Origin: Acidobacteriota bacterium
Lineage (GTDB): Bacteria > Acidobacteriota > Vicinamibacteria > Vicinamibacterales > UBA2999
Direction of reading: 5' to 3'
Length of the DNA: 64,000 nt
NCBI GenBank assembly: GCA_016871195.1
Contig: VFZN01000002.1
Span: forward strand, 1-64,000
Shown here piece by piece: positions 1 to 64,000 of the stretch (position 1 is the first letter of the stretch; the number at the start of each line of letters is the position of its first letter). Under the pieces are notes generated by a model, which was not told the origin of the DNA, ran no database searches, and worked only from the letters and a program-made list of their open reading frames with translations. The position numbers and the translations under genes are program-made.

Positions 1-1515
1 GCGCCAGCCCGAGGGATAGTCGAGCAGCGACAGATAGAGCACACGCCGCGTCGATGACGGTTGCCACTCGCTGCCACTGGTGTCTCCGCGCACCCGCGTA
101 ATCGCCCGCGCCGAAATGCGTTGCGCCACCTCGGCACCCGCCCGGCCGCCCACCTGATCGGCGACCGCGTCCATCGAGACCATCCGCCCCCGATGCAGCC
201 CGAGTCGGGCCTTGGCCTCGAGGATGCGCCGCGCCGACGCCTCGATGCGCTCGCGGGGAATCGCTCCGCCCTCGACAGCGGCCTTGAGCCCCTCGAACGC
301 CGCGATCGGGTCGGGCGAGTCGAGCACCAGATCGGCTCCGGCCTGCACGGCCTTCACCGCTGCCTCACCAGGACCGACCATCCGCGTGATCGCGTCCATC
401 TTCATCGCGTCGGTGACGACCAGACCGCCAAAGCGCATCTCGTCGCGCAGCAGGCCGGTGACCACCGCGCGGCTGAACGTGGCCGGGCCAGCCGTGGCAT
501 CGAGGGCCGGCAACTCGATGTGCGCGACCATCACGGCTGCGGCCCCGGCGCGGAGTCCTGCGAGGAAGGGCGGCAATTCCACCGCGACGAGTCGTGTGCG
601 GGGATGCGGAATGAGCGGCAGGCCGAGATGCGAGTCGACGTCGGTATCGCCGTGCCCGGGAAAGTGCTTGAGCGTGGCCAGCACGCCCCCGTCCTGCAGG
701 CCGCGCACCGAGGCTTCGACCATCGCCGCCACGCGCGCCGGATCTTCGCCGAACGCACGCGTGTTGATCACCGGATTCCGCGGGTTGTTGTTCACGTCGG
801 CGACCGGGCCGTAGTTCATGTGCACGCCCATGGCCCGTGCCTCGCGCGCCGTGACCCGCGCCGCCTCGTAGGCCAGCTTCGGATCGCCCGTCGCGCCAAT
901 CGCCATCGCACGCGGCAGGCGTGTGGCCCCCGCGATGCGCATGCCGGCCCCGTATTCAAAGTCACTCGACACGAGCAGCGGTACCCGTGACACTGCCTGC
1001 AGACGATTGAGCGTTGAGGCCAGCGCATGCGGCTGCCCCAGCACGACCGTGCCATACGTCGGATTGAGCAGCACCTGCGGGGCCGGCTCGGTGCCACCAA
1101 ACGCAATGACGCCACCCGCATGCGTGGCCGTCACAGTGCGCACCAGCGTGTCGTAGGTCTCGGTGTCGGTCGGCAGGTAGGTGGCGTTGAAGGCCGGCAC
1201 GATCAGCTGGCCGATCCGCTCATCGGCGCTCATCGCCGCCAGCGTCTGCGTCACCCACCGCTGAGCCTCGCGGTCGAGCACTGGCGGCAGGGGGGTCGCC
1301 GCTGCTGTCCCCGGCGCAGGCCCCCCCGCTGCCGCGCCCGGCGCGGGCGGACGCGCACCCGATGCCTGCGACGCAGAGGGACGCGCCGTCTGCGCCATCG
1401 CTGCCGGCTGCGCACCCGATACCGTCGGGGCCGCGGAGGCTGCGGGCCGCATCGACTGCGCCGCCGGCACCGCCGCCACCGCAGACAGCAGCAGGACTAC
1501 TGGAAGGATTCGCAC
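1..1515 (-). CDS. nagZ: Glycoside hydrolase family 3 beta-N-acetylhexosaminidase (NagZ-like), 3' end outside window
   Basis: Predicted secreted beta-N-acetylglucosaminidase acting on peptidoglycan or other GlcNAc oligomers. The N-terminus VRILPVVLLLSAVAAVPAA is a signal peptide, followed by an Ala/Pro-rich linker of about 50 residues and then the GH3 barrel. The NagZ signature KHFPGHGDTDVDSH and the nucleophile stretch VVTDAMKMDAI are intact. GTG at 1515 is the only credible start because an in-frame TAG lies four codons upstream. A TAGGAT box ends 6 nt before the GTG, so the mRNA may be leaderless. 505 codons are visible and the reading frame runs off the left edge. Cytosolic NagZ lacks a signal peptide, so this copy probably works in the periplasm or as a lipid-free secreted enzyme. 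The family call is firm; the natural substrate is inferred. Confidence 0.9.
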   Translation of the reverse strand, partial: MRILPVVLLLSAVAAVPAAQSMRPAASAAPTVSGAQPAAMAQTARPSASQASGARPPAPGAAAGGPAPGTAAATPLPPVLDREAQRWVTQTLAAMSADERIGQLIVPAFNATYLPTDTETYDTLVRTVTATHAGGVIAFGGTEPAPQVLLNPTYGTVVLGQPHALASTLNRLQAVSRVPLLVSSDFEYGAGMRIAGATRLPRAMAIGATGDPKLAYEAARVTAREARAMGVHMNYGPVADVNNNPRNPVINTRAFGEDPARVAAMVEASVRGLQDGGVLATLKHFPGHGDTDVDSHLGLPLIPHPRTRLVAVELPPFLAGLRAGAAAVMVAHIELPALDATAGPATFSRAVVTGLLRDEMRFGGLVVTDAMKMDAITRMVGPGEAAVKAVQAGADLVLDSPDPIAAFEGLKAAVEGGAIPRERIEASARRILEAKARLGLHRGRMVSMDAVADQVGGRAGAEVAQRISARAITRVRGDTSGSEWQPSSTRRVLYLSLLDYPSGWR

Positions 1516-1521
1516 CCCGGT

Positions 1522-1527
1522 ATCCTA
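1522..1527 (-). promoter_or_regulatory. Candidate -10 box (TAGGAT) for leaderless nagZ mRNA
   Basis: On the minus strand TAGGAT is followed by 6 nt and then the GTG start of the glycosidase. This spacing places the transcription start at or next to the start codon. It matches the pattern seen before other genes in this window. Confidence 0.5.
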
Positions 1528-1554
1528 CCGGCTTCGGGCGATAATCGACAGACG

Positions 1555-2058
1555 ATGTCAACAGAGACGCACCGGGCAGCCGCGCCGGCCCGCATCCGCT
1601 GCGCGGTGCTGGTCATCAGCGACACGCGCACACTCGACACCGACACGGGTGGGCGCGCGATCGCCGACCTGCTCACCGCCGAGGGCCATGTCGTGACCGG
1701 GCGGCGTATCTTCAAGGACGACCCGGCACCGGTCGCCGAGACCATCCGCCAGCTGGCAGACTCGGGCCTGGTCGATGCGGTGCTCACCACGGGTGGCACG
1801 GGCATCACGCACCGCGACAGCACATTCGAGGCGATCGACGGGCTGCTCGACAAGCGGCTGCCCGGCTTCGGCGAGCTGTTCCGCATGCTGAGCTTCGAGC
1901 AGATCGGAGCCGCCGCCATGCTGAGCCGCGCCTGCGCCGGCACCTGCGGACGCACGATCGTCATCGCCCTTCCCGGTTCGGAAAAGGCCGTACGGCTGGC
2001 AATGACCCGACTGATTCTTCCCGAGCTGGGTCACCTGGTGGCAGAGGTCAGGCGATGA
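1555..2058 (+). CDS. moaB: MoaB/MogA-family molybdopterin adenylyltransferase-like protein
   Basis: 167 aa protein of the MoCF-binding family, which adenylates molybdopterin before metal insertion by MoeA. Visible family features are VLVISDTRTLDTDTGG near the N-terminus, the nucleotide-binding VLTTGGTGITHRD loop and the C-terminal IALPGSEKAVRLAM segment. The ATG at 1555 is preferred. The frame is open further upstream but antisense to nagZ, and family alignment begins here. The gene is divergent from nagZ by 39 nt and overlaps moeA by 4 nt (ATGA), so the two are translationally coupled. A GATAAT sequence 9 nt upstream may be the -10 box. Confidence 0.92.
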   Translation: MSTETHRAAAPARIRCAVLVISDTRTLDTDTGGRAIADLLTAEGHVVTGRRIFKDDPAPVAETIRQLADSGLVDAVLTTGGTGITHRDSTFEAIDGLLDKRLPGFGELFRMLSFEQIGAAAMLSRACAGTCGRTIVIALPGSEKAVRLAMTRLILPELGHLVAEVRR

Positions 2059-3254
2059 GCATGCGACCCTTCGGCGACATCATCAGCATGGACGAGGCCC
2101 GGGCGGCCATCGCGCAGCACATCACGCCACTGCAGCGCCGCGAGTCGGTCGCGCTCGCCGATGCCCATGGCCGCGTGCTCGCGGCTGATGTGGTGGCCTC
2201 GCAGGACGTGCCGCCCTTCGACCGCGCCAGCATGGATGGCTACGCCGTGTGCAGCGCCGACACCACCGCGCCCGGCGCGCGGCTGCGCCTCACTGGCCGC
2301 GCCTACACGGGCGATGCCCCCATCGCGCATGGCGGCTGCGGCACCTGCATCGAGATTGCCACGGGAGCGCCGCTGCCCTCAGGTGCCGATGCGGTCGTCA
2401 TGGTGGAAGCCACGCGTATCGACGGCGACCGCATCGAGGTGCAGGCCATGGTGCGCCCGCGACAGAATGTCGGGGCGCGCGGTGCCGACATCGCCGACGG
2501 ACACACGGTGCTGCGCAAGGGCGAGGTGATCAACGCCAGCCGCCTGGGTGCCCTGGCCGCGCTCGGCCTGGCCGAGGTCGATGTGCTGGCCCGTCCCCGC
2601 GTGGCGATTCTGTCGACCGGCAACGAGATCGCCGAGCAGGGCCGCCCGCTCGCCCCCGGCCACATCTACGACATCAATGCGTTCACGCTATCCGCGCTCA
2701 TCACGGAACACGGCGGCCTCGCGTCGCGCCTGCGCACGGCGCGCGACACACTTGCCGAGCTGCACCGGGCCGTGGACGACGCCCTGCAGCACGACCTGCT
2801 GGTGTTCTCGGGCGGCAGTTCTGTCGGCGAGCGCGATCTGATTCTCGATGTAGTTCGCGAGCGCGGCTCGGTGATCTTCCACGGCATTGCCGTCAAGCCC
2901 GGCAAGCCCACACTGTTTGGCCGCATCGGTCACTGCCCCGTCTTCGGTCTTCCGGGCTATCCGACCTCGTGCCTGTCGAACGGCTACATTCTCCTCGTGC
3001 CCGCGCTGCGGCAGATGGCCGGGCTGCCGTCGACGGCCCCGCGCACGGTGGCCTGCACACTCGCGGCCGATGTCACCTCAGTGCCGGGGCGTCACCAGTT
3101 CTATCCGGTGCGGCTCGACGGGACCGCCGCCGTTCCGGTCTTCAAGGCCTCGGGCGACATTACGTCGATGTCCCTCGCCGATGGCTACATGGAAATCGAG
3201 GCCGACGTCACGGCCGTCCCGCGCGGCACACCGGTCCTCGTCACGCTGTTCTGA
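2055..3254 (+). CDS. moeA: Molybdopterin molybdotransferase MoeA
   Basis: 399 aa, normal length for MoeA/gephyrin E-domain proteins that insert molybdate into adenylated molybdopterin. The N-terminal part contains the signature FDRASMDGYAV, and the central MoCF domain contains ILSTGNEI and the SGGSSVGERD loop. The C-terminal region carries HGIAVKPGKPTLFG and VFGLPGYPTS, both typical of MoeA. It overlaps moaB by 4 nt. Together with the distant MoeB-like gene at 25661-26857 it indicates active molybdenum cofactor synthesis, although no molybdoenzyme is in the window. Confidence 0.95.
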   Translation: MSMRPFGDIISMDEARAAIAQHITPLQRRESVALADAHGRVLAADVVASQDVPPFDRASMDGYAVCSADTTAPGARLRLTGRAYTGDAPIAHGGCGTCIEIATGAPLPSGADAVVMVEATRIDGDRIEVQAMVRPRQNVGARGADIADGHTVLRKGEVINASRLGALAALGLAEVDVLARPRVAILSTGNEIAEQGRPLAPGHIYDINAFTLSALITEHGGLASRLRTARDTLAELHRAVDDALQHDLLVFSGGSSVGERDLILDVVRERGSVIFHGIAVKPGKPTLFGRIGHCPVFGLPGYPTSCLSNGYILLVPALRQMAGLPSTAPRTVACTLAADVTSVPGRHQFYPVRLDGTAAVPVFKASGDITSMSLADGYMEIEADVTAVPRGTPVLVTLF

Positions 3255-3278
3255 GGGCCGTGAGCGCAGTCCTGATCA

Positions 3279-4772
3279 TCAGCTGCGATTGAGGTGATAG
3301 CACATGATCGCCGCGTGGCGTCCGGCGGGAATGCGCTCGAGTCCGTAGACGTCGCCGTTCGGACCGTGCGCCGCGTCGTGCACGGCGGTAATGGCCGCGT
3401 GATCGTCCGCATCGAGCCGCAGGCGCAGGGCCTGCAGCGTATCGGGCAGGTGCCGGGCATGCCGCGCCCCCACAATGACGCCCGACACGGCCGGCTGATC
3501 GAGCACCCACCGGATGGCCACGGCCGACACCGAGGCTTCGTGCTTGCGGGCGATGGCGGCGAGCACCTCAAGCAGCCGCTGGAAAAGCGCCCAGCCGCCG
3601 AACTCGTCAATGATCAGCTTGTATTTCACCAGCGAGCGGTTCTCGAGGTCGCCTTGCGGTTCGAGACGGCCCAGCCAGCGCTCTGACAGAAACCCGCCGG
3701 CCACCGCGCCGTAGCACAGCAGCCCGATGCCCCGCCGTGCGCAGGCCTCGGTCATCGTGCCGGCCGCGCGACGATCGAGCACGGAATACTGCACCTGGTG
3801 CGACACGATCGGCACGCCGGCACTGGCGATGGCCTGCACGTGGGCCGTGTCGAAGTTGGTGAGCCCCACATGGCGAATCTTGCCGGCGCGCTGGCAGTCG
3901 TGCAGCCACTGCGCCGCCTGCACGGCCCCGGGAATGCGTTCGTCCCACCAGTGCAGCTGCACGAGGTCGAGGCGATCGACGCCCAGCCGACGCAGCGATC
4001 GATCGATCAGGGCCTCGACGTCGGCCTTCTTCAGCGTGGGCAGGGCATCGAGATCGGGCACGCACTTGGTGTGCACCTGCACACCGGTGAGTCGTCCGCT
4101 GCCGCGCCGCTGTGCGAGGAACGTGCCGATGAGCGACTCGACGCCGGTGTAGATATCGGCGCAGTCAAACGTCGTGATCCCCACCTCGACAAACGCTGCC
4201 ATGTCCGCCAGTGCGGCATCGGTGGCCACGGTGCCGTGCCCGCCGGCCAGCTGCCAGCCGCCCTTGATGATCTGCGACGTGTGATAGCCCGCCGCCAGCC
4301 GCACCTGCGGCACGGCGACCTCATCAATGCGCACCACCGGCGGTGCCGTGATCACGACGGTGCGCCCCGGCGTGCCGACGGGCGCGGAGGCGCGCAGCGA
4401 TGCCTGCCCCGCAATACCGATACTGGCCACTGCCCTGAGTTCGCCGTCCAGCGGCACGGCTGTCACCTCGCTGTGACGGAACGTGCGCACGCCCGTGCGC
4501 GTGATGCGGAAACGTGCGCCGCAGTGCGGATCGGGACACGCAATGTCGGTGTCGGTCGTCATCCAGTCGTTGCCGTGCGTCATCCGCTGCTTGGCGGGCA
4601 GCAGTGGCAGCAGGGCCGCGAGCGCATACATCGAGAAGGGCTGCCCGGCCGGAAAGATCAGCTGCTCGCCGTGCACCTCGAACACGTCACCGGCGCGATG
4701 GCCGCACACAAACGGGCGGTCGGTGGCCACGGTTTCGACGCGGAGGTCATAGAGCTGAAAGCGATCGTCCAT
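3279..4772 (-). CDS. TIGR04076-domain / aldo-keto reductase fusion protein
   Basis: 497 aa protein with two parts. Residues 1-100 match the small TIGR04076 family, with LYDLRVE, VCGHRAGDVFEVHGE, FSMYALAALLPLLPAKQR, NDWM and ACPDPHCGARFRI. Residues from about 163 form an aldo-keto reductase with the catalytic tetrad visible as D203, Y208 (in FDCADIY), K236 (in HTKCVPD) and H274 (in VQLHWWDE). Residues 100-162 link the two. The start is ATG 4772, where TIGR04076 homology begins; the frame extends far upstream only as antisense to nhaC. A TAGACT box 7 nt before the ATG suggests a leaderless mRNA. The substrate is unknown. The head domain, with its conserved Cys/His, may be a redox or metal-binding partner (inference). 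Confidence 0.85.
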   Translation of the reverse strand: MDDRFQLYDLRVETVATDRPFVCGHRAGDVFEVHGEQLIFPAGQPFSMYALAALLPLLPAKQRMTHGNDWMTTDTDIACPDPHCGARFRITRTGVRTFRHSEVTAVPLDGELRAVASIGIAGQASLRASAPVGTPGRTVVITAPPVVRIDEVAVPQVRLAAGYHTSQIIKGGWQLAGGHGTVATDAALADMAAFVEVGITTFDCADIYTGVESLIGTFLAQRRGSGRLTGVQVHTKCVPDLDALPTLKKADVEALIDRSLRRLGVDRLDLVQLHWWDERIPGAVQAAQWLHDCQRAGKIRHVGLTNFDTAHVQAIASAGVPIVSHQVQYSVLDRRAAGTMTEACARRGIGLLCYGAVAGGFLSERWLGRLEPQGDLENRSLVKYKLIIDEFGGWALFQRLLEVLAAIARKHEASVSAVAIRWVLDQPAVSGVIVGARHARHLPDTLQALRLRLDADDHAAITAVHDAAHGPNGDVYGLERIPAGRHAAIMCYHLNRS

Positions 4773-4779
4773 CGGCTGT

Positions 4780-4789
4780 AGTCTATAGC
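4780..4789. promoter_or_regulatory. Overlapping divergent -10 boxes between the AKR fusion and nhaC
   Basis: The short sequence agtctatagc contains TAGACT on the minus strand, ending 7 nt before ATG 4772, and TATAGC on the plus strand, ending 7 nt before ATG 4797. Both genes can therefore be transcribed as leaderless mRNAs from one shared AT-rich core. The plus-strand box is a weaker match. Confidence 0.5.
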
Positions 4790-4796
4790 CCCGCTG

Positions 4797-6167
4797 ATGA
4801 CGTCGCCGCCCCTCCGCTTTCACGCCGGTGCCGCCGGTGCCGTCGCTCCGTTTGCCGTGTTCCTGATCGGGGTTGTGGCACTCGCGCTCGCAGGGGCCCC
4901 CGACGAACGCGGTTTCTGGCCCGTCCTGCTCGCGGCGTGGACGGTCGGGCTCGCACTGGCCACCGACCGTCAGCGCTATGCCGAGGCGCTCATCAGCGGC
5001 ATGGCGCAACCGCTCGTGCTGCTGATGATCGTGGCCTGGCTGCTGGCCGGCGTGCTCAGCACATTGCTCGGGGCCGCCGGCTTCGTGCAGGCGCTGGCCT
5101 GGGCCGTAGGGGCCCTGGGGCTCTCGGGCGGTGCGTATGTCGCCGCAGCCTTTCTGTCGAGCGCACTGGTCGCCACGGCCACTGGCACCAGCTTCGGCAC
5201 CATCCTCGTCTGCGGTCCGCTGCTCTACCCGGCCGGCGCCGGGGCCGGGGCTGATCCTGCATGGCTTGCCGGAGCCCTGCTGGCCGGGGCCACCTTCGGT
5301 GACAGCATTTCGCCGATCTCCGACACGACGATTGCCTCGGCCGGCACGCAGCACACCGACATCGGAGGCACGGTGCGCACCCGCCTGCGCTACGTGCTGC
5401 CCGCCGGGCTGCTCTCGCTGGTGGTCTACGCCCTCGCAGGGGGCGCGGCGAGCCGCGGCGCGGAGGCCGCCATCGCCGCATCGCCCGCGGGGTGGCCCCT
5501 GGCCGTGGTTCCGCTGCTGATCGTGGGCCTGCTGTTGCGTCAGCGTCACCTCATCGAAGCGCTGCTCGGAGGCATCGCCCTCACGATCGCCATCGGCCTC
5601 GGCCTCGGGCTGCTGCAGCCGATGCAGTTGCTGCGCCTCGAACCGGGCAGCTATGCGGCATCGAGCCTCATCATCGACGGCCTGCAGCGCGGTGTGGGCG
5701 TCTCGGTGTTCACGCTGCTGCTGGTGGGGCTCGTGCGTCCGCTCGAGGACTCGGGTGTGCTCGACCGGGCCATCGGTCACATGGACACGACCGGGGCTTC
5801 ACCTGCGCGCGTCGAGTGGCGCATGGTGGGCGTGGCCATGGGCGCCGTGCTGCTGACGACGCATGCGGTCGTGGCGCTGCTAACGGTGGGCGACTATGTG
5901 CGGCGCCTCGGCGAGGCCTCGGGCATTCCGGCCTACCGGCGCGCAAACCTGCTCGATCTGTCGGTGTGCACCTGGCCGTTTCTGCTGCCGTACTTTCTGC
6001 CGCCGATCCTGATGGCAGGAGCGACGACGTCGGGCGAGGCGGTGGGCTGGCCACGCCTGAGCCCGTGGGCCGCAGGCGTGACCAATGTCTATTCGTGGAG
6101 TCTGCTCGCGATTCTCGCGGTGGCGATCGTCACCGGCGCAGGCCGGCGCGATCGCGAGCCGCAATGA
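4797..6167 (+). CDS. NhaC-family Na+/H+ antiporter
   Basis: 456 aa integral inner-membrane protein with about 11-12 hydrophobic segments. The sequence GATFGDSISPISDTTIAS and the earlier ATGTSFGTILVCGPL are hallmarks of the NhaC/IT superfamily core. Proteins of this type exchange protons for sodium, but some members carry organic acids or amino acids, so the exact substrate is inferred. ATG 4797 is the first start after the divergent promoter and is followed directly by a plausible first membrane segment. The gene is monocistronic; the next gene converges on it after 18 nt. Confidence 0.85.
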   Translation: MTSPPLRFHAGAAGAVAPFAVFLIGVVALALAGAPDERGFWPVLLAAWTVGLALATDRQRYAEALISGMAQPLVLLMIVAWLLAGVLSTLLGAAGFVQALAWAVGALGLSGGAYVAAAFLSSALVATATGTSFGTILVCGPLLYPAGAGAGADPAWLAGALLAGATFGDSISPISDTTIASAGTQHTDIGGTVRTRLRYVLPAGLLSLVVYALAGGAASRGAEAAIAASPAGWPLAVVPLLIVGLLLRQRHLIEALLGGIALTIAIGLGLGLLQPMQLLRLEPGSYAASSLIIDGLQRGVGVSVFTLLLVGLVRPLEDSGVLDRAIGHMDTTGASPARVEWRMVGVAMGAVLLTTHAVVALLTVGDYVRRLGEASGIPAYRRANLLDLSVCTWPFLLPYFLPPILMAGATTSGEAVGWPRLSPWAAGVTNVYSWSLLAILAVAIVTGAGRRDREPQ

Positions 6168-6185
6168 CCACGCGGTCGTCGGCCG

Positions 6186-6785
<600 letters not shown>

Positions 6786-6869
6786 GTCGGTTGAATCCTC
6801 CAGCAATGATGGATGTGACGCCTGATGATGAAGACGCTGTCAGCCGGGGCCCCGGTGCACCGGCCGGGG

Positions 6870-7982
6870 CTAGGCCCCGACGGCCTGGGGCGTGCGGATG
6901 ACGTTGTAGAGCGTGTCGCGCTCGACCGGCTCCCGGCCCGCGTCGCGGATGAGCTGCTCGATGTCGCGCGTCGACAGCACGGACGGGGTCTTCGACCCGG
7001 CCATGTGATAGATCGTTTCTTCCTGCACGGTGCCGTCGAGGTCGTCGGCCCCGAACCAGAGGGCGGTCTGCGCGACGTCGACGCCGCACGACACCCAGTA
7101 GGCCTTGATGTGCGCGATGTTGTCGAGCAGCAGCCGCGAGACGGCCAGCACGCGCAGCGTCTCGACGGCCGAGGGCGCGGGCAGCTTGCGCATCTGGTTG
7201 TTGTCCGGGTGGAAGGCCAGGGGAATGAAGGCCTGGAAGCCGCGTGTCTCGTCCTGCAGCGCGCGAAGCCGTAGCAGGTGATCGACCCGCTCCTCCATCG
7301 TCTCGATGTGACCGTACAGCATCGTGCAGGTGCTGGCCATGCCCATCTGGTGTGCCGTGCGGTGCACTGAGATGTAGCGGTCGGCATCGCACTTGTCCGA
7401 GGAAATTTTCTGACGCACGCGGGGGGCGAAGATCTCGGCGCCGCCCCCGGTGAGCGAGTCGAGCCCGGCCGCGCGCAGCTCTTCGAGTAGCTGGCGGTCG
7501 GACTTTCCGTATTTCTCGGCGAAGAACGCAATCTCGATGGCCGTGAAGCACTTGAGATGAATGGATGGCCTGATGCGCTTGAGGCCGGTCAGCAATTCGG
7601 TGTAATAGCTGAACGGCAGGTCGGGATGCAGGCCGTTGACCATGTGCACTTCGGTCAGCGGCTGGTCGTCGCGCTTGCGCAGCTGCGCGAACATCTGCTC
7701 ATGCGTCAGCGTGCGGGCGCCGGGCGCCCCTTCCTGCAGGCGTGCAAAGGCGCAGAAGAGGCACGACGCCTCGCAGACGTTCGTGGCCTCGATGCGGAGG
7801 TTGTAGTTGAAGTAGGTGCGGTGACCGTTAATGCGCTCGCGGGCCTGATTGGCGAGCCAGCCCACCGCAAACAGATCGGGCGCCTCGAACAGCCTGACGC
7901 CGTCTTCAAATGACAGGCGCCCGCCCGCGTCGACCTTGCGGGCGATGTCGTCAAGCCCTGCCTGGTGCACGCGGGCAATCAT
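6870..7982 (-). CDS. mqnE: Aminofutalosine synthase MqnE (radical SAM)
   Basis: 370 aa radical SAM enzyme that joins the mqnA product to SAM to give aminofutalosine in the futalosine route to menaquinone. The 4Fe-4S cysteines are C70, C74 and C77 in CEASCLFC. MqnE-typical segments include NYNLRIEATNVC, MVNGLHPDLPFSYY, SLTGGGAEIFAPRVR and GHIETMEERVDHLLRLR. ATG 7982 is preceded by GGGAG at good spacing and lies 11 nt after the yjbQ stop. mqnB and mqnD are in the suf run at 16347-17764; mqnA and mqnC are not in the window. CofH/MqnC relatives are less likely given these motifs. Confidence 0.92.
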   Translation of the reverse strand: MIARVHQAGLDDIARKVDAGGRLSFEDGVRLFEAPDLFAVGWLANQARERINGHRTYFNYNLRIEATNVCEASCLFCAFARLQEGAPGARTLTHEQMFAQLRKRDDQPLTEVHMVNGLHPDLPFSYYTELLTGLKRIRPSIHLKCFTAIEIAFFAEKYGKSDRQLLEELRAAGLDSLTGGGAEIFAPRVRQKISSDKCDADRYISVHRTAHQMGMASTCTMLYGHIETMEERVDHLLRLRALQDETRGFQAFIPLAFHPDNNQMRKLPAPSAVETLRVLAVSRLLLDNIAHIKAYWVSCGVDVAQTALWFGADDLDGTVQEETIYHMAGSKTPSVLSTRDIEQLIRDAGREPVERDTLYNVIRTPQAVGA

Positions 7983-7993
7983 CGACAGGCTCC

Positions 7994-8497
7994 CTAGCGA
8001 ATCCCCCACACCTGCACGCGCAGGGTGCGCGCGCGCGGGCCGTCGAGCTCGGCCGCCAGCACGCGCTGCCACTGGCCCAATACCACCTCGCCGCCGCTGA
8101 TCTGAAGCGTCAGCGAGTGCCCCAGCAGCGTCGCCCGCAGGTGCGAGTCGGCGTTCATGCGGTCGCAGTCGGAGTGGTCGGGGTCGTTGTGCATGTAATA
8201 GCGATCGCGAGCGACCATCTCTTCCAGGAACTTCTTGATGTCGACCAGCAGGGCCTTCTGGAATTCGTTGATGAACACCGCGCAGGTGGTGTGCATCGAC
8301 CAGATGGTGATCATCCCTTCCTTGATACCGAAGGGGCGGACAAAGGCCATCAGACGCTCGGTCAGATCGACCAGCTCAATGCGCTCGTCGGTATCGATGA
8401 CCAGGTTTTCCGAGTGAATGACAAGGCCGCCAGCCGTCGCCGTGGACACCTGCTGCACGGGAGTCTCGCGAACGGTCACGGTCGAACTCTTGCTCAT
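7994..8497 (-). CDS. YjbQ/UPF0047-family protein (secondary thiamine-phosphate synthase enzyme family)
   Basis: 167 aa member of the widespread UPF0047 family. Conserved stretches are WSMHTTCAVFINE, NDPDHSDCDRMNADSH, HLRATLLG and GQWQRVLAAELDGPR. E. coli YjbQ can replace thiamine-phosphate synthase weakly, but the main function of the family is not settled. The start ATG 8497 is chosen because the family alignment begins just after it; the upstream extension is antisense to the riboswitch region. It heads the run yjbQ-mqnE-sod, with a TATAAT box about 65 nt upstream. Confidence 0.85.
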   Translation of the reverse strand: MSKSSTVTVRETPVQQVSTATAGGLVIHSENLVIDTDERIELVDLTERLMAFVRPFGIKEGMITIWSMHTTCAVFINEFQKALLVDIKKFLEEMVARDRYYMHNDPDHSDCDRMNADSHLRATLLGHSLTLQISGGEVVLGQWQRVLAAELDGPRARTLRVQVWGIR

Positions 8498-8560
8498 GCG
8501 TTCCTCATTAAAGTCGACCCGCCGCTGCCGCGGGCCCGCCGAAAAAAGTACCAACCTCGT

Positions 8561-8566
8561 ATTATA
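8561..8566 (-). promoter_or_regulatory. Candidate -10 box (TATAAT) for yjbQ-mqnE-sod
   Basis: A perfect TATAAT on the minus strand in an otherwise GC-rich leader, placing the transcription start about 55 nt before the yjbQ ATG. No good -35 is visible 16-18 nt upstream, so it is a single-element call. Confidence 0.45.
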
Positions 8567-8649
8567 CTCGCAAACGCCCGCCGGACTCACGCGCGGCGCC
8601 TCCACCAGCCCCCCCACGACCGGGCCCACGCACCCGCGATCGCGCATGC

Positions 8650-8655
8650 TACAAT
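8650..8655 (+). promoter_or_regulatory. Candidate -10 box (TACAAT) for the B12 uptake operon
   Basis: TACAAT lies just upstream of the cobalamin riboswitch, so transcription would start around 8662 and the aptamer would begin within about 10 nt of the 5' end. No clear -35 element is visible. Confidence 0.45.
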
Positions 8656-8671
8656 CCGCCCCGACACACGA

Positions 8672-8858
8672 CGCGTTCCCGGCGGTCAGGGAAGATGGGT
8701 GCAACTCCCACACGGTCCCGCCACTGTAAGCGGGGAGCGCGTGCCTGCCAGTGAACGTTCCCCTCCGGGAACGCTCCGTCACTGTCGCCTCGGCGATGGG
8801 AAGACGCCGGGCGCGCGCCTCGATCCGCAAGTCAGGAGACCTTCCGCCATTCGGAAAA
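8672..8858 (+). promoter_or_regulatory. Cobalamin (B12) riboswitch
   Basis: The conserved core of the adenosylcobalamin aptamer is present in order: GGGAAGATGGGTGCAACTCC, then CCCGCCACTGTAAGCGGG, a variable hairpin, GGGAAGACGCCGG and the late AGTCAGGAGACCT motif. It precedes a BtuB-like TonB receptor and a BtuCDF transporter, the expected targets of B12 repression. A 6-bp hairpin (8897-8902 with 8910-8915) lies between the aptamer and the GGGAGG ribosome-binding site, suggesting control of translation start rather than a U-tract terminator. Boundaries are approximate. Confidence 0.92.
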
Positions 8859-8927
8859 CGTCCTTCGGCCCGCCTGCCACTCCCGGCAGCGGGCAACCGG
8901 CGCGGGTCACGCCGGGGGAGGCCTCAG

Positions 8928-11219
8928 ATGCTCTGCCAGTGCTATGCGGGCCGCAGTCCATCCACTCACAGACGGCGGATGGCATCAGCGGTCGGCGTTT
9001 TTTTCGTCCTCGCCTCAATCGCCCGGGCCTCTGCCCAGCCCGTGCCTGTCATCCGCGGACATGTCGTTGACCCGGACCACCAACCGGTTGTCCGGGCCAC
9101 CATCCAGGTGGACCGCGGCTCCCGCGGACCAACAACCGTCCTTTCAGACGCTCAGGGCCGCTTCGAGGTACCCAATCCCGGGGCCGCCCCGGTCACGCTG
9201 CGGGCCAGTGCGCCAGGACTGGTGGCCGCGCCGGTCGACGTGCCGGCGGGCACTGACGTCCCACTCACGCTGGTCCTCGCCCTGACCGCCGTCGATGAAC
9301 GGGTCGTGGTCACCGCGAGCCAGACCGGCCAGACGCTGTCGGCACTGGCCGACAGCGTCACGGTCATTGACCGGGCCGACCTCGAGTCGCGCCAGCAGTT
9401 CGGTCTCGCTCAGTCCCTGCGCTCGGTGCCGGGCCTGACCCTGCAGCAGGCGGGCGGGCCGGGGGCACAGACCTCGCTCTTCCTCCGTGGGGGCGAGTCA
9501 GACTTCACACTGCTGCTCATCGACGGCGTCCGCGCCAACAGCCTTGGCGGCGGCCTCGACCTGTCGCAGATACCGCTGGCCGATGTCGACCGCATCGAAG
9601 TGATACGCGGTCCCCAGAGCGCGCTGCACGGGGGCGATGCGGTCGCCGGCGTCATTCAGGTGATCACGCGCACCGGGGGTCCCCCGACCGTCCAGGCGAC
9701 GGCCGAGGGCGGCAGTCGGCAGCTGCGGCGCGGAGCCGTGTCGACGACGGGTGAATACGGGCGGGTCTTCTGGCAGGCCGGTGCTGACGGATTCTCCGAG
9801 GCCGGCTTCACCGGCCCTGCCCCCGACGGCACGGCGGTGTCGAACGATGACGCCCGCCTCTGGCAGGCTGCCTCCACGCTGGGCTGGCGCACCACGGGTG
9901 GGCTGGATGTGCGCGGCACCTGGCGCCTCGTCGATACCGACCGGGGCGTGCCGGGCCCCGCCGGCAGCGATCCCGCACAGCGCTTCGCGTCGGTCGATCG
10001 TACCAGTCGCAACCTAACACGACGCCAGACCGGCGCCGCGCGTCTCTCGCATCCGTGGTTTAGCCGCGACAGTCGTGTTCGGCAACGCACCGATGTCGAC
10101 CTCTCCGAGTTCACGCTGGCCTCAGCGGGCGGCACCTTTCCCTCAGAGGGCTATACCCGTCGACGGCACGTCCGCACGCAGACCGACGTGGCCGCCAGCA
10201 GCGCAGCGGGGCTCAGCGCCGGCGCCGACTGGATGCACGAGGAAGGCGGCAGTACCTTCATCACGGCCAGCGGGCAGGCCATGCCCGTCGCCCGGCAGCA
10301 ACTGGGCCTCTTTGCCGAGTCGCGCCTGCCCTTGCATCCCCGTCTGACGATGGTGGCCGGCGCGAGGGCCGAGCGCATCGCGCGCGACCCGCTGCCGGGT
10401 GACCCGCTGGGCTGGACGCCGCGCCCCGCCTTTCTCCGCGACCTGCGCTGGTCCTTCAATCCGAAAGTCACCGCGCAGTGGCTGGTCGCCGGCAGCGGCG
10501 CGGGCCGCACCACCCGGCTACACGCCGCCGCAGGTGCCGGCATCCGGCCGCCAGACGCGTTTGAAATGGCATTCACCGACAACGATGGCCTGCGTCCCGA
10601 GCGCAGCCGCAGTATTGACGTCGGCCTGGCGCAGACGCTGTCCGACGGACGCGTGCACCTCGACGCCACGGCGTTCTTCAACACGTTCGACGACCTCATC
10701 ATCGCCGTCGGCCGGTCGTTCACCGGGGTCAGCCGGTGGCGCACCGACAACATCGCCAATGCACGCGCCCGGGGCCTGGAACTGACCGGTGCGTGGCGTC
10801 CATCGCGGATGTGGTCGCTGCAGGGCCACTACACATTTACGGCATCGGCCGTGCTGGCCGTCGATGGCACCGCCAGCGCCCCGGCTCCGTATACGGTCGG
10901 CGAACGCCTGCTGCGACGTCCGACGCACCAGGGCGGGCTTGATGCGCAGTTCACTCGCGGTCGACTGAGCGCCTTTGGCCAGTGGCAGTGGCGGGGCCAG
11001 ACCCTCGATGCCGAACCGTTCTGGGGTCCCTCCGGTGGTCTCTACGCCAATCCGGCCTATGCCCTCGTGAATGCCGGTGTCGCGGTCACGGTGCGCGGGC
11101 GCCTCGCGGTCACGGGCCGCGTGATGAACCTGGGCAATGCCCGCTACGAGGAAGTGCTCGGCTATCCCTCACCGGGCCGCATCATCACGCTGGGGTTGCG
11201 CATTGCTGCAGGCCGCTGA
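8928..11219 (+). CDS. btuB: TonB-dependent vitamin B12 receptor (BtuB-like) with N-terminal regulatory-like domain
   Basis: 763 aa outer-membrane receptor. Layout: signal peptide ending near ASAQ (Met at 8979 starts its hydrophobic core), a carboxypeptidase-regulatory-like beta domain (GHVVDPDHQPVVRATIQV to about residue 115), a plug with SVPGLTLQQ, LFLRGGESDFTLLLIDGVR and VIRGPQSALHG, and a 22-strand barrel ending near GYPSPGRIITLGLR, which resembles BtuB ends. ATG 8928 is chosen because GGGGGAGG sits 6 nt upstream. The riboswitch just upstream and the BtuDCF genes just downstream make cobalamin the likely ligand. The extra N-terminal beta domain is common in Acidobacteriota receptors and absent from E. 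coli BtuB. Confidence 0.9.
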   Translation: MLCQCYAGRSPSTHRRRMASAVGVFFVLASIARASAQPVPVIRGHVVDPDHQPVVRATIQVDRGSRGPTTVLSDAQGRFEVPNPGAAPVTLRASAPGLVAAPVDVPAGTDVPLTLVLALTAVDERVVVTASQTGQTLSALADSVTVIDRADLESRQQFGLAQSLRSVPGLTLQQAGGPGAQTSLFLRGGESDFTLLLIDGVRANSLGGGLDLSQIPLADVDRIEVIRGPQSALHGGDAVAGVIQVITRTGGPPTVQATAEGGSRQLRRGAVSTTGEYGRVFWQAGADGFSEAGFTGPAPDGTAVSNDDARLWQAASTLGWRTTGGLDVRGTWRLVDTDRGVPGPAGSDPAQRFASVDRTSRNLTRRQTGAARLSHPWFSRDSRVRQRTDVDLSEFTLASAGGTFPSEGYTRRRHVRTQTDVAASSAAGLSAGADWMHEEGGSTFITASGQAMPVARQQLGLFAESRLPLHPRLTMVAGARAERIARDPLPGDPLGWTPRPAFLRDLRWSFNPKVTAQWLVAGSGAGRTTRLHAAAGAGIRPPDAFEMAFTDNDGLRPERSRSIDVGLAQTLSDGRVHLDATAFFNTFDDLIIAVGRSFTGVSRWRTDNIANARARGLELTGAWRPSRMWSLQGHYTFTASAVLAVDGTASAPAPYTVGERLLRRPTHQGGLDAQFTRGRLSAFGQWQWRGQTLDAEPFWGPSGGLYANPAYALVNAGVAVTVRGRLAVTGRVMNLGNARYEEVLGYPSPGRIITLGLRIAAGR

Positions 11220-11991
11220 CGTCTCGTTCCGCTATCGCCCCGGGGCGCCGCTGGTGCTCGAGGGCATCTCGCTCGAAGTGCGGCCGGGCGAGGTCGTCGG
11301 CCTGCTCGGACCGAACGGTTCGGGGAAGACCTCGCTGCTGCGTCTGCTGAGCGGGGTGCGCACGCCGACAGCCGGGGTAGTGCGCCTCGACGGTCAGGTG
11401 ATGAGCGACCTGTCGCGGCGGGCGGTGGCACGGAAGGTCGCCGTGGTACCGCAGGGTGTCGACCTGGCGTTCGACTACACCGCGCTCGACCTCGTGCTGA
11501 TGGGCCGGCATCCGCACCTCGGGCTGTTCACGGTCGAAGGTCCGGCTGATTATGCGCACGCCCGCGCCGCCCTGGCGGCCACCGGCACATCGGCGCTGGA
11601 AGATCGTCTGTTCCGCACCCTCAGCGGCGGCGAACAGCAGCGGGTCATCATTGCCGCCGCGCTGGCGCAGCAGCCGCAGGTGCTGCTGCTCGACGAGCCC
11701 ACCACCGCGCTCGATCTCGGCGCACAGCTCCACCTCGCCGCGCTGCTGCTTCGTCTGAATAAAGAACACGGGGTGACGCTGGTCATTTCCACGCACGACC
11801 TGCATCTGGCTGCGTCGGTGTGCCACCGCCTCGTGCTGCTGCGGCAGGGGCGCATCATCGGCAGCGGCCCGGTACGCGAGATGCTCACGCCCGGGCACCT
11901 TCGGGCCGTCTTCGATGTCGATGCCACCGTGCTGCCGAACGACGCCGCCGGCGCCCTGACCATCATTCCCACCGGACGGCACGCGTCATGA
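11203..11991 (+). CDS. btuD: Cobalamin ABC transporter ATP-binding protein (BtuD-like)
   Basis: 262 aa ABC ATPase of the iron-siderophore/B12 class. Walker A is GPNGSGKTS, the Q-loop is VPQGVDLAF, the ABC signature is LSGGEQQR, Walker B is VLLLDEPTTALD and the switch His is in STHDLH. No ATG exists at the expected N-terminus. TTG at 11203 fits family alignment and overlaps the receptor gene by 17 nt, while an ATG at 11137 would give a long unrelated extension. The downstream permease overlaps by 4 nt. It energises import of cobalamin across the inner membrane. Confidence 0.88.
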   Translation: MLQAADVSFRYRPGAPLVLEGISLEVRPGEVVGLLGPNGSGKTSLLRLLSGVRTPTAGVVRLDGQVMSDLSRRAVARKVAVVPQGVDLAFDYTALDLVLMGRHPHLGLFTVEGPADYAHARAALAATGTSALEDRLFRTLSGGEQQRVIIAAALAQQPQVLLLDEPTTALDLGAQLHLAALLLRLNKEHGVTLVISTHDLHLAASVCHRLVLLRQGRIIGSGPVREMLTPGHLRAVFDVDATVLPNDAAGALTIIPTGRHAS

Positions 11992-12989
11992 TGGTGCGGC
12001 AGCGGCTGCCCCTCGTGCTGGCTGTCAGCAGCCTCGCCACCCTGGCCACGATCGTGTGGGCACCGACGGTCGGCAGCACGCCGATCAGCCTCGCGCGTGT
12101 GTTTGATCCGGCCATTGACTGGGCCTCGAACGTCGATGCGCAGATCTTTTTCGTCGCCCGCCTGCCCCGTGTGCTCGCCGGGGCCCTTGTGGGCGCCGCA
12201 CTGGCCGCCGCAGGTGTGGTGCTGCAGGCGCTGCTGCGCAATCCCCTCGCCACGCCGTTCACGCTCGGCGTGTCGTCGGGTGCCGCGCTCGGCGCGATGC
12301 TCGCCACGGCCTTCCACCTCGAAGCCACGCTGCTGGGTATCTCGGCGGTGCCCCTCGCTAGCTTTACCGGCGCGATGCTCGCCACGGCCATCGTGTACGG
12401 ACTCGCCGCCTCGCAGCGCCGGGGGCTGTCGACCAACGTGCTGCTGCTGGCCGGCGTCACCCTGAATGCCTTCTTTTCGGCCCTCATTCTGTTCGTGCAG
12501 TACTTCGCCGACATGACCGATGCCCTGCGCGCCGTGCGCTGGCTGATGGGCGATCTCGACGTGGGCACCCTCGCCCCACTCGCCGGCGCGCTGCCGCTGC
12601 TGCTGCTGGCGGCGGCAGCTATGGCCGTGCTGCCGCGCGCCCTCAACCTGCTGACCATGGGCGACGAGGTCGCGGCGTCACGCGGTGTCGACGTGCACCG
12701 CGCACAGCGCCTCGCCTTCCTCAGCGCCTCGCTCGCCACCGGCGCGGCCGTGTCGCTCGGCGGTCCGGTCGGATTTATCGGCATCATCGTGCCGCACCTC
12801 GTGCGCCTGATCGTGGGGGCCGATCACCGCCTCGTGCTCCCGGCCTCCACGCTGCTCGGTGCCGCGTTTCTCGTGCTCTGTGACGTCGTGGCGCGCACGC
12901 TGCTGGCCCCGGTGGAAGTGCCGGTAGGCATCATCACGGCCGTCATCGGCGGGCCGTTCTTCCTCTGGCTGCTGGTGAGGCACGCATGA
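11988..12989 (+). CDS. btuC: Cobalamin ABC transporter permease (BtuC/FecCD family)
   Basis: 333 aa FecCD-family permease with about 10 transmembrane helices, the usual length. Family landmarks are RLPRVLAGALVGAALAAAG, LRNPLATPFTLGVSSGAALGA, the coupling-helix region GDEVAASRGVDV and GFIGIIVPHLVR. ATG 11988 overlaps the ATPase stop by 4 nt. Its position between ATPase and binding protein supports a BtuC role. A ferric-siderophore permease is the alternative, but the riboswitch favours B12. Confidence 0.9.
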   Translation: MMVRQRLPLVLAVSSLATLATIVWAPTVGSTPISLARVFDPAIDWASNVDAQIFFVARLPRVLAGALVGAALAAAGVVLQALLRNPLATPFTLGVSSGAALGAMLATAFHLEATLLGISAVPLASFTGAMLATAIVYGLAASQRRGLSTNVLLLAGVTLNAFFSALILFVQYFADMTDALRAVRWLMGDLDVGTLAPLAGALPLLLLAAAAMAVLPRALNLLTMGDEVAASRGVDVHRAQRLAFLSASLATGAAVSLGGPVGFIGIIVPHLVRLIVGADHRLVLPASTLLGAAFLVLCDVVARTLLAPVEVPVGIITAVIGGPFFLWLLVRHA

Positions 12990-13852
12990 CGATGGCGACG
13001 ACACGGCGCCGCACGCAGGGTCTAGCGCTGATGCTGGCCGTGCTGTTGAGCGCCACATCCCTCGTGGCGCAGGCCCCGCAGCGCATCATTTCGCTGGTGC
13101 CGAATCTGACGGAATCGCTGTTCTCGATGGGCGCAGGGCCGCAGGTGGTGGCCGTCAGCAGCTTCGACCGCGAGCCTGAGGCCGTGCGCACACTGCCTCG
13201 GGTCGGTGCGCTGCTTGATCCCGACGTCGAGCGCATTCTGTCGCTGCGCCCCGATCTGGTCATCACCTACGGATCGCAGGTGGAGCTCAAGGCGCAACTG
13301 GCACGCACCGGCATCGCCGCCTTCGATTATCGGCACGGCGGACTCACCGATGCGCTCACCACCCTGCGCGCCCTCGGGGTGCGCACCGGCCATGCCCGTG
13401 AGGCCGAGGCGCTGGCACGACGACTGGAACAGCAGATCGCCGCCACACGCGCACGCGTCGCCGGCCGTCCCCGCCCCCGCACGCTCCTCGTGTTTGGCCG
13501 GGAACCAGGCAGTCTCAGGAACATCTATGCCGTCGGAGGCACCGGATTCCTGCACGATATGCTCGAGGCCGCCGGCGGTCGTAATGTGCTGGCCGACGTG
13601 ACACAGGAATCGGTGCAGGTCACCACCGAAACCATTCTGGCCAGAGCCCCCGAGGTCATTCTCGAGATTCGCGGAGGCACTGACCCGTCGCGTGCCGATG
13701 CACGCCCCGACACGTCACCCTGGCAGGCGCTCGCTTCCGTGCCCGCCGTGAAGCAAGGCCGCCTCGTCGTGCTGTCGGGGTCATGGCTGACCGTGCCGGG
13801 GCCGCGCGTGGGTGACGCCATCGCTCGCTTCTCGACGGCCCTCCATCCCTGA
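12986..13852 (+). CDS. btuF: Secreted cobalamin-binding protein (BtuF-like)
   Basis: 288 aa periplasmic-binding protein of the class III (BtuF/FepB) fold. A signal peptide (basic start, hydrophobic core, cleavage near LVAQA) is followed by RIISLVPNLTESLFSMGAG, the typical first strand and helix. RPDLVITYGSQ and GGTGFLHDMLEAAGGRNV mark the two lobes. ATG 12986 overlaps the permease by 4 nt. It should deliver B12 to the BtuCD pair. Confidence 0.88.
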   Translation: MTMATTRRRTQGLALMLAVLLSATSLVAQAPQRIISLVPNLTESLFSMGAGPQVVAVSSFDREPEAVRTLPRVGALLDPDVERILSLRPDLVITYGSQVELKAQLARTGIAAFDYRHGGLTDALTTLRALGVRTGHAREAEALARRLEQQIAATRARVAGRPRPRTLLVFGREPGSLRNIYAVGGTGFLHDMLEAAGGRNVLADVTQESVQVTTETILARAPEVILEIRGGTDPSRADARPDTSPWQALASVPAVKQGRLVVLSGSWLTVPGPRVGDAIARFSTALHP

Positions 13853-13859
13853 TCACCGC

Positions 13860-14690
13860 ATGCCCTATCCACAGCGCGTCGTCTGCCTCACGGAAGAGAC
13901 CACCGAAACCCTGTATCTGCTGGGGGAAGGCGACCGCATCGTCGGTGTGAGTGGCTATACCGTGCGACCGCCCGAGGCCAGGCAGAAGCCCAAAGTGTCG
14001 TCGTTCCTGCACGCGCGCTACGAGAAGATCGAGGCCCTGCAACCCGATCTGATTCTGGCGTTCTCGGATCTGCAGGCCGACATCACCACGACGCTCGTCA
14101 AACGCGGGTATCCGGTCTTCACATTCAACCAGCGATCGGTCGCCGACATTTTCCAGATGATTCGCGTGCTGGCCGGCATCGTCGGTGCCGCTCAGCGGGG
14201 TGAGGCGCTGGTGGCGCAGCTCAGCGCCGGGCTCGAGCAGATTCGCATGCAGGCGCGTGCATTTCCCAGACGGCCCCGGGTGTTCTTCGAGGAATGGGAC
14301 GAGCCGCTCATCTCCGGCATCCGCTGGGTCGAAGAGCTGGTCGAGATTGCCGGTGGTGAGCCGGTCTTTCCTGATCGGCGTCGGGCATCACTCGCCCGCG
14401 ACCGTATTGTGACGAGCGACGAGGTCATCGGCGCACAGCCCGAGGTGATTCTCGGGTCGTGGTGCGGCAAGCCCTTCCGGCCCGAACGCGTGAAGGCACG
14501 GCCCGGATGGGACACGATTCCCGCCGTGCGCCATGGGCACCTCTATGAGGTGAAATCGGCCTTCATCCTGCAGCCGGGCCCCGCCGCGCTCACCGAAGGC
14601 GTGGCGCGAGTGCATCGGTGTCTGCGTCAGACCCTGGGCCTGCCGCCCGAGGCCCTCCAGACCACCGGGTCCCCGAATGCGTCATACTGA
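13860..14690 (+). CDS. Second BtuF-like cobalamin-binding protein without signal peptide
   Basis: 276 aa class III binding-protein homologue that begins directly at the fold (MPYPQRVVCLTEETTETLYL) with no signal peptide or lipobox. Lobe motifs are present: LQPDLILAFSDLQADI, EEWDEPLISGIRWVEELVEIAGG and QPEVILGSWCGKPF. ATG 13860 lies 7 nt after the btuF stop; upstream in-frame codons belong to the btuF gene end. Related leaderless-export proteins are annotated as cobalamin-binding proteins in other phyla. A cytosolic B12-binding or buffering role is inferred from the operon; loss of export would be the alternative reading. Confidence 0.75.
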   Translation: MPYPQRVVCLTEETTETLYLLGEGDRIVGVSGYTVRPPEARQKPKVSSFLHARYEKIEALQPDLILAFSDLQADITTTLVKRGYPVFTFNQRSVADIFQMIRVLAGIVGAAQRGEALVAQLSAGLEQIRMQARAFPRRPRVFFEEWDEPLISGIRWVEELVEIAGGEPVFPDRRRASLARDRIVTSDEVIGAQPEVILGSWCGKPFRPERVKARPGWDTIPAVRHGHLYEVKSAFILQPGPAALTEGVARVHRCLRQTLGLPPEALQTTGSPNASY

Positions 14691-14694
14691 GCGC

Positions 14695-15216
14695 ATGCGG
14701 TGCGAGCTGCTGAACCTCGCGATGCTGCTGATCCTGGCCGTTCCCGGCTGGGCCCAGTTGACGGCGCCCGCAGGGGCTACGGGCGCGAGCACTCCCGACG
14801 CGCAGGACGCACCGGTCGTGCCGCTCGACCCTGACCGCCTTGGGGTGTCGATGGCGAGAATCCGTCGAGGCTTGCGTATTTCCGAGGCTCGCGAGCAGCA
14901 GAACGCCAGCGGTCTGAAGCTGCAGTTTCAGGTGCAGGTGTTCGGGGCGGCACCCCGCATCGATATCATGCGGGGGTTCGACATCCGCAAGGGCGCGCCG
15001 ACGCCATTCGGGGCCCCGACACACAGCGACTTCATTTCCCAGTGGACGCCGATCGCCTATCGCTCTCCGCCCGCGCCGCTGTCGAGTCTGGCGGGCTGGG
15101 CCCTCTTCAAGGTTGTCCAGCGCAGCGAAAAGTCGCGATGCGAGCAGGAGATTGCCGACTATCGCGCGGCCGTGATGGCCGGGCAATCGGTGGCGGCTCC
15201 GCGCTGCTCGCAGTAG
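14695..15216 (+). CDS. Hypothetical secreted protein
   Basis: 173 aa protein not recognised. It has an N-terminal signal peptide (LLNLAMLLILAVPGWAQ), a low-complexity Ala/Thr/Asp segment and a mixed alpha/beta part with RRGLRISEAREQQ, LQFQVQVFGAAPRIDI and DFISQWTPIAYRSP. A C-terminal Cys pair is separated by about 20 residues. The ATG at 14695 follows the previous stop by 4 nt; an earlier in-frame ATG at 14677 would overlap it. It ends the B12 operon run, but nothing in it indicates a link to B12. Confidence 0.6.
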   Translation: MRCELLNLAMLLILAVPGWAQLTAPAGATGASTPDAQDAPVVPLDPDRLGVSMARIRRGLRISEAREQQNASGLKLQFQVQVFGAAPRIDIMRGFDIRKGAPTPFGAPTHSDFISQWTPIAYRSPPAPLSSLAGWALFKVVQRSEKSRCEQEIADYRAAVMAGQSVAAPRCSQ

Positions 15217-15264
15217 GCGAGCCGTCGCGCGGAACCGTCACCCCTCGTGTCAGCCGCGCGCGCC

Positions 15265-16296
15265 TCAGCGCGCCGTGAGTCCTTCCTTCAGAAACGCCAG
15301 CAGCGGCGGATAGGTGCGACCCGGATCTTCCAGATGCGGCACGTGTCCGAGGCCGGGCAGCAGCAGCAGGCGACCGTTGCCATTGGGCACGGTATCGGCG
15401 ATGTGCTTCATCCGGCCCTGGAACACCGAGACCGGTCCGGCCAGGCTGTCTTCGGCCCCGCCGAACGCCAGCGTCGGCGCCTTGATGTTGGCCCAGTCGT
15501 TGACGACCGGATCGAGATACGTAATCTGGCTGATGAGCGACTGCACCATCGCATAGCGCGGCCAGTCGGCACTGAGCGTCCACGAGTAGCGCACGCGGGC
15601 CCACCGCTCGAAGTCGGCATTCCAGGCCTCGGGCCGGTGCGACACATAGCGGAACAGTCCGGCTCGCACCGTCTGGTAGGTCGAGGCAAGATTGCGCGGA
15701 TACGATTCGTCCACCGGCGTCCACGGGCGGTCGAACCGTCCGTCCGTGAGACCAATCGGGTTGTAGATCACCACACGCTCGGTGCGCTGGGGATACTGCG
15801 TCGCAAAGCGCGCCGCGAGCATGCCGCCCATCGAGTGGCCCACCACCATCACCTTCTCGATCTTCAGGTGATCGAGAATGCGGCGCGTGTTGTATGCCAT
15901 GTCATGGAAGTTGTAGGGGATGATCGGCTTCGACGATCGGCCGAAACCAATCTGGTCGACGATGATGACGCGGAAGCCTTCCTTGCGGATGGCCTCGGCC
16001 GGGCCGCCGAAGTAGAAGCCGGCGAAGTTCATGCCGTGGAACAGCACCACGGTGTGCCCGTTCGGCGTGCCGATGGGGGCGACATCCATGTAGGCGATGC
16101 GCACCGCCTGCCCATAGGTGGTGAAGTCGAGATACGACGACGGGTAGGGATACGGCACGTCCTCGGATGTGATGCTCCCCGGACGCACATCCGTCGGGGT
16201 CGGGGGCTGGGCCGGTGCCGACTGTGCGTGGGCGGCAGACACTGCCAGTCCCAGCAGCAGCAGATGCATCGTGGTGCAGATGGCTCGTCTCATCAT
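15265..16296 (-). CDS. Secreted alpha/beta hydrolase
   Basis: 343 aa hydrolase with a signal peptide (HLLLLGLAVSAAHAQ) and a complete alpha/beta fold. The oxyanion strand is VVLFHGMN, the nucleophile is S155 in GHSMGG, the acid lies near FGGAEDSLAG and the base His is in LPGLGHVPHLED. ATG 16296 is preceded by GAGG at 6 nt spacing; a second ATG follows immediately. It lies 50 nt after mqnD at the end of the suf-mqn run and may be co-transcribed. The substrate is unknown; epoxide hydrolase and esterase relatives are both possible. Confidence 0.8.
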   Translation of the reverse strand: MMRRAICTTMHLLLLGLAVSAAHAQSAPAQPPTPTDVRPGSITSEDVPYPYPSSYLDFTTYGQAVRIAYMDVAPIGTPNGHTVVLFHGMNFAGFYFGGPAEAIRKEGFRVIIVDQIGFGRSSKPIIPYNFHDMAYNTRRILDHLKIEKVMVVGHSMGGMLAARFATQYPQRTERVVIYNPIGLTDGRFDRPWTPVDESYPRNLASTYQTVRAGLFRYVSHRPEAWNADFERWARVRYSWTLSADWPRYAMVQSLISQITYLDPVVNDWANIKAPTLAFGGAEDSLAGPVSVFQGRMKHIADTVPNGNGRLLLLPGLGHVPHLEDPGRTYPPLLAFLKEGLTAR

Positions 16297-16346
16297 CAGC
16301 GTCCTCAGGAGGGCGACCGGCCGCAGCACGGTGCCCAGGAAACAAA

Positions 16347-17159
16347 TCAGGCCAGAAACAGTGGCAACGTCGGATCGGCGGCGGGGAACACGCCTTCGGC
16401 CTCGGCCCACTGCACGAGACGATACACCGCCTGCGTATCGAGTGCACGGGTGTAGTCATTCACATACAGCGCAATGTGCCGGCGGGTCACGTCAGGGTCC
16501 ATCTCCTGGGCATGCGCCGCCACATAGGCCGCACTCGCCTCGGGCTGTGCGAAGGCATAGTCGACACTGGCCCGCAGGGCGGCATCGACGCGCGGGCCCC
16601 ACGTGTCCGCCAGGTCGCGCCTGATGGCGATTGCGGCCAGCGGCAGGGGGCACTGGTGCGTGGTCTCCCAGACGCGGCCCAGGTCTGCGATCAGCGTCAG
16701 GCCGCGCGCCTCGTAGGTGAAGCGCCCCTCGTGAATCAGCACGCCGCAGTCGACGTCGCCCGACAGCACCGCGTCTTCGATGCGGTCGAACCGCATCGGC
16801 ACCGTCTCAAACCGCCCGAGCAGGCGCAGCAGGAGGGCCGCGGTCGTGCGCTCGCCCGGTATGGCCACGCGTCCGCCGACCGCGCACTTCGTGCGTGCGA
16901 CGACGATGGGCCCGACGCCGAACCCGGCGGCACCACCCGCCCGCAGCAGCACATAGTGTTGCCGCACGCGACCATACGCGGCCATCGACACTTTGGTGAT
17001 GTCGGCCTCGCCGCGCTCGGCCCGCAGGTTGAGGGCTTCGATGTCGTCGAGCTGCGGCTGCACGCGCACGCCGGGCACGAGGCCGTGCACGAGCGCGTGA
17101 AACGCGAACGTATCGTTCGGGCAGGGCGAAAACGCAAACGTCAGCGCGTCGTCAGCCAC
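16347..17159 (-). CDS. mqnD: 1,4-dihydroxy-6-naphthoate synthase MqnD
   Basis: 270 aa periplasmic-binding-fold enzyme that converts cyclic dehypoxanthine futalosine to 1,4-dihydroxy-6-naphthoate. Family motifs are FAFSPCPNDTFAFHALVHG near the N-terminus, TKVSMAAYG, GAAGFGVGPIVVAR, VLIHEGRFTYE and PLPLAAIAIRRDL. The start is GTG 17159, giving a 19 nt overlap with mqnB. No ATG fits. Confidence 0.93.
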   Translation of the reverse strand: MADDALTFAFSPCPNDTFAFHALVHGLVPGVRVQPQLDDIEALNLRAERGEADITKVSMAAYGRVRQHYVLLRAGGAAGFGVGPIVVARTKCAVGGRVAIPGERTTAALLLRLLGRFETVPMRFDRIEDAVLSGDVDCGVLIHEGRFTYEARGLTLIADLGRVWETTHQCPLPLAAIAIRRDLADTWGPRVDAALRASVDYAFAQPEASAAYVAAHAQEMDPDVTRRHIALYVNDYTRALDTQAVYRLVQWAEAEGVFPAADPTLPLFLA

Positions 17160-17764
17160 GCGGCTAGAGCTTTCTGCGCAGCGAGCGCCGCGTCGTGAAT
17201 GCGCCACTCGCGCGGGTTGCGCGTGGTCACCATGTTGCTGATGCCGCGCACCTGTCCCACGGGCACACCGTGCAGCAGGCCCACGTGCGCCACGGCTGCG
17301 CCTTCCATGTTCTCGACGGCGCCGCCAGAGCGGGCCTCGATGCTTCGCGCATCGGCATCGGTGCCGGTGCAGGTCGACACGGTGACATGGGGCACGCAGG
17401 CCGGCAGTGGAAACACCTGCAGGGGCAGGCGGTTGAAGTACGCCGGCGGACCGGCGATCACGGGGAAGCCCAGGGCCTCCATGTCGAGAAAGCCGCCCGG
17501 GCTCTGCGCACCCAGATCGCCGTAGCACTCGCTCGACGCGCAGACCACATCGCCCACCGTCAGGCCCGCCGAGGGATACGCCCCGGCGATGCCGCACACC
17601 ACCACCGCATCGGGGCGGCGCGTTATGATGGCCTGCGTCACGGCATGTGCGGCGTTGACGGGGCCAACGCCGGTAACGGCATAGTCGAGCGACTCGCCGG
17701 CGGGCAACTCGGCGCGCAGCCACGCACTCTCGAGCGGCGTGGCCGTGCAGACCAGCACGCGCAT
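17141..17764 (-). CDS. mqnB: Futalosine hydrolase MqnB
   Basis: 207 aa nucleoside-phosphorylase-like enzyme that removes hypoxanthine from futalosine. Visible features are MRVLVCTATPLES, the GVGPVNAAHAV and VVCGIAGAYPSAGLTVGDVV loops and the catalytic region AVENMEGAAVAHV. It starts at ATG 17764, only 5 nt after the sufT stop, and overlaps mqnD. The tight spacing ties menaquinone synthesis to the Fe-S assembly operon. Confidence 0.92.
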   Translation of the reverse strand: MRVLVCTATPLESAWLRAELPAGESLDYAVTGVGPVNAAHAVTQAIITRRPDAVVVCGIAGAYPSAGLTVGDVVCASSECYGDLGAQSPGGFLDMEALGFPVIAGPPAYFNRLPLQVFPLPACVPHVTVSTCTGTDADARSIEARSGGAVENMEGAAVAHVGLLHGVPVGQVRGISNMVTTRNPREWRIHDAALAAQKALAAWLTTR

Positions 17765-17769
17765 GGCGG

Positions 17770-18219
17770 CTAGAACATCCCCAGCTGCAGCTTTGCCGCG
17801 TCGGACATGCGGTCTTTGGTCCAGGGCGGATCCCACACCACCTCGACCCGCGCCGAGGTGACGCCGGGCACGCGAGAGGCCTTCTCGCGCACTTCGACGG
17901 GCAGGGTCTGCGCCGCCGGGCACGCCGGGGCCGTCAGCGTCATGCGCACCCCGACCCGCGACTCGGCATCGACGATGACGTCGTAGATGAGACCGAGTTC
18001 GTAGATGTTCACCGGAATCTCCGGATCGAACACGGTCTTGATCGCCTCAATCACGAGTGGGCGCAGCGCCTCGGTGCGCTCGACGGATGGCACGAGGTCG
18101 CTGACCGGCTCGGTGGCGGCCGGGGCCGTCGTTGCGGATTCGGCCGGTGCGGGTGCGCCCCCGTGAGGGTGGGGCACCGACGGGGGTGGCATTGTGCCCG
18201 GAGGCATCATCGGCAGCAT
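17770..18219 (-). CDS. sufT: SufT-like Fe-S assembly protein (DUF59/MIP18 family)
   Basis: 149 aa. Residues 1-45 are a Pro/Ala-rich, probably disordered extension; the rest is a DUF59 domain with TVFDPEIPVNIYELGLIYDV, MTLTAPACPAAQTLP (conserved Cys) and VVWDPPWTKDRMSDAAK. Such proteins help load Fe-S clusters onto targets. ATG 18219 has AAGGAG 10 nt upstream, formed across the sufU stop codon. It lies between sufU and mqnB. Confidence 0.9.
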   Translation of the reverse strand: MLPMMPPGTMPPPSVPHPHGGAPAPAESATTAPAATEPVSDLVPSVERTEALRPLVIEAIKTVFDPEIPVNIYELGLIYDVIVDAESRVGVRMTLTAPACPAAQTLPVEVREKASRVPGVTSARVEVVWDPPWTKDRMSDAAKLQLGMF

Positions 18220-18233
18220 GCGCAAGCGGCTCC

Positions 18234-18683
18234 TTACTCGGTCGAGACTGGGGTCGAGGGCGTCTCGGCCACGGCGGCTTTCAGTGTGTGCCAGGCCAGG
18301 CCGGCGCACTTCACACGGGTCGGAAACTCACGCACGCCCGACAGCACGCTGAGCTTGCCGAGCTCGGGCAGCGGTGAGCCCGGCGGCGAGGTGATCATGT
18401 GATGAAACTGGTCGAACAGTGCCCGTGCCTCATCGACCGTTCTGCCCTTGACCGCCTCGGTCATCAGCGAGGCCGACGCCTTCGAGATGGCGCAGCCCGA
18501 GCCCTGGAAGGCCACATCGGTGATGCGGCCGTCAGCCACGGTGACATACAGCGTCAGGCGGTCGCCGCAGAGCGGATTGTAGCCCTCCTGCGCACGCGTC
18601 GCCGGGTCGATCACGCGGAAATTCCGCGGCCGTCGGTTGTGGTCGAGAATGACTTCCTGATAGAGCTCGCTGAGGTCTGACAT
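18234..18683 (-). CDS. sufU: Fe-S scaffold/sulfur-transfer protein SufU
   Basis: 149 aa member of the IscU/SufU family. The three conserved Cys are in NPLCGDRLTL, FQGSGCAIS and PTRVKCAGLAWHTL, with the SufU-type insertion between the second and third. SufU takes sulfur from SufS and passes it to SufBCD. Its ATG at 18683 shares one base with the sufS stop. Confidence 0.95.
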   Translation of the reverse strand: MSDLSELYQEVILDHNRRPRNFRVIDPATRAQEGYNPLCGDRLTLYVTVADGRITDVAFQGSGCAISKASASLMTEAVKGRTVDEARALFDQFHHMITSPPGSPLPELGKLSVLSGVREFPTRVKCAGLAWHTLKAAVAETPSTPVSTE

Positions 18684-19915
18684 TAGAGCAGCACCTTTCG
18701 TGCGTGGTGCAGAGCGGCCACCAGCGCGTCAATGTCTTCGCGGGTGTTGTACATGGCCAGCGAGGCCCGCGCCGTGCCTGGAATGCCCAGCCGATCCATG
18801 ACCGGCTGCGCACAGTGGTGTCCGGTGCGGATGGCCACGCCCGACAGATCGACGATGGTCCCGATGTCGTGGGGATGGATGCCGTCGATCACAAACGAGA
18901 GGATACTCGCCTTGTGCGCCGCCGTGCCGATGAGGCGCAGCCCGGGCACCTGCTGCAGGGCCTCGGTGCCATAGGCCAGCAGGGCCGACTCGTGCGCCTG
19001 CACGCGGTCGAGGCCGACGCCAGTGAGAAACCCGACAGCCACACCCAGCACAATCGCCGCCGAGATGTCCGGGGTGCCGGCCTCGAACTTGTACGGCAGC
19101 ACATTCCATGTGCTCCGCTCGAAGGTGACCGACGCAATCATGTCGCCGCCCCCCTGCCAGGGCGGCATCACCTCGAGCAGCGCGGCGCGGCCATAAAGCA
19201 CGCCGATGCCGGTCGGGCCATACACCTTGTGCCCCGTCATCACGAAGAAGTCGCAGTCGAGGGCCTGCACGTCGATGGGCATGTGGTAGGCCGCCTGTGA
19301 TCCGTCGACCAGCACACAGGCCCCGACGCTGCGCGCCATGGCCACGAGGTCGGCCAGGGGTGTCACGGTACCGAGGGCATTCGACAGCGCGGTCACCGCC
19401 AGCATGCGCGTGCGCGGCCCCATGAGGCGCCGCGCGGCGTCGAGGTCGAGCTCGCCGGCGTCCGACATCGGAATCACGCGCAGCGTAGCCCCGGTCGCCT
19501 CGCACAGCAGCTGCCACGGAACGATGTTCGAGTGATGCTCGATGGCCGAGATGACAATCTCGTCACCGGCCGACACTGTGGCCCGTCCCCAGGCCTGCGC
19601 CACGAGGTTGATGCTCTCGGTGGCGTTGCGCGTGAAGATGATTTCCGAGGGCGATGCCGCTCCCAGAAACCTGGCGATCGTCGCGCGCGCCTGATCAAAC
19701 TGGTCGCTGGCGCGCCCGCTCAGGTAGTGCACGCCCCGGTGCACGTTGGCGTTGCTCGTGGCGTAATAGTCGACCAGCGCGTCGATGACCACGCGGGGCT
19801 TCTGCGTGGTCGCCGCGTTGTCGAGGTACACGAGCGGCTTGCCGTGCACCGACGTGCCCAGGATGGGAAACTGCGCCCGAAGCGCCCCGACTTCGAACGC
19901 CGTGGATGGGGTCAT
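18683..19915 (-). CDS. sufS: Cysteine desulfurase SufS
   Basis: 410 aa PLP enzyme of the SufS/CsdA group that supplies sulfane sulfur for Fe-S clusters. Landmarks are YLDNAATTQKP, TRNATESINLVAQ, ISAIEHHSNIVPWQ, the PLP-lysine segment DFFVMTGHKVYGPTGIGVLY and the catalytic Cys in IRTGHHCAQPVMDRLG. ATG 19915 overlaps sufD by 4 nt. It is one of two cysteine desulfurases in this operon; the IscS/NifS-type one is at 23889-25037. Confidence 0.96.
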   Translation of the reverse strand: MTPSTAFEVGALRAQFPILGTSVHGKPLVYLDNAATTQKPRVVIDALVDYYATSNANVHRGVHYLSGRASDQFDQARATIARFLGAASPSEIIFTRNATESINLVAQAWGRATVSAGDEIVISAIEHHSNIVPWQLLCEATGATLRVIPMSDAGELDLDAARRLMGPRTRMLAVTALSNALGTVTPLADLVAMARSVGACVLVDGSQAAYHMPIDVQALDCDFFVMTGHKVYGPTGIGVLYGRAALLEVMPPWQGGGDMIASVTFERSTWNVLPYKFEAGTPDISAAIVLGVAVGFLTGVGLDRVQAHESALLAYGTEALQQVPGLRLIGTAAHKASILSFVIDGIHPHDIGTIVDLSGVAIRTGHHCAQPVMDRLGIPGTARASLAMYNTREDIDALVAALHHARKVLL

Positions 19916-21278
19916 TCCTGATCGACCGTCGCACCGGCGGCGGGTACCGCTCCGGCCTGGGTGTGTTCCGCAAGGTCGCGCTCGAGCTGGCGGAACAGTT
20001 CGCGTTCGAGCTGCTGGCGCAGCCCCGGCACGCTGATGCGCCCGAGCACCTCGCCCGCGTAGGCGTGAATCAGCAGGTCGCGCGCCGCCTGCTCGGTGAG
20101 ACCGCGTGCCCGCAGATAGAACAGCGCCTCGTCATCGAGCTGGCCCACCGCCGCCCCGTGCGTGCACTTCACATCGTCGGCGAAGATTTCCAGCTGTGGG
20201 TTCGAGTTGATGGTAGCGTCGTTCGAGAGCAGCAGCGCGCGGTTCGTCTGCTTGGCGTCGGTCTTCTGTGCGTCGAGCCGCACGATGATGCGGCCGTTGA
20301 ACACCGCGCGGGCCTTGCCGTCGAGAATGCCCTTGTAGAGCTCGTGGCTCGTGCAGTGCGGCGTGGCGTGATCGATGGTGGTGTGGTTGTCGACCAGACC
20401 GCTGCCGTCGACGAGATAGACCCCGTCGAAGTCGACATGCGCGCCCTCGCCGGCCAGCAGCGCCGACGCGTCGTTGCGCACGATGCGTCCGCCCAGCGTG
20501 ACGGTGCGCAGGCGGAAGGTGCCCTGCCGCGCCACACTGACGTGCAGGTTCGAGGTCAGAAACGCCCCCTCGGTGCCGCGCTGGTCGAGGACGCACTCTA
20601 TGTGGGCCTGCTCGCCGATGACGGCCTCGGTGACGAGGTTTGTATAGTGCGCCTCACCGGCGGAGGTCAGCAGGGTCAGGCTCACGGTGGCCTGACTCGC
20701 CTCGCCCGCCACCAGCAATACTCGGGGATGCACCATCGTCTTGCCGGTGCCCCCGGTGATGACCACGATGTGAATCGGCGTGTCGATGACCGCGCCCTTG
20801 CGGATCGCGATGAGCGCACCGTCCTCGAGGAAGGCCGTGTTGAGGGCGGCGAACGGATGCGCGTCCATCGGCGCTTCGCCCAGATGGCTGCACTCGGGAG
20901 CCCCCTGCGCCAGTGCCGTGGCCAGACTGCCGACCTTGAGTCCGGTCGGCACGGCAGAGAGGTCGGACAGTTCAGGGGCAAACCGTCCGTTCAGCAGCAC
21001 CAGGCGCACCGCGCCCGGGAGCGCGACCCGCTGCACGAGTGGCATCGGATTGGTCGGCACGCCGTCGCCCAGGCGGAACGGCGTCGAGGTCAGCGCCTGT
21101 ACATTGGTGAAGCGCCAGGCCTCGTCGCGCGTCGAGGGAAATCCCATCGACTGGAAGCGGGCGAGCCCCTGCTCGCGCAGCGTCCGGACGCGCGCGGGCG
21201 CGGCATCGCCGCGTCCACGCAGAAAGCGGTCGAGCTCGGCCAAATACGGCGCTTGTCGCTCGTCGAGAGTCGCGGTGC

Positions 21279-21282
<4 letters not shown>
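19912..21282 (-). CDS. sufD: Fe-S assembly protein SufD
   Basis: 456 aa SufB/SufD-family protein with the right-handed beta-helix core. Typical pieces are STRDEAWRFTNV near the N-terminus, IVRNDASALLAGEGAHVDFDG and, at the C-terminus, PQLEIFADDVKCTHGAAVGQLDDEALFYLRARG. The start is GTG 21282, which forms a GTGA overlap with the sufC stop; the open frame further upstream lies inside sufC. Confidence 0.94.
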
Positions 21283-22040
<758 letters not shown>

Positions 22041-22074
22041 GACGTGATGATTCCTGAAGAATGCGGCGACGCGG

Positions 22075-23520
22075 TTAACCGACAGAGCCCTCGAGCGAAA
22101 TGCCCAGCAGCTTCTGGGCCTCGACGGCGAATTCCATGGGGAGCTCGCGGAATACTTCCTTGCAGAAGCCAGACACGATCATGCTGATGGCGTCTTCCTT
22201 CGAGATACCCCGCTGCTCGCAGTAGAAAATCTGGTCCTCGCCGACCTTCGACGTTGACGCCTCGTGCTCGACCTTCGCCGACGTGTTCTTGATTTCGAGG
22301 TATGGGAACGTGTGCGCCCCGCAGCGGTCGCCGATGAGCAGCGAGTCGCACTGCGAATAGTTGCGGGCGTTGGTCGCGTGCTTGCCGATCTTGACGGCAC
22401 CGCGATAGGTGTTCTGACCCTGACCGGCCGAAATGCCCTTGGACACGATGGTGCTGCGCGTGTTGCGGCCCAGGTGAATCATCTTCGTGCCGGTGTCGGC
22501 CTGCTGGCGGTTGTTGGTCACGGCCACCGAGTAGAACTCGCCGACCGAGTCGTCGCCCTGCAGGATGCAGCTCGGGTATTTCCACGTGACGGCTGATCCG
22601 GTCTCGACCTGCGTCCAGGTGATCTTGCTCGCCACACCGCGGCAGTGACCGCGCTTGGTCACAAAGTTGTAGATGCCGCCGACGCCGTGCTTGTCGCCGG
22701 GGTACCAGTTCTGCACCGTCGAGTATTTGATGGTCGCCCGGTCGAGCGCCACCAGCTCGACCACCGCGGCATGCAGCTGGTTCTCGTCACGCTTGGGCGC
22801 GGTGCATCCTTCCAGATAGCTGACCGAGGCGCCGTCCTCGCAGATGATGAGCGTGCGCTCGAACTGGCCCGTCTCTTTCGCGTTGATGCGGAAGTAGGTC
22901 GACAGTTCCATCGGGCACGTCACGCCCTTCGGCACGAACACAAAGCTGCCGTCGCTGAAGATCGCCGAGTTGAGCGCGGCGAAGAAATTGTCGGTGTGCG
23001 GAACCACCGACCCGAGATACTGCCGCACCAGCTCGGGGTGATCCTTCACGGCTTCCGAGAACGAGCAGAAGATGATGCCGAGCTCGGCCAGCTTGCTGCG
23101 GAAGGTGGTGGCCACCGACACCGAGTCGAACACGGCATCGACCGCCACGCCCGCCAGCATCTGCTGCTCGATGAGCGGAATGCCCAGCTTGTCGAACGTC
23201 GCCCTGATTTCCGGATCGACCTCGTCCATGCTGTTCAGCTTCTTCTTCTCCTTGGGCGCGGCATAGTACGAGATGGCCTGATAGTCGACCCGGTCGTACT
23301 GGACGTTCTGCCACGCGGGCTCTTCCATCCGCAGCCACGTGCGGAACGCCCGCAGGCGCCACTCGAGCAGCCATTCGGGCTCGTGCTTCTTCGAGGAGAT
23401 CAGACGGACGATGTCCTCGTTGAGCCCCTTCGGCGCGATGTCCTGCTCGATGTCGGTGACAAAGCCGTACTTGTAGTCGGTGGTGGCAAGCTGTTCGATA
23501 ACGTCAGTGGAAGTGGACAT
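22075..23520 (-). CDS. sufB: Fe-S scaffold protein SufB
   Basis: 481 aa, full length. Strongly conserved SufB pieces include [80 protein letters not shown] and the C-terminal [23 protein letters not shown] 23520 is chosen over ATG 23553, which would overlap sufA. It forms the cluster-building scaffold with SufC and SufD. Confidence 0.97.
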
Positions 23521-23528
23521 AAGTCGGA

Positions 23529-23888
23529 TTACGCGGAAAAGGATGACCCGCACCCGCAGGTGCTGGTGGCGTGCGGGTTGCGCAGGGTGAAGGAGGTGGC
23601 CATCAGGTTCTGTTCGTCGAAGTCGAGCACCGTGCCGTCGAGCAGGCGCAGGCTGCGCGGGTCGACGAAGACCTGGGCGCCGTCGGCTCCGGTGAACACG
23701 TGGTCGGTGTCGCGCGGCGCCGCCTCGAAGGCGAACGTGTAGGCAAAGCCCGAACAGCCACCGGCCTTGATGGCAATGCGGAGGCCGCCCCCCGTCAGAT
23801 GCTGGCGCGCCAGCTGACGTGCGATGACGCGCGCGGCACTGTCCGTCATGTCGACACGCGGGTTGGTCACAGTCGGTTCGGCAGTCAT
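23529..23888 (-). CDS. sufA: A-type Fe-S carrier (SufA/ErpA family)
   Basis: 119 aa HesB/IscA-family carrier. The three ligand cysteines are visible as KAGGCSGF and the C-terminal TCGCGSSF. The N-terminal 13 residues extend beyond the typical fold. ATG 23888 abuts the iscS stop. It probably passes clusters from SufBCD to targets such as MqnE. Confidence 0.94.
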
Positions 23889-25037
23889 TTACGCCACCCT
23901 CGCCGCACGGCGCACCTGCGCCACCACGGCAGCCACGTGCGCAGCGGCACGGTCAATGTCGTCGGTCGTCGTGCCCCGGCCGAGGCCGAAGCGCAGCGAG
24001 GCCTGCGCCTGCGCGGGCGACAGTCCCATCGCCAGCAGCACATGCGAGGGCGTCGCCGTCTGGCACGCCGAACCCGACGAGACAGAAATATCCGACAGCG
24101 CCTGCATCAGCGCCTCGCCGTCGGTCTCGGAAAACGTGACGTGCAGGTTGCCCGGCAGCCGGGGCGCGGCCGCGCCGTTGCACCGCACGCCCGGTACCTG
24201 CGCCTCGAGCGCATGCCACAGCCGATCGCGCAGCGCCGCCACCCGCGGCGCTTCGGCCTCGAGTTCCGCACGCGCGATGCGGCAGGCCGCCCCGAAACCG
24301 ACAATGCCGGGAACGTTGAGGGTGCCGCCGCGCAACCCGCGCTCCTGACCGCCGCCGCGCATCGGCGGTGACAGGCGGCGTTCGATGCCGGGCCGCACGT
24401 AGAGTGCGCCGACGCCCTTCGGGCCATACACCTTGTGGGCGCTGAACGACGCCAGGTCAACATCGAGCGCCGCGAGGTCGACCGGCATCTTTCCGAGGGC
24501 CTGCACGGCATCGGTGTGCACGAGTGCGCCGGCGTCGTGCGCCACGCGTGCGATCTCGGCGAGCGGCTGAATCACACCGACTTCGTTCTGCGCCAGCATC
24601 ACGCTGACGAGCAGCGTGTCGGGTCCGACGGCGCGGCGCAGCGTGTCGAGCGACAGCCGCCCCTCGGCATCGACCGGCAGCATCACCGTGCGCAGCCCGC
24701 GCGCCTCTGCCCGGCGGCAGGCCTCGAGGACCGACGCGTGCTCGGTGGCGACGGTGACCATCGTGCGGCGGGTGTCGGGCGCAGCCTCGGTCACCCCGTC
24801 GATAGCCAGGAAATTCGCCTCAGTGGCCCCGCCCGTGAAAATCAGGGCGCGGGCCGGCACACCCGCGAGGGCCGCCACATCGCGGCGCGCCGCCTCGACC
24901 AGCCGCTGCGCCTCCCATCCGTGACGATGGAGGCGACTGGTGGCATTCCCGAAGGTCTCGGTGAAGCACGGCAGCATCGCCTCAACGACCCGGGGATCGA
25001 CTGGCGTCGTCGCGTGATGGTCGAGATAGATGCTCAT
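23889..25037 (-). CDS. iscS: IscS/NifS-type cysteine desulfurase
   Basis: 382 aa class I cysteine desulfurase. Landmarks are [39 protein letters not shown], the PLP-lysine region [33 protein letters not shown] and the catalytic loop [18 protein letters not shown] 25037 overlaps rrf2 by 4 nt; the frame upstream is antisense-free but lies within rrf2. With sufS this gives two desulfurases in one operon, one perhaps serving tRNA thiolation or MoeB-type pathways (inference). Confidence 0.95.
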
Positions 25038-25495
25038 GACGGACGCGACCCCACAAAGGTCAGCCGTGACACGCCGGGCTCGGGCACGGCATCGCCGGCC
25101 ATTTCCGCTAGGGTCACATCGTTGAGCGTCTGGAAGATGCGGTTGCGGATCTTCCACAGCGGATCGCGAATGCTGCAGGTGCTGTACTGGTCGCACGCAT
25201 GGTCGTCTGGCGAGCAGGCGGTCACGCTGAAGGGGCCGTCCATGGCCTGCACGATGTCGGCGACGGTGATGGCGTCGGGGGTGCGGGCGAGGCGATAGCC
25301 GCCGTGGGTGCCCTGCACCGAGACCAGCAGGTGCTGCCGCACCAGCTGCTGCAGCACTTTGGCCAGCAGGTCGAGCGGAATGCTGTAGGCCTCGGCGATT
25401 TCGCGCGCGCTCGCCGCGCCGGCGTCACCCGGACGGGTGGCCAGATGCTTCATTGACATCAGGGCGTAGTCTGATTTTTTCGACAGCCTCAGCAT
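25034..25495 (-). CDS. Rrf2-family Fe-S cluster-sensing regulator (IscR/SufR-like)
   Basis: 153 aa winged-helix regulator heading the suf-mqn run. The N-terminal HTH (KKSDYALMSMKHLA, VLQQLVRQHLL, GTHGGYRLAR) is typical of Rrf2. Three Cys, C94, C101 and C107, form the Fe-S ligand cluster seen in IscR and its relatives. It probably represses the suf operon when clusters are plentiful. An IscR type-1-like site overlaps its own promoter, consistent with autoregulation. Confidence 0.92.
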   Translation of the reverse strand: MLRLSKKSDYALMSMKHLATRPGDAGAASAREIAEAYSIPLDLLAKVLQQLVRQHLLVSVQGTHGGYRLARTPDAITVADIVQAMDGPFSVTACSPDDHACDQYSTCSIRDPLWKIRNRIFQTLNDVTLAEMAGDAVPEPGVSRLTFVGSRPS

Positions 25496-25517
25496 GACGC
25501 GTTAAATACGACTCACA

Positions 25518-25541
25518 ATGTCCTAGTTTAGATTCAGGAAT
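25518..25541 (-). promoter_or_regulatory. IscR-like operator in the rrf2-suf promoter
   Basis: Read on the minus strand this 24 nt site is ATTCCTGAATCTAAAC followed by TAGGACAT. By hand it matches about 8 of 10 positions of the left half and 6 of 10 of the right half of the E. coli IscR type-1 consensus. It overlaps the -10 box of the promoter, as expected for a repressor site. Confidence 0.55.
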
Positions 25542-25553
25542 CGGACCAGACAA
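25525..25553 (-). promoter_or_regulatory. Promoter of the rrf2-suf-mqn run
   Basis: Minus-strand TTGTCT (25553-25548) and TAAACT (25530-25525) are separated by exactly 17 nt. The start of transcription would be near 25518, about 23 nt before the rrf2 ATG. The -10 lies inside the IscR-like site. Confidence 0.55.
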
Positions 25554-25560
25554 GTCCGAT
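25540..25560. repeat. Inverted repeat over the -35 region of the suf promoter
   Basis: ATCGGAC and GTCCGAT form a perfect 7-bp inverted repeat with a 7 nt spacer that covers the -35 box. It could be a second operator. It could also fold as a hairpin for transcripts entering from moeB on the same strand. Confidence 0.5.
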
Positions 25561-25660
25561 TTCCCCGCCGGGGGGATTCGCGGCGGCTCTTAGGGTGCGG
25601 GAGTCACCCGCGTGGACCGGGGCTGTCGGCCCCGGAGGCCAGCGGGATTAGCGGGCAGAG

Positions 25661-26857
25661 TCAGTACTTGGGCACCGTCGGGTCGACCTCGTCGGCCCAG
25701 GCCAGAATGCCGCCGGTCAGATTCCGCACATCCTGAAACCCCTGCAGACGCAGAAACTGCGCGGCCCTGGCGCTGCGAATGCCCGAGCGGCACTGGCACA
25801 CGACGGGCACGGCCGGGTTGAGCTCGCCGATGCGCTGGGGCAGCTCGCCGAGCGGAATGAGCACCGCCCCCGGCAGGTGGCAGATGTCCCACTCCTGCGG
25901 CTCGCGCACATCGACGACGACGAGCGGGGTGCCGGCCGCCATCCAGTCGCGCAGGGCCTTCGGGGTGATGTCAGGCGCCGGCACAGGCGCCCCGGGCGAC
26001 GCCGTGGCGGGGCCTGAGGCGAGCGCTGCAGGCGACACCCCGCAGAACTGCTCATAGTCGATGAGGGCCGTCACCGTCGGATGGTCGCCGCAGACCGGGC
26101 ACTCGGGGTCGCGTCTGAGAGTGAGTTCCCGGAACCGCATCCGCAGCGCCTCGAAGACGAGGAAGCGCCCGATGAGCGGCTGTCCGATGCCCAGCAGCAG
26201 CTTGATGGTCTCGGTGGCCTGGATGGTGCCGATGATGCCCGGCAGCACGCCCAGCACCCCGGCCTCGGCGCAGCTGGGCACCAGCCCGGGCGGCGGGGGC
26301 TCGGGGTAGAGGCACCGGTAGCACGGCCCGCCCTCAACCCCGAATACCGAGGCCTGTCCCTCGAAGCGGAAGATGCTGCCGAAGGCGTTGGGCTTGCGCA
26401 GCAGCACGCACGCGTCGTTCACGAGATAGCGCGTCGGAAAGTTGTCGGTGCCGTCGAGAATGACGTCATAGCCGCGCATGAGGTCGAGTGCGTTGGCCGA
26501 GGTCAGCGCCGTGTGGTGCGGTTCGACGTGCACATGCGGGTTGATCGCGTGCAGCCGATCGATGGCCGATGCGAGCTTGGCACGGCCGACGTCACCCGTG
26601 CCGTGCAGCAGCTGGCGCTGCAGGTTGCTGAGGTCGACGACATCGAAATCAACTAGGCCCAGCGTGCCCACACCCGCGGCCGCCAGATACATCGCCGCCG
26701 GCGACCCCAGGCCACCCGCACCCACGCAGAGCACACGCGCCTGCTTGAGGCGCCGCTGTCCCTCGACGCCCACTTCCGGAAGGATGAGATGGCGACTGTA
26801 GCGCCGCACTTCGTCCGGGGTCAGTGACGGCAGTGCGCCGGCATCGGGGAGCGCCAT
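25661..26857 (-). CDS. moeB: MoeB/ThiF-type adenylyltransferase with C-terminal rhodanese domain
   Basis: 398 aa E1-like enzyme that adenylates the C-terminus of a sulfur carrier (MoaD or ThiS type) and thiolates it. Residues 15-250 are the ThiF domain with VLCVGAGGLGSPAAMYL, LDGTDNFPTRYLVND, the Cys segment SCAEAGVLGVLPG and zinc cysteines in CYRCLYP and CPVCGD. Residues from about 300 form a rhodanese domain with active loop CQCRSGIRSARAA. ATG 26857 shares one base with the upstream stop; GTG 26860 is an alternative. It supports moaB-moeA at 1555-3254. Confidence 0.93.
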   Translation of the reverse strand: MALPDAGALPSLTPDEVRRYSRHLILPEVGVEGQRRLKQARVLCVGAGGLGSPAAMYLAAAGVGTLGLVDFDVVDLSNLQRQLLHGTGDVGRAKLASAIDRLHAINPHVHVEPHHTALTSANALDLMRGYDVILDGTDNFPTRYLVNDACVLLRKPNAFGSIFRFEGQASVFGVEGGPCYRCLYPEPPPPGLVPSCAEAGVLGVLPGIIGTIQATETIKLLLGIGQPLIGRFLVFEALRMRFRELTLRRDPECPVCGDHPTVTALIDYEQFCGVSPAALASGPATASPGAPVPAPDITPKALRDWMAAGTPLVVVDVREPQEWDICHLPGAVLIPLGELPQRIGELNPAVPVVCQCRSGIRSARAAQFLRLQGFQDVRNLTGGILAWADEVDPTVPKY

Positions 26858-27564
26858 CACTTGAGCGTGGCGGTCACGGTCACCGAGGCGCGGACCTCGA
26901 TCTCGCCCACCGAGACCGGCGTCGCCGTGACGGCGTCCTGTGCGGAACGCGCCCGCATCACCATCGGCTCGCTGCGCACCGCCATGACCGCGCCCGATTC
27001 CTCGATGCGCACCACAGCGTCGATGCTGCGCCGTGCAACGGCTGCGGCGGCGTCGGCTCGGGCCACGGCATCGGCCACGGCCAGCGTCACCGCCTCACGC
27101 TCGGCCGCCGCACGGTTCCTGATTGTCCACTCGAGCCCTTCCACCGCCGTGGCACCCGCAGCCACCGAGGCGTCGAGCACCTGCGGCAGCCGTGCGAGGT
27201 CGTCAACGCGCACTTCGATCGCATTGCGCGACACGAAGCCCCGCGGCACCTGACGGCCGTTCTGGTAGTCGAACTCTTGCTGCACCGTCACCGCCACGGT
27301 CCGCACCGCATCGCGCGGAATGCCGGCGGCCGTCAGTTGCGCCATGACGGCGGTCATCGCCGCGGCCGTGCCCTCCTGCGCAGCCCTCGGGGCCGGCGCA
27401 CGCTGTTCGGCGGTGATGCGCACCAGCGCCTGATCGGGTGCGCGCCGCACCACACCGGTGCCCTGCATCACCACCACCGGTGCGGACGACACCGCCTGCG
27501 CCGTGACGGCATCAGGACGCAGCAGCAGCACCGAGCACAGCGCGATCATCGGCAGGCGCGACAT
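26857..27564 (-). CDS. Secreted SIMPL-domain (DUF541) protein
   Basis: 235 aa exported protein with a signal peptide (MIALCSVLLLRPDAVTAQA) and a SIMPL/DUF541 domain marked by GTGVVRRAPDQALVRI, VQQEFDYQNGRQVPRGFVSRNAIEVRV and the C-terminal VGEIEVRASVTVTATL. Family members such as BP26 form periplasmic oligomers, but their role is unclear. ATG 27564 follows a TATACT box by 6 nt, implying a leaderless mRNA; an ATG at 27591 would place the promoter inside the gene. It is translationally coupled to moeB. Confidence 0.85.
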   Translation of the reverse strand: MSRLPMIALCSVLLLRPDAVTAQAVSSAPVVVMQGTGVVRRAPDQALVRITAEQRAPAPRAAQEGTAAAMTAVMAQLTAAGIPRDAVRTVAVTVQQEFDYQNGRQVPRGFVSRNAIEVRVDDLARLPQVLDASVAAGATAVEGLEWTIRNRAAAEREAVTLAVADAVARADAAAAVARRSIDAVVRIEESGAVMAVRSEPMVMRARSAQDAVTATPVSVGEIEVRASVTVTATLK

Positions 27565-27570
27565 GTCGAA

Positions 27571-27578
27571 AGTATACT
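27571..27578. promoter_or_regulatory. Palindromic AGTATACT: shared -10 core of two divergent leaderless genes
   Basis: AGTATACT is a perfect palindrome, so TATACT can be read on both strands. On the plus strand TATACT (27573-27578) ends 7 nt before the homoserine dehydrogenase ATG at 27586. On the minus strand TATACT (27576-27571) ends 6 nt before the SIMPL ATG at 27564. Only 21 nt separate the two start codons, leaving no room for ribosome-binding sites. Confidence 0.65.
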
Positions 27579-27585
27579 GCCGCGC

Positions 27586-28683
27586 ATGCATGCCGCTGCA
27601 CCATCGGGCCGACCGCATCTGCGACTGGCTCTCGTGGGCTTCGGCCACGTCGGTCGGCGCCTCGTGTCCCTGCTCGACGAGATGGCCGATGCGCTTCCCT
27701 TCACCGCCGATGTCATCGCGATCGGCACACGTCGCCACGGTCTGGCGATCGACGCCCGCGGACTCGACACCGCCCGCGCCCTCCAGCAGGTCATCCGCGG
27801 CGATCGCCTCTCTGACCTGCACGCCGGGCCGCCCCCTGACGAGGCCACAGGCACCGGCCTCATCGCCGCGGTGGCGCAACGCTGCGCGGCCGATGCTGCC
27901 CGCGGGCACGTGGTCTGCATCGAATCGACCGTGCTCGATATCACACGCGGCGAGCCGGCCTGTACCCACATCGCCACCGCCCTCGCACACGGCCTGCACG
28001 CCGTCACGGTGAACAAGGGACCGGCTGCGTTTGCCGCACAGACGCTCGCGGCACAGGCGCGACAGGCGCGACGCTGGTTCCTGCACGAAGGCGCGGTGAT
28101 GGACGGCATTCCCGTGTTCAATCTGGTGCGCGACACCCTGCCGGGCGTGCGCGTCGATGGCTTCCGCGGCGTGATCAACACCACGACCAACTTCGTGCTG
28201 TCGGCTCTGGCCGGCGGGCAATCGTTCGACCATGCCGTGGCCGAAATGCAGGCCCGCGGCATCGCCGAGGCCGATCCGTCACTCGACATCGACGGCTGGG
28301 ACGCCGCCGCCAAGACCGCCGTGCTCGTCAACGTGCTGATGCAGGGCCGGCTCTCACCACACGAGGTGGCACGCACCGGCATCGGCCACCTCACCGCAGA
28401 CGCCGTGCGGAAGGTCGAGGCCAGCGGCGACCGCCTGCGCCTGGTGGCCTCGGCCGCACGCACTCCCGACGGCATTCGTGCCTCGGTCGCTCCGCAGGCC
28501 CTGCCCGCGCACGACCCGCTCGCCGGCGTGGACGACACCGACAATGCCCTGTATCTGTCGCTCGATCCGCTCGGTGAACTCGGCATCGTCCAGCGGGGCG
28601 GCACACTGACGCATACCGCATATGCGGTCATCTCCGATCTGGCCTGCATCGCCCGATCCCCGATTCCAGAGGAGCATTCATGA
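27586..28683 (+). CDS. hom: Homoserine dehydrogenase
   Basis: 365 aa NAD(P)-dependent enzyme making homoserine for threonine and methionine. The Rossmann start is LRLALVGFGHVGRRLVSLL. Catalytic-domain motifs are GVINTTTNFVLSAL and GIAEADPSLDIDGWDAAAK with the conserved Lys and Asp. No ACT regulatory domain follows. ATG 27586 sits 7 nt after the TATACT box; upstream codons of this frame are antisense to the SIMPL gene. It overlaps the CoA-transferase gene by 4 nt. Confidence 0.92.
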   Translation: MHAAAPSGRPHLRLALVGFGHVGRRLVSLLDEMADALPFTADVIAIGTRRHGLAIDARGLDTARALQQVIRGDRLSDLHAGPPPDEATGTGLIAAVAQRCAADAARGHVVCIESTVLDITRGEPACTHIATALAHGLHAVTVNKGPAAFAAQTLAAQARQARRWFLHEGAVMDGIPVFNLVRDTLPGVRVDGFRGVINTTTNFVLSALAGGQSFDHAVAEMQARGIAEADPSLDIDGWDAAAKTAVLVNVLMQGRLSPHEVARTGIGHLTADAVRKVEASGDRLRLVASAARTPDGIRASVAPQALPAHDPLAGVDDTDNALYLSLDPLGELGIVQRGGTLTHTAYAVISDLACIARSPIPEEHS

Positions 28684-29873
28684 CCGGCCCGCTGCATGGC
28701 CTGACCGTCATCGACCTGACACGCGTGCTGTCGGGTCCCTACTGCACGATGATGCTGGCTGACCTCGGCGCACGCGTCATCAAGGTGGAACATCCCCGCA
28801 CGGGCGATGACACCCGCGCGTGGGGCCCGCCCTTCGTCGGTCGGGAAAGCGCGTACTTTCTCAGCATCAACCGCAACAAGGAAAGCGTCGCGCTCGACTT
28901 CAAGTCGCCCGAGGGCGCCGCCGTGCTCGCGCGCCTCATCGCCCAGGCCGATGTGCTGGTGGAAAACTTCAAGCCCGGCACACTCGACCGCGCCGGCTTC
29001 GGTGCCGATGCCGTGCGTGCCCGTCATCCGCGCCTCATCTACGCGTCGATCTCGGGCTATGGACAGACCGGCCCGCGACGCAGCGAGGCCGGCTACGACG
29101 CCGTGATTCAGGCCGAGGGCGGACTGATGAGCTTCACCGGGGAGGCCGACGGGCCCGCGCTCCGCATGGGCGTGGCGATCTCGGACATTGTCGCCGGCAT
29201 GTTCGCGGCGCAGGCCATCACGGCGGCGCTGTATCACCGCACGCAGTCGGGCGAGGGGCAGCGCGTCGACATCGGCATGCTCGATACCACGGCGGCCCTG
29301 CTCACCTATCAGGCCGGCAACTACTTCGCCACCGGCCAGGCTCCCGGACGGCTGGGCAACCGGCATCCGACGATTGCGCCGTATGAAACGCTGCCGACAC
29401 GCGACGGTGATCTGGTGGTGGCGGTCGGCAATGACGGCATCTGGCGCCGCTTCTGTCCCGCCATCGACCGACCGACCCTGGCCGACGACCCGCGCTTCCT
29501 GACCAACCGCGATCGCCTGACGCACTACCATGAACTTCGGCCACTGCTGGTCGAGGCCCTGCAGGCCCGCACGCGCGCCGAGTGGACCACGCGCTTCCAC
29601 GCCGCTGGTGTGCCGTGCGGTGCCGTCCGCGACCTGCACGAGGTGCTGTCAGACCCGCAGATTGAGGCCCGCGACATGGTGGCCTCGGTCGACCATCCCA
29701 CCGTGGGCCCCACGCGCGTCATGGGCTCGCCCCTCAAACTGTCGGCCACGCCTCCGTCGGTGCGCACGCCCCCTCCCCTGCTCGGGCAGCACACCCGCGA
29801 CGTGCTGACCGAACTGGGCTACGATCAGCAGATGATCGAACAGTTGTCCGCGTCGGGAGTGATCAGGCTGTGA
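28680..29873 (+). CDS. CaiB/BaiF-family (type III) CoA-transferase
   Basis: 397 aa enzyme that moves CoA between carboxylic acids. Landmarks are LSGPYCTMMLADLGARVIKVE, YFLSINRNKESVALDF, the SISGYGQTGP segment, the catalytic Asp in EAGYDAVIQAEGG and NRHPTIAPYETLPTRDG. It overlaps hom by 4 nt upstream and a small gene downstream by 4 nt, forming one operon. The acyl substrate cannot be told from sequence; the family includes formyl-, crotonobetaine- and succinyl-CoA enzymes. Confidence 0.9.
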   Translation: MTGPLHGLTVIDLTRVLSGPYCTMMLADLGARVIKVEHPRTGDDTRAWGPPFVGRESAYFLSINRNKESVALDFKSPEGAAVLARLIAQADVLVENFKPGTLDRAGFGADAVRARHPRLIYASISGYGQTGPRRSEAGYDAVIQAEGGLMSFTGEADGPALRMGVAISDIVAGMFAAQAITAALYHRTQSGEGQRVDIGMLDTTAALLTYQAGNYFATGQAPGRLGNRHPTIAPYETLPTRDGDLVVAVGNDGIWRRFCPAIDRPTLADDPRFLTNRDRLTHYHELRPLLVEALQARTRAEWTTRFHAAGVPCGAVRDLHEVLSDPQIEARDMVASVDHPTVGPTRVMGSPLKLSATPPSVRTPPPLLGQHTRDVLTELGYDQQMIEQLSASGVIRL

Positions 29874-30301
29874 CCGACGTCGCCCAGCTCCGTAAACGGG
29901 TGCAGAAAACCATTGAACAGGCGCGCCGCGAGGCCGCCGACCACCGGGCGCTCGTGCACGACGCCCAGCGGGCCTACGACGAGTTCCTTGAACAGCGCGC
30001 GATTCCGGCCTTCCGCTCGCTGGCCATCGTGCTCAAGTCGGAAGGGCTCTGGTGGGAAGTGATGACTCCGTCCGGAGAAGTGCGGCTGGTCCCCGACCGC
30101 CGCCGCGAAGAGGGTATCTCACTGGCCTTCGATGCCACCGCCACGCCTCCGCAGCCGATGGTGACGGTGACCTACGGCCGCGGCAGTCGAATGACCCACG
30201 TCGAACGTCCCGTGAAGCTGGGCACGCCTGGCGCCGCCGCGCTGACCGAAGACGACGTGCTCGACATGCTGCTCGACATGGTCACACCCTGGCTGGGGTA
30301 A
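29870..30301 (+). CDS. Hypothetical protein in the hom operon
   Basis: 143 aa cytosolic protein not recognised. The first 45 residues are a charged helix likely to form a coiled coil (LRKRVQKTIEQARREAADH). A beta-rich part with GLWWEVMTPSGEVRLV and PMVTVTYGRGSRM follows, then an acidic C-terminal helix (TEDDVLDMLLDMV). The start is GTG 29870, giving a GTGA overlap with the CoA-transferase stop, which argues that it is translated. No signal peptide or membrane segment. Confidence 0.65.
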   Translation: MTDVAQLRKRVQKTIEQARREAADHRALVHDAQRAYDEFLEQRAIPAFRSLAIVLKSEGLWWEVMTPSGEVRLVPDRRREEGISLAFDATATPPQPMVTVTYGRGSRMTHVERPVKLGTPGAAALTEDDVLDMLLDMVTPWLG

Positions 30302-30319
30302 GACGCACGCCCTGTGCCC

Positions 30320-30343
30320 GGCACCTGCCCTGAGGCCGGTGCC
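30320..30343. terminator. Weak hairpin between convergent genes
   Basis: GGCACC (30320-30325) pairs with GGTGCC (30338-30343), with two more G-C pairs possible inside. It lies between the convergent hom operon and feo operon ends and lacks a T tract. It is only a possible terminator. Confidence 0.35.
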
Positions 30344-30352
30344 ACCACGCGA

Positions 30353-31774
30353 CTACACGCCCCACACCAGCCGCGCGAACGCGGCCGTGGCCATCGTCAC
30401 CACGACAGCCAGCCCCAGCGGCAGCAGGGCACCAACGGCGGCCCACTTCGCGCTGAGCGTTTCGCGGTAAATGGTCATCACCGTGGTGGCGCACGGGTTG
30501 TGCAGCAGCGAAAACAGCATCAGGTTCACGGCGGTCAGCAGGGTCCATCCATGCTGGTTGACCAGCAGCGCGCGCAGTGCGTCGACCGAGGGCACGTCGA
30601 TCATCATGCCTTCCGCCATGTAGACCATCATCATCGTGGGCACGACAATCTCGTTGGCGGGAATGGCAATGATGTAGGCCAGCAGAATCACGCCATCGAG
30701 TCCCATCAGCCGGCCGAGCGGCTGCAGGCCAGCCGCGACGACCTGCGCCAGACTCTGATCGCCGACGGAGACATTCGCCAGCACCCAGATGACCGCGCCC
30801 GCCGGCGCTGCCGTCTGCATCGCACGCCACAGCACGAAAATGGTGCGGTCGATGAGCGAGGTGTAGAGAATGCGCAGCACACCCGGCCTGCGGTAGGGCG
30901 GCAGCTCAAGCGTGAAGGCCGACGCCTCACCCTTCAGCACCGTGCGTGACAGCAACCACGACACCACAAGCGTGAAGGCCACGCCGAGCAGGACGATGGC
31001 CACTACCGACCCGGCCGCAACCAGCGAGGCCACCGCAGGCGGGAACGCCGAGGCGACAAATACCGTGGCCAGCAGGATAAGGGTCGGGAACCGGCCGTTG
31101 CACGGCACGAAATTGTTGGTGAGAATCGCCACCAGTCGCTCGCGCGGCGAGTCGATGATGCGCGTCGCGATGACACCCGCGGCATTGCAGCCGAACCCCA
31201 TGGCCATGGTGAGCGCCTGCTTGCCGTGGGCCCCCGCCCGGCGGAAGAGAAAGTCGAGGTTGAAGGCCACCCGCGGCAGATAACCGAGGTCTTCGAGCAG
31301 CGTAAACAGCGGAAAGAAGATGGCCATCGGCGGCAGCATCACGCTGATCACCCATGCCAGTCCGCGAAACACGCCGTGCCACACGAAGCCCACCAGCCAT
31401 CCCGGAACCCCGATCGACGCCGAGAGCGCGGCTGCCCAGTCTTCCACCGCAAACAGCGCGTCGGCGAGCATGGCCGAGGGCACGTTGGCGCCGGTGATGG
31501 TCAGCCAGAACACCACCGCCAGCAGCAGCACCATGAGCGGCAGGCCGAGCCAGCGCGACGTGACGATGTGATCGATGCGCTGATCGAGATCAGTGCCGGA
31601 TGTGCCGATGGTTCGCACCGCCCGTCGTGACACGCGTTCGACTTCCGCGTAAATCGACGACACGACCTCTTCGCGGAAACCGCCGGCCAGGGTGCGCCGC
31701 AGGCGCGCCGCCTCGGCCAGCACCTGCGGCGGAGACACCGCCACGGGGGCGGGGGACGGGGCCGGTTCGCTCAC
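30353..31774 (-). CDS. feoB: Split FeoB, membrane (Gate) subunit
   Basis: 473 aa membrane protein corresponding to the permease half of ferrous iron transporter FeoB. It carries both Gate domains: GFGCNAAGVIATRIIDSPRE with NNFVPCNGRFPTLI, and the later IPANEIVVPTMMMVY with LLHNPCATTVMTI. About 60 cytosolic residues precede the first helix. The start is GTG 31774, overlapping the GTPase gene by 4 nt. In most bacteria this region is fused to the G domain in one protein of about 700-770 aa; here the two are separate, coupled genes. Confidence 0.93.
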   Translation of the reverse strand: MSEPAPSPAPVAVSPPQVLAEAARLRRTLAGGFREEVVSSIYAEVERVSRRAVRTIGTSGTDLDQRIDHIVTSRWLGLPLMVLLLAVVFWLTITGANVPSAMLADALFAVEDWAAALSASIGVPGWLVGFVWHGVFRGLAWVISVMLPPMAIFFPLFTLLEDLGYLPRVAFNLDFLFRRAGAHGKQALTMAMGFGCNAAGVIATRIIDSPRERLVAILTNNFVPCNGRFPTLILLATVFVASAFPPAVASLVAAGSVVAIVLLGVAFTLVVSWLLSRTVLKGEASAFTLELPPYRRPGVLRILYTSLIDRTIFVLWRAMQTAAPAGAVIWVLANVSVGDQSLAQVVAAGLQPLGRLMGLDGVILLAYIIAIPANEIVVPTMMMVYMAEGMMIDVPSVDALRALLVNQHGWTLLTAVNLMLFSLLHNPCATTVMTIYRETLSAKWAAVGALLPLGLAVVVTMATAAFARLVWGV

Positions 31775-32592
31775 TGCGCCCCCTGCAGCGCGAGGCGATC
31801 ACTGAAACGCCGATCAGGCTGCTGCTGTCGCGCCACGAGGGCGGCAAGTTCCCCCGAGGTCAGCGCTACCTCGACAGCCGCGTCGCCGTCGAGCAGCCGG
31901 ATGGCGACCCACCGCGCGTTTGGCAGGCCCGGGGCCACGGCCTCAATCATGGGCAGCAGCTCCTGCACGGCGCGTTCAAAGTCGGCGGTGCCAGCCGTCC
32001 GCAGGGGCGTCGTGCGCGTCTCGCCAGAGGCCACACCGGCTACGGCGGTCAGCAGGGCCATCAGGTTCTCGCCGGTGCGGGCGACGATGGGCACGACCGG
32101 AACACCGAGGTCACGGGCCAGACTGCGCACGTCGACCTCGATGCCTCGACGGGAGGCCTCGTCGATCAGATTGACGGCCACCACCACGCGGTCGGTGATT
32201 TCCAGCACTTGCAGCGCGAGATACAGATTGCGTTCGATGGCGCTGGCATCCATCACGACGACCGTGCAGTCAGGGCGCCCGAACAGCAGGAAATTGCGGG
32301 CCACTTCCTCATCCTGCGAGGCCGACAGCAGCGAGTAGGTGCCCGGCAGGTCGACCAGCTTGTAGCGACGGGTGCCGAACTGGAACGCCCCCTCGGCACG
32401 GGTCACGGTCTTTCCGGGCCAGTTGCCCGTGTGCTGCCGCAGGCCGGTGACCGCGTTGAACAGCGTCGACTTTCCGGTGTTCGGATTGCCAGCCAGGGCG
32501 ACGACGGCATCGACGCCGGTGGTGACCGCGCCGAGGCGGGCCATTTCCGTGTGCACCGGACAGGTGTCGCAGGCAGAAGACGGCGTCTGCAT
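31771..32592 (-). CDS. feoB: Split FeoB, GTPase subunit
   Basis: 273 aa soluble G protein equal to the N-terminal part of FeoB. G1 is GNPNTGKST (residues 35-43), G2 lies in NWPGKTVT, G3 is DLPGTYSL (81-88), G4 is NLID (141-144) and the G5 region is VPIVART. The N-terminal CDTCPVH motif may bind iron or a partner. A helical region with lower conservation, the GDI-like part, follows G5. It overlaps the membrane subunit gene by 4 nt, so the two are made together. Confidence 0.93.
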   Translation of the reverse strand: MQTPSSACDTCPVHTEMARLGAVTTGVDAVVALAGNPNTGKSTLFNAVTGLRQHTGNWPGKTVTRAEGAFQFGTRRYKLVDLPGTYSLLSASQDEEVARNFLLFGRPDCTVVVMDASAIERNLYLALQVLEITDRVVVAVNLIDEASRRGIEVDVRSLARDLGVPVVPIVARTGENLMALLTAVAGVASGETRTTPLRTAGTADFERAVQELLPMIEAVAPGLPNARWVAIRLLDGDAAVEVALTSGELAALVARQQQPDRRFSDRLALQGAQ

Positions 32593-32606
32593 GAATCAGC
32601 CCCGGC

Positions 32607-33413
32607 TCAGCGAGGACGAACCAGCACGCGACGCGCCTGGTCGCGCCTGAGGGCAATGGTGGTGCCCCGCAGCCGGTAGGCGCGGGGGTCACCGGCAAAG
32701 GGGGCCAGATCGGGGGCAATGGAGGTGCCGGGGGTAAAGCCGAGGTCGAGTAGCCGGCGCCTGAGGAACCCGCGGCAGGCAGTGTCGAGCGCCACAATGG
32801 CGGCGGGCTGCCCGGCCGGCCACTCGGACAGCGGCAGGGCATCGTCTGGAATCACCGGGGCGCGTTCGAGGGCAGGCGCGGCGGCGGGTTCGGCGGCGAG
32901 CAGCGACCCTGTGCTGGAGGGAATGGGTGACCCGTGGGGGTCGATTTCAGGATGACCAAGGGCGGCAGAGAGTTGCTCGAGCGCCTCGGGGGTCAGGCGG
33001 TGCTCCGCGCGTTCGGCCGCGTCATGAATGCGGGCCAACGGCATGTCCGCCTCATCGGCGAAGTATCGCTCCCAGAGCCGGTGGGCCCGCACGACCTGCA
33101 GGGCAAGGCGCACGCCCGCGTCTGTCAGGCGTACGCCGTCGGCATCGGCCATGGCCAGGCGTTCGCGGTAAAGATGGTCGACCGTCTCCCGTGTGGTGGC
33201 CGGGGGCTCCCGCAGCGCCCCTGCCAGCTGGTCGAGCGGCACCGCCTGTCGGTCGGCCGCCCCGGCCAGCAGGTGCTTGAGGGCATTCTCAAGCTGCTCG
33301 CGGTGCCTCAGCTCGCGCGAATGGCGCCACAGTGCCTGCGTCCGGGCCCCGAGGCTGATCGCACCTGCGACCGTCAGTGCGACGAACCCGAGAATGAGAA
33401 GACCGACAGACAT
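32607..33413 (-). CDS. Membrane-anchored DtxR-like / FeoA fusion protein heading the feo operon
   Basis: 268 aa protein of three parts. One transmembrane helix (about residues 3-20, LLILGFVALTVAGAI) is followed by a DtxR/MntR-like winged helix and dimer region (RLTDAGVRLALQVVRAHRLWERYF, AERAEHRLTPEALEQLSAALGHP, DPHGSPIP) and a C-terminal FeoA/SH3 domain (ACRGFLRRRLLDLGFTPGTSI to IALRRDQARRVLV). It is 14 nt upstream of the FeoB GTPase gene, where feoA usually lies. It may act as the FeoA subunit, as a membrane iron sensor, or both (inference). Its start codon overlaps the operator. Confidence 0.82.
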   Translation of the reverse strand: MSVGLLILGFVALTVAGAISLGARTQALWRHSRELRHREQLENALKHLLAGAADRQAVPLDQLAGALREPPATTRETVDHLYRERLAMADADGVRLTDAGVRLALQVVRAHRLWERYFADEADMPLARIHDAAERAEHRLTPEALEQLSAALGHPEIDPHGSPIPSSTGSLLAAEPAAAPALERAPVIPDDALPLSEWPAGQPAAIVALDTACRGFLRRRLLDLGFTPGTSIAPDLAPFAGDPRAYRLRGTTIALRRDQARRVLVRPR

Positions 33414-33435
33414 TTTGGTTTTGACTAACCAAAAT
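33412..33435. promoter_or_regulatory. DtxR/MntR-type palindromic operator between feo operon and regulator gene
   Basis: ATTTTGGTT and AACCAAAAT form a perfect 9-bp inverted repeat around the 6 nt TTGACT. The layout and AT-rich arms resemble MntR/DtxR operators. It reaches from the feo -10 box across the predicted transcription start to the T and A of the first start codon, so binding should block the feo promoter. The divergent DtxR-family gene at 33504 is the obvious candidate ligand-sensing repressor. Confidence 0.75.
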
Positions 33436-33462
33436 TTAATGCCACCCTTTACATAAAGTCAA
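33434..33462 (-). promoter_or_regulatory. Promoter of the feo operon
   Basis: Minus-strand TTGACT (33462-33457) and TTAAAT (33439-33434) are separated by 17 nt. Transcription should begin near 33427, inside the operator, giving a leader of about 14 nt. Confidence 0.65.
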
Positions 33463-33503
33463 TGCCTACAGATCAAAACTTCTGCTACCCTCTGAGGCAC
33501 GGT

Positions 33504-34190
33504 ATGCTTCCGTCCAGCACCGTCGAGAATTATCTCAAGGCGATCTACCTCGGCACCTCACAGCGCCCGGATGGCGACCGGCTGCCCATGGGGCATCTTG
33601 CCGCCGCCCTAGGCGTCGTCCCCGGCACCGCCACCACGATGGTGAAGGCCCTCGCCGAATCGGGTCTGGTCGACTACGAACCCTACAATGGCGTCAGGCT
33701 GAGCGCCGCCGGACTGACCCTCGCGGCCCTTGTGCTGCGTCGGCACCGGCTCATCGAACTCTTTCTCGTACGCGTGATGGGCCTGGGGTGGGATGAGGTG
33801 CACGACGAGGCCGAGCATCTCGAGCATGTGATGTCAGACCGGCTCATCGCCCGAATGGACGAGATGCTGGGCTTCCCGCAGGTCGACCCGCACGGCGACC
33901 CCATCCCCAACGCGGCCGGAGAGTTTCCCGCGCACGAATCGACCACGCTCATGACGTGCGACACGGGCACGCCGGTGACCGTCACGCGCATTACCGATCA
34001 GGAAGCCGGCTTTCTTCGGTTCGTGCAGCAGTACGGGCTGATGCCCGGCCACGAACTTGAAGTGGTGGCGCGCGACGAGGCCGCCGATGCGGTGTCGCTG
34101 TCGGGGCCCGATGGTCAGCGATTGACGATCGGCACGCGTGCCGCGTCGAAGGTACGCGTATCGGCCAGCCAGGCCAGCTCGCGCGCATGA
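33504..34190 (+). CDS. DtxR/MntR-family metal-dependent transcriptional regulator
   Basis: 228 aa regulator. The N-terminal winged helix (TVENYLKAIYLGTSQ, LGVVPGTATTMVKALAESGLVDYEPY) is followed by the metal-binding dimer domain (RLIELFLVRVMGLGWDEVHDEAEHLEHVMSD in the conserved order, with FPQVDPHGDPIP) and a C-terminal FeoA-like SH3 domain. ATG 33504 has GAGG 6 nt upstream and is preferred to an ATG at 33462 lying in the promoter. It faces the feo operon across the palindromic operator and probably represses it with Fe(II) or Mn(II). Its 3' end overlaps the convergent phosphatase gene by 76 nt. Confidence 0.9.
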   Translation: MLPSSTVENYLKAIYLGTSQRPDGDRLPMGHLAAALGVVPGTATTMVKALAESGLVDYEPYNGVRLSAAGLTLAALVLRRHRLIELFLVRVMGLGWDEVHDEAEHLEHVMSDRLIARMDEMLGFPQVDPHGDPIPNAAGEFPAHESTTLMTCDTGTPVTVTRITDQEAGFLRFVQQYGLMPGHELEVVARDEAADAVSLSGPDGQRLTIGTRAASKVRVSASQASSRA

Positions 34191-34783
34191 TGCGCCACCC
34201 GCATCGTCGCCGGTAACGGCGCGTCGAACTTGGCCGCACCTGGCCCATAGCCCGCCAGCACGAACCCGCACCCCGCCGCCTCGGCCGCCTGGGCATCGAC
34301 CGGAGAGTCGCCCACCATCACGGTGACGTCACCAGCACGCATTAATGACTGCAGTCCCGCAGGATGCGGCTTGCGCCCGAAGTGGCTGTCGCCGCCGATG
34401 ACCTCGACGAAGAACCCGCGCAACCCGAGATGGTCGAGGATGCGCAGCGCCGGGGCGAGGGGCTTGTTGGTCAGCACCGCGAGCGGACCGGTCTCGAGCA
34501 GCAGCGCCAATACCTCGGCCACGCCGTCATACGGCACGGTGTTGTTCAGCAGGCGTCCGTCGTAGATGTCGAGGAAGCGGGCCAGCGCGCCCGGGGTATC
34601 GGCCGGCAGCTGACGACTGGCCAGAGCACGCGCCACCAGCACCGAGGCGCCGTCGCCCACCATCGCCTGAACCTCGGGCACACTCAGGGGAGCGGCCCCG
34701 TATGACTCTACAAGGTCCGACGCAGACTCGGCCAGGTCACGGGATGAGTTGATGAGTGTGCCGTCGAGATCAAACGCAATCAT
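34115..34783 (-). CDS. gph: Phosphoglycolate phosphatase-like HAD hydrolase
   Basis: 222 aa HAD-superfamily phosphatase. Motif I is FDLDGTLINSS, motif II lies in LAVLTNKP, the Lys is in FGRKPHPAG and motif III is VMVGDSPVDAQAAEAAG. The cap domain lies between residues 20 and 85. Phosphoglycolate is the commonest substrate of this subgroup, but specificity is not proven. The last 25 codons overlap the end of the DtxR gene on the other strand; the overlap falls in the poorly conserved C-terminal tail. Confidence 0.85.
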   Translation of the reverse strand: MIAFDLDGTLINSSRDLAESASDLVESYGAAPLSVPEVQAMVGDGASVLVARALASRQLPADTPGALARFLDIYDGRLLNNTVPYDGVAEVLALLLETGPLAVLTNKPLAPALRILDHLGLRGFFVEVIGGDSHFGRKPHPAGLQSLMRAGDVTVMVGDSPVDAQAAEAAGCGFVLAGYGPGAAKFDAPLPATMRVAHHARELAWLADTRTFDAARVPIVNR

Positions 34784-34822
34784 GGCAAGCGTGTACGGTA
34801 GTGTGACAGGACACCGCCCCTG

Positions 34823-35563
34823 ATGCCAGCGCCTGCTGCCCGGTCACGTGAACCACGCGAGAACACCGACGCGTCCCCAGCCACGGTGGTGCTGTTGTCG
34901 GGCGGACTCGACAGTGCGGTGCTGCTCGCGCACGAAGGCGCGCAGGCGCCCGTGCTGCCGCTCTACGTGGCCTCGGGCCTCGCCTGGGAAGCCCTCGAGC
35001 GTGAGATGGTCGCACGGCTGCTGACACACCTGCCACAGCCCTCGGTGTGGCCGCTGCAGGTCGTCGACGTGCCAGTCACTGATGTGTATCCTCCGGGGCA
35101 CTGGGCCCTGACCGGACATCCACCGGCGTATGACACGCCCGACGAGGACGTGTATCTTATCGGGCGCAACGTGCTGCTGCTCGGCAAGGCGGCCGTGGTC
35201 GCTGCGCGTCGGCGCGCCATGCGTATCGTCCTGGGGCCACTGGCGGGCAATCCGTTTCCCGATGCGCGTCCGCCGTTTTTCGAGGCCATGGCCACGGCGA
35301 TGTCTCTGGGCCTCGACCATCCGCTGGTCATCGAGGCGCCGTTTCTCACCTGGCAGAAATCTAACGTCATCCGACGAGGCGTGGCACTGGGCGTCGACTT
35401 CACGGACACGCTGTCGTGCATGAATCCGGTGGCCACCGCGGCGCTGGAGGCGCTGCCGGCCGTGCACTGCGGACGGTGCAGCAAGTGCCGCGAGCGGCGC
35501 GACGCCTTCGCCGAGGCCGGTGTCACCGACCCGACGTCCTATGCGCACGCCTCGCCGCGCTGA
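34823..35563 (+). CDS. queC: QueC-like 7-cyano-7-deazaguanine synthase family protein
   Basis: 246 aa PP-loop enzyme. The ATP-binding motif is VVLLSGGLDSAVLLA, a second conserved patch is LGPLAGNPFPDARPPFFEAM, and four likely zinc cysteines are in LSCMNP and HCGRCSKCRERRDAF, spaced as in QueC. QueC makes preQ0 for queuosine or deazaguanine DNA modification. It is divergent from many QueC sequences in the middle region and has no queD, queE or queF beside it. An ExsB-like protein with another substrate is possible. Confidence 0.75.
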   Translation: MPAPAARSREPRENTDASPATVVLLSGGLDSAVLLAHEGAQAPVLPLYVASGLAWEALEREMVARLLTHLPQPSVWPLQVVDVPVTDVYPPGHWALTGHPPAYDTPDEDVYLIGRNVLLLGKAAVVAARRRAMRIVLGPLAGNPFPDARPPFFEAMATAMSLGLDHPLVIEAPFLTWQKSNVIRRGVALGVDFTDTLSCMNPVATAALEALPAVHCGRCSKCRERRDAFAEAGVTDPTSYAHASPR

Positions 35564-35597
35564 GCACTGACGACCACCCGACGATCCGCCCGGTCGG

Positions 35598-36800
35598 CTA
35601 TGCCCTGTCCGGGGGCGCGAGTGCGGCGACGCCATCGACCCATGTCTGCCTGACGCGTCCATCCGGCCCGAGGGCCACGATGTCTGCGAGCGCACCCGGC
35701 ACGAGACGTCCCTGTTCGGCGAGTCGCAGCTGTTCGGCTGGTGTCGTCGCGCAGGCACGGGCCGCATCGACCGGCGAGAGACCCACCGGTCCCGTCAGCA
35801 CATTCCAGACCTGCTCCATCGTGCTCACGCTGCCCGCCAGTGTTCCATCGTCCAGCGCGGCCCATCGGTCGGTGACGGTCACGCGTTGTCCGCCGAGTGT
35901 GGTCTGGGTGCCCACGGGCAGGCCCGACCCGGCGGTGCCATCAGTGATGGCCATGATGCCCGCGATGCCCTTGGCCGCGATCGCCACGCGCATCACCGCG
36001 GGATGCACGTGATGGCCGTCAGCAAGTATCTCGGCGCGCACCTGTGGTGAAGCCAGCACGGCGCCCACGACACCGGGGTCACGGTGCGTGAGTGGTGTCA
36101 TGCGGTTGAAGAGGTGCGTCGCATGCGTGACACCGGCGTCGATGGCGCGGCAGGCCTCATCGAACGTGGCTCCGGAATGTCCGATCGAGACGATGATGCC
36201 GAGATCCCGCAGTTGTTGCACCAGGGCGAGTCCACCGGGCAGCTCGGGAGCGACGGTCACAATGGCCACCGCATCGTGATGGGCCTCGATGATGCGCAGC
36301 ACGTCGTCACCCGAGTAGTCACCCGGGCCGCTGGCGACGGCGTGTGGCGAGGGCGGCAGCCGAAGGCACGCAGCGGGCTGTGCGCCGTTCCATACGGGAT
36401 TGATGAAGTTGCTCTCGAGGTGCGCGGGCAGCACACGCGCCGCCCCGAGCTGCGGTCTCCGTCGCGCGAGTCTGACGTCCTCGAGCAGCGACTGCAAGAC
36501 GCCGGGTGCGCACGCCACCGATGTGGGACAGAAGGCGGTCACTCCGGAGTGCGGCAGTGCGGCCGCCACATGCTGCAGCGCGTCTGCCCCATTCAGGACG
36601 TCGGCGCCTTGCATGCCGTGCACATGCACGTCGATGAAACCCGGCGCCAGCAGGCAGTCGTGCAGGGCGTGCACCGCTGCGCCCGATGGCACCGGCTGCC
36701 CTTCCAGAATGTCGACGATGCGGCCGTGGGCGATGAGGAGGGTCGCGGCACCGGTCTGCCGGTGCGGCAGCACGATCGATGCAGCTGCGATGGCGATCAT
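35598..36800 (-). CDS. nagA: N-acetylglucosamine-6-phosphate deacetylase NagA
   Basis: 400 aa amidohydrolase that deacetylates GlcNAc-6-P during amino-sugar recycling. Visible landmarks are APGFIDVHVHGMQGADV (metal site), AHLESNFINPVWNGAQP, IVSIGHSGATFDEA, THATHLFNRMTPL and the catalytic Asp in MAITDGTAGSGLP. It overlaps the upstream DUF5615 gene by 4 nt. With the nagZ-like gene at the left edge it suggests peptidoglycan or chitin sugar reuse. Confidence 0.92.
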   Translation of the reverse strand: MIAIAAASIVLPHRQTGAATLLIAHGRIVDILEGQPVPSGAAVHALHDCLLAPGFIDVHVHGMQGADVLNGADALQHVAAALPHSGVTAFCPTSVACAPGVLQSLLEDVRLARRRPQLGAARVLPAHLESNFINPVWNGAQPAACLRLPPSPHAVASGPGDYSGDDVLRIIEAHHDAVAIVTVAPELPGGLALVQQLRDLGIIVSIGHSGATFDEACRAIDAGVTHATHLFNRMTPLTHRDPGVVGAVLASPQVRAEILADGHHVHPAVMRVAIAAKGIAGIMAITDGTAGSGLPVGTQTTLGGQRVTVTDRWAALDDGTLAGSVSTMEQVWNVLTGPVGLSPVDAARACATTPAEQLRLAEQGRLVPGALADIVALGPDGRVRQTWVDGVAALAPPDRA

Positions 36801-37210
36801 GCTTCGGGCTCCGGGGTCAGCAGGCGGGTCTGATGCTCGAGCGGCAGCGGTACGGCGCCGTGCTGAAACAGCGTGTCGTCGGCCACGGACAGCAGGTGCT
36901 CGAAGGCCTCAGGCGTGGGCGCCTCAAGCACCAGTACGCCCGTCGTTTCCGCAGGCGGAAAGCGGTGGGCGTCGAGGTAATCATGGTCGAGCGTCACCAG
37001 GGTGCGGCGCAGTTGGCGCGCTAGGCGGAAGTGTTCACGATCGGGTGCGCGACGCAGATCGGGCTGTTCGATGACGGCCAGCACGTCCCAGCCGAGCGTG
37101 TGCCGCATGTGGCGCAGTAGCCCGGCTGGGACGTTGGCGTCGGCGTAGACACGGGGACGGCCCGAGACCTGCTCGGCGAGCGGACCCAGCTCGGACCAGA
37201 GCGTGCCCAT
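36797..37210 (-). CDS. DUF5615 PIN-like protein
   Basis: 137 aa. Residues 20-90 match the DUF5615 PIN-like fold: VYADANVPAGLL with a conserved Asp, GWDVLAVIEQPDLRRAPD and RTLVTLDHDYLDAHRFPP with the second acidic patch. Such proteins are predicted ribonucleases, often half of a toxin-antitoxin pair. Here there is no partner gene of antitoxin type; the gene sits between a deoxyhypusine-synthase-like gene and nagA with tight spacing, so a housekeeping role is equally possible. Confidence 0.75.
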   Translation of the reverse strand: MGTLWSELGPLAEQVSGRPRVYADANVPAGLLRHMRHTLGWDVLAVIEQPDLRRAPDREHFRLARQLRRTLVTLDHDYLDAHRFPPAETTGVLVLEAPTPEAFEHLLSVADDTLFQHGAVPLPLEHQTRLLTPEPEA

Positions 37211-37224
37211 CGCCCCCTCCGTGC

Positions 37225-38376
37225 TCAGGCCTTTGCGGCCTTGCGCGCGCGGTCGCGTGCTGCCCTGGCCGTGCGCTTGCGGGCTTCCTTTTCGAGCGAC
37301 GCGACGAGTTCTGCGCGGCGATGGACGAGCCCCTTGCGCTTGCGGCGCCCGTTCTTGTGCCCGACGGCGTACTCGCAGAACAGCGGGAACGCGATAGTCG
37401 AGTCGCAGTAGGCGACGGCCGTGTCAGGGAGCACACCCGGATTGACCTTGCCCCAGCTGACGGCCTCGGCCGGCGTGGCACCCGAGAGGCCGCCCCAGAC
37501 GACCTGGTCGGTCGTCATCTGAATGAAGTAATCGTTCCCGCCCTTGGGAATGTTGTAGACCTCCCAGAGGGTAGGCTGTCCCTGCAGATAGAAGTTCTTG
37601 GGCGAGCCGCCACCGAGAATGACGCAGCCGTTCTTTTCGGCGGCATAGATCAGCGCGCACACTTCGTTGACGTCGCGGTTCGGATCGATCATCAGCCGCG
37701 CCCCGTTCATCAGCTCGTGATAGGCGATGTTCATCCCGATCGAGCTGTCGCCCGGCGACGAGGTGTAGATGGGAACGCCGCACTTGGCGGCGCGTGCCAC
37801 CAGCGAATACTCGTCGCATCCGGGCCGCACCTTGAGCAGGTGACGGCCGAGGGCGTAGTGCAGGTCGGCGGACGACACGGGGCCATCCAGTCCGCTCTGC
37901 ACTAGGAACTCGCGGATGAACTGGTCGGTGTCGAGTAGCACCTGTGCCGGGAAGAGCACGTCGTAGATGCGGATGACGCCTTCGTCATAGAGCACGCGGT
38001 CGTCGACGAAGGGCGACCCCCGGCGCAGCGTGAAATTGAGGGCGTAATGCAGGTCGTGATAGAGATTCGCGCCTGTGCTGATGATGAAGTCGACTAGCCC
38101 GCGATCCATCATCGAGATGATGCAGCCGCCGAGGCCGGCCGGCGTGAGCGCCCCGGCGATGGTGAGGCCGATGGTGGTGTCGTGCTCCTTCGACAGCATC
38201 TTGTCGGTGAAGATGCGGCAGGCCTCGCCGAGGCGGGCGGCATTGAAGGCCTGGAATCCCTCGTCGATGAGCGTCCGGATGGCGCGCGCGCCCGTGGGGC
38301 GATAATAGTGGATGGGCTTCCCTGAGAGAAATCCCTTGCGTTGCTTCTGTGGTGAACCCGGCGCTCGGTGCGGCAT
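37225..38376 (-). CDS. Deoxyhypusine synthase-like protein
   Basis: 383 aa member of the deoxyhypusine synthase family. Conserved features are LTIAGALTPAGLGGCIISMM, FIISTGANLYHDLHY, the GDSSIGMNIAYHEL segment, CVILGGGSPKNFYLQ and EAVSWGKVNPG, whose Lys corresponds to the catalytic Lys of the eukaryotic enzyme. The tail is Lys/Arg-rich. Bacteria lack eIF5A, so bacterial members act on polyamines; homospermidine-type or agmatine-based products have been proposed. ATG 38376 lies 7 nt after a TACCCT box; an ATG at 38424 would overlap the divergent gene. Confidence 0.85.
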   Translation of the reverse strand: MPHRAPGSPQKQRKGFLSGKPIHYYRPTGARAIRTLIDEGFQAFNAARLGEACRIFTDKMLSKEHDTTIGLTIAGALTPAGLGGCIISMMDRGLVDFIISTGANLYHDLHYALNFTLRRGSPFVDDRVLYDEGVIRIYDVLFPAQVLLDTDQFIREFLVQSGLDGPVSSADLHYALGRHLLKVRPGCDEYSLVARAAKCGVPIYTSSPGDSSIGMNIAYHELMNGARLMIDPNRDVNEVCALIYAAEKNGCVILGGGSPKNFYLQGQPTLWEVYNIPKGGNDYFIQMTTDQVVWGGLSGATPAEAVSWGKVNPGVLPDTAVAYCDSTIAFPLFCEYAVGHKNGRRKRKGLVHRRAELVASLEKEARKRTARAARDRARKAAKA

Positions 38377-38383
38377 CGCCCTT

Positions 38384-38389
38384 AGGGTA
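38384..38389 (-). promoter_or_regulatory. Candidate -10 box (TACCCT) for the leaderless deoxyhypusine synthase-like mRNA
   Basis: TACCCT on the minus strand is followed by 7 nt and then ATG 38376. The spacing matches the other leaderless candidates here. Confidence 0.5.
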
Positions 38390-38414
38390 GCATCTCGGTT
38401 CGACACCGTGTAAC

Positions 38415-39152
38415 GTGGATTCATCGGCCGCCATCGTGCTCACCCTTCCCGTCAGCGAGGTGCTCCGCGCCACGCCCCGTATACTGTGCATCCGGCTGAG
38501 CCTTGGCGACCACCCCTTCCCCTATCTGGCCGGGCAGGCCGTGCGCATCACGGTCGGCGAAGGCCTGCCGGCGCGGCATTACTCGATCGCGTCGACGCCT
38601 GCCGATACGGCGCGCAGCGGCCTGATCGAGCTGCTGATACGCGCAGACGATTCAGGGACAGCCGGGCTAGGCCACGACGCGTCAGGCACGGACCTGCTGC
38701 ACGTCGGGCAGCGCGTGCGTGTCGAGGGACCCTTCGGGCACTTCACGACACCCGCCGTCGACCCGGGGCACGCGGTGCTCGTGGCTGCCGGCGGCACCGG
38801 CATCGCCCCGTTGCGGCCCATGCTGCGCGAGCTGGTCAACTGTGCCGAGCCTCGGCCGATCACCGTGGTCTACTCGGTGCGCGCCGCCGACGAGTTTGCG
38901 TATGTGGACGAGTTGCAGTCGCTGGAGTCCCGAGGAGCGCTGCGGCTGGTACTCACCGTCTCGCGCGATGACCGGCGGTGGGAGGGCCGTCAGGGCCGCG
39001 TCGACCACGTCCTGCTGCGGCAGGCACTGCCTGCTGCGCCCGCGGCGGTCGTCAGCCTGGTGTGCGGACCCATAGATTTTGTGCGGGATGTGCGCGCGGC
39101 GCTGCTGACGCTGGGCGTGCCTGACGCGCAGATCCTGCGCGAGCGATACTGA
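38415..39152 (+). CDS. FAD/NAD(P)-binding ferredoxin reductase-type oxidoreductase
   Basis: 245 aa two-domain flavoprotein reductase. The FAD domain has the RxYS motif in PARHYSIAST, and the NAD domain has VLVAAGGTGIAPLRPML and SLVCGPIDFVRDVRAAL. There is no ferredoxin domain and no membrane segment, so it must pass electrons to a separate partner. The start is GTG 38415, since no ATG precedes the conserved core. It is divergent from the deoxyhypusine-synthase-like gene. The electron acceptor is unknown. Confidence 0.85.
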   Translation: MDSSAAIVLTLPVSEVLRATPRILCIRLSLGDHPFPYLAGQAVRITVGEGLPARHYSIASTPADTARSGLIELLIRADDSGTAGLGHDASGTDLLHVGQRVRVEGPFGHFTTPAVDPGHAVLVAAGGTGIAPLRPMLRELVNCAEPRPITVVYSVRAADEFAYVDELQSLESRGALRLVLTVSRDDRRWEGRQGRVDHVLLRQALPAAPAAVVSLVCGPIDFVRDVRAALLTLGVPDAQILRERY

Positions 39153-39192
39153 CGCCTGAACGCGGTGCACACGCCTCAGCGTGCCCGCGTGC

Positions 39193-39957
39193 TTACATAC
39201 CCAGTACGTGATAGCCCGCGTCGACCAGCAGCACTTCGCCGGTGATGCCGCGCGCGCCGTCGCCCAGCAGGAAGGCACCGGTGCTCCCGACTTCCGAGGC
39301 CTCGATGGCCCTGCGCAGCGGGGCCTTGTCGCGCACCACGCCGAGAATCGACGAGAACCCGCCGATGCCGGCAGCGGCCAGCGTTTTCACAGGCCCTGCT
39401 GAGATGGCATTGACGCGAATCTGCTGGGGCCCGAGATCGCTGGCCAGGTAACGCACCGTCGACTCGAGGGCGGCCTTGGCCACTCCCATGACGTTGTAAT
39501 TTGGAAACACGCGATCCGCCCCGAGAAATGACAGTGTGACGATGCTGCCGCCGCCTCGTACGGCCATGAGGGGCTGCGCGCCCCTGGCCAGTGCGATGAG
39601 TGAGTACACGCTGACGTCGAGGGCCGTGCGGAATCCGTCCCGCGAGGTCTGCAGGAACCCGCCAGCGATATCGGCACGCTCGGCATAGGCCACCCCGTGC
39701 ACCAGAAAATCGAGACCACCGTACTCTTCGCTGATGCGGGCAAACACCGCGGCGATCTCTTCGTCATTCTGCACGTCACAGGGCAGCACGACCGGATCGC
39801 CGGGCAGCGTGGCCGCCAGTTCGCGCACGTGTTCCTCGAAGCGCGACTGATAGGTGAGCACTACGCGAGCCCCGTCGGCGGCCACCGCCTGCGCAATGGC
39901 CCACGACAGCGAGCGGTGGTTGGCCACTCCGACAATTAATCCGATTTTGCCTGACAT
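39193..39957 (-). CDS. fabI: Enoyl-ACP reductase FabI
   Basis: 254 aa NADH-dependent enoyl-ACP reductase of fatty acid synthesis. The nucleotide-binding GVANHRSLSWAIAQ, the LVHGVAYAE strand and the catalytic YNVMGVAKA (Tyr-x6-Lys) after SFLGADRVFPN are all diagnostic. ATG 39957 is chosen because MSGKIGLIVG is the usual beginning; an ATG 18 nt upstream is possible. Confidence 0.95.
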   Translation of the reverse strand: MSGKIGLIVGVANHRSLSWAIAQAVAADGARVVLTYQSRFEEHVRELAATLPGDPVVLPCDVQNDEEIAAVFARISEEYGGLDFLVHGVAYAERADIAGGFLQTSRDGFRTALDVSVYSLIALARGAQPLMAVRGGGSIVTLSFLGADRVFPNYNVMGVAKAALESTVRYLASDLGPQQIRVNAISAGPVKTLAAAGIGGFSSILGVVRDKAPLRRAIEASEVGSTGAFLLGDGARGITGEVLLVDAGYHVLGM

Positions 39958-40037
39958 GCGTGCGGTCACGTGCAACTCCTGCGCGGCCGCCTCGGGCCGC
40001 GTGCCTGGGTGTGTCGGTCCTGTGTCTCGGTCTGCCG

Positions 40038-40847
40038 TCAGCCTTGGGGGGCTGGCTTCTTCCGACGCCGACGCCGGCGACGGCTGTCGCCACCAGCGGG
40101 CCCCTGCCCTTCGCCCGAGGAGGCTGCGCCCTGTGGTGGCGCGACAGGGCCGCGTCCCTGCGAGTGGCTGAAGTCGCGGCTGCTGCGCATCGGCCCTTCG
40201 AAGCCGGGCGCCGGACGACCGCCGAAGCGACGGTGGCGCTGGCCGCGCGGGGGGGGCGGCTGATGCATCGTAAGTTCAGGAATGGCCCGGGTCGTCGCCA
40301 CCTGGCCTTCGTGTCTGGGTAGCTGCGCACGCAGCAGTGTCCGGCGGAAGGGGCGGTCGTCAGCCTCGGCGTCGGGGGCAGGCGTCTCTGGTTGTGGTGT
40401 CGAGGGTGTCTGTGGTGTCGGAGCGGCGGCCTGCGGTGCAGGGGCCTCGGCTGCCGGTGGTGCTGCAGCAGCGGCACTGGAGAGTCTCGGCGTACTGGCC
40501 GTTGGCGCGGGTGCTGGCGCCACGTCCCCTCCGGGCAGCGCATCGGCGTCATCCGCGGGCGGCACGGTCGGCGGGGCGGGACGCGAGGGCGTGGCAGACA
40601 CGCGCCCGGCGGGCACCTCGATGGCCTCGAGCACCTGGGCGTAGAGTGCCGCGGTGGCCGGAACCCTGGCGCGCCGCGCAGCAGGTGCCCGACCGTGCCG
40701 GTACTCGTGTTCGACATCACAGGCCACGCAGCGTGTGCGTTCGACGGTACCCTCGACGAGGGCCACCACCGCGTGCTCGGTCACTCTGCGTTCGCGTGGA
40801 CAGTAATCGTCCAGTGCGTCGCCCGCCCGGTATTGGCGTGACTGCAT
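40038..40847 (-). CDS. Hypothetical protein with N-terminal Cys motif, disordered middle and basic tail
   Basis: 269 aa protein not recognised. Residues 10-55 carry DDYCPRERRVTEHAVV and TRCVACDVEHEYRHGR, whose three Cys may form a zinc ribbon. Residues 85-175 are almost entirely Ala, Pro and Thr, and the C-terminus ends in a run of Arg and Lys followed by PAPQG. The shape suggests an RNA- or ribosome-associated protein (inference only). The start at ATG 40847 has GGGAG 6 nt upstream. A TACACT sequence at 40966-40961 on the minus strand may be its -10 box; the rest of 40848-41005 shows nothing further. Confidence 0.65.
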   Translation of the reverse strand: MQSRQYRAGDALDDYCPRERRVTEHAVVALVEGTVERTRCVACDVEHEYRHGRAPAARRARVPATAALYAQVLEAIEVPAGRVSATPSRPAPPTVPPADDADALPGGDVAPAPAPTASTPRLSSAAAAAPPAAEAPAPQAAAPTPQTPSTPQPETPAPDAEADDRPFRRTLLRAQLPRHEGQVATTRAIPELTMHQPPPPRGQRHRRFGGRPAPGFEGPMRSSRDFSHSQGRGPVAPPQGAASSGEGQGPAGGDSRRRRRRRKKPAPQG

Positions 40848-41005
40848 CCGTTACTCCCGAACTCGGTTCCTCTAGAACACACCACCCGTGGTGAGCACTC
40901 GGCGAAGGGGGGAACGCTCAGGCCGCACCGCGCAACAGCGGGGCCCCGGGTGACGAGGCGAGTGTAACAGAGGGGCCGCGCACGGGGCAACAGGCCCGCA
41001 CCGTG

Positions 41006-42388
41006 TCAGGCGCAGGCCGCCAGCCACTGCTGCAGGGCGGCCAGATGCGCCGCGACCGCCTCGGGATGCGTCGACTGCGGCGTCCGCCGCGCGCGCACGG
41101 ATGCAGCGGCCGTCACTCGTGCCTTCACATCATCCGCGAAGAGCGCACTGAACTGCTGCCACTCGTCGATCGAGAGTGCCTCGAACGCGCGGCCGTCCAT
41201 GAGCAGTTGCCGCACCATGGCCCCGACCACTTCGTGTGCCTGGCGGAACGGCATGCCGCGTGATACGAGGTAGTCGGCGACATCGGTCGCCAGCAGCAGA
41301 CCCGAGGCCGCACGCCCGGTGCGCGCCGGATGCAGCGTGAGCCTGCGCAGCACGGCGGCCGTAGCCACCGCCGACACGGCCAGCGTGTCTTCTGCATCGA
41401 AGACCGGCTCTTTGTCTTCCTGCAGATCCTTGTTGTAGCCGGTCGGCAGGCCTTTCATGGTGACGAGCAGTCCGGTCAGGTGGCCAATGGCACGGCCGGC
41501 CTTGCCCCGCACCAGTTCGAGCGGGTCGGGGTTTTTCTTCTGAGGCATCATGCTGCTGCCGGTGGCCGAGGCATCAGCGAGTTCGAAGAAGCCGAATTCC
41601 TCGCTCGTGAAGAGAATCACGTCTTCGGCGATGCGCGACAGGTGCACCATGGCGAGGCTGACAGCATAGAGAAACGTCGCGGCAAAGTCGCGGTCGGATG
41701 AGGCATCCATGCTGTTGGGCACCACCCGGCTGAACCCGAGGCGCTCGGCCAGACGTGCCGTGTCGACCGGATACCCGGTGCCGGCAATCGCCCCGGAGCC
41801 GAGCGGTAGCGCATCGGCTTCGCGCCGGGCCTGGTCGAGTCGCTCGTGGTCCCGGCGCAGGGCCGCGGCATGGCTCAGCAGATAGTGGGAAACCAGTACG
41901 GGCATGGCACGGCGCAGGTGCGTGTAGGACGGCATCAGCGCATCGCCCGCCTGATCGGCCTGCTGCACCAGCGCCGCAATGACCTCGCGGATGCGGGCCT
42001 GCAACTCGGGAATGCGACGCCGGAGGTACAGGCGAAAGTCGACGGAGACCTGCTCGTTGCGAGAGCGGCCGGTGTGCAGCCGGCGGCCAGCATCGCCGAT
42101 GCGGGCCACGAGCTGACGCTCGACAAAGCTGTGCACGTCTTCGTCGGGTCCATCGACCCACGACGGATCGCGGCGTCCCTGCTCCAGGATCGCGTGCAGC
42201 CCGCCTGTGATCGCCGCGGCATCGTCGGCCGACAGGATGCCGGCGTCAGCCAGCGCCGCCGCCCACGCCAGGCTGCCCGTCACATCGTCTTCAAAGAGCC
42301 GGCGATCGAAGCGGAACGACAGGCCGAAATCAAACGCCGCCGGATCGGGGGCGGCATCAAAACGTCCAGACCAGAGATGCTGTGTCAT
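41006..42388 (-). CDS. argH: Argininosuccinate lyase ArgH
   Basis: 460 aa enzyme releasing arginine and fumarate from argininosuccinate. Landmarks are LWSGRFDAAPDP, DVHSFVERQL, HTGRSRNEQVSVDFRLYLR, YTHLRRAMPVLVSHY and the family signature GSSMMPQKKNPDPLEL. It lies 27 nt after the argG-derived gene in the argR-led minus-strand operon. Confidence 0.96.
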   Translation of the reverse strand: MTQHLWSGRFDAAPDPAAFDFGLSFRFDRRLFEDDVTGSLAWAAALADAGILSADDAAAITGGLHAILEQGRRDPSWVDGPDEDVHSFVERQLVARIGDAGRRLHTGRSRNEQVSVDFRLYLRRRIPELQARIREVIAALVQQADQAGDALMPSYTHLRRAMPVLVSHYLLSHAAALRRDHERLDQARREADALPLGSGAIAGTGYPVDTARLAERLGFSRVVPNSMDASSDRDFAATFLYAVSLAMVHLSRIAEDVILFTSEEFGFFELADASATGSSMMPQKKNPDPLELVRGKAGRAIGHLTGLLVTMKGLPTGYNKDLQEDKEPVFDAEDTLAVSAVATAAVLRRLTLHPARTGRAASGLLLATDVADYLVSRGMPFRQAHEVVGAMVRQLLMDGRAFEALSIDEWQQFSALFADDVKARVTAAASVRARRTPQSTHPEAVAAHLAALQQWLAACA

Positions 42389-42415
42389 CAGAGATGTGTG
42401 TCCTTCACGTGGCCA

Positions 42416-43099
42416 TCAGGCAGGGGAATGCGAGGGCACGGGCATGATCGCCGCTCCCTCGACCCTGAGTGTGACAGTGCCGGTGCGCGCGGCGGCCTGG
42501 CCTGTGGCGTCCAGTTGCTGCCACACCGCCGTGATCACGGGCACGACCTGGTCGGCCCCGACCAGGACTTCGAGTGTCTCGAACAGCTCACGCACCGGCA
42601 GCGGCACGCCGTTCAGGGCGGTGGGCTGCGAGCCCTCGACGGTGAGCGCGAGCACGCAGGCCTCGGCCGGGATGGCGGGGGGTGGCAGCGTGACGACGGT
42701 CAGTGCCGCATCGTGGGCATGCACGGCGGCGGCGAGCGCGCGAGCATCCGCGCCGCGTGCCCCATGCGCGATGACGTCGGCATGTTCCAGTCGGGCTACA
42801 CGCACCAGCGCCTCGGCGATGAGCGGCGCGGCTTGCGCGACGGGCACGGGCCAGGGATCGAGGCCCTGCACCGCCAGCGGCCAGGCCACCTGCCGTGCGT
42901 AGGCATCGGCGACGTCGATGAGGTGGCACTGGTGCGCCCCGGCGGCTCGGGCCTGTGCGGCCCACGCCTCGAGCGGATCAGCGGCGCGGAATCCGCACGC
43001 CACGGCCACGATCAGCGGGGCTGCCTGCGCCCGCAGGTGCGTGAGGGCACGGGTCGACGCCCGGCCTCCGGACCACGCCAGCACGATCGGACCGGTCAC
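42416..43099 (-). CDS. Shrunken argininosuccinate synthase (ArgG)-derived protein
   Basis: 227 aa against about 400 aa for ArgG. Pieces of ArgG remain in order: VLAWSGGRAST at residues 7-16 (canonical PP-loop reads SGGLDTS), APLIAEALVRVARLEHADVI followed by AHGARGADARA (canonical AHGxTGKGNDQ), then the late LTVEGSQPTALNGVPLPVRE and the C-terminal TGTVTLRVEGAAIMPVPSHS. The aspartate/citrulline-binding middle and the MKSRGVYETP region are missing. It sits between argR and argH, the usual place of argG, with a 4 nt overlap with argR and no internal stop. Catalysis looks doubtful; it may be a regulator, a scaffold or a remade enzyme. Confidence 0.75.
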   Translation of the reverse strand: MTGPIVLAWSGGRASTRALTHLRAQAAPLIVAVACGFRAADPLEAWAAQARAAGAHQCHLIDVADAYARQVAWPLAVQGLDPWPVPVAQAAPLIAEALVRVARLEHADVIAHGARGADARALAAAVHAHDAALTVVTLPPPAIPAEACVLALTVEGSQPTALNGVPLPVRELFETLEVLVGADQVVPVITAVWQQLDATGQAAARTGTVTLRVEGAAIMPVPSHSPA

Positions 43100-43560
43100 G
43101 CCAACTCCCGGGGGTCCGCCAAGTGATGAAGGCGCTGCACGAGCGTTCGCGCCTGTCGTGGACCGCGCGCGATCACGAGGATGGTGTCGTCGCCGGCCAG
43201 CGTGCCGACGACACCGGCCAGCCGCGCCCGATCAATTGCCAGCCCGAGCAGCGGGGCCTGACCCGGTCCGGTCCGCAGCACCACCAGCTGCTGGACCGCC
43301 TCGGCCGACGACAAATACTCGGCCAGGGCGCGACCGAGGGTGACCAGCACTGTGGACGCGGGGGCATTCTCGGGCCCGCCCGTCTGGTAGGCGCCATCGG
43401 CCGCGCGCTTGACCAGCCCCAGAGCCTTGATGTCGCGCGACAGCGTGGCCTGCGTCACATCGAAGCCGCGGGTCGCGAGGCGCTGCCTGAGCTGTTCCTG
43501 GCTGCGGATGGCGTCACGCTCGACGAGAGCGCGGATGGCGGCAAGGCGGCGTTGCTTCAT
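43096..43560 (-). CDS. argR: Arginine repressor ArgR
   Basis: 154 aa. The N-terminal winged helix (RLAAIRALVERDAIRSQEQL, VTQATLSRDIKALGLVK) and C-terminal arginine-binding hexamer domain (RTGPGQAPLLGLAIDRA, GTLAGDDTILVIAR) are complete. The GDDT motif contacts arginine. It heads the minus-strand arm of the regulon. An ARG-box-like site covers its own -10 box, consistent with autoregulation. Confidence 0.95.
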   Translation of the reverse strand: MKQRRLAAIRALVERDAIRSQEQLRQRLATRGFDVTQATLSRDIKALGLVKRAADGAYQTGGPENAPASTVLVTLGRALAEYLSSAEAVQQLVVLRTGPGQAPLLGLAIDRARLAGVVGTLAGDDTILVIARGPRQARTLVQRLHHLADPRELA

Positions 43561-43575
43561 GGTTATGCAGTCTCT

Positions 43576-43589
43576 TGAATCAGTATACA
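43576..43589. promoter_or_regulatory. ARG-box-like operator at the argR promoter
   Basis: TGAATCAGTATACA matches the E. coli half-box arrangement TGAAT-N4-ATTCA at nine of ten fixed positions. It contains the TATACT -10 box of the argR promoter (minus strand 43587-43582). Confidence 0.6.
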
Positions 43590-43611
43590 GACGTCTCCGT
43601 CGCCGTTTAAA
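43582..43611 (-). promoter_or_regulatory. Promoter of argR-argG-like-argH
   Basis: Minus-strand TTTAAA (43611-43606) and TATACT (43587-43582) are 18 nt apart. The predicted start near 43575 gives a leader of about 15 nt. Confidence 0.5.
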
Positions 43612-43620
43612 GGGATTTTG

Positions 43621-43651
43621 TTGACACAGGGGAAGGCGCGGTGAATATTAT
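43621..43651 (+). promoter_or_regulatory. Promoter of argCBDAJF
   Basis: A perfect TTGACA (43621-43626) and TATTAT (43646-43651) lie 19 nt apart, slightly long. The -10 ends 9 nt before the argC ATG, so the leader is only a few nucleotides. Confidence 0.6.
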
Positions 43652-43653
43652 TC
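43643..43653. promoter_or_regulatory. ARG-box-like palindrome at the argC promoter
   Basis: GAATATTATTC is an 11 nt perfect palindrome that overlaps the -10 box. It resembles the core of an ARG box (TGAAT...ATTC) with a shorter spacer. ArgR binding here would block argC transcription. Confidence 0.5.
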
Positions 43654-43660
43654 CTTTCTC

Positions 43661-44671
43661 ATGACCACTGCCGCCCTTCCTGTCAGAGTCGGCCTCGCTG
43701 GCGCCACCGGGTATGCGGGCCAGGAGCTTATCCGACTGCTCGCGCGCCACCCGCAGTTTGTGCTGGCGCAGGCCACCGGGTCGCCCGCCGCAACCACGAC
43801 GCGCCGGCTGCCCGCTCTGGCCCGCGTGTGGGACGGCGATGTGGTGCCGCTTGACGTGGCGGCGCTGGCCGCGGCGAGCGATGTCGTCTTTCTGGCCCTG
43901 CCTGAAGCTGCGTCGGCATCGGTCGGCCCGGCGCTGCTGGACGCCGGCTGCCGTGTCGTCGATCTGTCGGGTGCATTCCGCCTGCGCGATGAGGAGGCCC
44001 GCGCGCGCTGGTATCCGGCCACCGGCGCGCTGCCCGAGGGCGTGGCCTATGGTCTCACCGAGTTCGAGGCCGACGCCATCCGTCAGGCGCGCCTGCTCTC
44101 GAATCCCGGCTGCTATCCCACGGCGGCGCTGCTGGCCCTGCTTCCGCTCATGCAGTCCGGCCTGCTTGCGGACCAGTGCGAACCGGTCATCGATGCCAAG
44201 TCAGGCATCTCGGGTGCCGGCAAGGCCCCGACCGATCGTACGCATTTCTGTGAGAACCACGGCAGCGTGGCGGCCTACGGCGCCTTCCATCACCGCCACA
44301 CACCCGAGATGGTGCAGGCCCTCGGGGGCCGGCGCGTCACCTTTGTGCCGCACCTGGTGCCACTGGACCGCGGCCTGATGGCCTCGGTGCACGTGCGCCT
44401 CACACCCGGCACCGCCGCGGCCGCTGTGGCCGAGGCATTCGCCGGTGCATATGCGTCGGCCCCCTTTGTGCGGGTGACCGGAACCACGCTGCCGGAAATC
44501 AGGGATGTGGTGCACACCAACTTCTGCGACATCGGCTGGGCCTTCGATGCCGACACCGGGCGGCTCTGCGTGATTTCGGTCATCGACAACCTGGTCAAGG
44601 GCGCGGCCGGCCAGGCGTTGCAGAACGCCAACCTCATGTACGGCTTCGACGAACGGACTGGCCTGCTGTGA
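43661..44671 (+). CDS. argC: N-acetyl-gamma-glutamyl-phosphate reductase ArgC
   Basis: 336 aa NADPH-dependent reductase, third step of arginine synthesis. Features are VGLAGATGYAGQELIRLL, VVDLSGAFRLRD, the catalytic Cys in LLSNPGCYPTAALLAL and HFCENHGSVAAYGAFHHRH. It is the first gene of the plus-strand arg operon and overlaps argB by 4 nt. Confidence 0.96.
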   Translation: MTTAALPVRVGLAGATGYAGQELIRLLARHPQFVLAQATGSPAATTTRRLPALARVWDGDVVPLDVAALAAASDVVFLALPEAASASVGPALLDAGCRVVDLSGAFRLRDEEARARWYPATGALPEGVAYGLTEFEADAIRQARLLSNPGCYPTAALLALLPLMQSGLLADQCEPVIDAKSGISGAGKAPTDRTHFCENHGSVAAYGAFHHRHTPEMVQALGGRRVTFVPHLVPLDRGLMASVHVRLTPGTAAAAVAEAFAGAYASAPFVRVTGTTLPEIRDVVHTNFCDIGWAFDADTGRLCVISVIDNLVKGAAGQALQNANLMYGFDERTGLL

Positions 44672-45480
44672 CCATTTCCCTGCTCAAGGTCGGCGGCGAA
44701 CTGCTCGAATCGCCCGAGAAGATGGCGGCCATGGCGCGCGTCGTGGCGCGCTGCACGCGCCCGCTGGTGGTGGTGCACGGCGGTGGCCGCGAGATCGACG
44801 CGGCCCTGGCCACGGCCGGCATCGCCAAGCGACAGGTCGACGGCCTGCGCGTCACCGACGCGCCCACGCTCGACATCGTCGTGTCGGTGCTGGCCGGCAC
44901 CATCAATACGCGGTTTGTGGCGGCGATTAACGCCGCGGGGGGCCGAGCCGTGGGGCTGACTGGTGCCGACGCCGGTGTGGCACCGGTACGGCGTGCACTG
45001 CCGCATCAGGCGACCTCCGGTGACGCGGTCGACCTCGGACTGGTGGGGACCCCGACGGCCGCCCCGTCTCCTGCACTCATCACCAGCCTGCTCAAGGGTG
45101 GCTTCATTCCGGTCGTGGCCTGCATTGGTGCCGGACGCGACGGCCTGCTCTACAACGTTAATGCTGACACGCTGGCCGGCAGTCTGGCCGCCCGCATCGG
45201 CGCGCGGCGACTGATCATCGCCGGCGGCACACCCGGGGTGTTCAATGCCGCCGGCGCCACGATTCCCGAACTGACCCGCGCCGAGGTGCGCGCCCTGGTG
45301 CGCTCGGGCACGGCCAATGCGGGCATGGTGGCCAAGCTCACTGCCTGCGCCGAGGCTGTGAAAGCCGGCGTGCATGACGTGCTCATCGCCAGCGGCCACG
45401 ATACGCGCGGCCTCATGCAGCTGCTGGCGCCGCGCCTGCCTGATCTCGATTCACGACCGCTAACCCGGGTGCTGTCATGA
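44668..45480 (+). CDS. argB: Acetylglutamate kinase ArgB
   Basis: 270 aa amino-acid kinase that phosphorylates N-acetylglutamate. Landmarks are SLLKVGGELLE, LVVVHGGGREIDAAL, VGLTGADAGV, VVACIGAGRDGLLYNVNAD and SGTANAGMVAKLTACAEAV, with the Lys near the N-terminus and the later NADT-like loop. The start is GTG 44668. It overlaps argD by 4 nt. Confidence 0.94.
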   Translation: MTISLLKVGGELLESPEKMAAMARVVARCTRPLVVVHGGGREIDAALATAGIAKRQVDGLRVTDAPTLDIVVSVLAGTINTRFVAAINAAGGRAVGLTGADAGVAPVRRALPHQATSGDAVDLGLVGTPTAAPSPALITSLLKGGFIPVVACIGAGRDGLLYNVNADTLAGSLAARIGARRLIIAGGTPGVFNAAGATIPELTRAEVRALVRSGTANAGMVAKLTACAEAVKAGVHDVLIASGHDTRGLMQLLAPRLPDLDSRPLTRVLS

Positions 45481-46709
45481 ACATGCCCTCTGCCACCGTC
45501 ATTCAGGATCTGGAATCTCGGCATGTGCTGCAGACCTACAAGCGCCAGCCGCTGGTGCTGGTGCGTGGTCGCGGCATGCACCTGTATGACAGCGACGGCC
45601 GCGGACACCTCGATTTCATCTCGGGCATCGGCGTCACGGTGCTGGGCCACGGCCACGAGGGGCTCGCCACGGTCATCGCCGATCAGGCGCAGACACTGCT
45701 GCACACCTCGAACCTCTACTATCACCCGCTGCAGGGCCAGCTGGCGGCGCGCCTCGCGGCCCTGTCGGGGCTCGAGCGCGCATTCTTCTGCAACAGCGGC
45801 GCCGAAGCCATGGAAGCGTGCCTCAAGTTCGCGCGGCGCTACTGGTATTCGCAGGGGCGCTCGCAGCGCACGCGCTTCGTGGCACTCGAGCATGGCTTCT
45901 CGGGCCGCACCCTGGGTGCGCTGTCGGTGACGGCCAACCCGCACTATCGCGAACCGTTCGGTCCGCTCATTCCGGGCGTGACCTTCGTCTCGCCAGACGA
46001 CCCGTCGGCCCTGCGCGCCGCCGTCACCGACGAAACCGCCGCCATCATCGCCGAGCCGCTGCAGGGCGAGGGCGGGGTACGGCCGCTGCCCGAGGTGATG
46101 GCCGCGACCATCGCCGATGTGGCCCGTGCCACCGGTACCCTGCTCCTTGCCGACGAAGTGCAGTGCGGCCTCGGCCGTACGGGCTGGCCCTTCCACTTCC
46201 AGTCATTCAACTGGCAGCCCGACCTCGTCACGGTCGGCAAGGCCATTGGCGCCGGCGTGCCCGTCGGCGCGGCCCTCGTGTCAGGTCGCGTCGCCGCGCA
46301 GATCGCTGCGGGCGACCATGGCACCACCTACGGAGGCAACCTGCTGGCCACCCGCGCCGCGCTCTATGTCATCGAGCAGCTGACCGGCACGACTGACGCC
46401 GTGCCCTATGCACACGGGGGCCTCATCGGGCATGTGCGCGAGGTGGGCCAGTACTTCGGCGAGCAGCTCGAGGGCCTGCGCGAGCGACACGCCATCGTCG
46501 ATCATGTGCGCGGTGCCGGGGTCATGCGCGGTCTGGCCCTCACCATCGATGCACAGCCCGTGGTCGATCGTGCGCGCGAGGCAGGCCTGCTGGTCAACCG
46601 CACGGCCGAGTGCGTCGTGCGCATGCTGCCGCCCTTCATCGTCTCCACCGACGACATCGATGCCGCGGTCGCGATCCTCGACCGCGTGCTGACCGAGGTG
46701 GCGGCATGA
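45477..46709 (+). CDS. argD: Acetylornithine aminotransferase ArgD
   Basis: 410 aa class III PLP aminotransferase. Features are YLHFDIS-type start DGRGHLDFISGIGVTVLGHG, FFCNSGAEAMEACLKFAR, EPLQGEGGVRP, LLADEVQCGLGRTG and the PLP Lys in LVTVGKAIGAGVPVGA. It makes N-acetylornithine in the pathway and may also serve in lysine synthesis. It overlaps the acetyltransferase gene by 4 nt. Confidence 0.94.
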   Translation: MNMPSATVIQDLESRHVLQTYKRQPLVLVRGRGMHLYDSDGRGHLDFISGIGVTVLGHGHEGLATVIADQAQTLLHTSNLYYHPLQGQLAARLAALSGLERAFFCNSGAEAMEACLKFARRYWYSQGRSQRTRFVALEHGFSGRTLGALSVTANPHYREPFGPLIPGVTFVSPDDPSALRAAVTDETAAIIAEPLQGEGGVRPLPEVMAATIADVARATGTLLLADEVQCGLGRTGWPFHFQSFNWQPDLVTVGKAIGAGVPVGAALVSGRVAAQIAAGDHGTTYGGNLLATRAALYVIEQLTGTTDAVPYAHGGLIGHVREVGQYFGEQLEGLRERHAIVDHVRGAGVMRGLALTIDAQPVVDRAREAGLLVNRTAECVVRMLPPFIVSTDDIDAAVAILDRVLTEVAA

Positions 46710-47284
46710 CCCCGCGGTCGCTGTCACCGGTATCGCTGCTGCGCGATGCCTCGCCCCCCGTTCAGCTGCGCCAGGGGCGCACCGACGATGCCGAGGCCGT
46801 GCTGCGGCTGATTACGGCCCACGCCGACGAGGGCCACCTGCTGCCGCGCACCCTCGGTGAACTGCGCGCACGTGCCTCCCGCTTTGTGGTGGCCGACGCA
46901 GATGGCGAGGTTCTAGCGTGCGCCGAGCTGGCACCGTTGTCACCACAGGTGGCCGAGGTACGGTCACTGGTCGTGACGCCCGAGGCCCGTGGACAGGGCG
47001 TCGCCCGACGTATGGTGGCGGCGCTGGCACAGCGCGCGCGCCGCGACGGCTTCGACCGGGTGTGCGCCTTCGCTCACGACCCGATGTTCTTTGTGCAGCT
47101 GGGGTTCTCGCTAGTACCGCATCAGTGGATTCCTGAGAAAATCGCCGTCGACTGCGCCGGCTGTGCGCTGTTCCGTCAGTGCGGCCAGTCGGCCGTGCTG
47201 CGACGGCTGGCCGACTGCGATGCCGCATGGTCGGGAGAGCGTCCGGCTGCGGCCTCTGCTCTGGTACTGTCCCATGCATCTTGA
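46706..47284 (+). CDS. argA: Short-type N-acetylglutamate synthase-like GNAT acetyltransferase
   Basis: 192 aa GNAT protein with the acetyl-CoA loop VTPEARGQGVARRMVAAL and the NAGS-like end FDRVCAFAHDPMFFVQLGFSLV, then EKIAVDCAGCALFRQC, which is also seen in stand-alone short NAGS proteins. Position between argD and argJ supports a role in acetylating glutamate. It lacks the kinase-like domain of E. coli ArgA. The start is ATG 46706 (4 nt overlap with argD). Confidence 0.8.
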   Translation: MTPRSLSPVSLLRDASPPVQLRQGRTDDAEAVLRLITAHADEGHLLPRTLGELRARASRFVVADADGEVLACAELAPLSPQVAEVRSLVVTPEARGQGVARRMVAALAQRARRDGFDRVCAFAHDPMFFVQLGFSLVPHQWIPEKIAVDCAGCALFRQCGQSAVLRRLADCDAAWSGERPAAASALVLSHAS

Positions 47285-48482
47285 AATGAATGACGGCGGC
47301 GTCACCGCGCCGCGCCTGTTCAGGGCCGCCGGCTTGCACTGCGGCATCAAGGCCTCTGGCAAGCCCGATCTCGCGCTGGTCGTGTCCGACATTCCGGCCT
47401 GTGCCGCCGGTGTTTTCACCACCAATCGCGCACAGGCCGCCCCGGTTGTGCTCAGCCAGGAGCACCTGGCCCTCAGCAGCTTCCAGACGCGGGCCATCAT
47501 CTCCAACAGCGGGTGTGCGAATGCCTGCACCGGTCCCCAGGGCATGGCCGATGCCCGCGAGATGGCAGCGCTGACGGCCGCCGAGCTTGGCTGCGAACCC
47601 TCGCAGGTCCTGGTGGCCTCGACCGGCGTCATCGGCGTCAACCTCAAGATGCCCGCCGTGCGGACAGGCATTCCCCGCGCCGTCCAGGTGCTGCGAAACA
47701 CCGGTGGCAGCGCCGCGGCGGTTGCCATCATGACGACCGATCCGTTTCCGAAGGACGCGGCCGTACGCGTGACCACCGAGATGGGCACGTTCACCGTGGG
47801 CGGAATGACGAAAGGCTCAGGGATGATCGAGCCGCGCATGGCGACCATGCTCGGCTACCTGACCACCGACGCCGCGGTCGACCCGGCCATGCTGTCGCGC
47901 GCGCTGGCCGATGCGTGCCGCTACACCTTCAATGCGATCACGGTCGACGGTGAGCCGTCGACCAACGACTGCGTCTTTGCGCTGGCCAACGGCGCCAGCG
48001 GGGTGGTCATTGGCGAGGCGCTCTACCCTGCGCTCTTCGAGGCCTTCCGCGTGGTGGCTCACGAACTGGCGCTGGCTATCGTCCGCGGCGGCGAAGGCGC
48101 GACTAAGCTGGTGGCCATCACCGTGACCGGCGCGGCCACGGATGCCGATGCCTGGATGGCCGCACGGGCGCTCGCCAATTCACCGCTGGTGAAGACGGCG
48201 GTGCACGGTGCCGACCCGAACTGGGGACGCCTCATCGCGGCCGCCGGCCGGTCGGGAGCCGCGTTCGTGCTTGAGCAGGCATGCGTGCGCATCGGTCCGC
48301 TGGTGCTGTTCGAGGACGGGCGTCCCTTTGACGAGCGGGCACCCCAGGCCGCCGAGTATCTGAAGGGCTCCGACCTCGCCATCGAAGTCAACGTCGGGGC
48401 CGGCGGCCTGCATACCGCCACCGTGTGGACGTGCGACCTCACCGCCGACTACGTGAAGATCAACGCTGAGTACCGTACGTAG
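47274..48482 (+). CDS. argJ: Glutamate N-acetyltransferase / ornithine acetyltransferase ArgJ
   Basis: 402 aa self-processing enzyme that recycles the acetyl group from N-acetylornithine to glutamate. The cleavage site and nucleophile Thr lie in KGSGMIEPRMATML, and other landmarks are VFTTNRAQAAPV, SNSGCANACTGPQG, TVDGEPSTNDCV and VHGADPNWGRLIAA. ATG 47274 overlaps the GNAT gene by 11 nt; ATG 47286, one base after that stop, is nearly as good. A cyclic acetyl pathway with ArgJ makes the separate synthase at 46706 only a primer. Confidence 0.94.
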   Translation: MHLEMNDGGVTAPRLFRAAGLHCGIKASGKPDLALVVSDIPACAAGVFTTNRAQAAPVVLSQEHLALSSFQTRAIISNSGCANACTGPQGMADAREMAALTAAELGCEPSQVLVASTGVIGVNLKMPAVRTGIPRAVQVLRNTGGSAAAVAIMTTDPFPKDAAVRVTTEMGTFTVGGMTKGSGMIEPRMATMLGYLTTDAAVDPAMLSRALADACRYTFNAITVDGEPSTNDCVFALANGASGVVIGEALYPALFEAFRVVAHELALAIVRGGEGATKLVAITVTGAATDADAWMAARALANSPLVKTAVHGADPNWGRLIAAAGRSGAAFVLEQACVRIGPLVLFEDGRPFDERAPQAAEYLKGSDLAIEVNVGAGGLHTATVWTCDLTADYVKINAEYRT

Positions 48483-48492
48483 GAGCACCCGC

Positions 48493-49428
<936 letters not shown>

Positions 49429-49559
49429 GCCGTCCCGAAACCCGGTACCGCATCGCGCGCGGGGTGCCTGATGCCCGAGTCGTGCCAAGCCACCACATCG
49501 GGTGAACGCCGTCTGCGCCCTCACGCGTGGCGCGGCACCATCGCTGCCGCGGACTGCGG

Positions 49560-49565
49560 TATACC
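49560..49565 (+). promoter_or_regulatory. Candidate -10 box (TATACC) for leaderless pxpA
   Basis: TATACC is followed by 6 nt and then ATG 49572. The last base differs from the TANNNT pattern, so support is weaker than at other sites. Confidence 0.4.
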
Positions 49566-49571
49566 TGTGTG

Positions 49572-50327
49572 ATGCAGATCGACCTCAATGCCGATGTCGG
49601 GGAATCATCCGGCACCCGGGTGGTCGGCGACGACCGCGCGCTGATGCCCCATGTGACCTCGGTCAGCATTGCCTGCGGGGCTCACGCCGGCGACCTGGCA
49701 ACGATGCGCGACACCCTGCGGCTGGCACGGGCTCACGGCGTGGCCGCCGGGGCCCACCCGGGCTTTGCCGACCGGGACGGCTTCGGACGCCGCGAACAGC
49801 ACCTGTCGCCTGTTGCGCTGGAAGACCTCGTGCGGACGCAGCTGCAGGTGTTGGCGGACATCGCACGTGAGGAAGATGTGCCCCTGAGCCACGTTAAGCC
49901 CCACGGCGCGCTGTACAACATGGCGTGCCGGCGGCGGGACATGGCCGACGCCATCTGCCGTGCCGTGGCCACCTGCAGTCCGGGCCTCGCCGTGCTGGGC
50001 CTGCCCGGCTCAGCGCTGATTGACGCCGCGCACGCCGCCGGGCTGCGCGCCGTAAACGAAGGGTTCATCGACCGTGCCTACCATTCCGATGGCCGCCTCG
50101 TGTCGCGCGCGGTGCCCGGGGCGGTGCTGCACGACCTCGATCTCGCCACAGCGCGTGCGGTCACAATTGTGACCACAAAAACCGTTCCGACAGTGGACGG
50201 GCCGTCGATTGCCCTGCCCGTCGATACGCTCTGCATCCACGGCGACACGCCGGGGGCCTCTATTGTGGCCTCTCTCGTGCGGGCGGCACTCACGAAGGCG
50301 GGCGTCGACGTGCGGCGCTGGGACTGA
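49572..50327 (+). CDS. pxpA: LamB/YcsF family protein, 5-oxoprolinase subunit A (PxpA)
   Basis: 251 aa. Family marks are QIDLNADVGES, SIACGAHAGD, AAGAHPGFADRDGFGRR, SHVKPHGALYNMA and EGFIDRAYHSDGRLV. PxpA works with PxpB and PxpC to open 5-oxoproline, but neither is next to it here. ATG 49572 is the usual beginning of the family. The gene lies 143 nt after argF and converges on the M24 peptidase gene; the 143 nt gap shows only the TATACC box. Confidence 0.92.
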   Translation: MQIDLNADVGESSGTRVVGDDRALMPHVTSVSIACGAHAGDLATMRDTLRLARAHGVAAGAHPGFADRDGFGRREQHLSPVALEDLVRTQLQVLADIAREEDVPLSHVKPHGALYNMACRRRDMADAICRAVATCSPGLAVLGLPGSALIDAAHAAGLRAVNEGFIDRAYHSDGRLVSRAVPGAVLHDLDLATARAVTIVTTKTVPTVDGPSIALPVDTLCIHGDTPGASIVASLVRAALTKAGVDVRRWD

Positions 50328-50381
50328 GCCGAACGGCCGCAGACCCGTGCGCGACGGCACGCAGCGCCGGCACAAACCCTA

Positions 50382-50402
50382 GGCAGGCCCGGGGGGCCTG
50401 CC
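50382..50402. terminator. GC hairpin between convergent pxpA and peptidase genes
   Basis: GGCAGGCCC and GGGCCTGCC form a perfect 9-bp stem with a GGG loop. It lies midway between two convergent genes and has no T tract on the plus strand. Probably a bidirectional terminator. Confidence 0.55.
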
Positions 50403-50435
50403 GCCCGAGCCTCAGACTTCGGATATCGCGAAGAC

Positions 50436-51737
50436 TTACTTGACCACCAGCAGCCGATAGTTGGAAGGATGGACGAACTGCACACCGTCCTCGGTCAGCA
50501 ACGCATCGTCCTCGATGGGCACGCGCAGCTTGGCACCGCCCCATTCCTCAATGGGGGAATACGCGAAGAACTCGAACGAAAACAGGTGCTGCGTACGCAG
50601 GGTGAAGGTGCGCTGCTTCGGCTGCCAGGTCGTCATCGAGGGACCGATATCGTGACCGGTGTTACCGACGGGATGGAAGCCGTACACCACATCGGTGCGG
50701 TCATCGCGGTTGGGGCGGTTGAACTCGATCACACCGTAGCCTGCGGCCGCGAGGGCCTTGTCCATATTCTTCGCGGTGTCGTCGGCGGTGAGGCCGGGCC
50801 TGATCGCCCGCTTCAGCACATCGCGCACGGCGACGGCCTTGTCGAAGGCCTGCTGGATGCTGCGGGGCGGCACCGCCTCGCCCGGCTTCAGCACATAGGC
50901 GACCCGCTTGACGTCGGTGCCGAAGTTCATCAGCTGCACGCCCCAGTCGATCATCATCACATCGCCCGGCTGAATCACGCGCGCCGTCGACGTGGCGACA
51001 ATGCCGTTGGGACCCGTGACATACACCGACGGCATGTCGAACTCCGACCCGAGGCCGCGCTCGAGCAGACGATCCTGCAGCCACCACGCCACATCCTCGA
51101 GCGTGGTCTTCCCCACCGTGATGACCTCGTTCGACAGGGCGCGTTCGGCCAGTTGCACGGCGATGCCAGCCGCCTCGCCAAACGCCACGACTTCCGTGGC
51201 GACGCGGCGCGACCGGAAGTCGACCACCAGTTTTTCGGCGCTCACAAGCCGGCTGGCATACGGCTCGCCCAGTGTCTTCTTGAGGTGCGCGAACATGGTG
51301 ACACTAAGTCCGTCGGCCGGTCCAATTTCGTCGGACATGTTCACGCCAATGCGTTTCGGGTCGCGCTGCCGCACGAAGTCGGCCAGCATCGTCGCGGCCG
51401 ACATGCCGTCGTAGGCGCCTGACTCATTCAGCAGGTAGCCCGAGGGTCCCAGTGCGATGCGCTCGATACGGTCACCGCCCCGGTCAGTGAACATGTAGTA
51501 ACCCACGCCGGTGACATACCCGCGACCGAGGTCTTTCCAGAGCGGGTCGTAGTGGTTTTCCTTCACCGCCACAATCCACATGTCGATGCCGTTGTCGCGC
51601 ATCGCGCGCGGCAGCACCTGCTCAAACTTGTCCAGGCGAATCTGGCGCTCCATCTCCCAGCGGCGACGCGCTTCCTGGGCAGCCGTGTCACCGACCGAGA
51701 GACCCAACCACAGCAGGGCAAGAAAGAGGCAACGCAT
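50436..51737 (-). CDS. Secreted M24 family metallopeptidase (Xaa-Pro aminopeptidase-like)
   Basis: 433 aa exported peptidase. A signal peptide (CLFLALLWLGLSVGDTAAQ) is followed by a creatinase-like N-domain and a pita-bread catalytic domain. Metal ligands are visible as the two Asp in MIDWGVQLMNFGTDVKR, His in GHDIGPSM, Glu in FSFEFFAYSP and Glu in LLTEDGVQFV. It probably removes N-terminal residues before proline from peptides in the periplasm. ATG 51737 follows a TACAAT box by 7 nt, indicating a leaderless mRNA; the frame upstream is antisense-like and low quality. Confidence 0.85.
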   Translation of the reverse strand: MRCLFLALLWLGLSVGDTAAQEARRRWEMERQIRLDKFEQVLPRAMRDNGIDMWIVAVKENHYDPLWKDLGRGYVTGVGYYMFTDRGGDRIERIALGPSGYLLNESGAYDGMSAATMLADFVRQRDPKRIGVNMSDEIGPADGLSVTMFAHLKKTLGEPYASRLVSAEKLVVDFRSRRVATEVVAFGEAAGIAVQLAERALSNEVITVGKTTLEDVAWWLQDRLLERGLGSEFDMPSVYVTGPNGIVATSTARVIQPGDVMMIDWGVQLMNFGTDVKRVAYVLKPGEAVPPRSIQQAFDKAVAVRDVLKRAIRPGLTADDTAKNMDKALAAAGYGVIEFNRPNRDDRTDVVYGFHPVGNTGHDIGPSMTTWQPKQRTFTLRTQHLFSFEFFAYSPIEEWGGAKLRVPIEDDALLTEDGVQFVHPSNYRLLVVK

Positions 51738-51744
51738 ATCCGCG

Positions 51745-51750
51745 ATTGTA
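51745..51750 (-). promoter_or_regulatory. Candidate -10 box (TACAAT) for the leaderless M24 peptidase mRNA
   Basis: TACAAT on the minus strand, 7 nt, then ATG 51737. It lies 30 nt after the upstream gene's stop, giving the peptidase its own promoter. Confidence 0.55.
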
Positions 51751-51780
51751 GTCGGGCCGGGGCCTGGCCGTGCGCCGCCG

Positions 51781-52833
51781 TCAGCGCAGCACGGGTCCGA
51801 AGATGCGCAGGCCGGGGGGCAGGGGATGCGCTGCCAGCCAGCGGTCCTTCTGTTGCACCAGCCAGTGCAGCAGCACACACAGGGCGACCGTCGCGACGAT
51901 GGCGGCTTCCCATGGCAGCAGGCGCTTGAGGGGATAGCCGAGGGCGCCGTAGACCATTTCCACGTGAATCCAGTAGACGAACAGCGACGAACGCCCGAGT
52001 GTCAGCAGCGGGCCCCACTGTAGCCCCAGCATCCAGGCCAGGGGAATGAGCGCGGCGACGATTCCGAGCCGAATGAAGAAGAACGTCGGCGAGGTCGTCC
52101 AGAAATTCACGACCGGATAGATCGCCGGCAGGAACGAGGCCGCATAGCCGCCCGCCACCGTCACGGCCGCCATCGCAGCCAGACCGACCTGCAGGGCGCG
52201 TTCACGCGCAGGGGTGCGCGCGGCATCGATCCCTTCGCCCAGCATGGCCCCGAGCAGCAGGAACGCCGTCCACGAAAACGCCGAGAACGTGGCGCGGCCA
52301 GGGGTGGGCCGCAGATACCACTCGAGCGGGTCGGGGAGCCCCGCCAGCATCGGTGTCTCTCGCACCAGGGGCGTGGCAAAGATGATGGCCAGCGCCGTTG
52401 CCAGGAACAGCAGGCTGCGTCCCAGCGACGTTCGGCCGACTCGCCACAGTACGGCCGCCAGCACCATCGACAGGCCCATGATGTTGAGGATGTCGACCTT
52501 GAGCAGGTTGAAGAGCGGCCCCCAGCCGAGCATCTGTGACTGCACGCGGAACAGGAACGCCAGACCGAAGACCTGCCATCCGCGACGCAGCGCGACCCGC
52601 CCCGCCTCGTCGACGGTAGCCTGACGGGCCCGGCGCTCGGCGGCGATGCTGAGCGCCAGTCCGGCCAGCAGCATGAACAGCGGAGCCGCCAGCCCGTTGA
52701 CGAACACGGTGGCAAAGAAGCGCGAGTCGTGACGGTCGGCCTCACGCACCCAGGCATCGGTGACATGGGCGCCGACCATGGTCACCACCGCGATGCCCCG
52801 GACCGCATCGAGGTAGCACTTGCGCTCGGTCAG
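51781..52833 (-). CDS. DUF1624-like heparan-alpha-glucosaminide acetyltransferase-family membrane protein
   Basis: 350 aa membrane protein with about 8-9 hydrophobic helices. The beginning CYLDAVRGIAVVTMVGAHV matches the LDxxRG-x-H motif of the DUF1624/acyltransferase-like family, and later helices contain VYWIHVEMVYG. These proteins are thought to move acyl groups across the membrane; the acceptor is unknown. No ATG or GTG fits before the LDAVRG motif. CTG at 52833 overlaps the OsmC stop (CTGA) and has GAGG 7 nt upstream, so a CTG start is proposed; an ATG at 52773 would lose helix 1. Confidence 0.75.
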   Translation of the reverse strand: MTERKCYLDAVRGIAVVTMVGAHVTDAWVREADRHDSRFFATVFVNGLAAPLFMLLAGLALSIAAERRARQATVDEAGRVALRRGWQVFGLAFLFRVQSQMLGWGPLFNLLKVDILNIMGLSMVLAAVLWRVGRTSLGRSLLFLATALAIIFATPLVRETPMLAGLPDPLEWYLRPTPGRATFSAFSWTAFLLLGAMLGEGIDAARTPARERALQVGLAAMAAVTVAGGYAASFLPAIYPVVNFWTTSPTFFFIRLGIVAALIPLAWMLGLQWGPLLTLGRSSLFVYWIHVEMVYGALGYPLKRLLPWEAAIVATVALCVLLHWLVQQKDRWLAAHPLPPGLRIFGPVLR

Positions 52834-53237
52834 GAGATGACCTCGTACGTCGTGGTGAACGCGATGTCCTGCCGGAGTGTGTGCCAGACCGAACAGTACT
52901 TGTCGCGCGACAGCTGGATGGCCCGCTCGATGGCCTCGGCCGGCACGTCCCCGCCGACAACAAAGTGCAGCGTCACCGCCTCGAACCGCCGCGGCGTCTC
53001 GGCCGCGCGCTGCGCCGTCAGGCGCGTCGCAAGTGAGGTGATCGGGTGGCGGCCCTTCCTGAGAATATCGACCACATCCACCGACATGCATCCGGCCAGG
53101 CCACCGGCCAGGGCATCGACCGGGCTCGGACCTGCAGTGCTGTGCCCATCGAGGGTGAACGTGGTCTTTGCTGTCTGCGCGGCGAAGGTGAGGTCGCCGG
53201 TCCAGGTGAGATCAAGTGTAGTGACAGGGCCCGCCAT
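52830..53237 (-). CDS. OsmC family protein
   Basis: 135 aa. The two redox cysteines are in GGLAGCMSVDVVDIL and SRDKYCSVWHTL, as in OsmC/YhfA proteins that reduce organic hydroperoxides. It is cytosolic. ATG 53237 lies 9 nt after a TAAGAT box. It is co-transcribed with the membrane protein gene through a 4 nt overlap. Confidence 0.9.
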   Translation of the reverse strand: MAGPVTTLDLTWTGDLTFAAQTAKTTFTLDGHSTAGPSPVDALAGGLAGCMSVDVVDILRKGRHPITSLATRLTAQRAAETPRRFEAVTLHFVVGGDVPAEAIERAIQLSRDKYCSVWHTLRQDIAFTTTYEVIS

Positions 53238-53246
53238 TGTGCGTCG

Positions 53247-53252
53247 ATCTTA
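53247..53252 (-). promoter_or_regulatory. Candidate -10 box (TAAGAT) for osmC
   Basis: TAAGAT on the minus strand ends 9 nt before ATG 53237, giving a leader of only 2-3 nt. Confidence 0.45.
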
Positions 53253-53294
53253 CGACAGGTCTACGGCCACCCCAGAGCCGCGCGGCTTTGGGCG

Positions 53295-53300
53295 TATCAT
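53295..53300 (+). promoter_or_regulatory. Candidate -10 box (TATCAT) for the leaderless amidase mRNA
   Basis: TATCAT, 7 nt, then ATG 53308, with no ribosome-binding site between. One of the clearest cases of the leaderless pattern. Confidence 0.6.
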
Positions 53301-53307
53301 CGCGCGC

Positions 53308-55089
53308 ATGACCGTCTCACGCCGATCCGTGCGCGGCCGCCGCGCCTTCCTGCAGCAAATGCCTGGCCTTGTGGCCGCCGGGGCTCTGGTGCCCTCGATG
53401 GCCGACGCGCAGGCACCGTCCGCACCGGCCGCAGGCACCGCTGCGCCGGCCGCGCAAGGCCCGGCCGCCCTGTCGACGCCGCTCACAACGGCAGACCTCA
53501 CGGCCGCGCAACGCATCGCCGGCGTCACGCTGCCAGAGGCGGAACTGACCAGGGCGCTTCCTCTCGTCTCGCGCGCACGCGGGCACATCGAGCGCATCCG
53601 GAGTGTCGAGGTCGACGCCGGTGTCGACCCGGCGTTTTCCTTTCGGCCGTCCGGCGGTCGCCCGGTCGCCGGCACCTCGGCGTTCACGATTCCGAATGTT
53701 GCCGCGCTCACACGGACGGTGGTGGCCCCCCCGCAAATCGATGCGCTGGCGTTTGCCCCGTTGACGACCCTGGCCGCCCACCTGCGGGCACGGCACGTGA
53801 CCAGTACCGACCTCACCGCCATGTATCTGCGCCGGCTGAGGCAGCACGACCCGGCGCTGCACTGTGTCGTCACCCTGACCGATGCCCTGGCGTTGACACA
53901 GGCCGCTCAGGCCGATCGGGACATCGCCGAGGGTCGCTACCGCGGACCGCTGCACGGCATTCCGTACGGCATCAAGGATCTGTTTGCGACGCGCGGCATC
54001 CGCACGACATGGGGCGCTGCGCCGTATGCGACGCATATTCCCACCGAAGATGCGACGACCGTTTCCCGTCTGGCAGCGGCCGGTGCCGTGCTTGTGGCCA
54101 AGCTCGCCACGGGCGAACTGGCGATTGGCGATCTGTGGTTCGGTGGGCAGACGCGCAACCCGTGGAATGTACGGCGCGGGTCGGGCGGCTCGTCGGCGGG
54201 GCCGGCCTCGGCTGTAGCCGCCGGGCTCGTGGGCTTTGCCATCGGCACCGAAACCGGTGGATCGATCATCGGACCATCGGCCACCTGCGGGGCAACGGGG
54301 CTGCGACCGACATACGGCCGTGTTCCGCGCACGGGCTGCATGACCCTTCGCTGGACGCTCGACAAAGTCGGCCCCATCACACGGTCGACTGACGATGCCG
54401 GGCTGGTGCTGCAGTGGCTGGTGGGACCTGACGAGCAGGATGAGACGGTGGCCCCGGGTCCGTGGGTCTGGAGCGGCAGCCGCGACCTGCGCGGGCTTCG
54501 CATCGGGATCGTACGCGGCGAGTTCGACGCACCATCTGACGATGCGTCGGCCGAGGCGCGGGCGCGATGGGAGCACACTCGCCCCGCCTTCGCGGCTGCA
54601 CTCGACGTGTATCGTACCGCCGGCGCGACGCTCGTGCCGGTGACGCTGCCGACACTGCCCGCGGCGTCGGTGTATGCGCTGCTCAATGCAGAGGCAGGCG
54701 CGATGTTCGATGAACTGCTGCGCTCGGGCCGCATCAACATGCTCGCCGATGCCGGCGAGAACGGGCGTGCCAATCAGCTGCGCGGGACGCGGTTCATTCC
54801 GGCGGTCGACTACATCCGCGCCCAGCGCGTGCGCACGCTGCTGCTTCGCGAGATGAATGCCCTGCTCGGCAGCGTCGACGTGTTCCTCGCGCCCTCGTCC
54901 AGCGACAGTGTCACCATTACGAACCTCACCGGGCATCCGGCGGCGGTGGTGCCGGCCGGACTCGTCGACGGCCTGCCCATCGGGCTGATGGTGACCGGCG
55001 GCCTGTGGCAGGAAGATGTGGTGCTGCGGGTGGCCTCGGCCTATCAGGACGCGACCGACTGGCACACGCGCACGCCTCCCCTGGAATAG
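53308..55089 (+). CDS. Tat-exported amidase (amidase signature family)
   Basis: 593 aa amidase, about 100 residues longer than typical because of its N-terminal region. A twin-arginine signal (RGRRAFLQQ then a hydrophobic stretch to about residue 33) is followed by an Ala/Pro linker and the amidase signature fold. The catalytic triad is the Lys in GIPYGIKDLF, the first Ser in the RGSGGSSAGPASAV segment and the Ser in TETGGSIIGPSA. It resembles Acidobacteriota proteins labelled amidase or Asp/Glu amidotransferase-like. The substrate is unknown; being exported, it is not GatA. ATG 53308 is set by the TATCAT box and the Tat motif. Confidence 0.9.
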   Translation: MTVSRRSVRGRRAFLQQMPGLVAAGALVPSMADAQAPSAPAAGTAAPAAQGPAALSTPLTTADLTAAQRIAGVTLPEAELTRALPLVSRARGHIERIRSVEVDAGVDPAFSFRPSGGRPVAGTSAFTIPNVAALTRTVVAPPQIDALAFAPLTTLAAHLRARHVTSTDLTAMYLRRLRQHDPALHCVVTLTDALALTQAAQADRDIAEGRYRGPLHGIPYGIKDLFATRGIRTTWGAAPYATHIPTEDATTVSRLAAAGAVLVAKLATGELAIGDLWFGGQTRNPWNVRRGSGGSSAGPASAVAAGLVGFAIGTETGGSIIGPSATCGATGLRPTYGRVPRTGCMTLRWTLDKVGPITRSTDDAGLVLQWLVGPDEQDETVAPGPWVWSGSRDLRGLRIGIVRGEFDAPSDDASAEARARWEHTRPAFAAALDVYRTAGATLVPVTLPTLPAASVYALLNAEAGAMFDELLRSGRINMLADAGENGRANQLRGTRFIPAVDYIRAQRVRTLLLREMNALLGSVDVFLAPSSSDSVTITNLTGHPAAVVPAGLVDGLPIGLMVTGGLWQEDVVLRVASAYQDATDWHTRTPPLE

Positions 55090-55095
55090 ACCTCC

Positions 55096-55746
55096 ATGAG
55101 CCAGACGCGCGAGGTCATGCGCTTTCCCGACGCTGTCCGCCGATCGGCCGAGGTGCAGCAGTGGCTCGACTCGCACAGCGGGCCTCTTGGTGATATCGCC
55201 CGTCACTGGTTCACCCGATTGCGCGAGAGCGGAGGCGATGTGTGCGAGCTGATGCATGACGGTTGCGCGACGGCCTGCATCGGCGATGGCGCGTTTGCTT
55301 ACGTCGGGGTCTACCGGGCGCATGTCTCGATCGGGTTCTTCCATGGCACCGTGCTGCCAGATCCGGAAGGCGTCCTCGAGGGTTCGGGACGGTTTATGCG
55401 GCACGTGAAGCTGACGGACGGAGACGGAGACCTGATACGACAGGCCGAGGCCCTCATCAGTGCTGCCTCCCTCGACATGCGCCGACGGCAGCATCGCGTC
55501 AGCGTGCGCATTGGGGATCTGTCATCACCGAGGTGCAGACCCTCATCGCCGAGCATCTCACCGGGATGCACGCGAATACCCCTGAGGGACACGTGCATGC
55601 CATGGCCATCGACGCCCTGCGGCATCCGTCGATCACCCTGTGGACCGCCTGGCGGGGGCCGACACTCTGCGGGTGCGGCGCCCTCAAGCAACTCGACGCG
55701 TCATCGGGTGAGATCAAGTCGATGCGCACACGCGCACTCTTCCTGA
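55096..55746 (+). CDS. DUF1801 protein, frameshifted at its C-terminal GNAT extension
   Basis: 216 aa as read. Residues 1-130 are a DUF1801 (YdhG-like) domain with AYVGVYRAHVSIGFFHG and EGSGRFMRHVKLTDGD. Residues 134-145 (RVSVRIGDLSSP) are the natural beginning of a GNAT domain. After Pro145 (codon 55528-55530) the frame turns into Arg/Pro/Ser-rich nonsense, while the GNAT sequence goes on in the -1 frame. One missing G near 55530 explains this; repaired, it would encode a 288 aa DUF1801-GNAT fusion. The gene follows the amidase by 6 nt. A sequencing error is possible. Confidence 0.7.
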   Translation: MSQTREVMRFPDAVRRSAEVQQWLDSHSGPLGDIARHWFTRLRESGGDVCELMHDGCATACIGDGAFAYVGVYRAHVSIGFFHGTVLPDPEGVLEGSGRFMRHVKLTDGDGDLIRQAEALISAASLDMRRRQHRVSVRIGDLSSPRCRPSSPSISPGCTRIPLRDTCMPWPSTPCGIRRSPCGPPGGGRHSAGAAPSSNSTRHRVRSSRCAHAHSS

Positions 55747-55961
55747 GGCAGGGCGTGGGGCAGGCCGTGCTCGACACCATCATCGGCGCGGCACATGACC
55801 GCGGATATTCGCAGCTCTTCCTCGAGACCGGCAGCGGCGAGGCGTTCGCCGCTGCCCATGCGCTCTATCTTCGGAACGGCTTCAGCTGGTGTGGCCCCTT
55901 CGGTGACTATGCGGCCACCGATTTCAACGTCTTCATGACGAAGACGATTGACGGAGCGTAG
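55533..55961 (+). pseudogene. GNAT acetyltransferase part cut off by a frameshift
   Basis: 142 codons beginning at the only start-like codon in this frame (GTG 55533). They encode most of a GNAT domain: LIAEHLTGMHANTPEGHVHA, LCGCGALKQLDASSGEIKSM, LRQGVGQAVLDTIIGAAHDR and FAAAHALYLRNGFSWCGPFG. The first strand of the fold (SVRIGDLSSP) is found just upstream in the other frame, so the piece is incomplete without the shift. No ribosome-binding site precedes the GTG. Confidence 0.65.
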
Positions 55962-55992
55962 CCAGAGCGGCTCGGGGCTCGGCGGGCGCCGA

Positions 55993-56586
55993 TCAATCCA
56001 TCACGACCACGGTGCGGTTCGACCGCTGATCGCGCACCATGCCTGCCTCGAGACGCTTGGCGTAGTAGACCTTCGAGTGGGTGTTGTCCGCGGCATGGGC
56101 TTCGAACTTGAACACGTCAAAGTGCAGCTGCGCCAGTGCCGCGCGCATGTCGTGGAAGCGGTTCTTGGTCTTGGCCAGCATCACGCCACAGCCGAGGGCC
56201 GAGGCCCACAACTCGGCCTCTTCGCTGAGCGCTCGGAAGTGGCCCTGGCCGCGCCAGTCGCGCCGCGTGCCGCCGATCCATGAGTAGGCCACGCGCTGCC
56301 CGGCAAAGTCGACATGGTCGCGCACCCGTGCGACCAGATCGCACAGCTTGGGCTCGCGTTCGTCTGCGCGGAGCTCGTGCACCACCTTATAGGCCACCGG
56401 CACGAGCGAGCCAGGTTCGTCAGGCATGGGGGCTTCGACCATCAGAATCAGCGACGGTCGATCGGACAGGCGGGTCAGGATGTCGGCGGCCGTCTTGCGA
56501 CGGCCGAATTCGCCAAAGTGCTCTTCGATGAACTGAATCTCGAGCGCTCCGCTCTCGAGGGGATACTGCTTGATCAGCGTGGTCAC
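55993..56586 (-). CDS. GNAT-like acetyltransferase downstream of fhs
   Basis: 197 aa protein with a likely GNAT fold: YSWIGGTRRDWRGQGHFRAL for the acetyl-CoA loop and LGCGVMLAKTKNRFHDM and SKVYYAKRLE after it. The N-terminal half (IEEHFGEFGRRKTAADIL, SLVPVAYKVVHEL) is less conserved. The start GTG 56586 has GAGG 6 nt upstream and lies 19 nt after the fhs stop, so the two form an operon. The substrate is unknown, and no folate-linked function can be claimed. Confidence 0.7.
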   Translation of the reverse strand: MTTLIKQYPLESGALEIQFIEEHFGEFGRRKTAADILTRLSDRPSLILMVEAPMPDEPGSLVPVAYKVVHELRADEREPKLCDLVARVRDHVDFAGQRVAYSWIGGTRRDWRGQGHFRALSEEAELWASALGCGVMLAKTKNRFHDMRAALAQLHFDVFKFEAHAADNTHSKVYYAKRLEAGMVRDQRSNRTVVVMD

Positions 56587-56605
56587 GGCGTACCTCAGGA
56601 GTGCC

Positions 56606-58219
56606 TCAGTAGTCCATGCCCAGAATCGTGCCAGCGTCATCCACGTCGAGGGCATGCGCCTGCGGTACCTTGCCCAGTCCGGGCATCAGCATCATGCTGC
56701 CGGCAATGGCCACGACAAACCCGGCGCCGGCCGACAGGCTGACGTCACTGATCGTGAGCGTCCAGTCATCGGGTGCCCCCATCCGGGTGGCGTCATCCGT
56801 GAACGAGTATTGCGTCTTGGCGATGCACACCGGCAGCCGATCATAGCCAAGCGCAGCCAACCGCTGCAGGCGGGCGCGGGCCCCCGGCTTGAACGCCACC
56901 GCCTTCGCGCCGTAGACCTGACGCGCCACGCCTTCGATCTTCTGCACCAGCGGCACGTCTGGGGCATAGAGTGGCCTGACCTGCGTCACATTTGCCGCGG
57001 CAGCGGCCGCCACGACGCGATCGGCCAGGTCGGTCATGCCAGCCCCGCCCTTGAGATAGCCCTCCGAGAGTGCGGCCTCGACCCCGCGCGCCCGACAATG
57101 CGCCAGCACCGCCTCAAGGTCGTCAGCCGCATCCCCGGCAAATCGGTTGAGGGCCACCACCGCAGGCACGCCCCACCGCTGCAGATTGTCGAGGTGTCGA
57201 TTGAGGTTGGGATAACCCGCCGCGACTGGACCATCAGCGGCACCGCCCTGTGCACGCAGCGCCTTCAGGGTCACGATGACCACGGCCACCGAGGGCACAT
57301 GTCCGCACATGGGCATCACCAGATCAAAGAACTTTTCGGCCCCGAGGTCAGCGGCAAACCCGGTCTCGTTCACGACGTAATCGGCCAGGTGCAGGCCGAG
57401 CCGCTGCGCGAGGACGCTGCTAGTGCCGTGCGCGATGTTCGCAAAGGGTCCGCCATGCACGATGGCCGGCACGCCTTCGCCGGTCTGCACCAGATTCGGC
57501 ATGAGTGCATCGTTCAGCAGCACCATCATCGGCCCGACGGCCTTGAGGTCTGCGGCGGTCACCGGCTGCCCGTCGGTGTTGAAGCCCACGACGATGGCCC
57601 CCAGCCGCCGCCGCAGGTCGGCGCGGCTCTCGGCCAGCGACAGAATCGCCATGATCTCCGAGGCCGCCGTGATCACAAATCCGGTCTCGCGCGTCGGTCC
57701 GCCCTCGCGTCCGCCCAGGCCCGTCACGATGCGGCGCAGGGCGCGGTCGTTCATGTCGAGGGCGCGCGGCCAGGTGATGTCGAGGGGGTTGATCCGCAGC
57801 GCATTGCCAAAGTGCAGATGCGTGTCGAGCAGCGCCGCCAGCAGATTGTGCGCCGCGGTGATGGCGTGAAAGTCACCGTTGAAGTGCAGGTTGATCTTGT
57901 CGACCGGCACGAGTGTGGCGCGTCCCCCGCCGGTGGCCCCTCCCTTCTGCCCGAAGACCGGTCCCAGCGACGGCTCGCGCAGCGCGGCGACGGCCCGGTG
58001 GCCCCGCATGACCAGCCCCTGCGTGAGGCCGATGGTGTTGACCGTCTTGCCCTCGCCACTTGTCGTCGGTGTCATGGCCGTGACCAGCACGAGGCGACCG
58101 CGACGGATGGGAAAACGCTCGAGTGTCTCGAGGCGAATTTTGGCGGTGTATCGCCCGTACGGCTCGATCAGGTCGTCTGGCAGGTCGAGGGTGCGGGCGA
58201 TGTCGGCGATGGGCTTCAT
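56606..58219 (-). CDS. fhs: Formate-tetrahydrofolate ligase Fhs
   Basis: 537 aa enzyme that forms 10-formyl-THF from formate and ATP. The nucleotide loop is AMTPTTSGEGKTVNTIGLTQ, followed by REPSLGPVFGQKGGATGGG, VDKINLHFNGDFHAITAAHN, ITAASEIMAILSLA and HGGPFANIAHGTSS. It is close to full length (typical 550-560 aa). ATG 58219 lies 8 nt after a TAGAAT box. It feeds one-carbon units into purine and methionine synthesis. Confidence 0.95.
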   Translation of the reverse strand: MKPIADIARTLDLPDDLIEPYGRYTAKIRLETLERFPIRRGRLVLVTAMTPTTSGEGKTVNTIGLTQGLVMRGHRAVAALREPSLGPVFGQKGGATGGGRATLVPVDKINLHFNGDFHAITAAHNLLAALLDTHLHFGNALRINPLDITWPRALDMNDRALRRIVTGLGGREGGPTRETGFVITAASEIMAILSLAESRADLRRRLGAIVVGFNTDGQPVTAADLKAVGPMMVLLNDALMPNLVQTGEGVPAIVHGGPFANIAHGTSSVLAQRLGLHLADYVVNETGFAADLGAEKFFDLVMPMCGHVPSVAVVIVTLKALRAQGGAADGPVAAGYPNLNRHLDNLQRWGVPAVVALNRFAGDAADDLEAVLAHCRARGVEAALSEGYLKGGAGMTDLADRVVAAAAAANVTQVRPLYAPDVPLVQKIEGVARQVYGAKAVAFKPGARARLQRLAALGYDRLPVCIAKTQYSFTDDATRMGAPDDWTLTISDVSLSAGAGFVVAIAGSMMLMPGLGKVPQAHALDVDDAGTILGMDY

Positions 58220-58227
58220 CAGGCCTG

Positions 58228-58233
58228 ATTCTA
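58228..58233 (-). promoter_or_regulatory. Candidate -10 box (TAGAAT) for fhs
   Basis: TAGAAT on the minus strand, 8 nt, then ATG 58219. Consistent with a leaderless or nearly leaderless mRNA. Confidence 0.5.
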
Positions 58234-58272
58234 TGCGACGGGGGCGGGGGTCCGAGCGTCCTACCGGGTATC

Positions 58273-58764
58273 ATGCCGCGCACCTACCAGCTCAGGACGC
58301 GCCTCTTTGTGGCGCGCGACCTCGAGACGACCTTTGCCTTCTTTGCCGACGCCGGCAACCTGCAGCGGCTGACCCCCGCCTTCCTCAACTTCCGCATCCT
58401 GACGCCGCAGCCGATTCCGATGCGCAAGGGCGCGCTCATCGACTACCGCATCCGGATTCACGGCATTCCGGTGTGGTGGAAGACGGAAATCGCCGCATGG
58501 AATCCGCCGCACATGTTCGTCGACCAGCAGCTGCGCGGTCCCTACTGGCTGTGGCACCACACGCACACCTTTACACCCGTCGACGGTGGCACGATGGTGG
58601 AAGATACGGTGCGCTACCGCCCGATCGGGGGCGCGCTGATGCACGACCTGTTCGTCAAGCGCGACCTCGAGCGCATCTTCCTCTATCGGCAGGAAGAGAT
58701 CCTGCGCGTGTTCGACGTGACGGCGCGCGACCCCATCACCGTCGAGTTCAGCCACGAGGGCTAG
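58273..58764 (+). CDS. SRPBCC (START-like) family protein
   Basis: 163 aa single-domain protein of the polyketide cyclase/dehydrase type. Characteristic strands are YQLRTRLFVARDLETTFAFF, NLQRLTPAFLNFRIL, WPP-like NPPHMFVDQQLRGPYWLW and DTVRYRPIGG, ending in a long C-terminal helix (DLFVKRDLERIFLYRQEEIL). It should bind a hydrophobic ligand. ATG 58273 begins the fold. Its stop codon overlaps the convergent cupin stop by 4 nt. Confidence 0.82.
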   Translation: MPRTYQLRTRLFVARDLETTFAFFADAGNLQRLTPAFLNFRILTPQPIPMRKGALIDYRIRIHGIPVWWKTEIAAWNPPHMFVDQQLRGPYWLWHHTHTFTPVDGGTMVEDTVRYRPIGGALMHDLFVKRDLERIFLYRQEEILRVFDVTARDPITVEFSHEG

Positions 58765-59228
58765 CGTTCAGGCGTTCTGCCGGGCGCCAGGGCCGCGGCG
58801 AGCGCGACGCCGAGCGCGGCATCCTGCCCGGCGGCCTGTGCCTTCCCGAACACTTCCACGATGGTGGCGGTCTGGTCGCCAAGGTTGGTAAAGGTGTGCA
58901 TCACGCCACCCTTCAGCGCCAGCACCTCGCCGGGGCTCACCTCGCGCGGGGCCTCGCCCTCGACGGTCAGCCGCAATCTGCCGGTGAGCAGCACGAACAC
59001 ATGGAATGTAGCATCCGGGTGGTTGTGCATCCGGCGTGTCGCGCCGGGCTCGGCATAATCGCGCAGCACCCGGTATGGCGGCTCGTTGAGCACCTGCCCC
59101 GAGAAGAGGCCCGGATCGCCGGCCACGGGCCGCGTGATGCTGCGATCGCCGACGGCCTGGGCATGAGCCACCGAGGTCAGGGCTGCCAGCACGAACATGA
59201 GTGAAAGCGAACGGCGAAGGGTGCGCAT
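58761..59228 (-). CDS. Secreted single-domain cupin
   Basis: 155 aa exported protein. A signal peptide (LSLMFVLAALTSVAHAQ) leads to one cupin barrel with MHNHPDATFHVFVLLTGRLR (His and Glu-like metal positions), VSPGEVLALKGGVMHTFTNL. ATG 59228 follows a TACACT box by 7 nt. It is divergent from a two-cupin secreted protein at 59287. Function unknown. Confidence 0.8.
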   Translation of the reverse strand: MRTLRRSLSLMFVLAALTSVAHAQAVGDRSITRPVAGDPGLFSGQVLNEPPYRVLRDYAEPGATRRMHNHPDATFHVFVLLTGRLRLTVEGEAPREVSPGEVLALKGGVMHTFTNLGDQTATIVEVFGKAQAAGQDAALGVALAAALAPGRTPER

Positions 59229-59235
59229 GCGCGCG

Positions 59236-59241
59236 AGTGTA
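59236..59241 (-). promoter_or_regulatory. Candidate -10 box (TACACT) for the leaderless single-domain cupin mRNA
   Basis: TACACT on the minus strand, 7 nt, then ATG 59228. Confidence 0.55.
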
Positions 59242-59273
59242 GCGCAGAGGTGCCGGCCGGTGTCAGGCGGGCG

Positions 59274-59279
59274 TATGAT
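59274..59279 (+). promoter_or_regulatory. Candidate -10 box (TATGAT) for the leaderless double-cupin mRNA
   Basis: TATGAT, 7 nt, then ATG 59287. The box itself contains in-frame ATG codons at 59275 and 59278, so a start there would put the promoter inside the gene; this decides the start in favour of 59287. Confidence 0.6.
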
Positions 59280-59286
59280 GCGCGGC

Positions 59287-60258
59287 ATGCGCCTGCTGCC
59301 TGCCCTTGCCCTGCTCGTTGTGGCCGTCGATGCCTCCGGCCAGTCGCCTGCCCCCTCAGCCCCGGCGGCCCCTCGTCCGGTGCCCACGGCCGTCTGGGCC
59401 AGCAAGCCCACGACGCTGCCGCCCTATCCGCAGGGCATCAGGCCCTGGGTGACGCTGGCTGACGTGAAGGCCCGGCACGCCGGACAGCAGAACTGGACTG
59501 ACGCGCTCTTCAATGACGGTCGCCTGATGGCCGAGTATGTGTCGGCGGCACCCGGCACGCGGCAGACGGCGCGCTTCCATCCAGACACGCGCGAGTGGTT
59601 CGCGGTGGTCGAGGGGGAAGTACGCGTCGATATCGAGGGGCAGCCGTCGATCACTGCGACCGGGGGTTCGCTCGTCAACATTCCCCGGCAGACGGTCTAC
59701 ACCGTGGAGACCCTCGGCACCCGCCCCAGCCTGCGCTTCGTGCTCAACGTGGCCAACGCGAAGACGTTTTTCGTGGCCGAGTCATCTGCGCCGCCCGCGC
59801 AGGCACCGCCGCCGGGTGCCGCCTGGATGGCCACGACCATCAACCGGAATCCCGGGCGCTATGACGAGTTCAACCAGCCGCATGTCAACATCCACGAGCA
59901 GGTCGCGCGCAACCCGTTGTATACCGGCGGGCGCTTCGTGCGCGACGACAAGAGCGAGATGCTGATCATCGGCGGCTACGAGCGGAACATGCCGCCGCTC
60001 GACCCGAATGATCGCGGGCACTTCCACGCCGAGAGTGCCGAGGCCTGGCTCGTGTTCGCCGGCCAGATTCGTTATGCCTTCGAAGGTCAGCCGCCATTCA
60101 TCGCCAGTGCGGGCGACGTCGTGTATGTGCCGTCCAACACCTGGCACGCCACCCGGTTCATCGGCGAACCGTGGTCGTGCCGGCTCTCGATCACCGAATA
60201 CGTCGGCAATACCCTCGTGCTCGAACCGCGGGCCACGCCGCGTCCGCCGGGAAGGTAA
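59287..60258 (+). CDS. Secreted double-cupin protein
   Basis: 323 aa protein with a signal peptide (LLPALALLVVAVDASGQS) and two cupin barrels. The first runs from about residue 70 (FHPDTREWFAVVEGEVRVDI, GGSLVNIPRQTVYTV) and the second from about residue 210 (RGHFHAESAEAWLVFAGQIR, AGDVVYVPSNTWHATRF) with metal-binding His and Glu. It is paired head-to-head with a single-domain cupin. Substrate unknown; secreted dioxygenase or sugar-binding roles are both possible. Confidence 0.78.
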   Translation: MRLLPALALLVVAVDASGQSPAPSAPAAPRPVPTAVWASKPTTLPPYPQGIRPWVTLADVKARHAGQQNWTDALFNDGRLMAEYVSAAPGTRQTARFHPDTREWFAVVEGEVRVDIEGQPSITATGGSLVNIPRQTVYTVETLGTRPSLRFVLNVANAKTFFVAESSAPPAQAPPPGAAWMATTINRNPGRYDEFNQPHVNIHEQVARNPLYTGGRFVRDDKSEMLIIGGYERNMPPLDPNDRGHFHAESAEAWLVFAGQIRYAFEGQPPFIASAGDVVYVPSNTWHATRFIGEPWSCRLSITEYVGNTLVLEPRATPRPPGR

Positions 60259-60340
60259 CGACGGACAGACAGGCGCGCCCACAGCCGATCGTCCTGTAAT
60301 CGGCACGCCCCCGCGCGCGCGTGAATGCAGAGGGGGGACG

Positions 60341-60346
60341 TATAAT
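60341..60346 (+). promoter_or_regulatory. Candidate -10 box (TATAAT) for pntAB
   Basis: Perfect TATAAT, 10 nt before the pntA ATG at 60357, so the leader would be about 3 nt. No ribosome-binding site is present. Confidence 0.55.
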
Positions 60347-60356
60347 TCCGCCCATC

Positions 60357-61973
60357 ATGCTTCTGGCCATTCCGAAGGAGTGCCGCGCCGGCGAACGTCG
60401 CGTGGCCGCCAGCCCCGAGAACGTCGCGCGTCTCGTCAACATGGGCTTTGCCGTCACGGTGGAATCAGGCGCAGGCTTCGCCGCCTCGTTCAGTGACGAT
60501 GCCTACAGGGCCGCCGGGGCGGGCATCGAGGCCGACACCCGCGCGCTATGGACGGCCGGCGACATCGTACTCAAGGTGCAGCCCCCAGACACGCATCCGG
60601 CGCTCGGCATGCATGAAGCCGACCTGCTCCGCCAGGGCGGCACGATGATCAGCCTCCTCTATCCGGGGCGCAATACCGACCTGGTGCAGCGGCTGCAGGC
60701 CCGCAAGGCCACCGTGTTCGCGATGGACGCGGTGCCCCGCATCACCCGCGCCCAGAAGCTTGACGCGCTGTCGTCGATGGCCAACATCGCCGGCTACCGC
60801 GCCATCGTCGAAGCCGCCACGTGCTATGGCCGCTTTTTCACCGGCCAGATGACCGCGGCCGGCAAGGTGCCGCCTGCCAAGGTGCTGGTCATCGGCGCCG
60901 GTGTGGCCGGGCTTGCCGCCATCGGGACCGCGCGCGGGCTTGGCGCGATTGTCCGAGCGTTCGATACACGCCCGGCCGTCAAGGAGCAGGTGCAGAGTAT
61001 GGGCGCCGAGTTCATCGAACTCGACGTGCAGGAGGATGGCGACGGTGGCGGCGGCTATGCGAAAGAGATGAGCCCTGCGTTCATCGCAGCCGAGATCGCG
61101 ATGTTCGCTGCACAGGCACGCGACGTTGACATCATCATCACGACGGCCCTCATTCCCAACAAGCCCGCGCCGGTGCTCATCACCGACGAGATGGTCGCCA
61201 GCATGCGGCCCGGCTCGGTCATCGTCGACCTGGCGGCAGAGACCGGTGGCAACTGCGCCCTCACCGTGCCCGGGCAGGCCGTCGTGCGCCACGGCGTACA
61301 CATCGTCGGCTACACCGACCTGCCGAGTCGCATGGCCCCGACGGCCAGCACGCTCTACGGCAACAACCTCGCCCACCTGCTGTCGGACATGGGCGGCGGC
61401 ACCGGCTTCCACATCAACCTCGAGGACGAAGTGGTGCGCGGAGCGATTGTGCTGCACGAGGGCACGTTGCTATGGCCCGCACCGACGCGTGAACCGTCAC
61501 CCGCGCCTGCGGCAAAGGCCCCGGCCGCACCCGCGCAGGCCCCCGCCCCCGCGGCACCCGCCACGAAACCCGCAACGCCAAAGGCCAAGAGCGGACACGG
61601 ACACGGCGCCGCGAGCGACGTCCCTCCGGGATCGGGCAGCCTCATCGCCGTCGGCGTGGGTGCGCTGGCGTTTGCCGGCATTGGCCTAGTGGCACCGCCG
61701 TCGTTCCTCGCGCACCTCACGGTGTTTGCGCTGGCCTGCGTGGTGGGCTGGCAGGTGGTCTGGAATGTGACCCCGGCCCTGCACACGCCGCTCATGAGCG
61801 TGACCAATGCCATCAGCGGCATCATTGTCATCGGTGGCCTGCTGCAGGTGAGCGGCCCGATCTCCGACCCGGCCGTCGTGCTGGGCGGCCTGGCCATCCT
61901 GCTGGCCACCATCAACATCGCCGGGGGCTTTCTGGTCACCCAGCGCATGCTGAAGATGTTCAGTCGCGACTAG
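60357..61973 (+). CDS. pntA: NAD(P) transhydrogenase subunit alpha PntA
   Basis: 538 aa. It holds the NAD-binding domain I ([59 protein letters not shown]) and, after an Ala/Pro linker of about 45 residues rich in His and Gly at its end, the membrane part with four helices. It is thus the fused alpha1-alpha2 form, as in E. coli. With PntB it makes NADPH using the proton gradient. ATG 60357 is chosen from family alignment; ATG 60321 lies before the promoter box. Confidence 0.95.
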
Positions 61974-62012
61974 GCGCGCGGTCACACACCGTCGAACACT
62001 TCGGGGAATCTC

Positions 62013-63419
62013 GTGCCTGTCTCTCTTGTCACCGTCTCGTACATCCTGGCCGGCCTGCTGTTCATCGTCAGCCTGGGCGGCCTCTCGGCGCAGACCACCG
62101 CACGGCGCGGCAACCTCTACGGCATCCTGGGCATGCTGCTCGCGGTGCTGGCCACGGTGCTCGCCCCTCAGGTCACCAGCTACGGTCTGCTGATCGGCAT
62201 GCTGGTCGTGGGCGGAGCCATCGGCGCGGTGCTTGCGGCGCGCGTCGAGATGACCGCTATGCCGCAGCTGGTTGCCATCCTGCACAGCTTTGTCGGCGCG
62301 GCCGCCGTGCTCGTGGGCTTTGCCTCGCTGCTCGGCCCGTCGACCGGGCTCGCCGGTGCCGAAGCCCGCATCCATGAAGTGGAAATCTTCATCGGCGTCT
62401 TCATCGGGGCCGTCACCTTCACCGGTTCAGTCATCGCATTCGGGAAGCTGCAGGGTGTCATCGCCAGCAAGCCCTTGCTGCTGCCCGGCCGCCATGTACT
62501 CAACCTGGGGATGATTGCTACCTGCATCGTGCTGGCCATGCAGTTTGTCGGCGTGGAAGGCCCGGGGGGCCATCCACCCGTGATGCCGCTGGTGCTGTGC
62601 GCCGGGCTCGCCGCGCTCGTGGGCATTCATCTGGTCATGGCGATTGGCGGCGCCGACATGCCGGTCGTCGTGTCGATGCTCAACAGCTATTCGGGCTGGG
62701 CGGCGTCGGCCGCCGGCTTCATGCTGGCCAACGATCTGCTGATCATCACCGGTGCCCTCGTCGGCTCGAGCGGCGCCATTCTGAGCTACATCATGTGCGC
62801 GGCCATGAACCGCTCGTTCCTGAGCGTCATTCTCGGCGGCTTCGGAGCGGCGGAAGGAGCCGCCCCGGCCGCCGGTGCCGCCCCCCAGGGCGAGGTCGTG
62901 GCGATTACCGCCGCCGACACGGCCGACCTGCTGCGGCAGGCCTCGCGCGTCATCATCGTGCCCGGGTACGGCATGGCCGTGGCCCAGGCCCAGTATCCGC
63001 TCTACGAAATCACCAAACTGCTGCGCGAGCGCGGCGTCGAGGTGCGCTTTGCCATCCACCCGGTGGCCGGTCGCCTGCCCGGGCACATGAATGTGCTGCT
63101 GGCCGAGGCCAAGGTGCCCTACGACATCGTCCTTGAGATGGACGAGATCAACGACGACTTCCCCGAGACCGATGTCGTCATCGTCATCGGCGCCAACGAC
63201 ATCGTGAATCCTGGTGCGCTCGACGATCCGTCGAGCCCCATTTACGGCATGCCCGTGCTCGAGGTGTGGAAGGCCCGCACGAGCATCGTGCTCAAGCGCG
63301 GCATGGCCAGCGGCTATGCCGGCGTCGAGAACCCGCTGTTCTACCTCGGTAACACGCGCATGCTCTTCGGCGACGCGAAGAAGACCGTCGACGCCCTGCT
63401 GGCCGCGCTGCGCGACTGA
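62013..63419 (+). CDS. pntB: NAD(P) transhydrogenase subunit beta PntB
   Basis: 468 aa. The first 270 residues are membrane helices ([40 protein letters not shown]) and the rest is the NADP-binding domain III with [38 protein letters not shown] and [13 protein letters not shown]. The start is GTG 62013, 39 nt after pntA. It completes the proton-pumping transhydrogenase. Confidence 0.96.
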
Positions 63420-63432
63420 GGCGCGGCACCCG

Positions 63433-63459
63433 GCGACGGGCCGCGAACGGGCCCGTCGC
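63433..63459. terminator. GC hairpin between convergent pntB and decarboxylase genes
   Basis: GCGACGGGCC and GGCCCGTCGC form a perfect 10-bp stem with a 7 nt loop, placed 14 nt after the pntB stop and 13 nt before the end of the convergent gene. No T tract. Probably a bidirectional terminator. Confidence 0.55.
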
Positions 63460-63471
63460 GCCCCCGATGCG

Positions 63472-64000
63472 TCAGGCCGTCGGCGCGTCGGGCTGCTCGG
63501 CGGCCGCGCGCATCGCCTTCCAGAGCGCCTCCACATGGATGCGCTCGGTCTGTTCTGCTCCGATCGAGACGCGCACCATCCAGTGCCCGTCGAGCAGCGC
63601 CGGCGTCAGATAGGCCGCACCCGACGCATTCACACGCTCGCACCACGCCAGGGTATGCCGGTCAAGCGCCTCGCCGGCGCACCCAGCCGGAATGTGCCGT
63701 ACGCACACCGTCTGCAGCGGCACCGGTGCCACGACATACCAGTCAGGGCACGTGCGCACCTGGGCATCGAGCCACCGTGCATGGTCGAGATCACGGCGCA
63801 GCCGCGCCTGCAGCCCTGAGACGCCCTGCTCGCGCATCAGGAACCACAGCTTGAGTGCACGGAACCGCCGCCCGAGGGGAATACCCCAGTCGCGATAGTT
63901 CGTCACACGATCATCGACCGCGGTGCGCAGATAGCTCGGGTTGGTCGACATGACGCGCACAAGATGCTGCGGGTCGCGCACGCAGTAGAGCGAACAGTCG
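63472..64000 (-). CDS. Pyridoxal-dependent aromatic amino acid decarboxylase family, 5' part outside window
   Basis: The last 176 codons of a group II PLP decarboxylase (DDC family). Diagnostic pieces are VMSTNPSYLR, YRDWGIPLGRRFRALKLWF and LRRDLDHARWLDAQV, and the C-terminal VNASGAAYLTPALLDG. The frame is open to the right window edge, so the PLP lysine and the start lie outside. Members decarboxylate aromatic amino acids such as tryptophan or DOPA, or related compounds; specificity cannot be told from this part. Confidence 0.88.
   Translation of the reverse strand, partial: DCSLYCVRDPQHLVRVMSTNPSYLRTAVDDRVTNYRDWGIPLGRRFRALKLWFLMREQGVSGLQARLRRDLDHARWLDAQVRTCPDWYVVAPVPLQTVCVRHIPAGCAGEALDRHTLAWCERVNASGAAYLTPALLDGHWMVRVSIGAEQTERIHVEALWKAMRAAAEQPDAPTA

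Follow-up and report, generated by a model that had tools for sequence, protein, structure and literature searches.

The gene of 227 codons that lies between argR and argH in the window analysed here – a stretch of 64,000 nucleotides from an Acidobacteriota genome of the order Vicinamibacterales – probably descends from an ancestral class I argininosuccinate synthase gene (argG) that was displaced from its reaction, and whose dead product would have been kept for a non-catalytic role in related species while being lost in the lineage of the window. Taken by itself, the window gene is a case of ordinary decay; what is new is the order-wide pseudoenzyme derived from ArgG, a family – referred to below as slot proteins – of which no description was found in the open-access literature.

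The initial annotation had described a 227-residue ArgG remnant, or remade ArgG, at the argG position of the arginine genes, and an intact open reading frame of 227 codons does occupy positions 42416-43099 between argR and argH, on the minus strand, which had not been given (Table 1). Its overlap of 4 nt with argR is real, the motifs SGGRAST and AHGARGADARA read exactly as first reported, and the central segment and the MKSRGVYETP region claimed to be absent are indeed missing, together with the region carrying the citrulline-binding Glu and the C-terminal tail. The further statement that every other arginine gene is present holds for argR, argH, argC, argB, argD, argJ and argF plus an N-acetyltransferase. 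The frame is open over the whole homology, with neither a frameshift nor a premature stop of the kind that marks a pseudogene.

Table 1. Features of the argR–argH region discussed in the text (window coordinates)
Feature	Position	Strand	Remark
Eroded class I ArgG ('slot' protein)	42416..43099	-	227 aa, GTG start
argR, arginine repressor	43096..43560	-	conserved upstream neighbour of slot
argH, argininosuccinate lyase	41006..42388	-	conserved downstream neighbour of slot
argC	43661..44671	+	first gene of divergent arginine operon
Overlap of slot GTG start with argR TGA stop	43096..43099	-	4 nt
Degenerate P-loop WSGGRAST	43052..43075	-	active ArgG: YSGGLDTS
Beta2-alpha2-beta3 block	42899..43006	-	contains order-wide invariant non-catalytic site
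Degenerate substrate motif AHGARGADARA	42737..42769	-	active: AHGCTGKGNDQ

The window protein matches PF00764, the N-terminal HUP domain of ArgG, at 45.5 bits against a cut-off of 27, and does not reach the equivalog cut-offs for ArgG (37.9 vs 268.2 bits for TIGR00032; 56.9 vs 334 for NF001770); its P-loop departs from the ArgG pattern SGGxDTS. The ArgG substrate residues Thr117, Asn121, Asp122, Arg125 and Glu258 correspond to human Thr119, Asn123, Asp124, Arg127 and Glu270 (PMC13289927), and all are replaced or deleted here, with the possible exception, by alignment, of Asp122. Only two of eight key catalytic residues are left – D13, T117, N121 and E258 being lost – and the C-terminal oligomerisation segment is absent, as it is from nearly all eroded slot proteins. 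An AlphaFold2 model built on an alignment of seven distant Streptomyces ArgGs (pLDDT 80) has the whole HUP domain and, after it, a stripped-down synthetase domain; Foldseek searches with this model rank ArgG structures first. Among solved structures, argininosuccinate synthases come closest to the window protein, with an alignment that spans residues 4-116. As the model obtained without homologues is poor (pLDDT 52), we treat the fold as supporting evidence only.

Class I ArgG (NF001770/PRK00509; PDB 1j1z, 6xnq, 7k5z) thus shares with the slot protein an orthologous position, the HUP domain and recognisable sequence over the N-terminal 130 residues, and its structures are the best matches to the model; the slot protein differs in having lost the P-loop Asp and the residues for aspartate and citrulline; it also lacks the C-terminal tail and a large part of the synthetase domain, and scores far under the equivalog cut-offs. 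NCBIfam also recognises a divergent ArgG-related family, NF038212 (argG_rel, argininosuccinate synthase-related protein), yet slot proteins score lower with this model than with NF001770 and far under its cut-off.

One suggestion of the initial annotation was that a normal argG lies elsewhere, and a TIGR00032 search does find a full-length ArgG in the same genome, on contig 16 (C16:60905-62125; 511 bits), which also passes the E. coli-type model NF003779 (870 vs 657 bits). Since this full-length enzyme is encoded on another contig, the 227-residue protein would not be the arginine enzyme of the genome. The E. coli-type ArgG (NF003779/PRK05370) is the presumed supplier of the slot gene's former reaction, albeit as an intact, full-length member of another ArgG subfamily, whose identity to the slot type is about 30%. 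Where a second ArgG accompanies an eroded or missing slot, it is mostly of E. coli type; in Luteitalea and relatives its place is taken by another class I ArgG, and family f8 (G042, G117, G150, G156), in which the argG slot is wholly gone, uses a third, distant type (about 36% identical). Such a second ArgG is present for 72 of 81 eroded or missing slots but for only 12 of the 27 that are intact (Fisher p=8e-6, uncorrected for kinship), and the nine eroded or truncated loci for which none was found belong to genomes that are all drafts of 77-98% completeness. When relatedness was controlled by independent pairs, the association of erosion with the E. coli-type ArgG alone was not significant, there being few informative pairs. 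The window's genome also carries a second ArgH (G000:C5:214440-215801; L172:4444-5805), 68% identical to that of the window and located beside a UvrB-like gene without argR; two ArgH proteins occur in the congeners G003 and G004 as well.

The order argR, ArgG-like gene, argH on one strand is found across Vicinamibacterales. In other families, the middle gene typically encodes a class I ArgG of 370-430 residues with all catalytic residues, and the 227-residue gene is an orthologue of this slot ArgG, not a new duplicate. Within the window's family, by contrast, the slot product forms a size series that runs from 375 residues (G025) through 330-365, 250-320, 227 (the window), 212, 200, about 110-126, 95 and 80 to nothing, the slot being absent altogether in G003, G004, G009 and G015. 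The first two of these belong to the window's own genus; the gene has been deleted from both, and G004 keeps a recognisable 'RIVLA' stump. The initial annotation had held that full-length ArgG in close relatives, restored by one or two indels, would point to an assembly error or recent decay, and absence from all relatives to simple degeneration; the relatives show neither, and present a graded in-frame series instead.

An order-wide survey of 111 loci yielded 27 intact slots, about 73 catalytically dead ones (406 to 80 residues) and about 10 that are empty. In all 100 occupied loci, the slot homology lies in one uninterrupted frame and is never split over frames; of the remaining loci, ten have lost the gene, and in G086 it no longer stands directly beside argH. 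The distribution of the eight key catalytic residues is bimodal: once three partial loci are left out, 27 loci keep at least seven of eight and 70 keep four or fewer, with none between. On a tree of ArgR and ArgH, the state changes between intact and eroded at least 12 times, and since a joint regain of lost residues is improbable, independent losses probably number more than that. Taken together, these comparisons firmly support displacement and a predicted loss of catalysis in the slot gene.

What the dead proteins retain is a set of positions outside the catalytic machinery, numbered here after the intact G048 protein. G37, G53, A54, R56, H58, D61 and E107 occur all together in 66 of the 67 eroded proteins that contain the region; taken singly, R56 is kept in 66 of 67 and H58, D61 and E107 in all 67, whereas the catalytic D13 survives in 17%, and N121 and E258, also catalytic, in hardly any. 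Of 34 ArgGs that come from outside the order and have their catalytic residues intact, only four have R56, two H58 and 17 E107; in intact slots of the order, R56 and H58 are present in 25 and 26 of 27, so that both are at least as strictly kept in the dead proteins (66/67 and 67/67). Synonymous codons in the block vary about as they do elsewhere, for which reason a constraint at the RNA level was rejected and the constraint is placed on the protein. Active-site residues as a group have not been lost more than other positions invariant in intact slots (mean 0.45 vs 0.46), so that single positions have to carry the argument – N121 and E258 at close to zero, the seven-residue site at close to 100%. 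The lone exception among the 67 is the window copy itself, with G37R and R56Q; within the block it has also changed Q38 to A and R46 to A, while G53, A54, H58 and D61 remain.

Selection on the eroded proteins was estimated by the NG86 method – a rough one – for species pairs that share the eroded state, with bootstrap intervals. Six pairs gave dN/dS values of 0.10 (G054/G071), 0.11 (G118/G130), 0.13 (G037/G049), 0.18 (G035/G059), 0.21 (G060/G063) and 0.24 (G106/G159), all with intervals below 0.33 and with dS of 0.4-1.0, which points to purifying selection (0.10-0.25 in the f10, f3 and g2 clades) despite the lost catalytic residues. Other clades are looser, at 0.28-0.47 in g21, 0.39 in g11 and 0.64 in G008/G017. 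In the window's pair, G000/G002, whose slot proteins are only 43% identical, the value is 0.74 over all alignable codons and 0.76 (CI 0.50-1.17) over the N-terminal domain, with ArgH of the same two genomes at 0.096; on this one pair, amino-acid constraint is relaxed as expected of a pseudogene, and, despite an intact frame, the window lineage is by this estimate close to neutral in its amino acids. With dN/dS near neutral and the invariant site partly lost, the window copy is best read as a late-stage relic. The suggestion of a new regulatory or structural paralogue accordingly divides: it suits many relatives, where purifying selection and the invariant site suggest a retained pseudoenzyme with a second function, and fails for the window copy that inspired it.

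The position of the dead gene relative to its neighbours has changed too. The slot overlaps the argR stop in 43 of 66 eroded cases, mostly by exactly 4 nt (31 of 66; range 1-4), compared with 2 of 27 intact ones (p=2e-7, uncorrected for kinship); the median distance of intact slots downstream of argR is 41 nt. Synthesis of the dead protein thus seems to have become tied to that of the repressor. In two loci (L058 and L061, in G060 and G032), argR appears to lack its usual stop and to continue, in a frame other than that of the slot gene, for 67-100 nt inside it. Candidate partners of the slot protein are ArgR, ArgH or a small ligand; the replacement ArgG is an unlikely one, since lineages with different replacement ArgGs keep the same site. 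A scan of ten slot-less genomes for ArgR positions that change with slot loss gave no clear signal.

These observations can be arranged into a probable course of events. The 227-residue gene would have originated as the ancestral class I argG of an argR-argG-argH operon, and, as co-occurrence suggests, its catalysis would have passed to an argG of E. coli type at another place in the genome. Sequence comparison shows that the operon copy was then stripped of its substrate-binding residues, before in-frame deletions removed some 170 residues. Across many related lineages, the protein, though dead, may have been kept for a non-catalytic role on a patch of the HUP domain, as purifying selection and invariance suggest, most likely by binding ArgR or possibly ArgH, with the overlap of start and stop codons keeping its synthesis in step with that of ArgR. 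The window's own lineage would now be losing this function, with amino-acid constraint nearly gone and the site partly destroyed; survival of the frame is probably due to translation running on from argR through the slot, which shields argH expression from polarity.

The last step, taken alone, amounts to an explanation of the whole: the displaced protein could be functionless everywhere, its frame kept since stops and frameshifts would be polar on argH. We consider this unlikely, albeit far from negligible. Graded erosion down to zero, some ten complete losses, slots that are all in frame, and a dN/dS that is close to neutral in the window pair and 0.64 in G008/G017 are what such decay would produce. 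It accounts poorly, however, for dN/dS of 0.10-0.25 in dead clades at dS of 0.4-1.0 with confidence limits below 0.33, or for seven positions invariant in 66 of 67 eroded proteins from which the catalytic N121 and E258 have almost vanished; moreover, some slots lie 50-260 nt from argH, a spacing that weakens the coupling argument in several clades. Because dN/dS is low in other dead clades, frame protection alone is kept as a rival only. An assembly error or a broken full-length gene, conceivable in a draft of 51 contigs, is most improbable given that homologous eroded forms occupy the same place in many genera, complete single-contig genomes among them.

Two further readings would leave the protein an enzyme. 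That it is a minimal but active argininosuccinate synthase, as the initial annotation had ventured, would suit its seat in the arginine operon and its match to the HUP domain, but with a full-length ArgG encoded on another contig and hardly any of the residues for citrulline, aspartate and ATP left, this reading has practically no chance, and it was rejected as far as sequence allows. That it still uses ATP as a HUP enzyme on some other substrate is improbable: the modelled fold appears to be retained and an ArgG-fold enzyme with a different activity exists, the nitrile synthetase ArtA, yet each clade has its own replacements of the P-loop Asp and the substrate residues, without a new active-site motif common to them, and the window copy has lost D13, T117, N121 and E258. 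Both ArtA structures (PDB 9leh, 9lei) match the window model and show the ArgG fold in other use, but ArtA is a working enzyme, unlike slot proteins, which have no conserved active site.

Beyond a displaced enzyme with a retained product, a wider proposal may be put forward tentatively, with a chance slightly below even: that in Vicinamibacterales the HUP patch R56/H58/D61/E107 gives ArgG a second, non-catalytic function, probably exerted on co-translated ArgR, and that at least 12 lineages, through repeated displacement, were left with a pseudoenzyme dedicated to regulating arginine biosynthesis. A precedent for an enzyme paralogue serving as a regulatory subunit in an amino-acid pathway is HisZ, the histidyl-tRNA-synthetase-like regulatory subunit of HisG in histidine biosynthesis (PMC10795190), although its fold is unrelated, its partner is proven where the slot protein has only candidates, and the slot protein would be a displaced ancestral enzyme rather than a duplicate.

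If so, the order offers a natural experiment repeated at least 12 times, in which a second ArgG takes the reaction and the old one loses catalysis and keeps one patch, so that catalytic and non-catalytic constraint on a core enzyme can be separated; it would also indicate that ArgG takes part in arginine regulation in a way so far unrecognised. A single operon supplies the full series of intermediates – enzyme, pseudoenzyme, relic and empty site – and annotation pipelines are likely to label many slot genes ArgG, with misleading pathway reconstructions as a result. Elsewhere in the window, at 37225-38424 on the minus strand, a putative deoxyhypusine-synthase-like gene, as read from its translation, is found in this bacterium.
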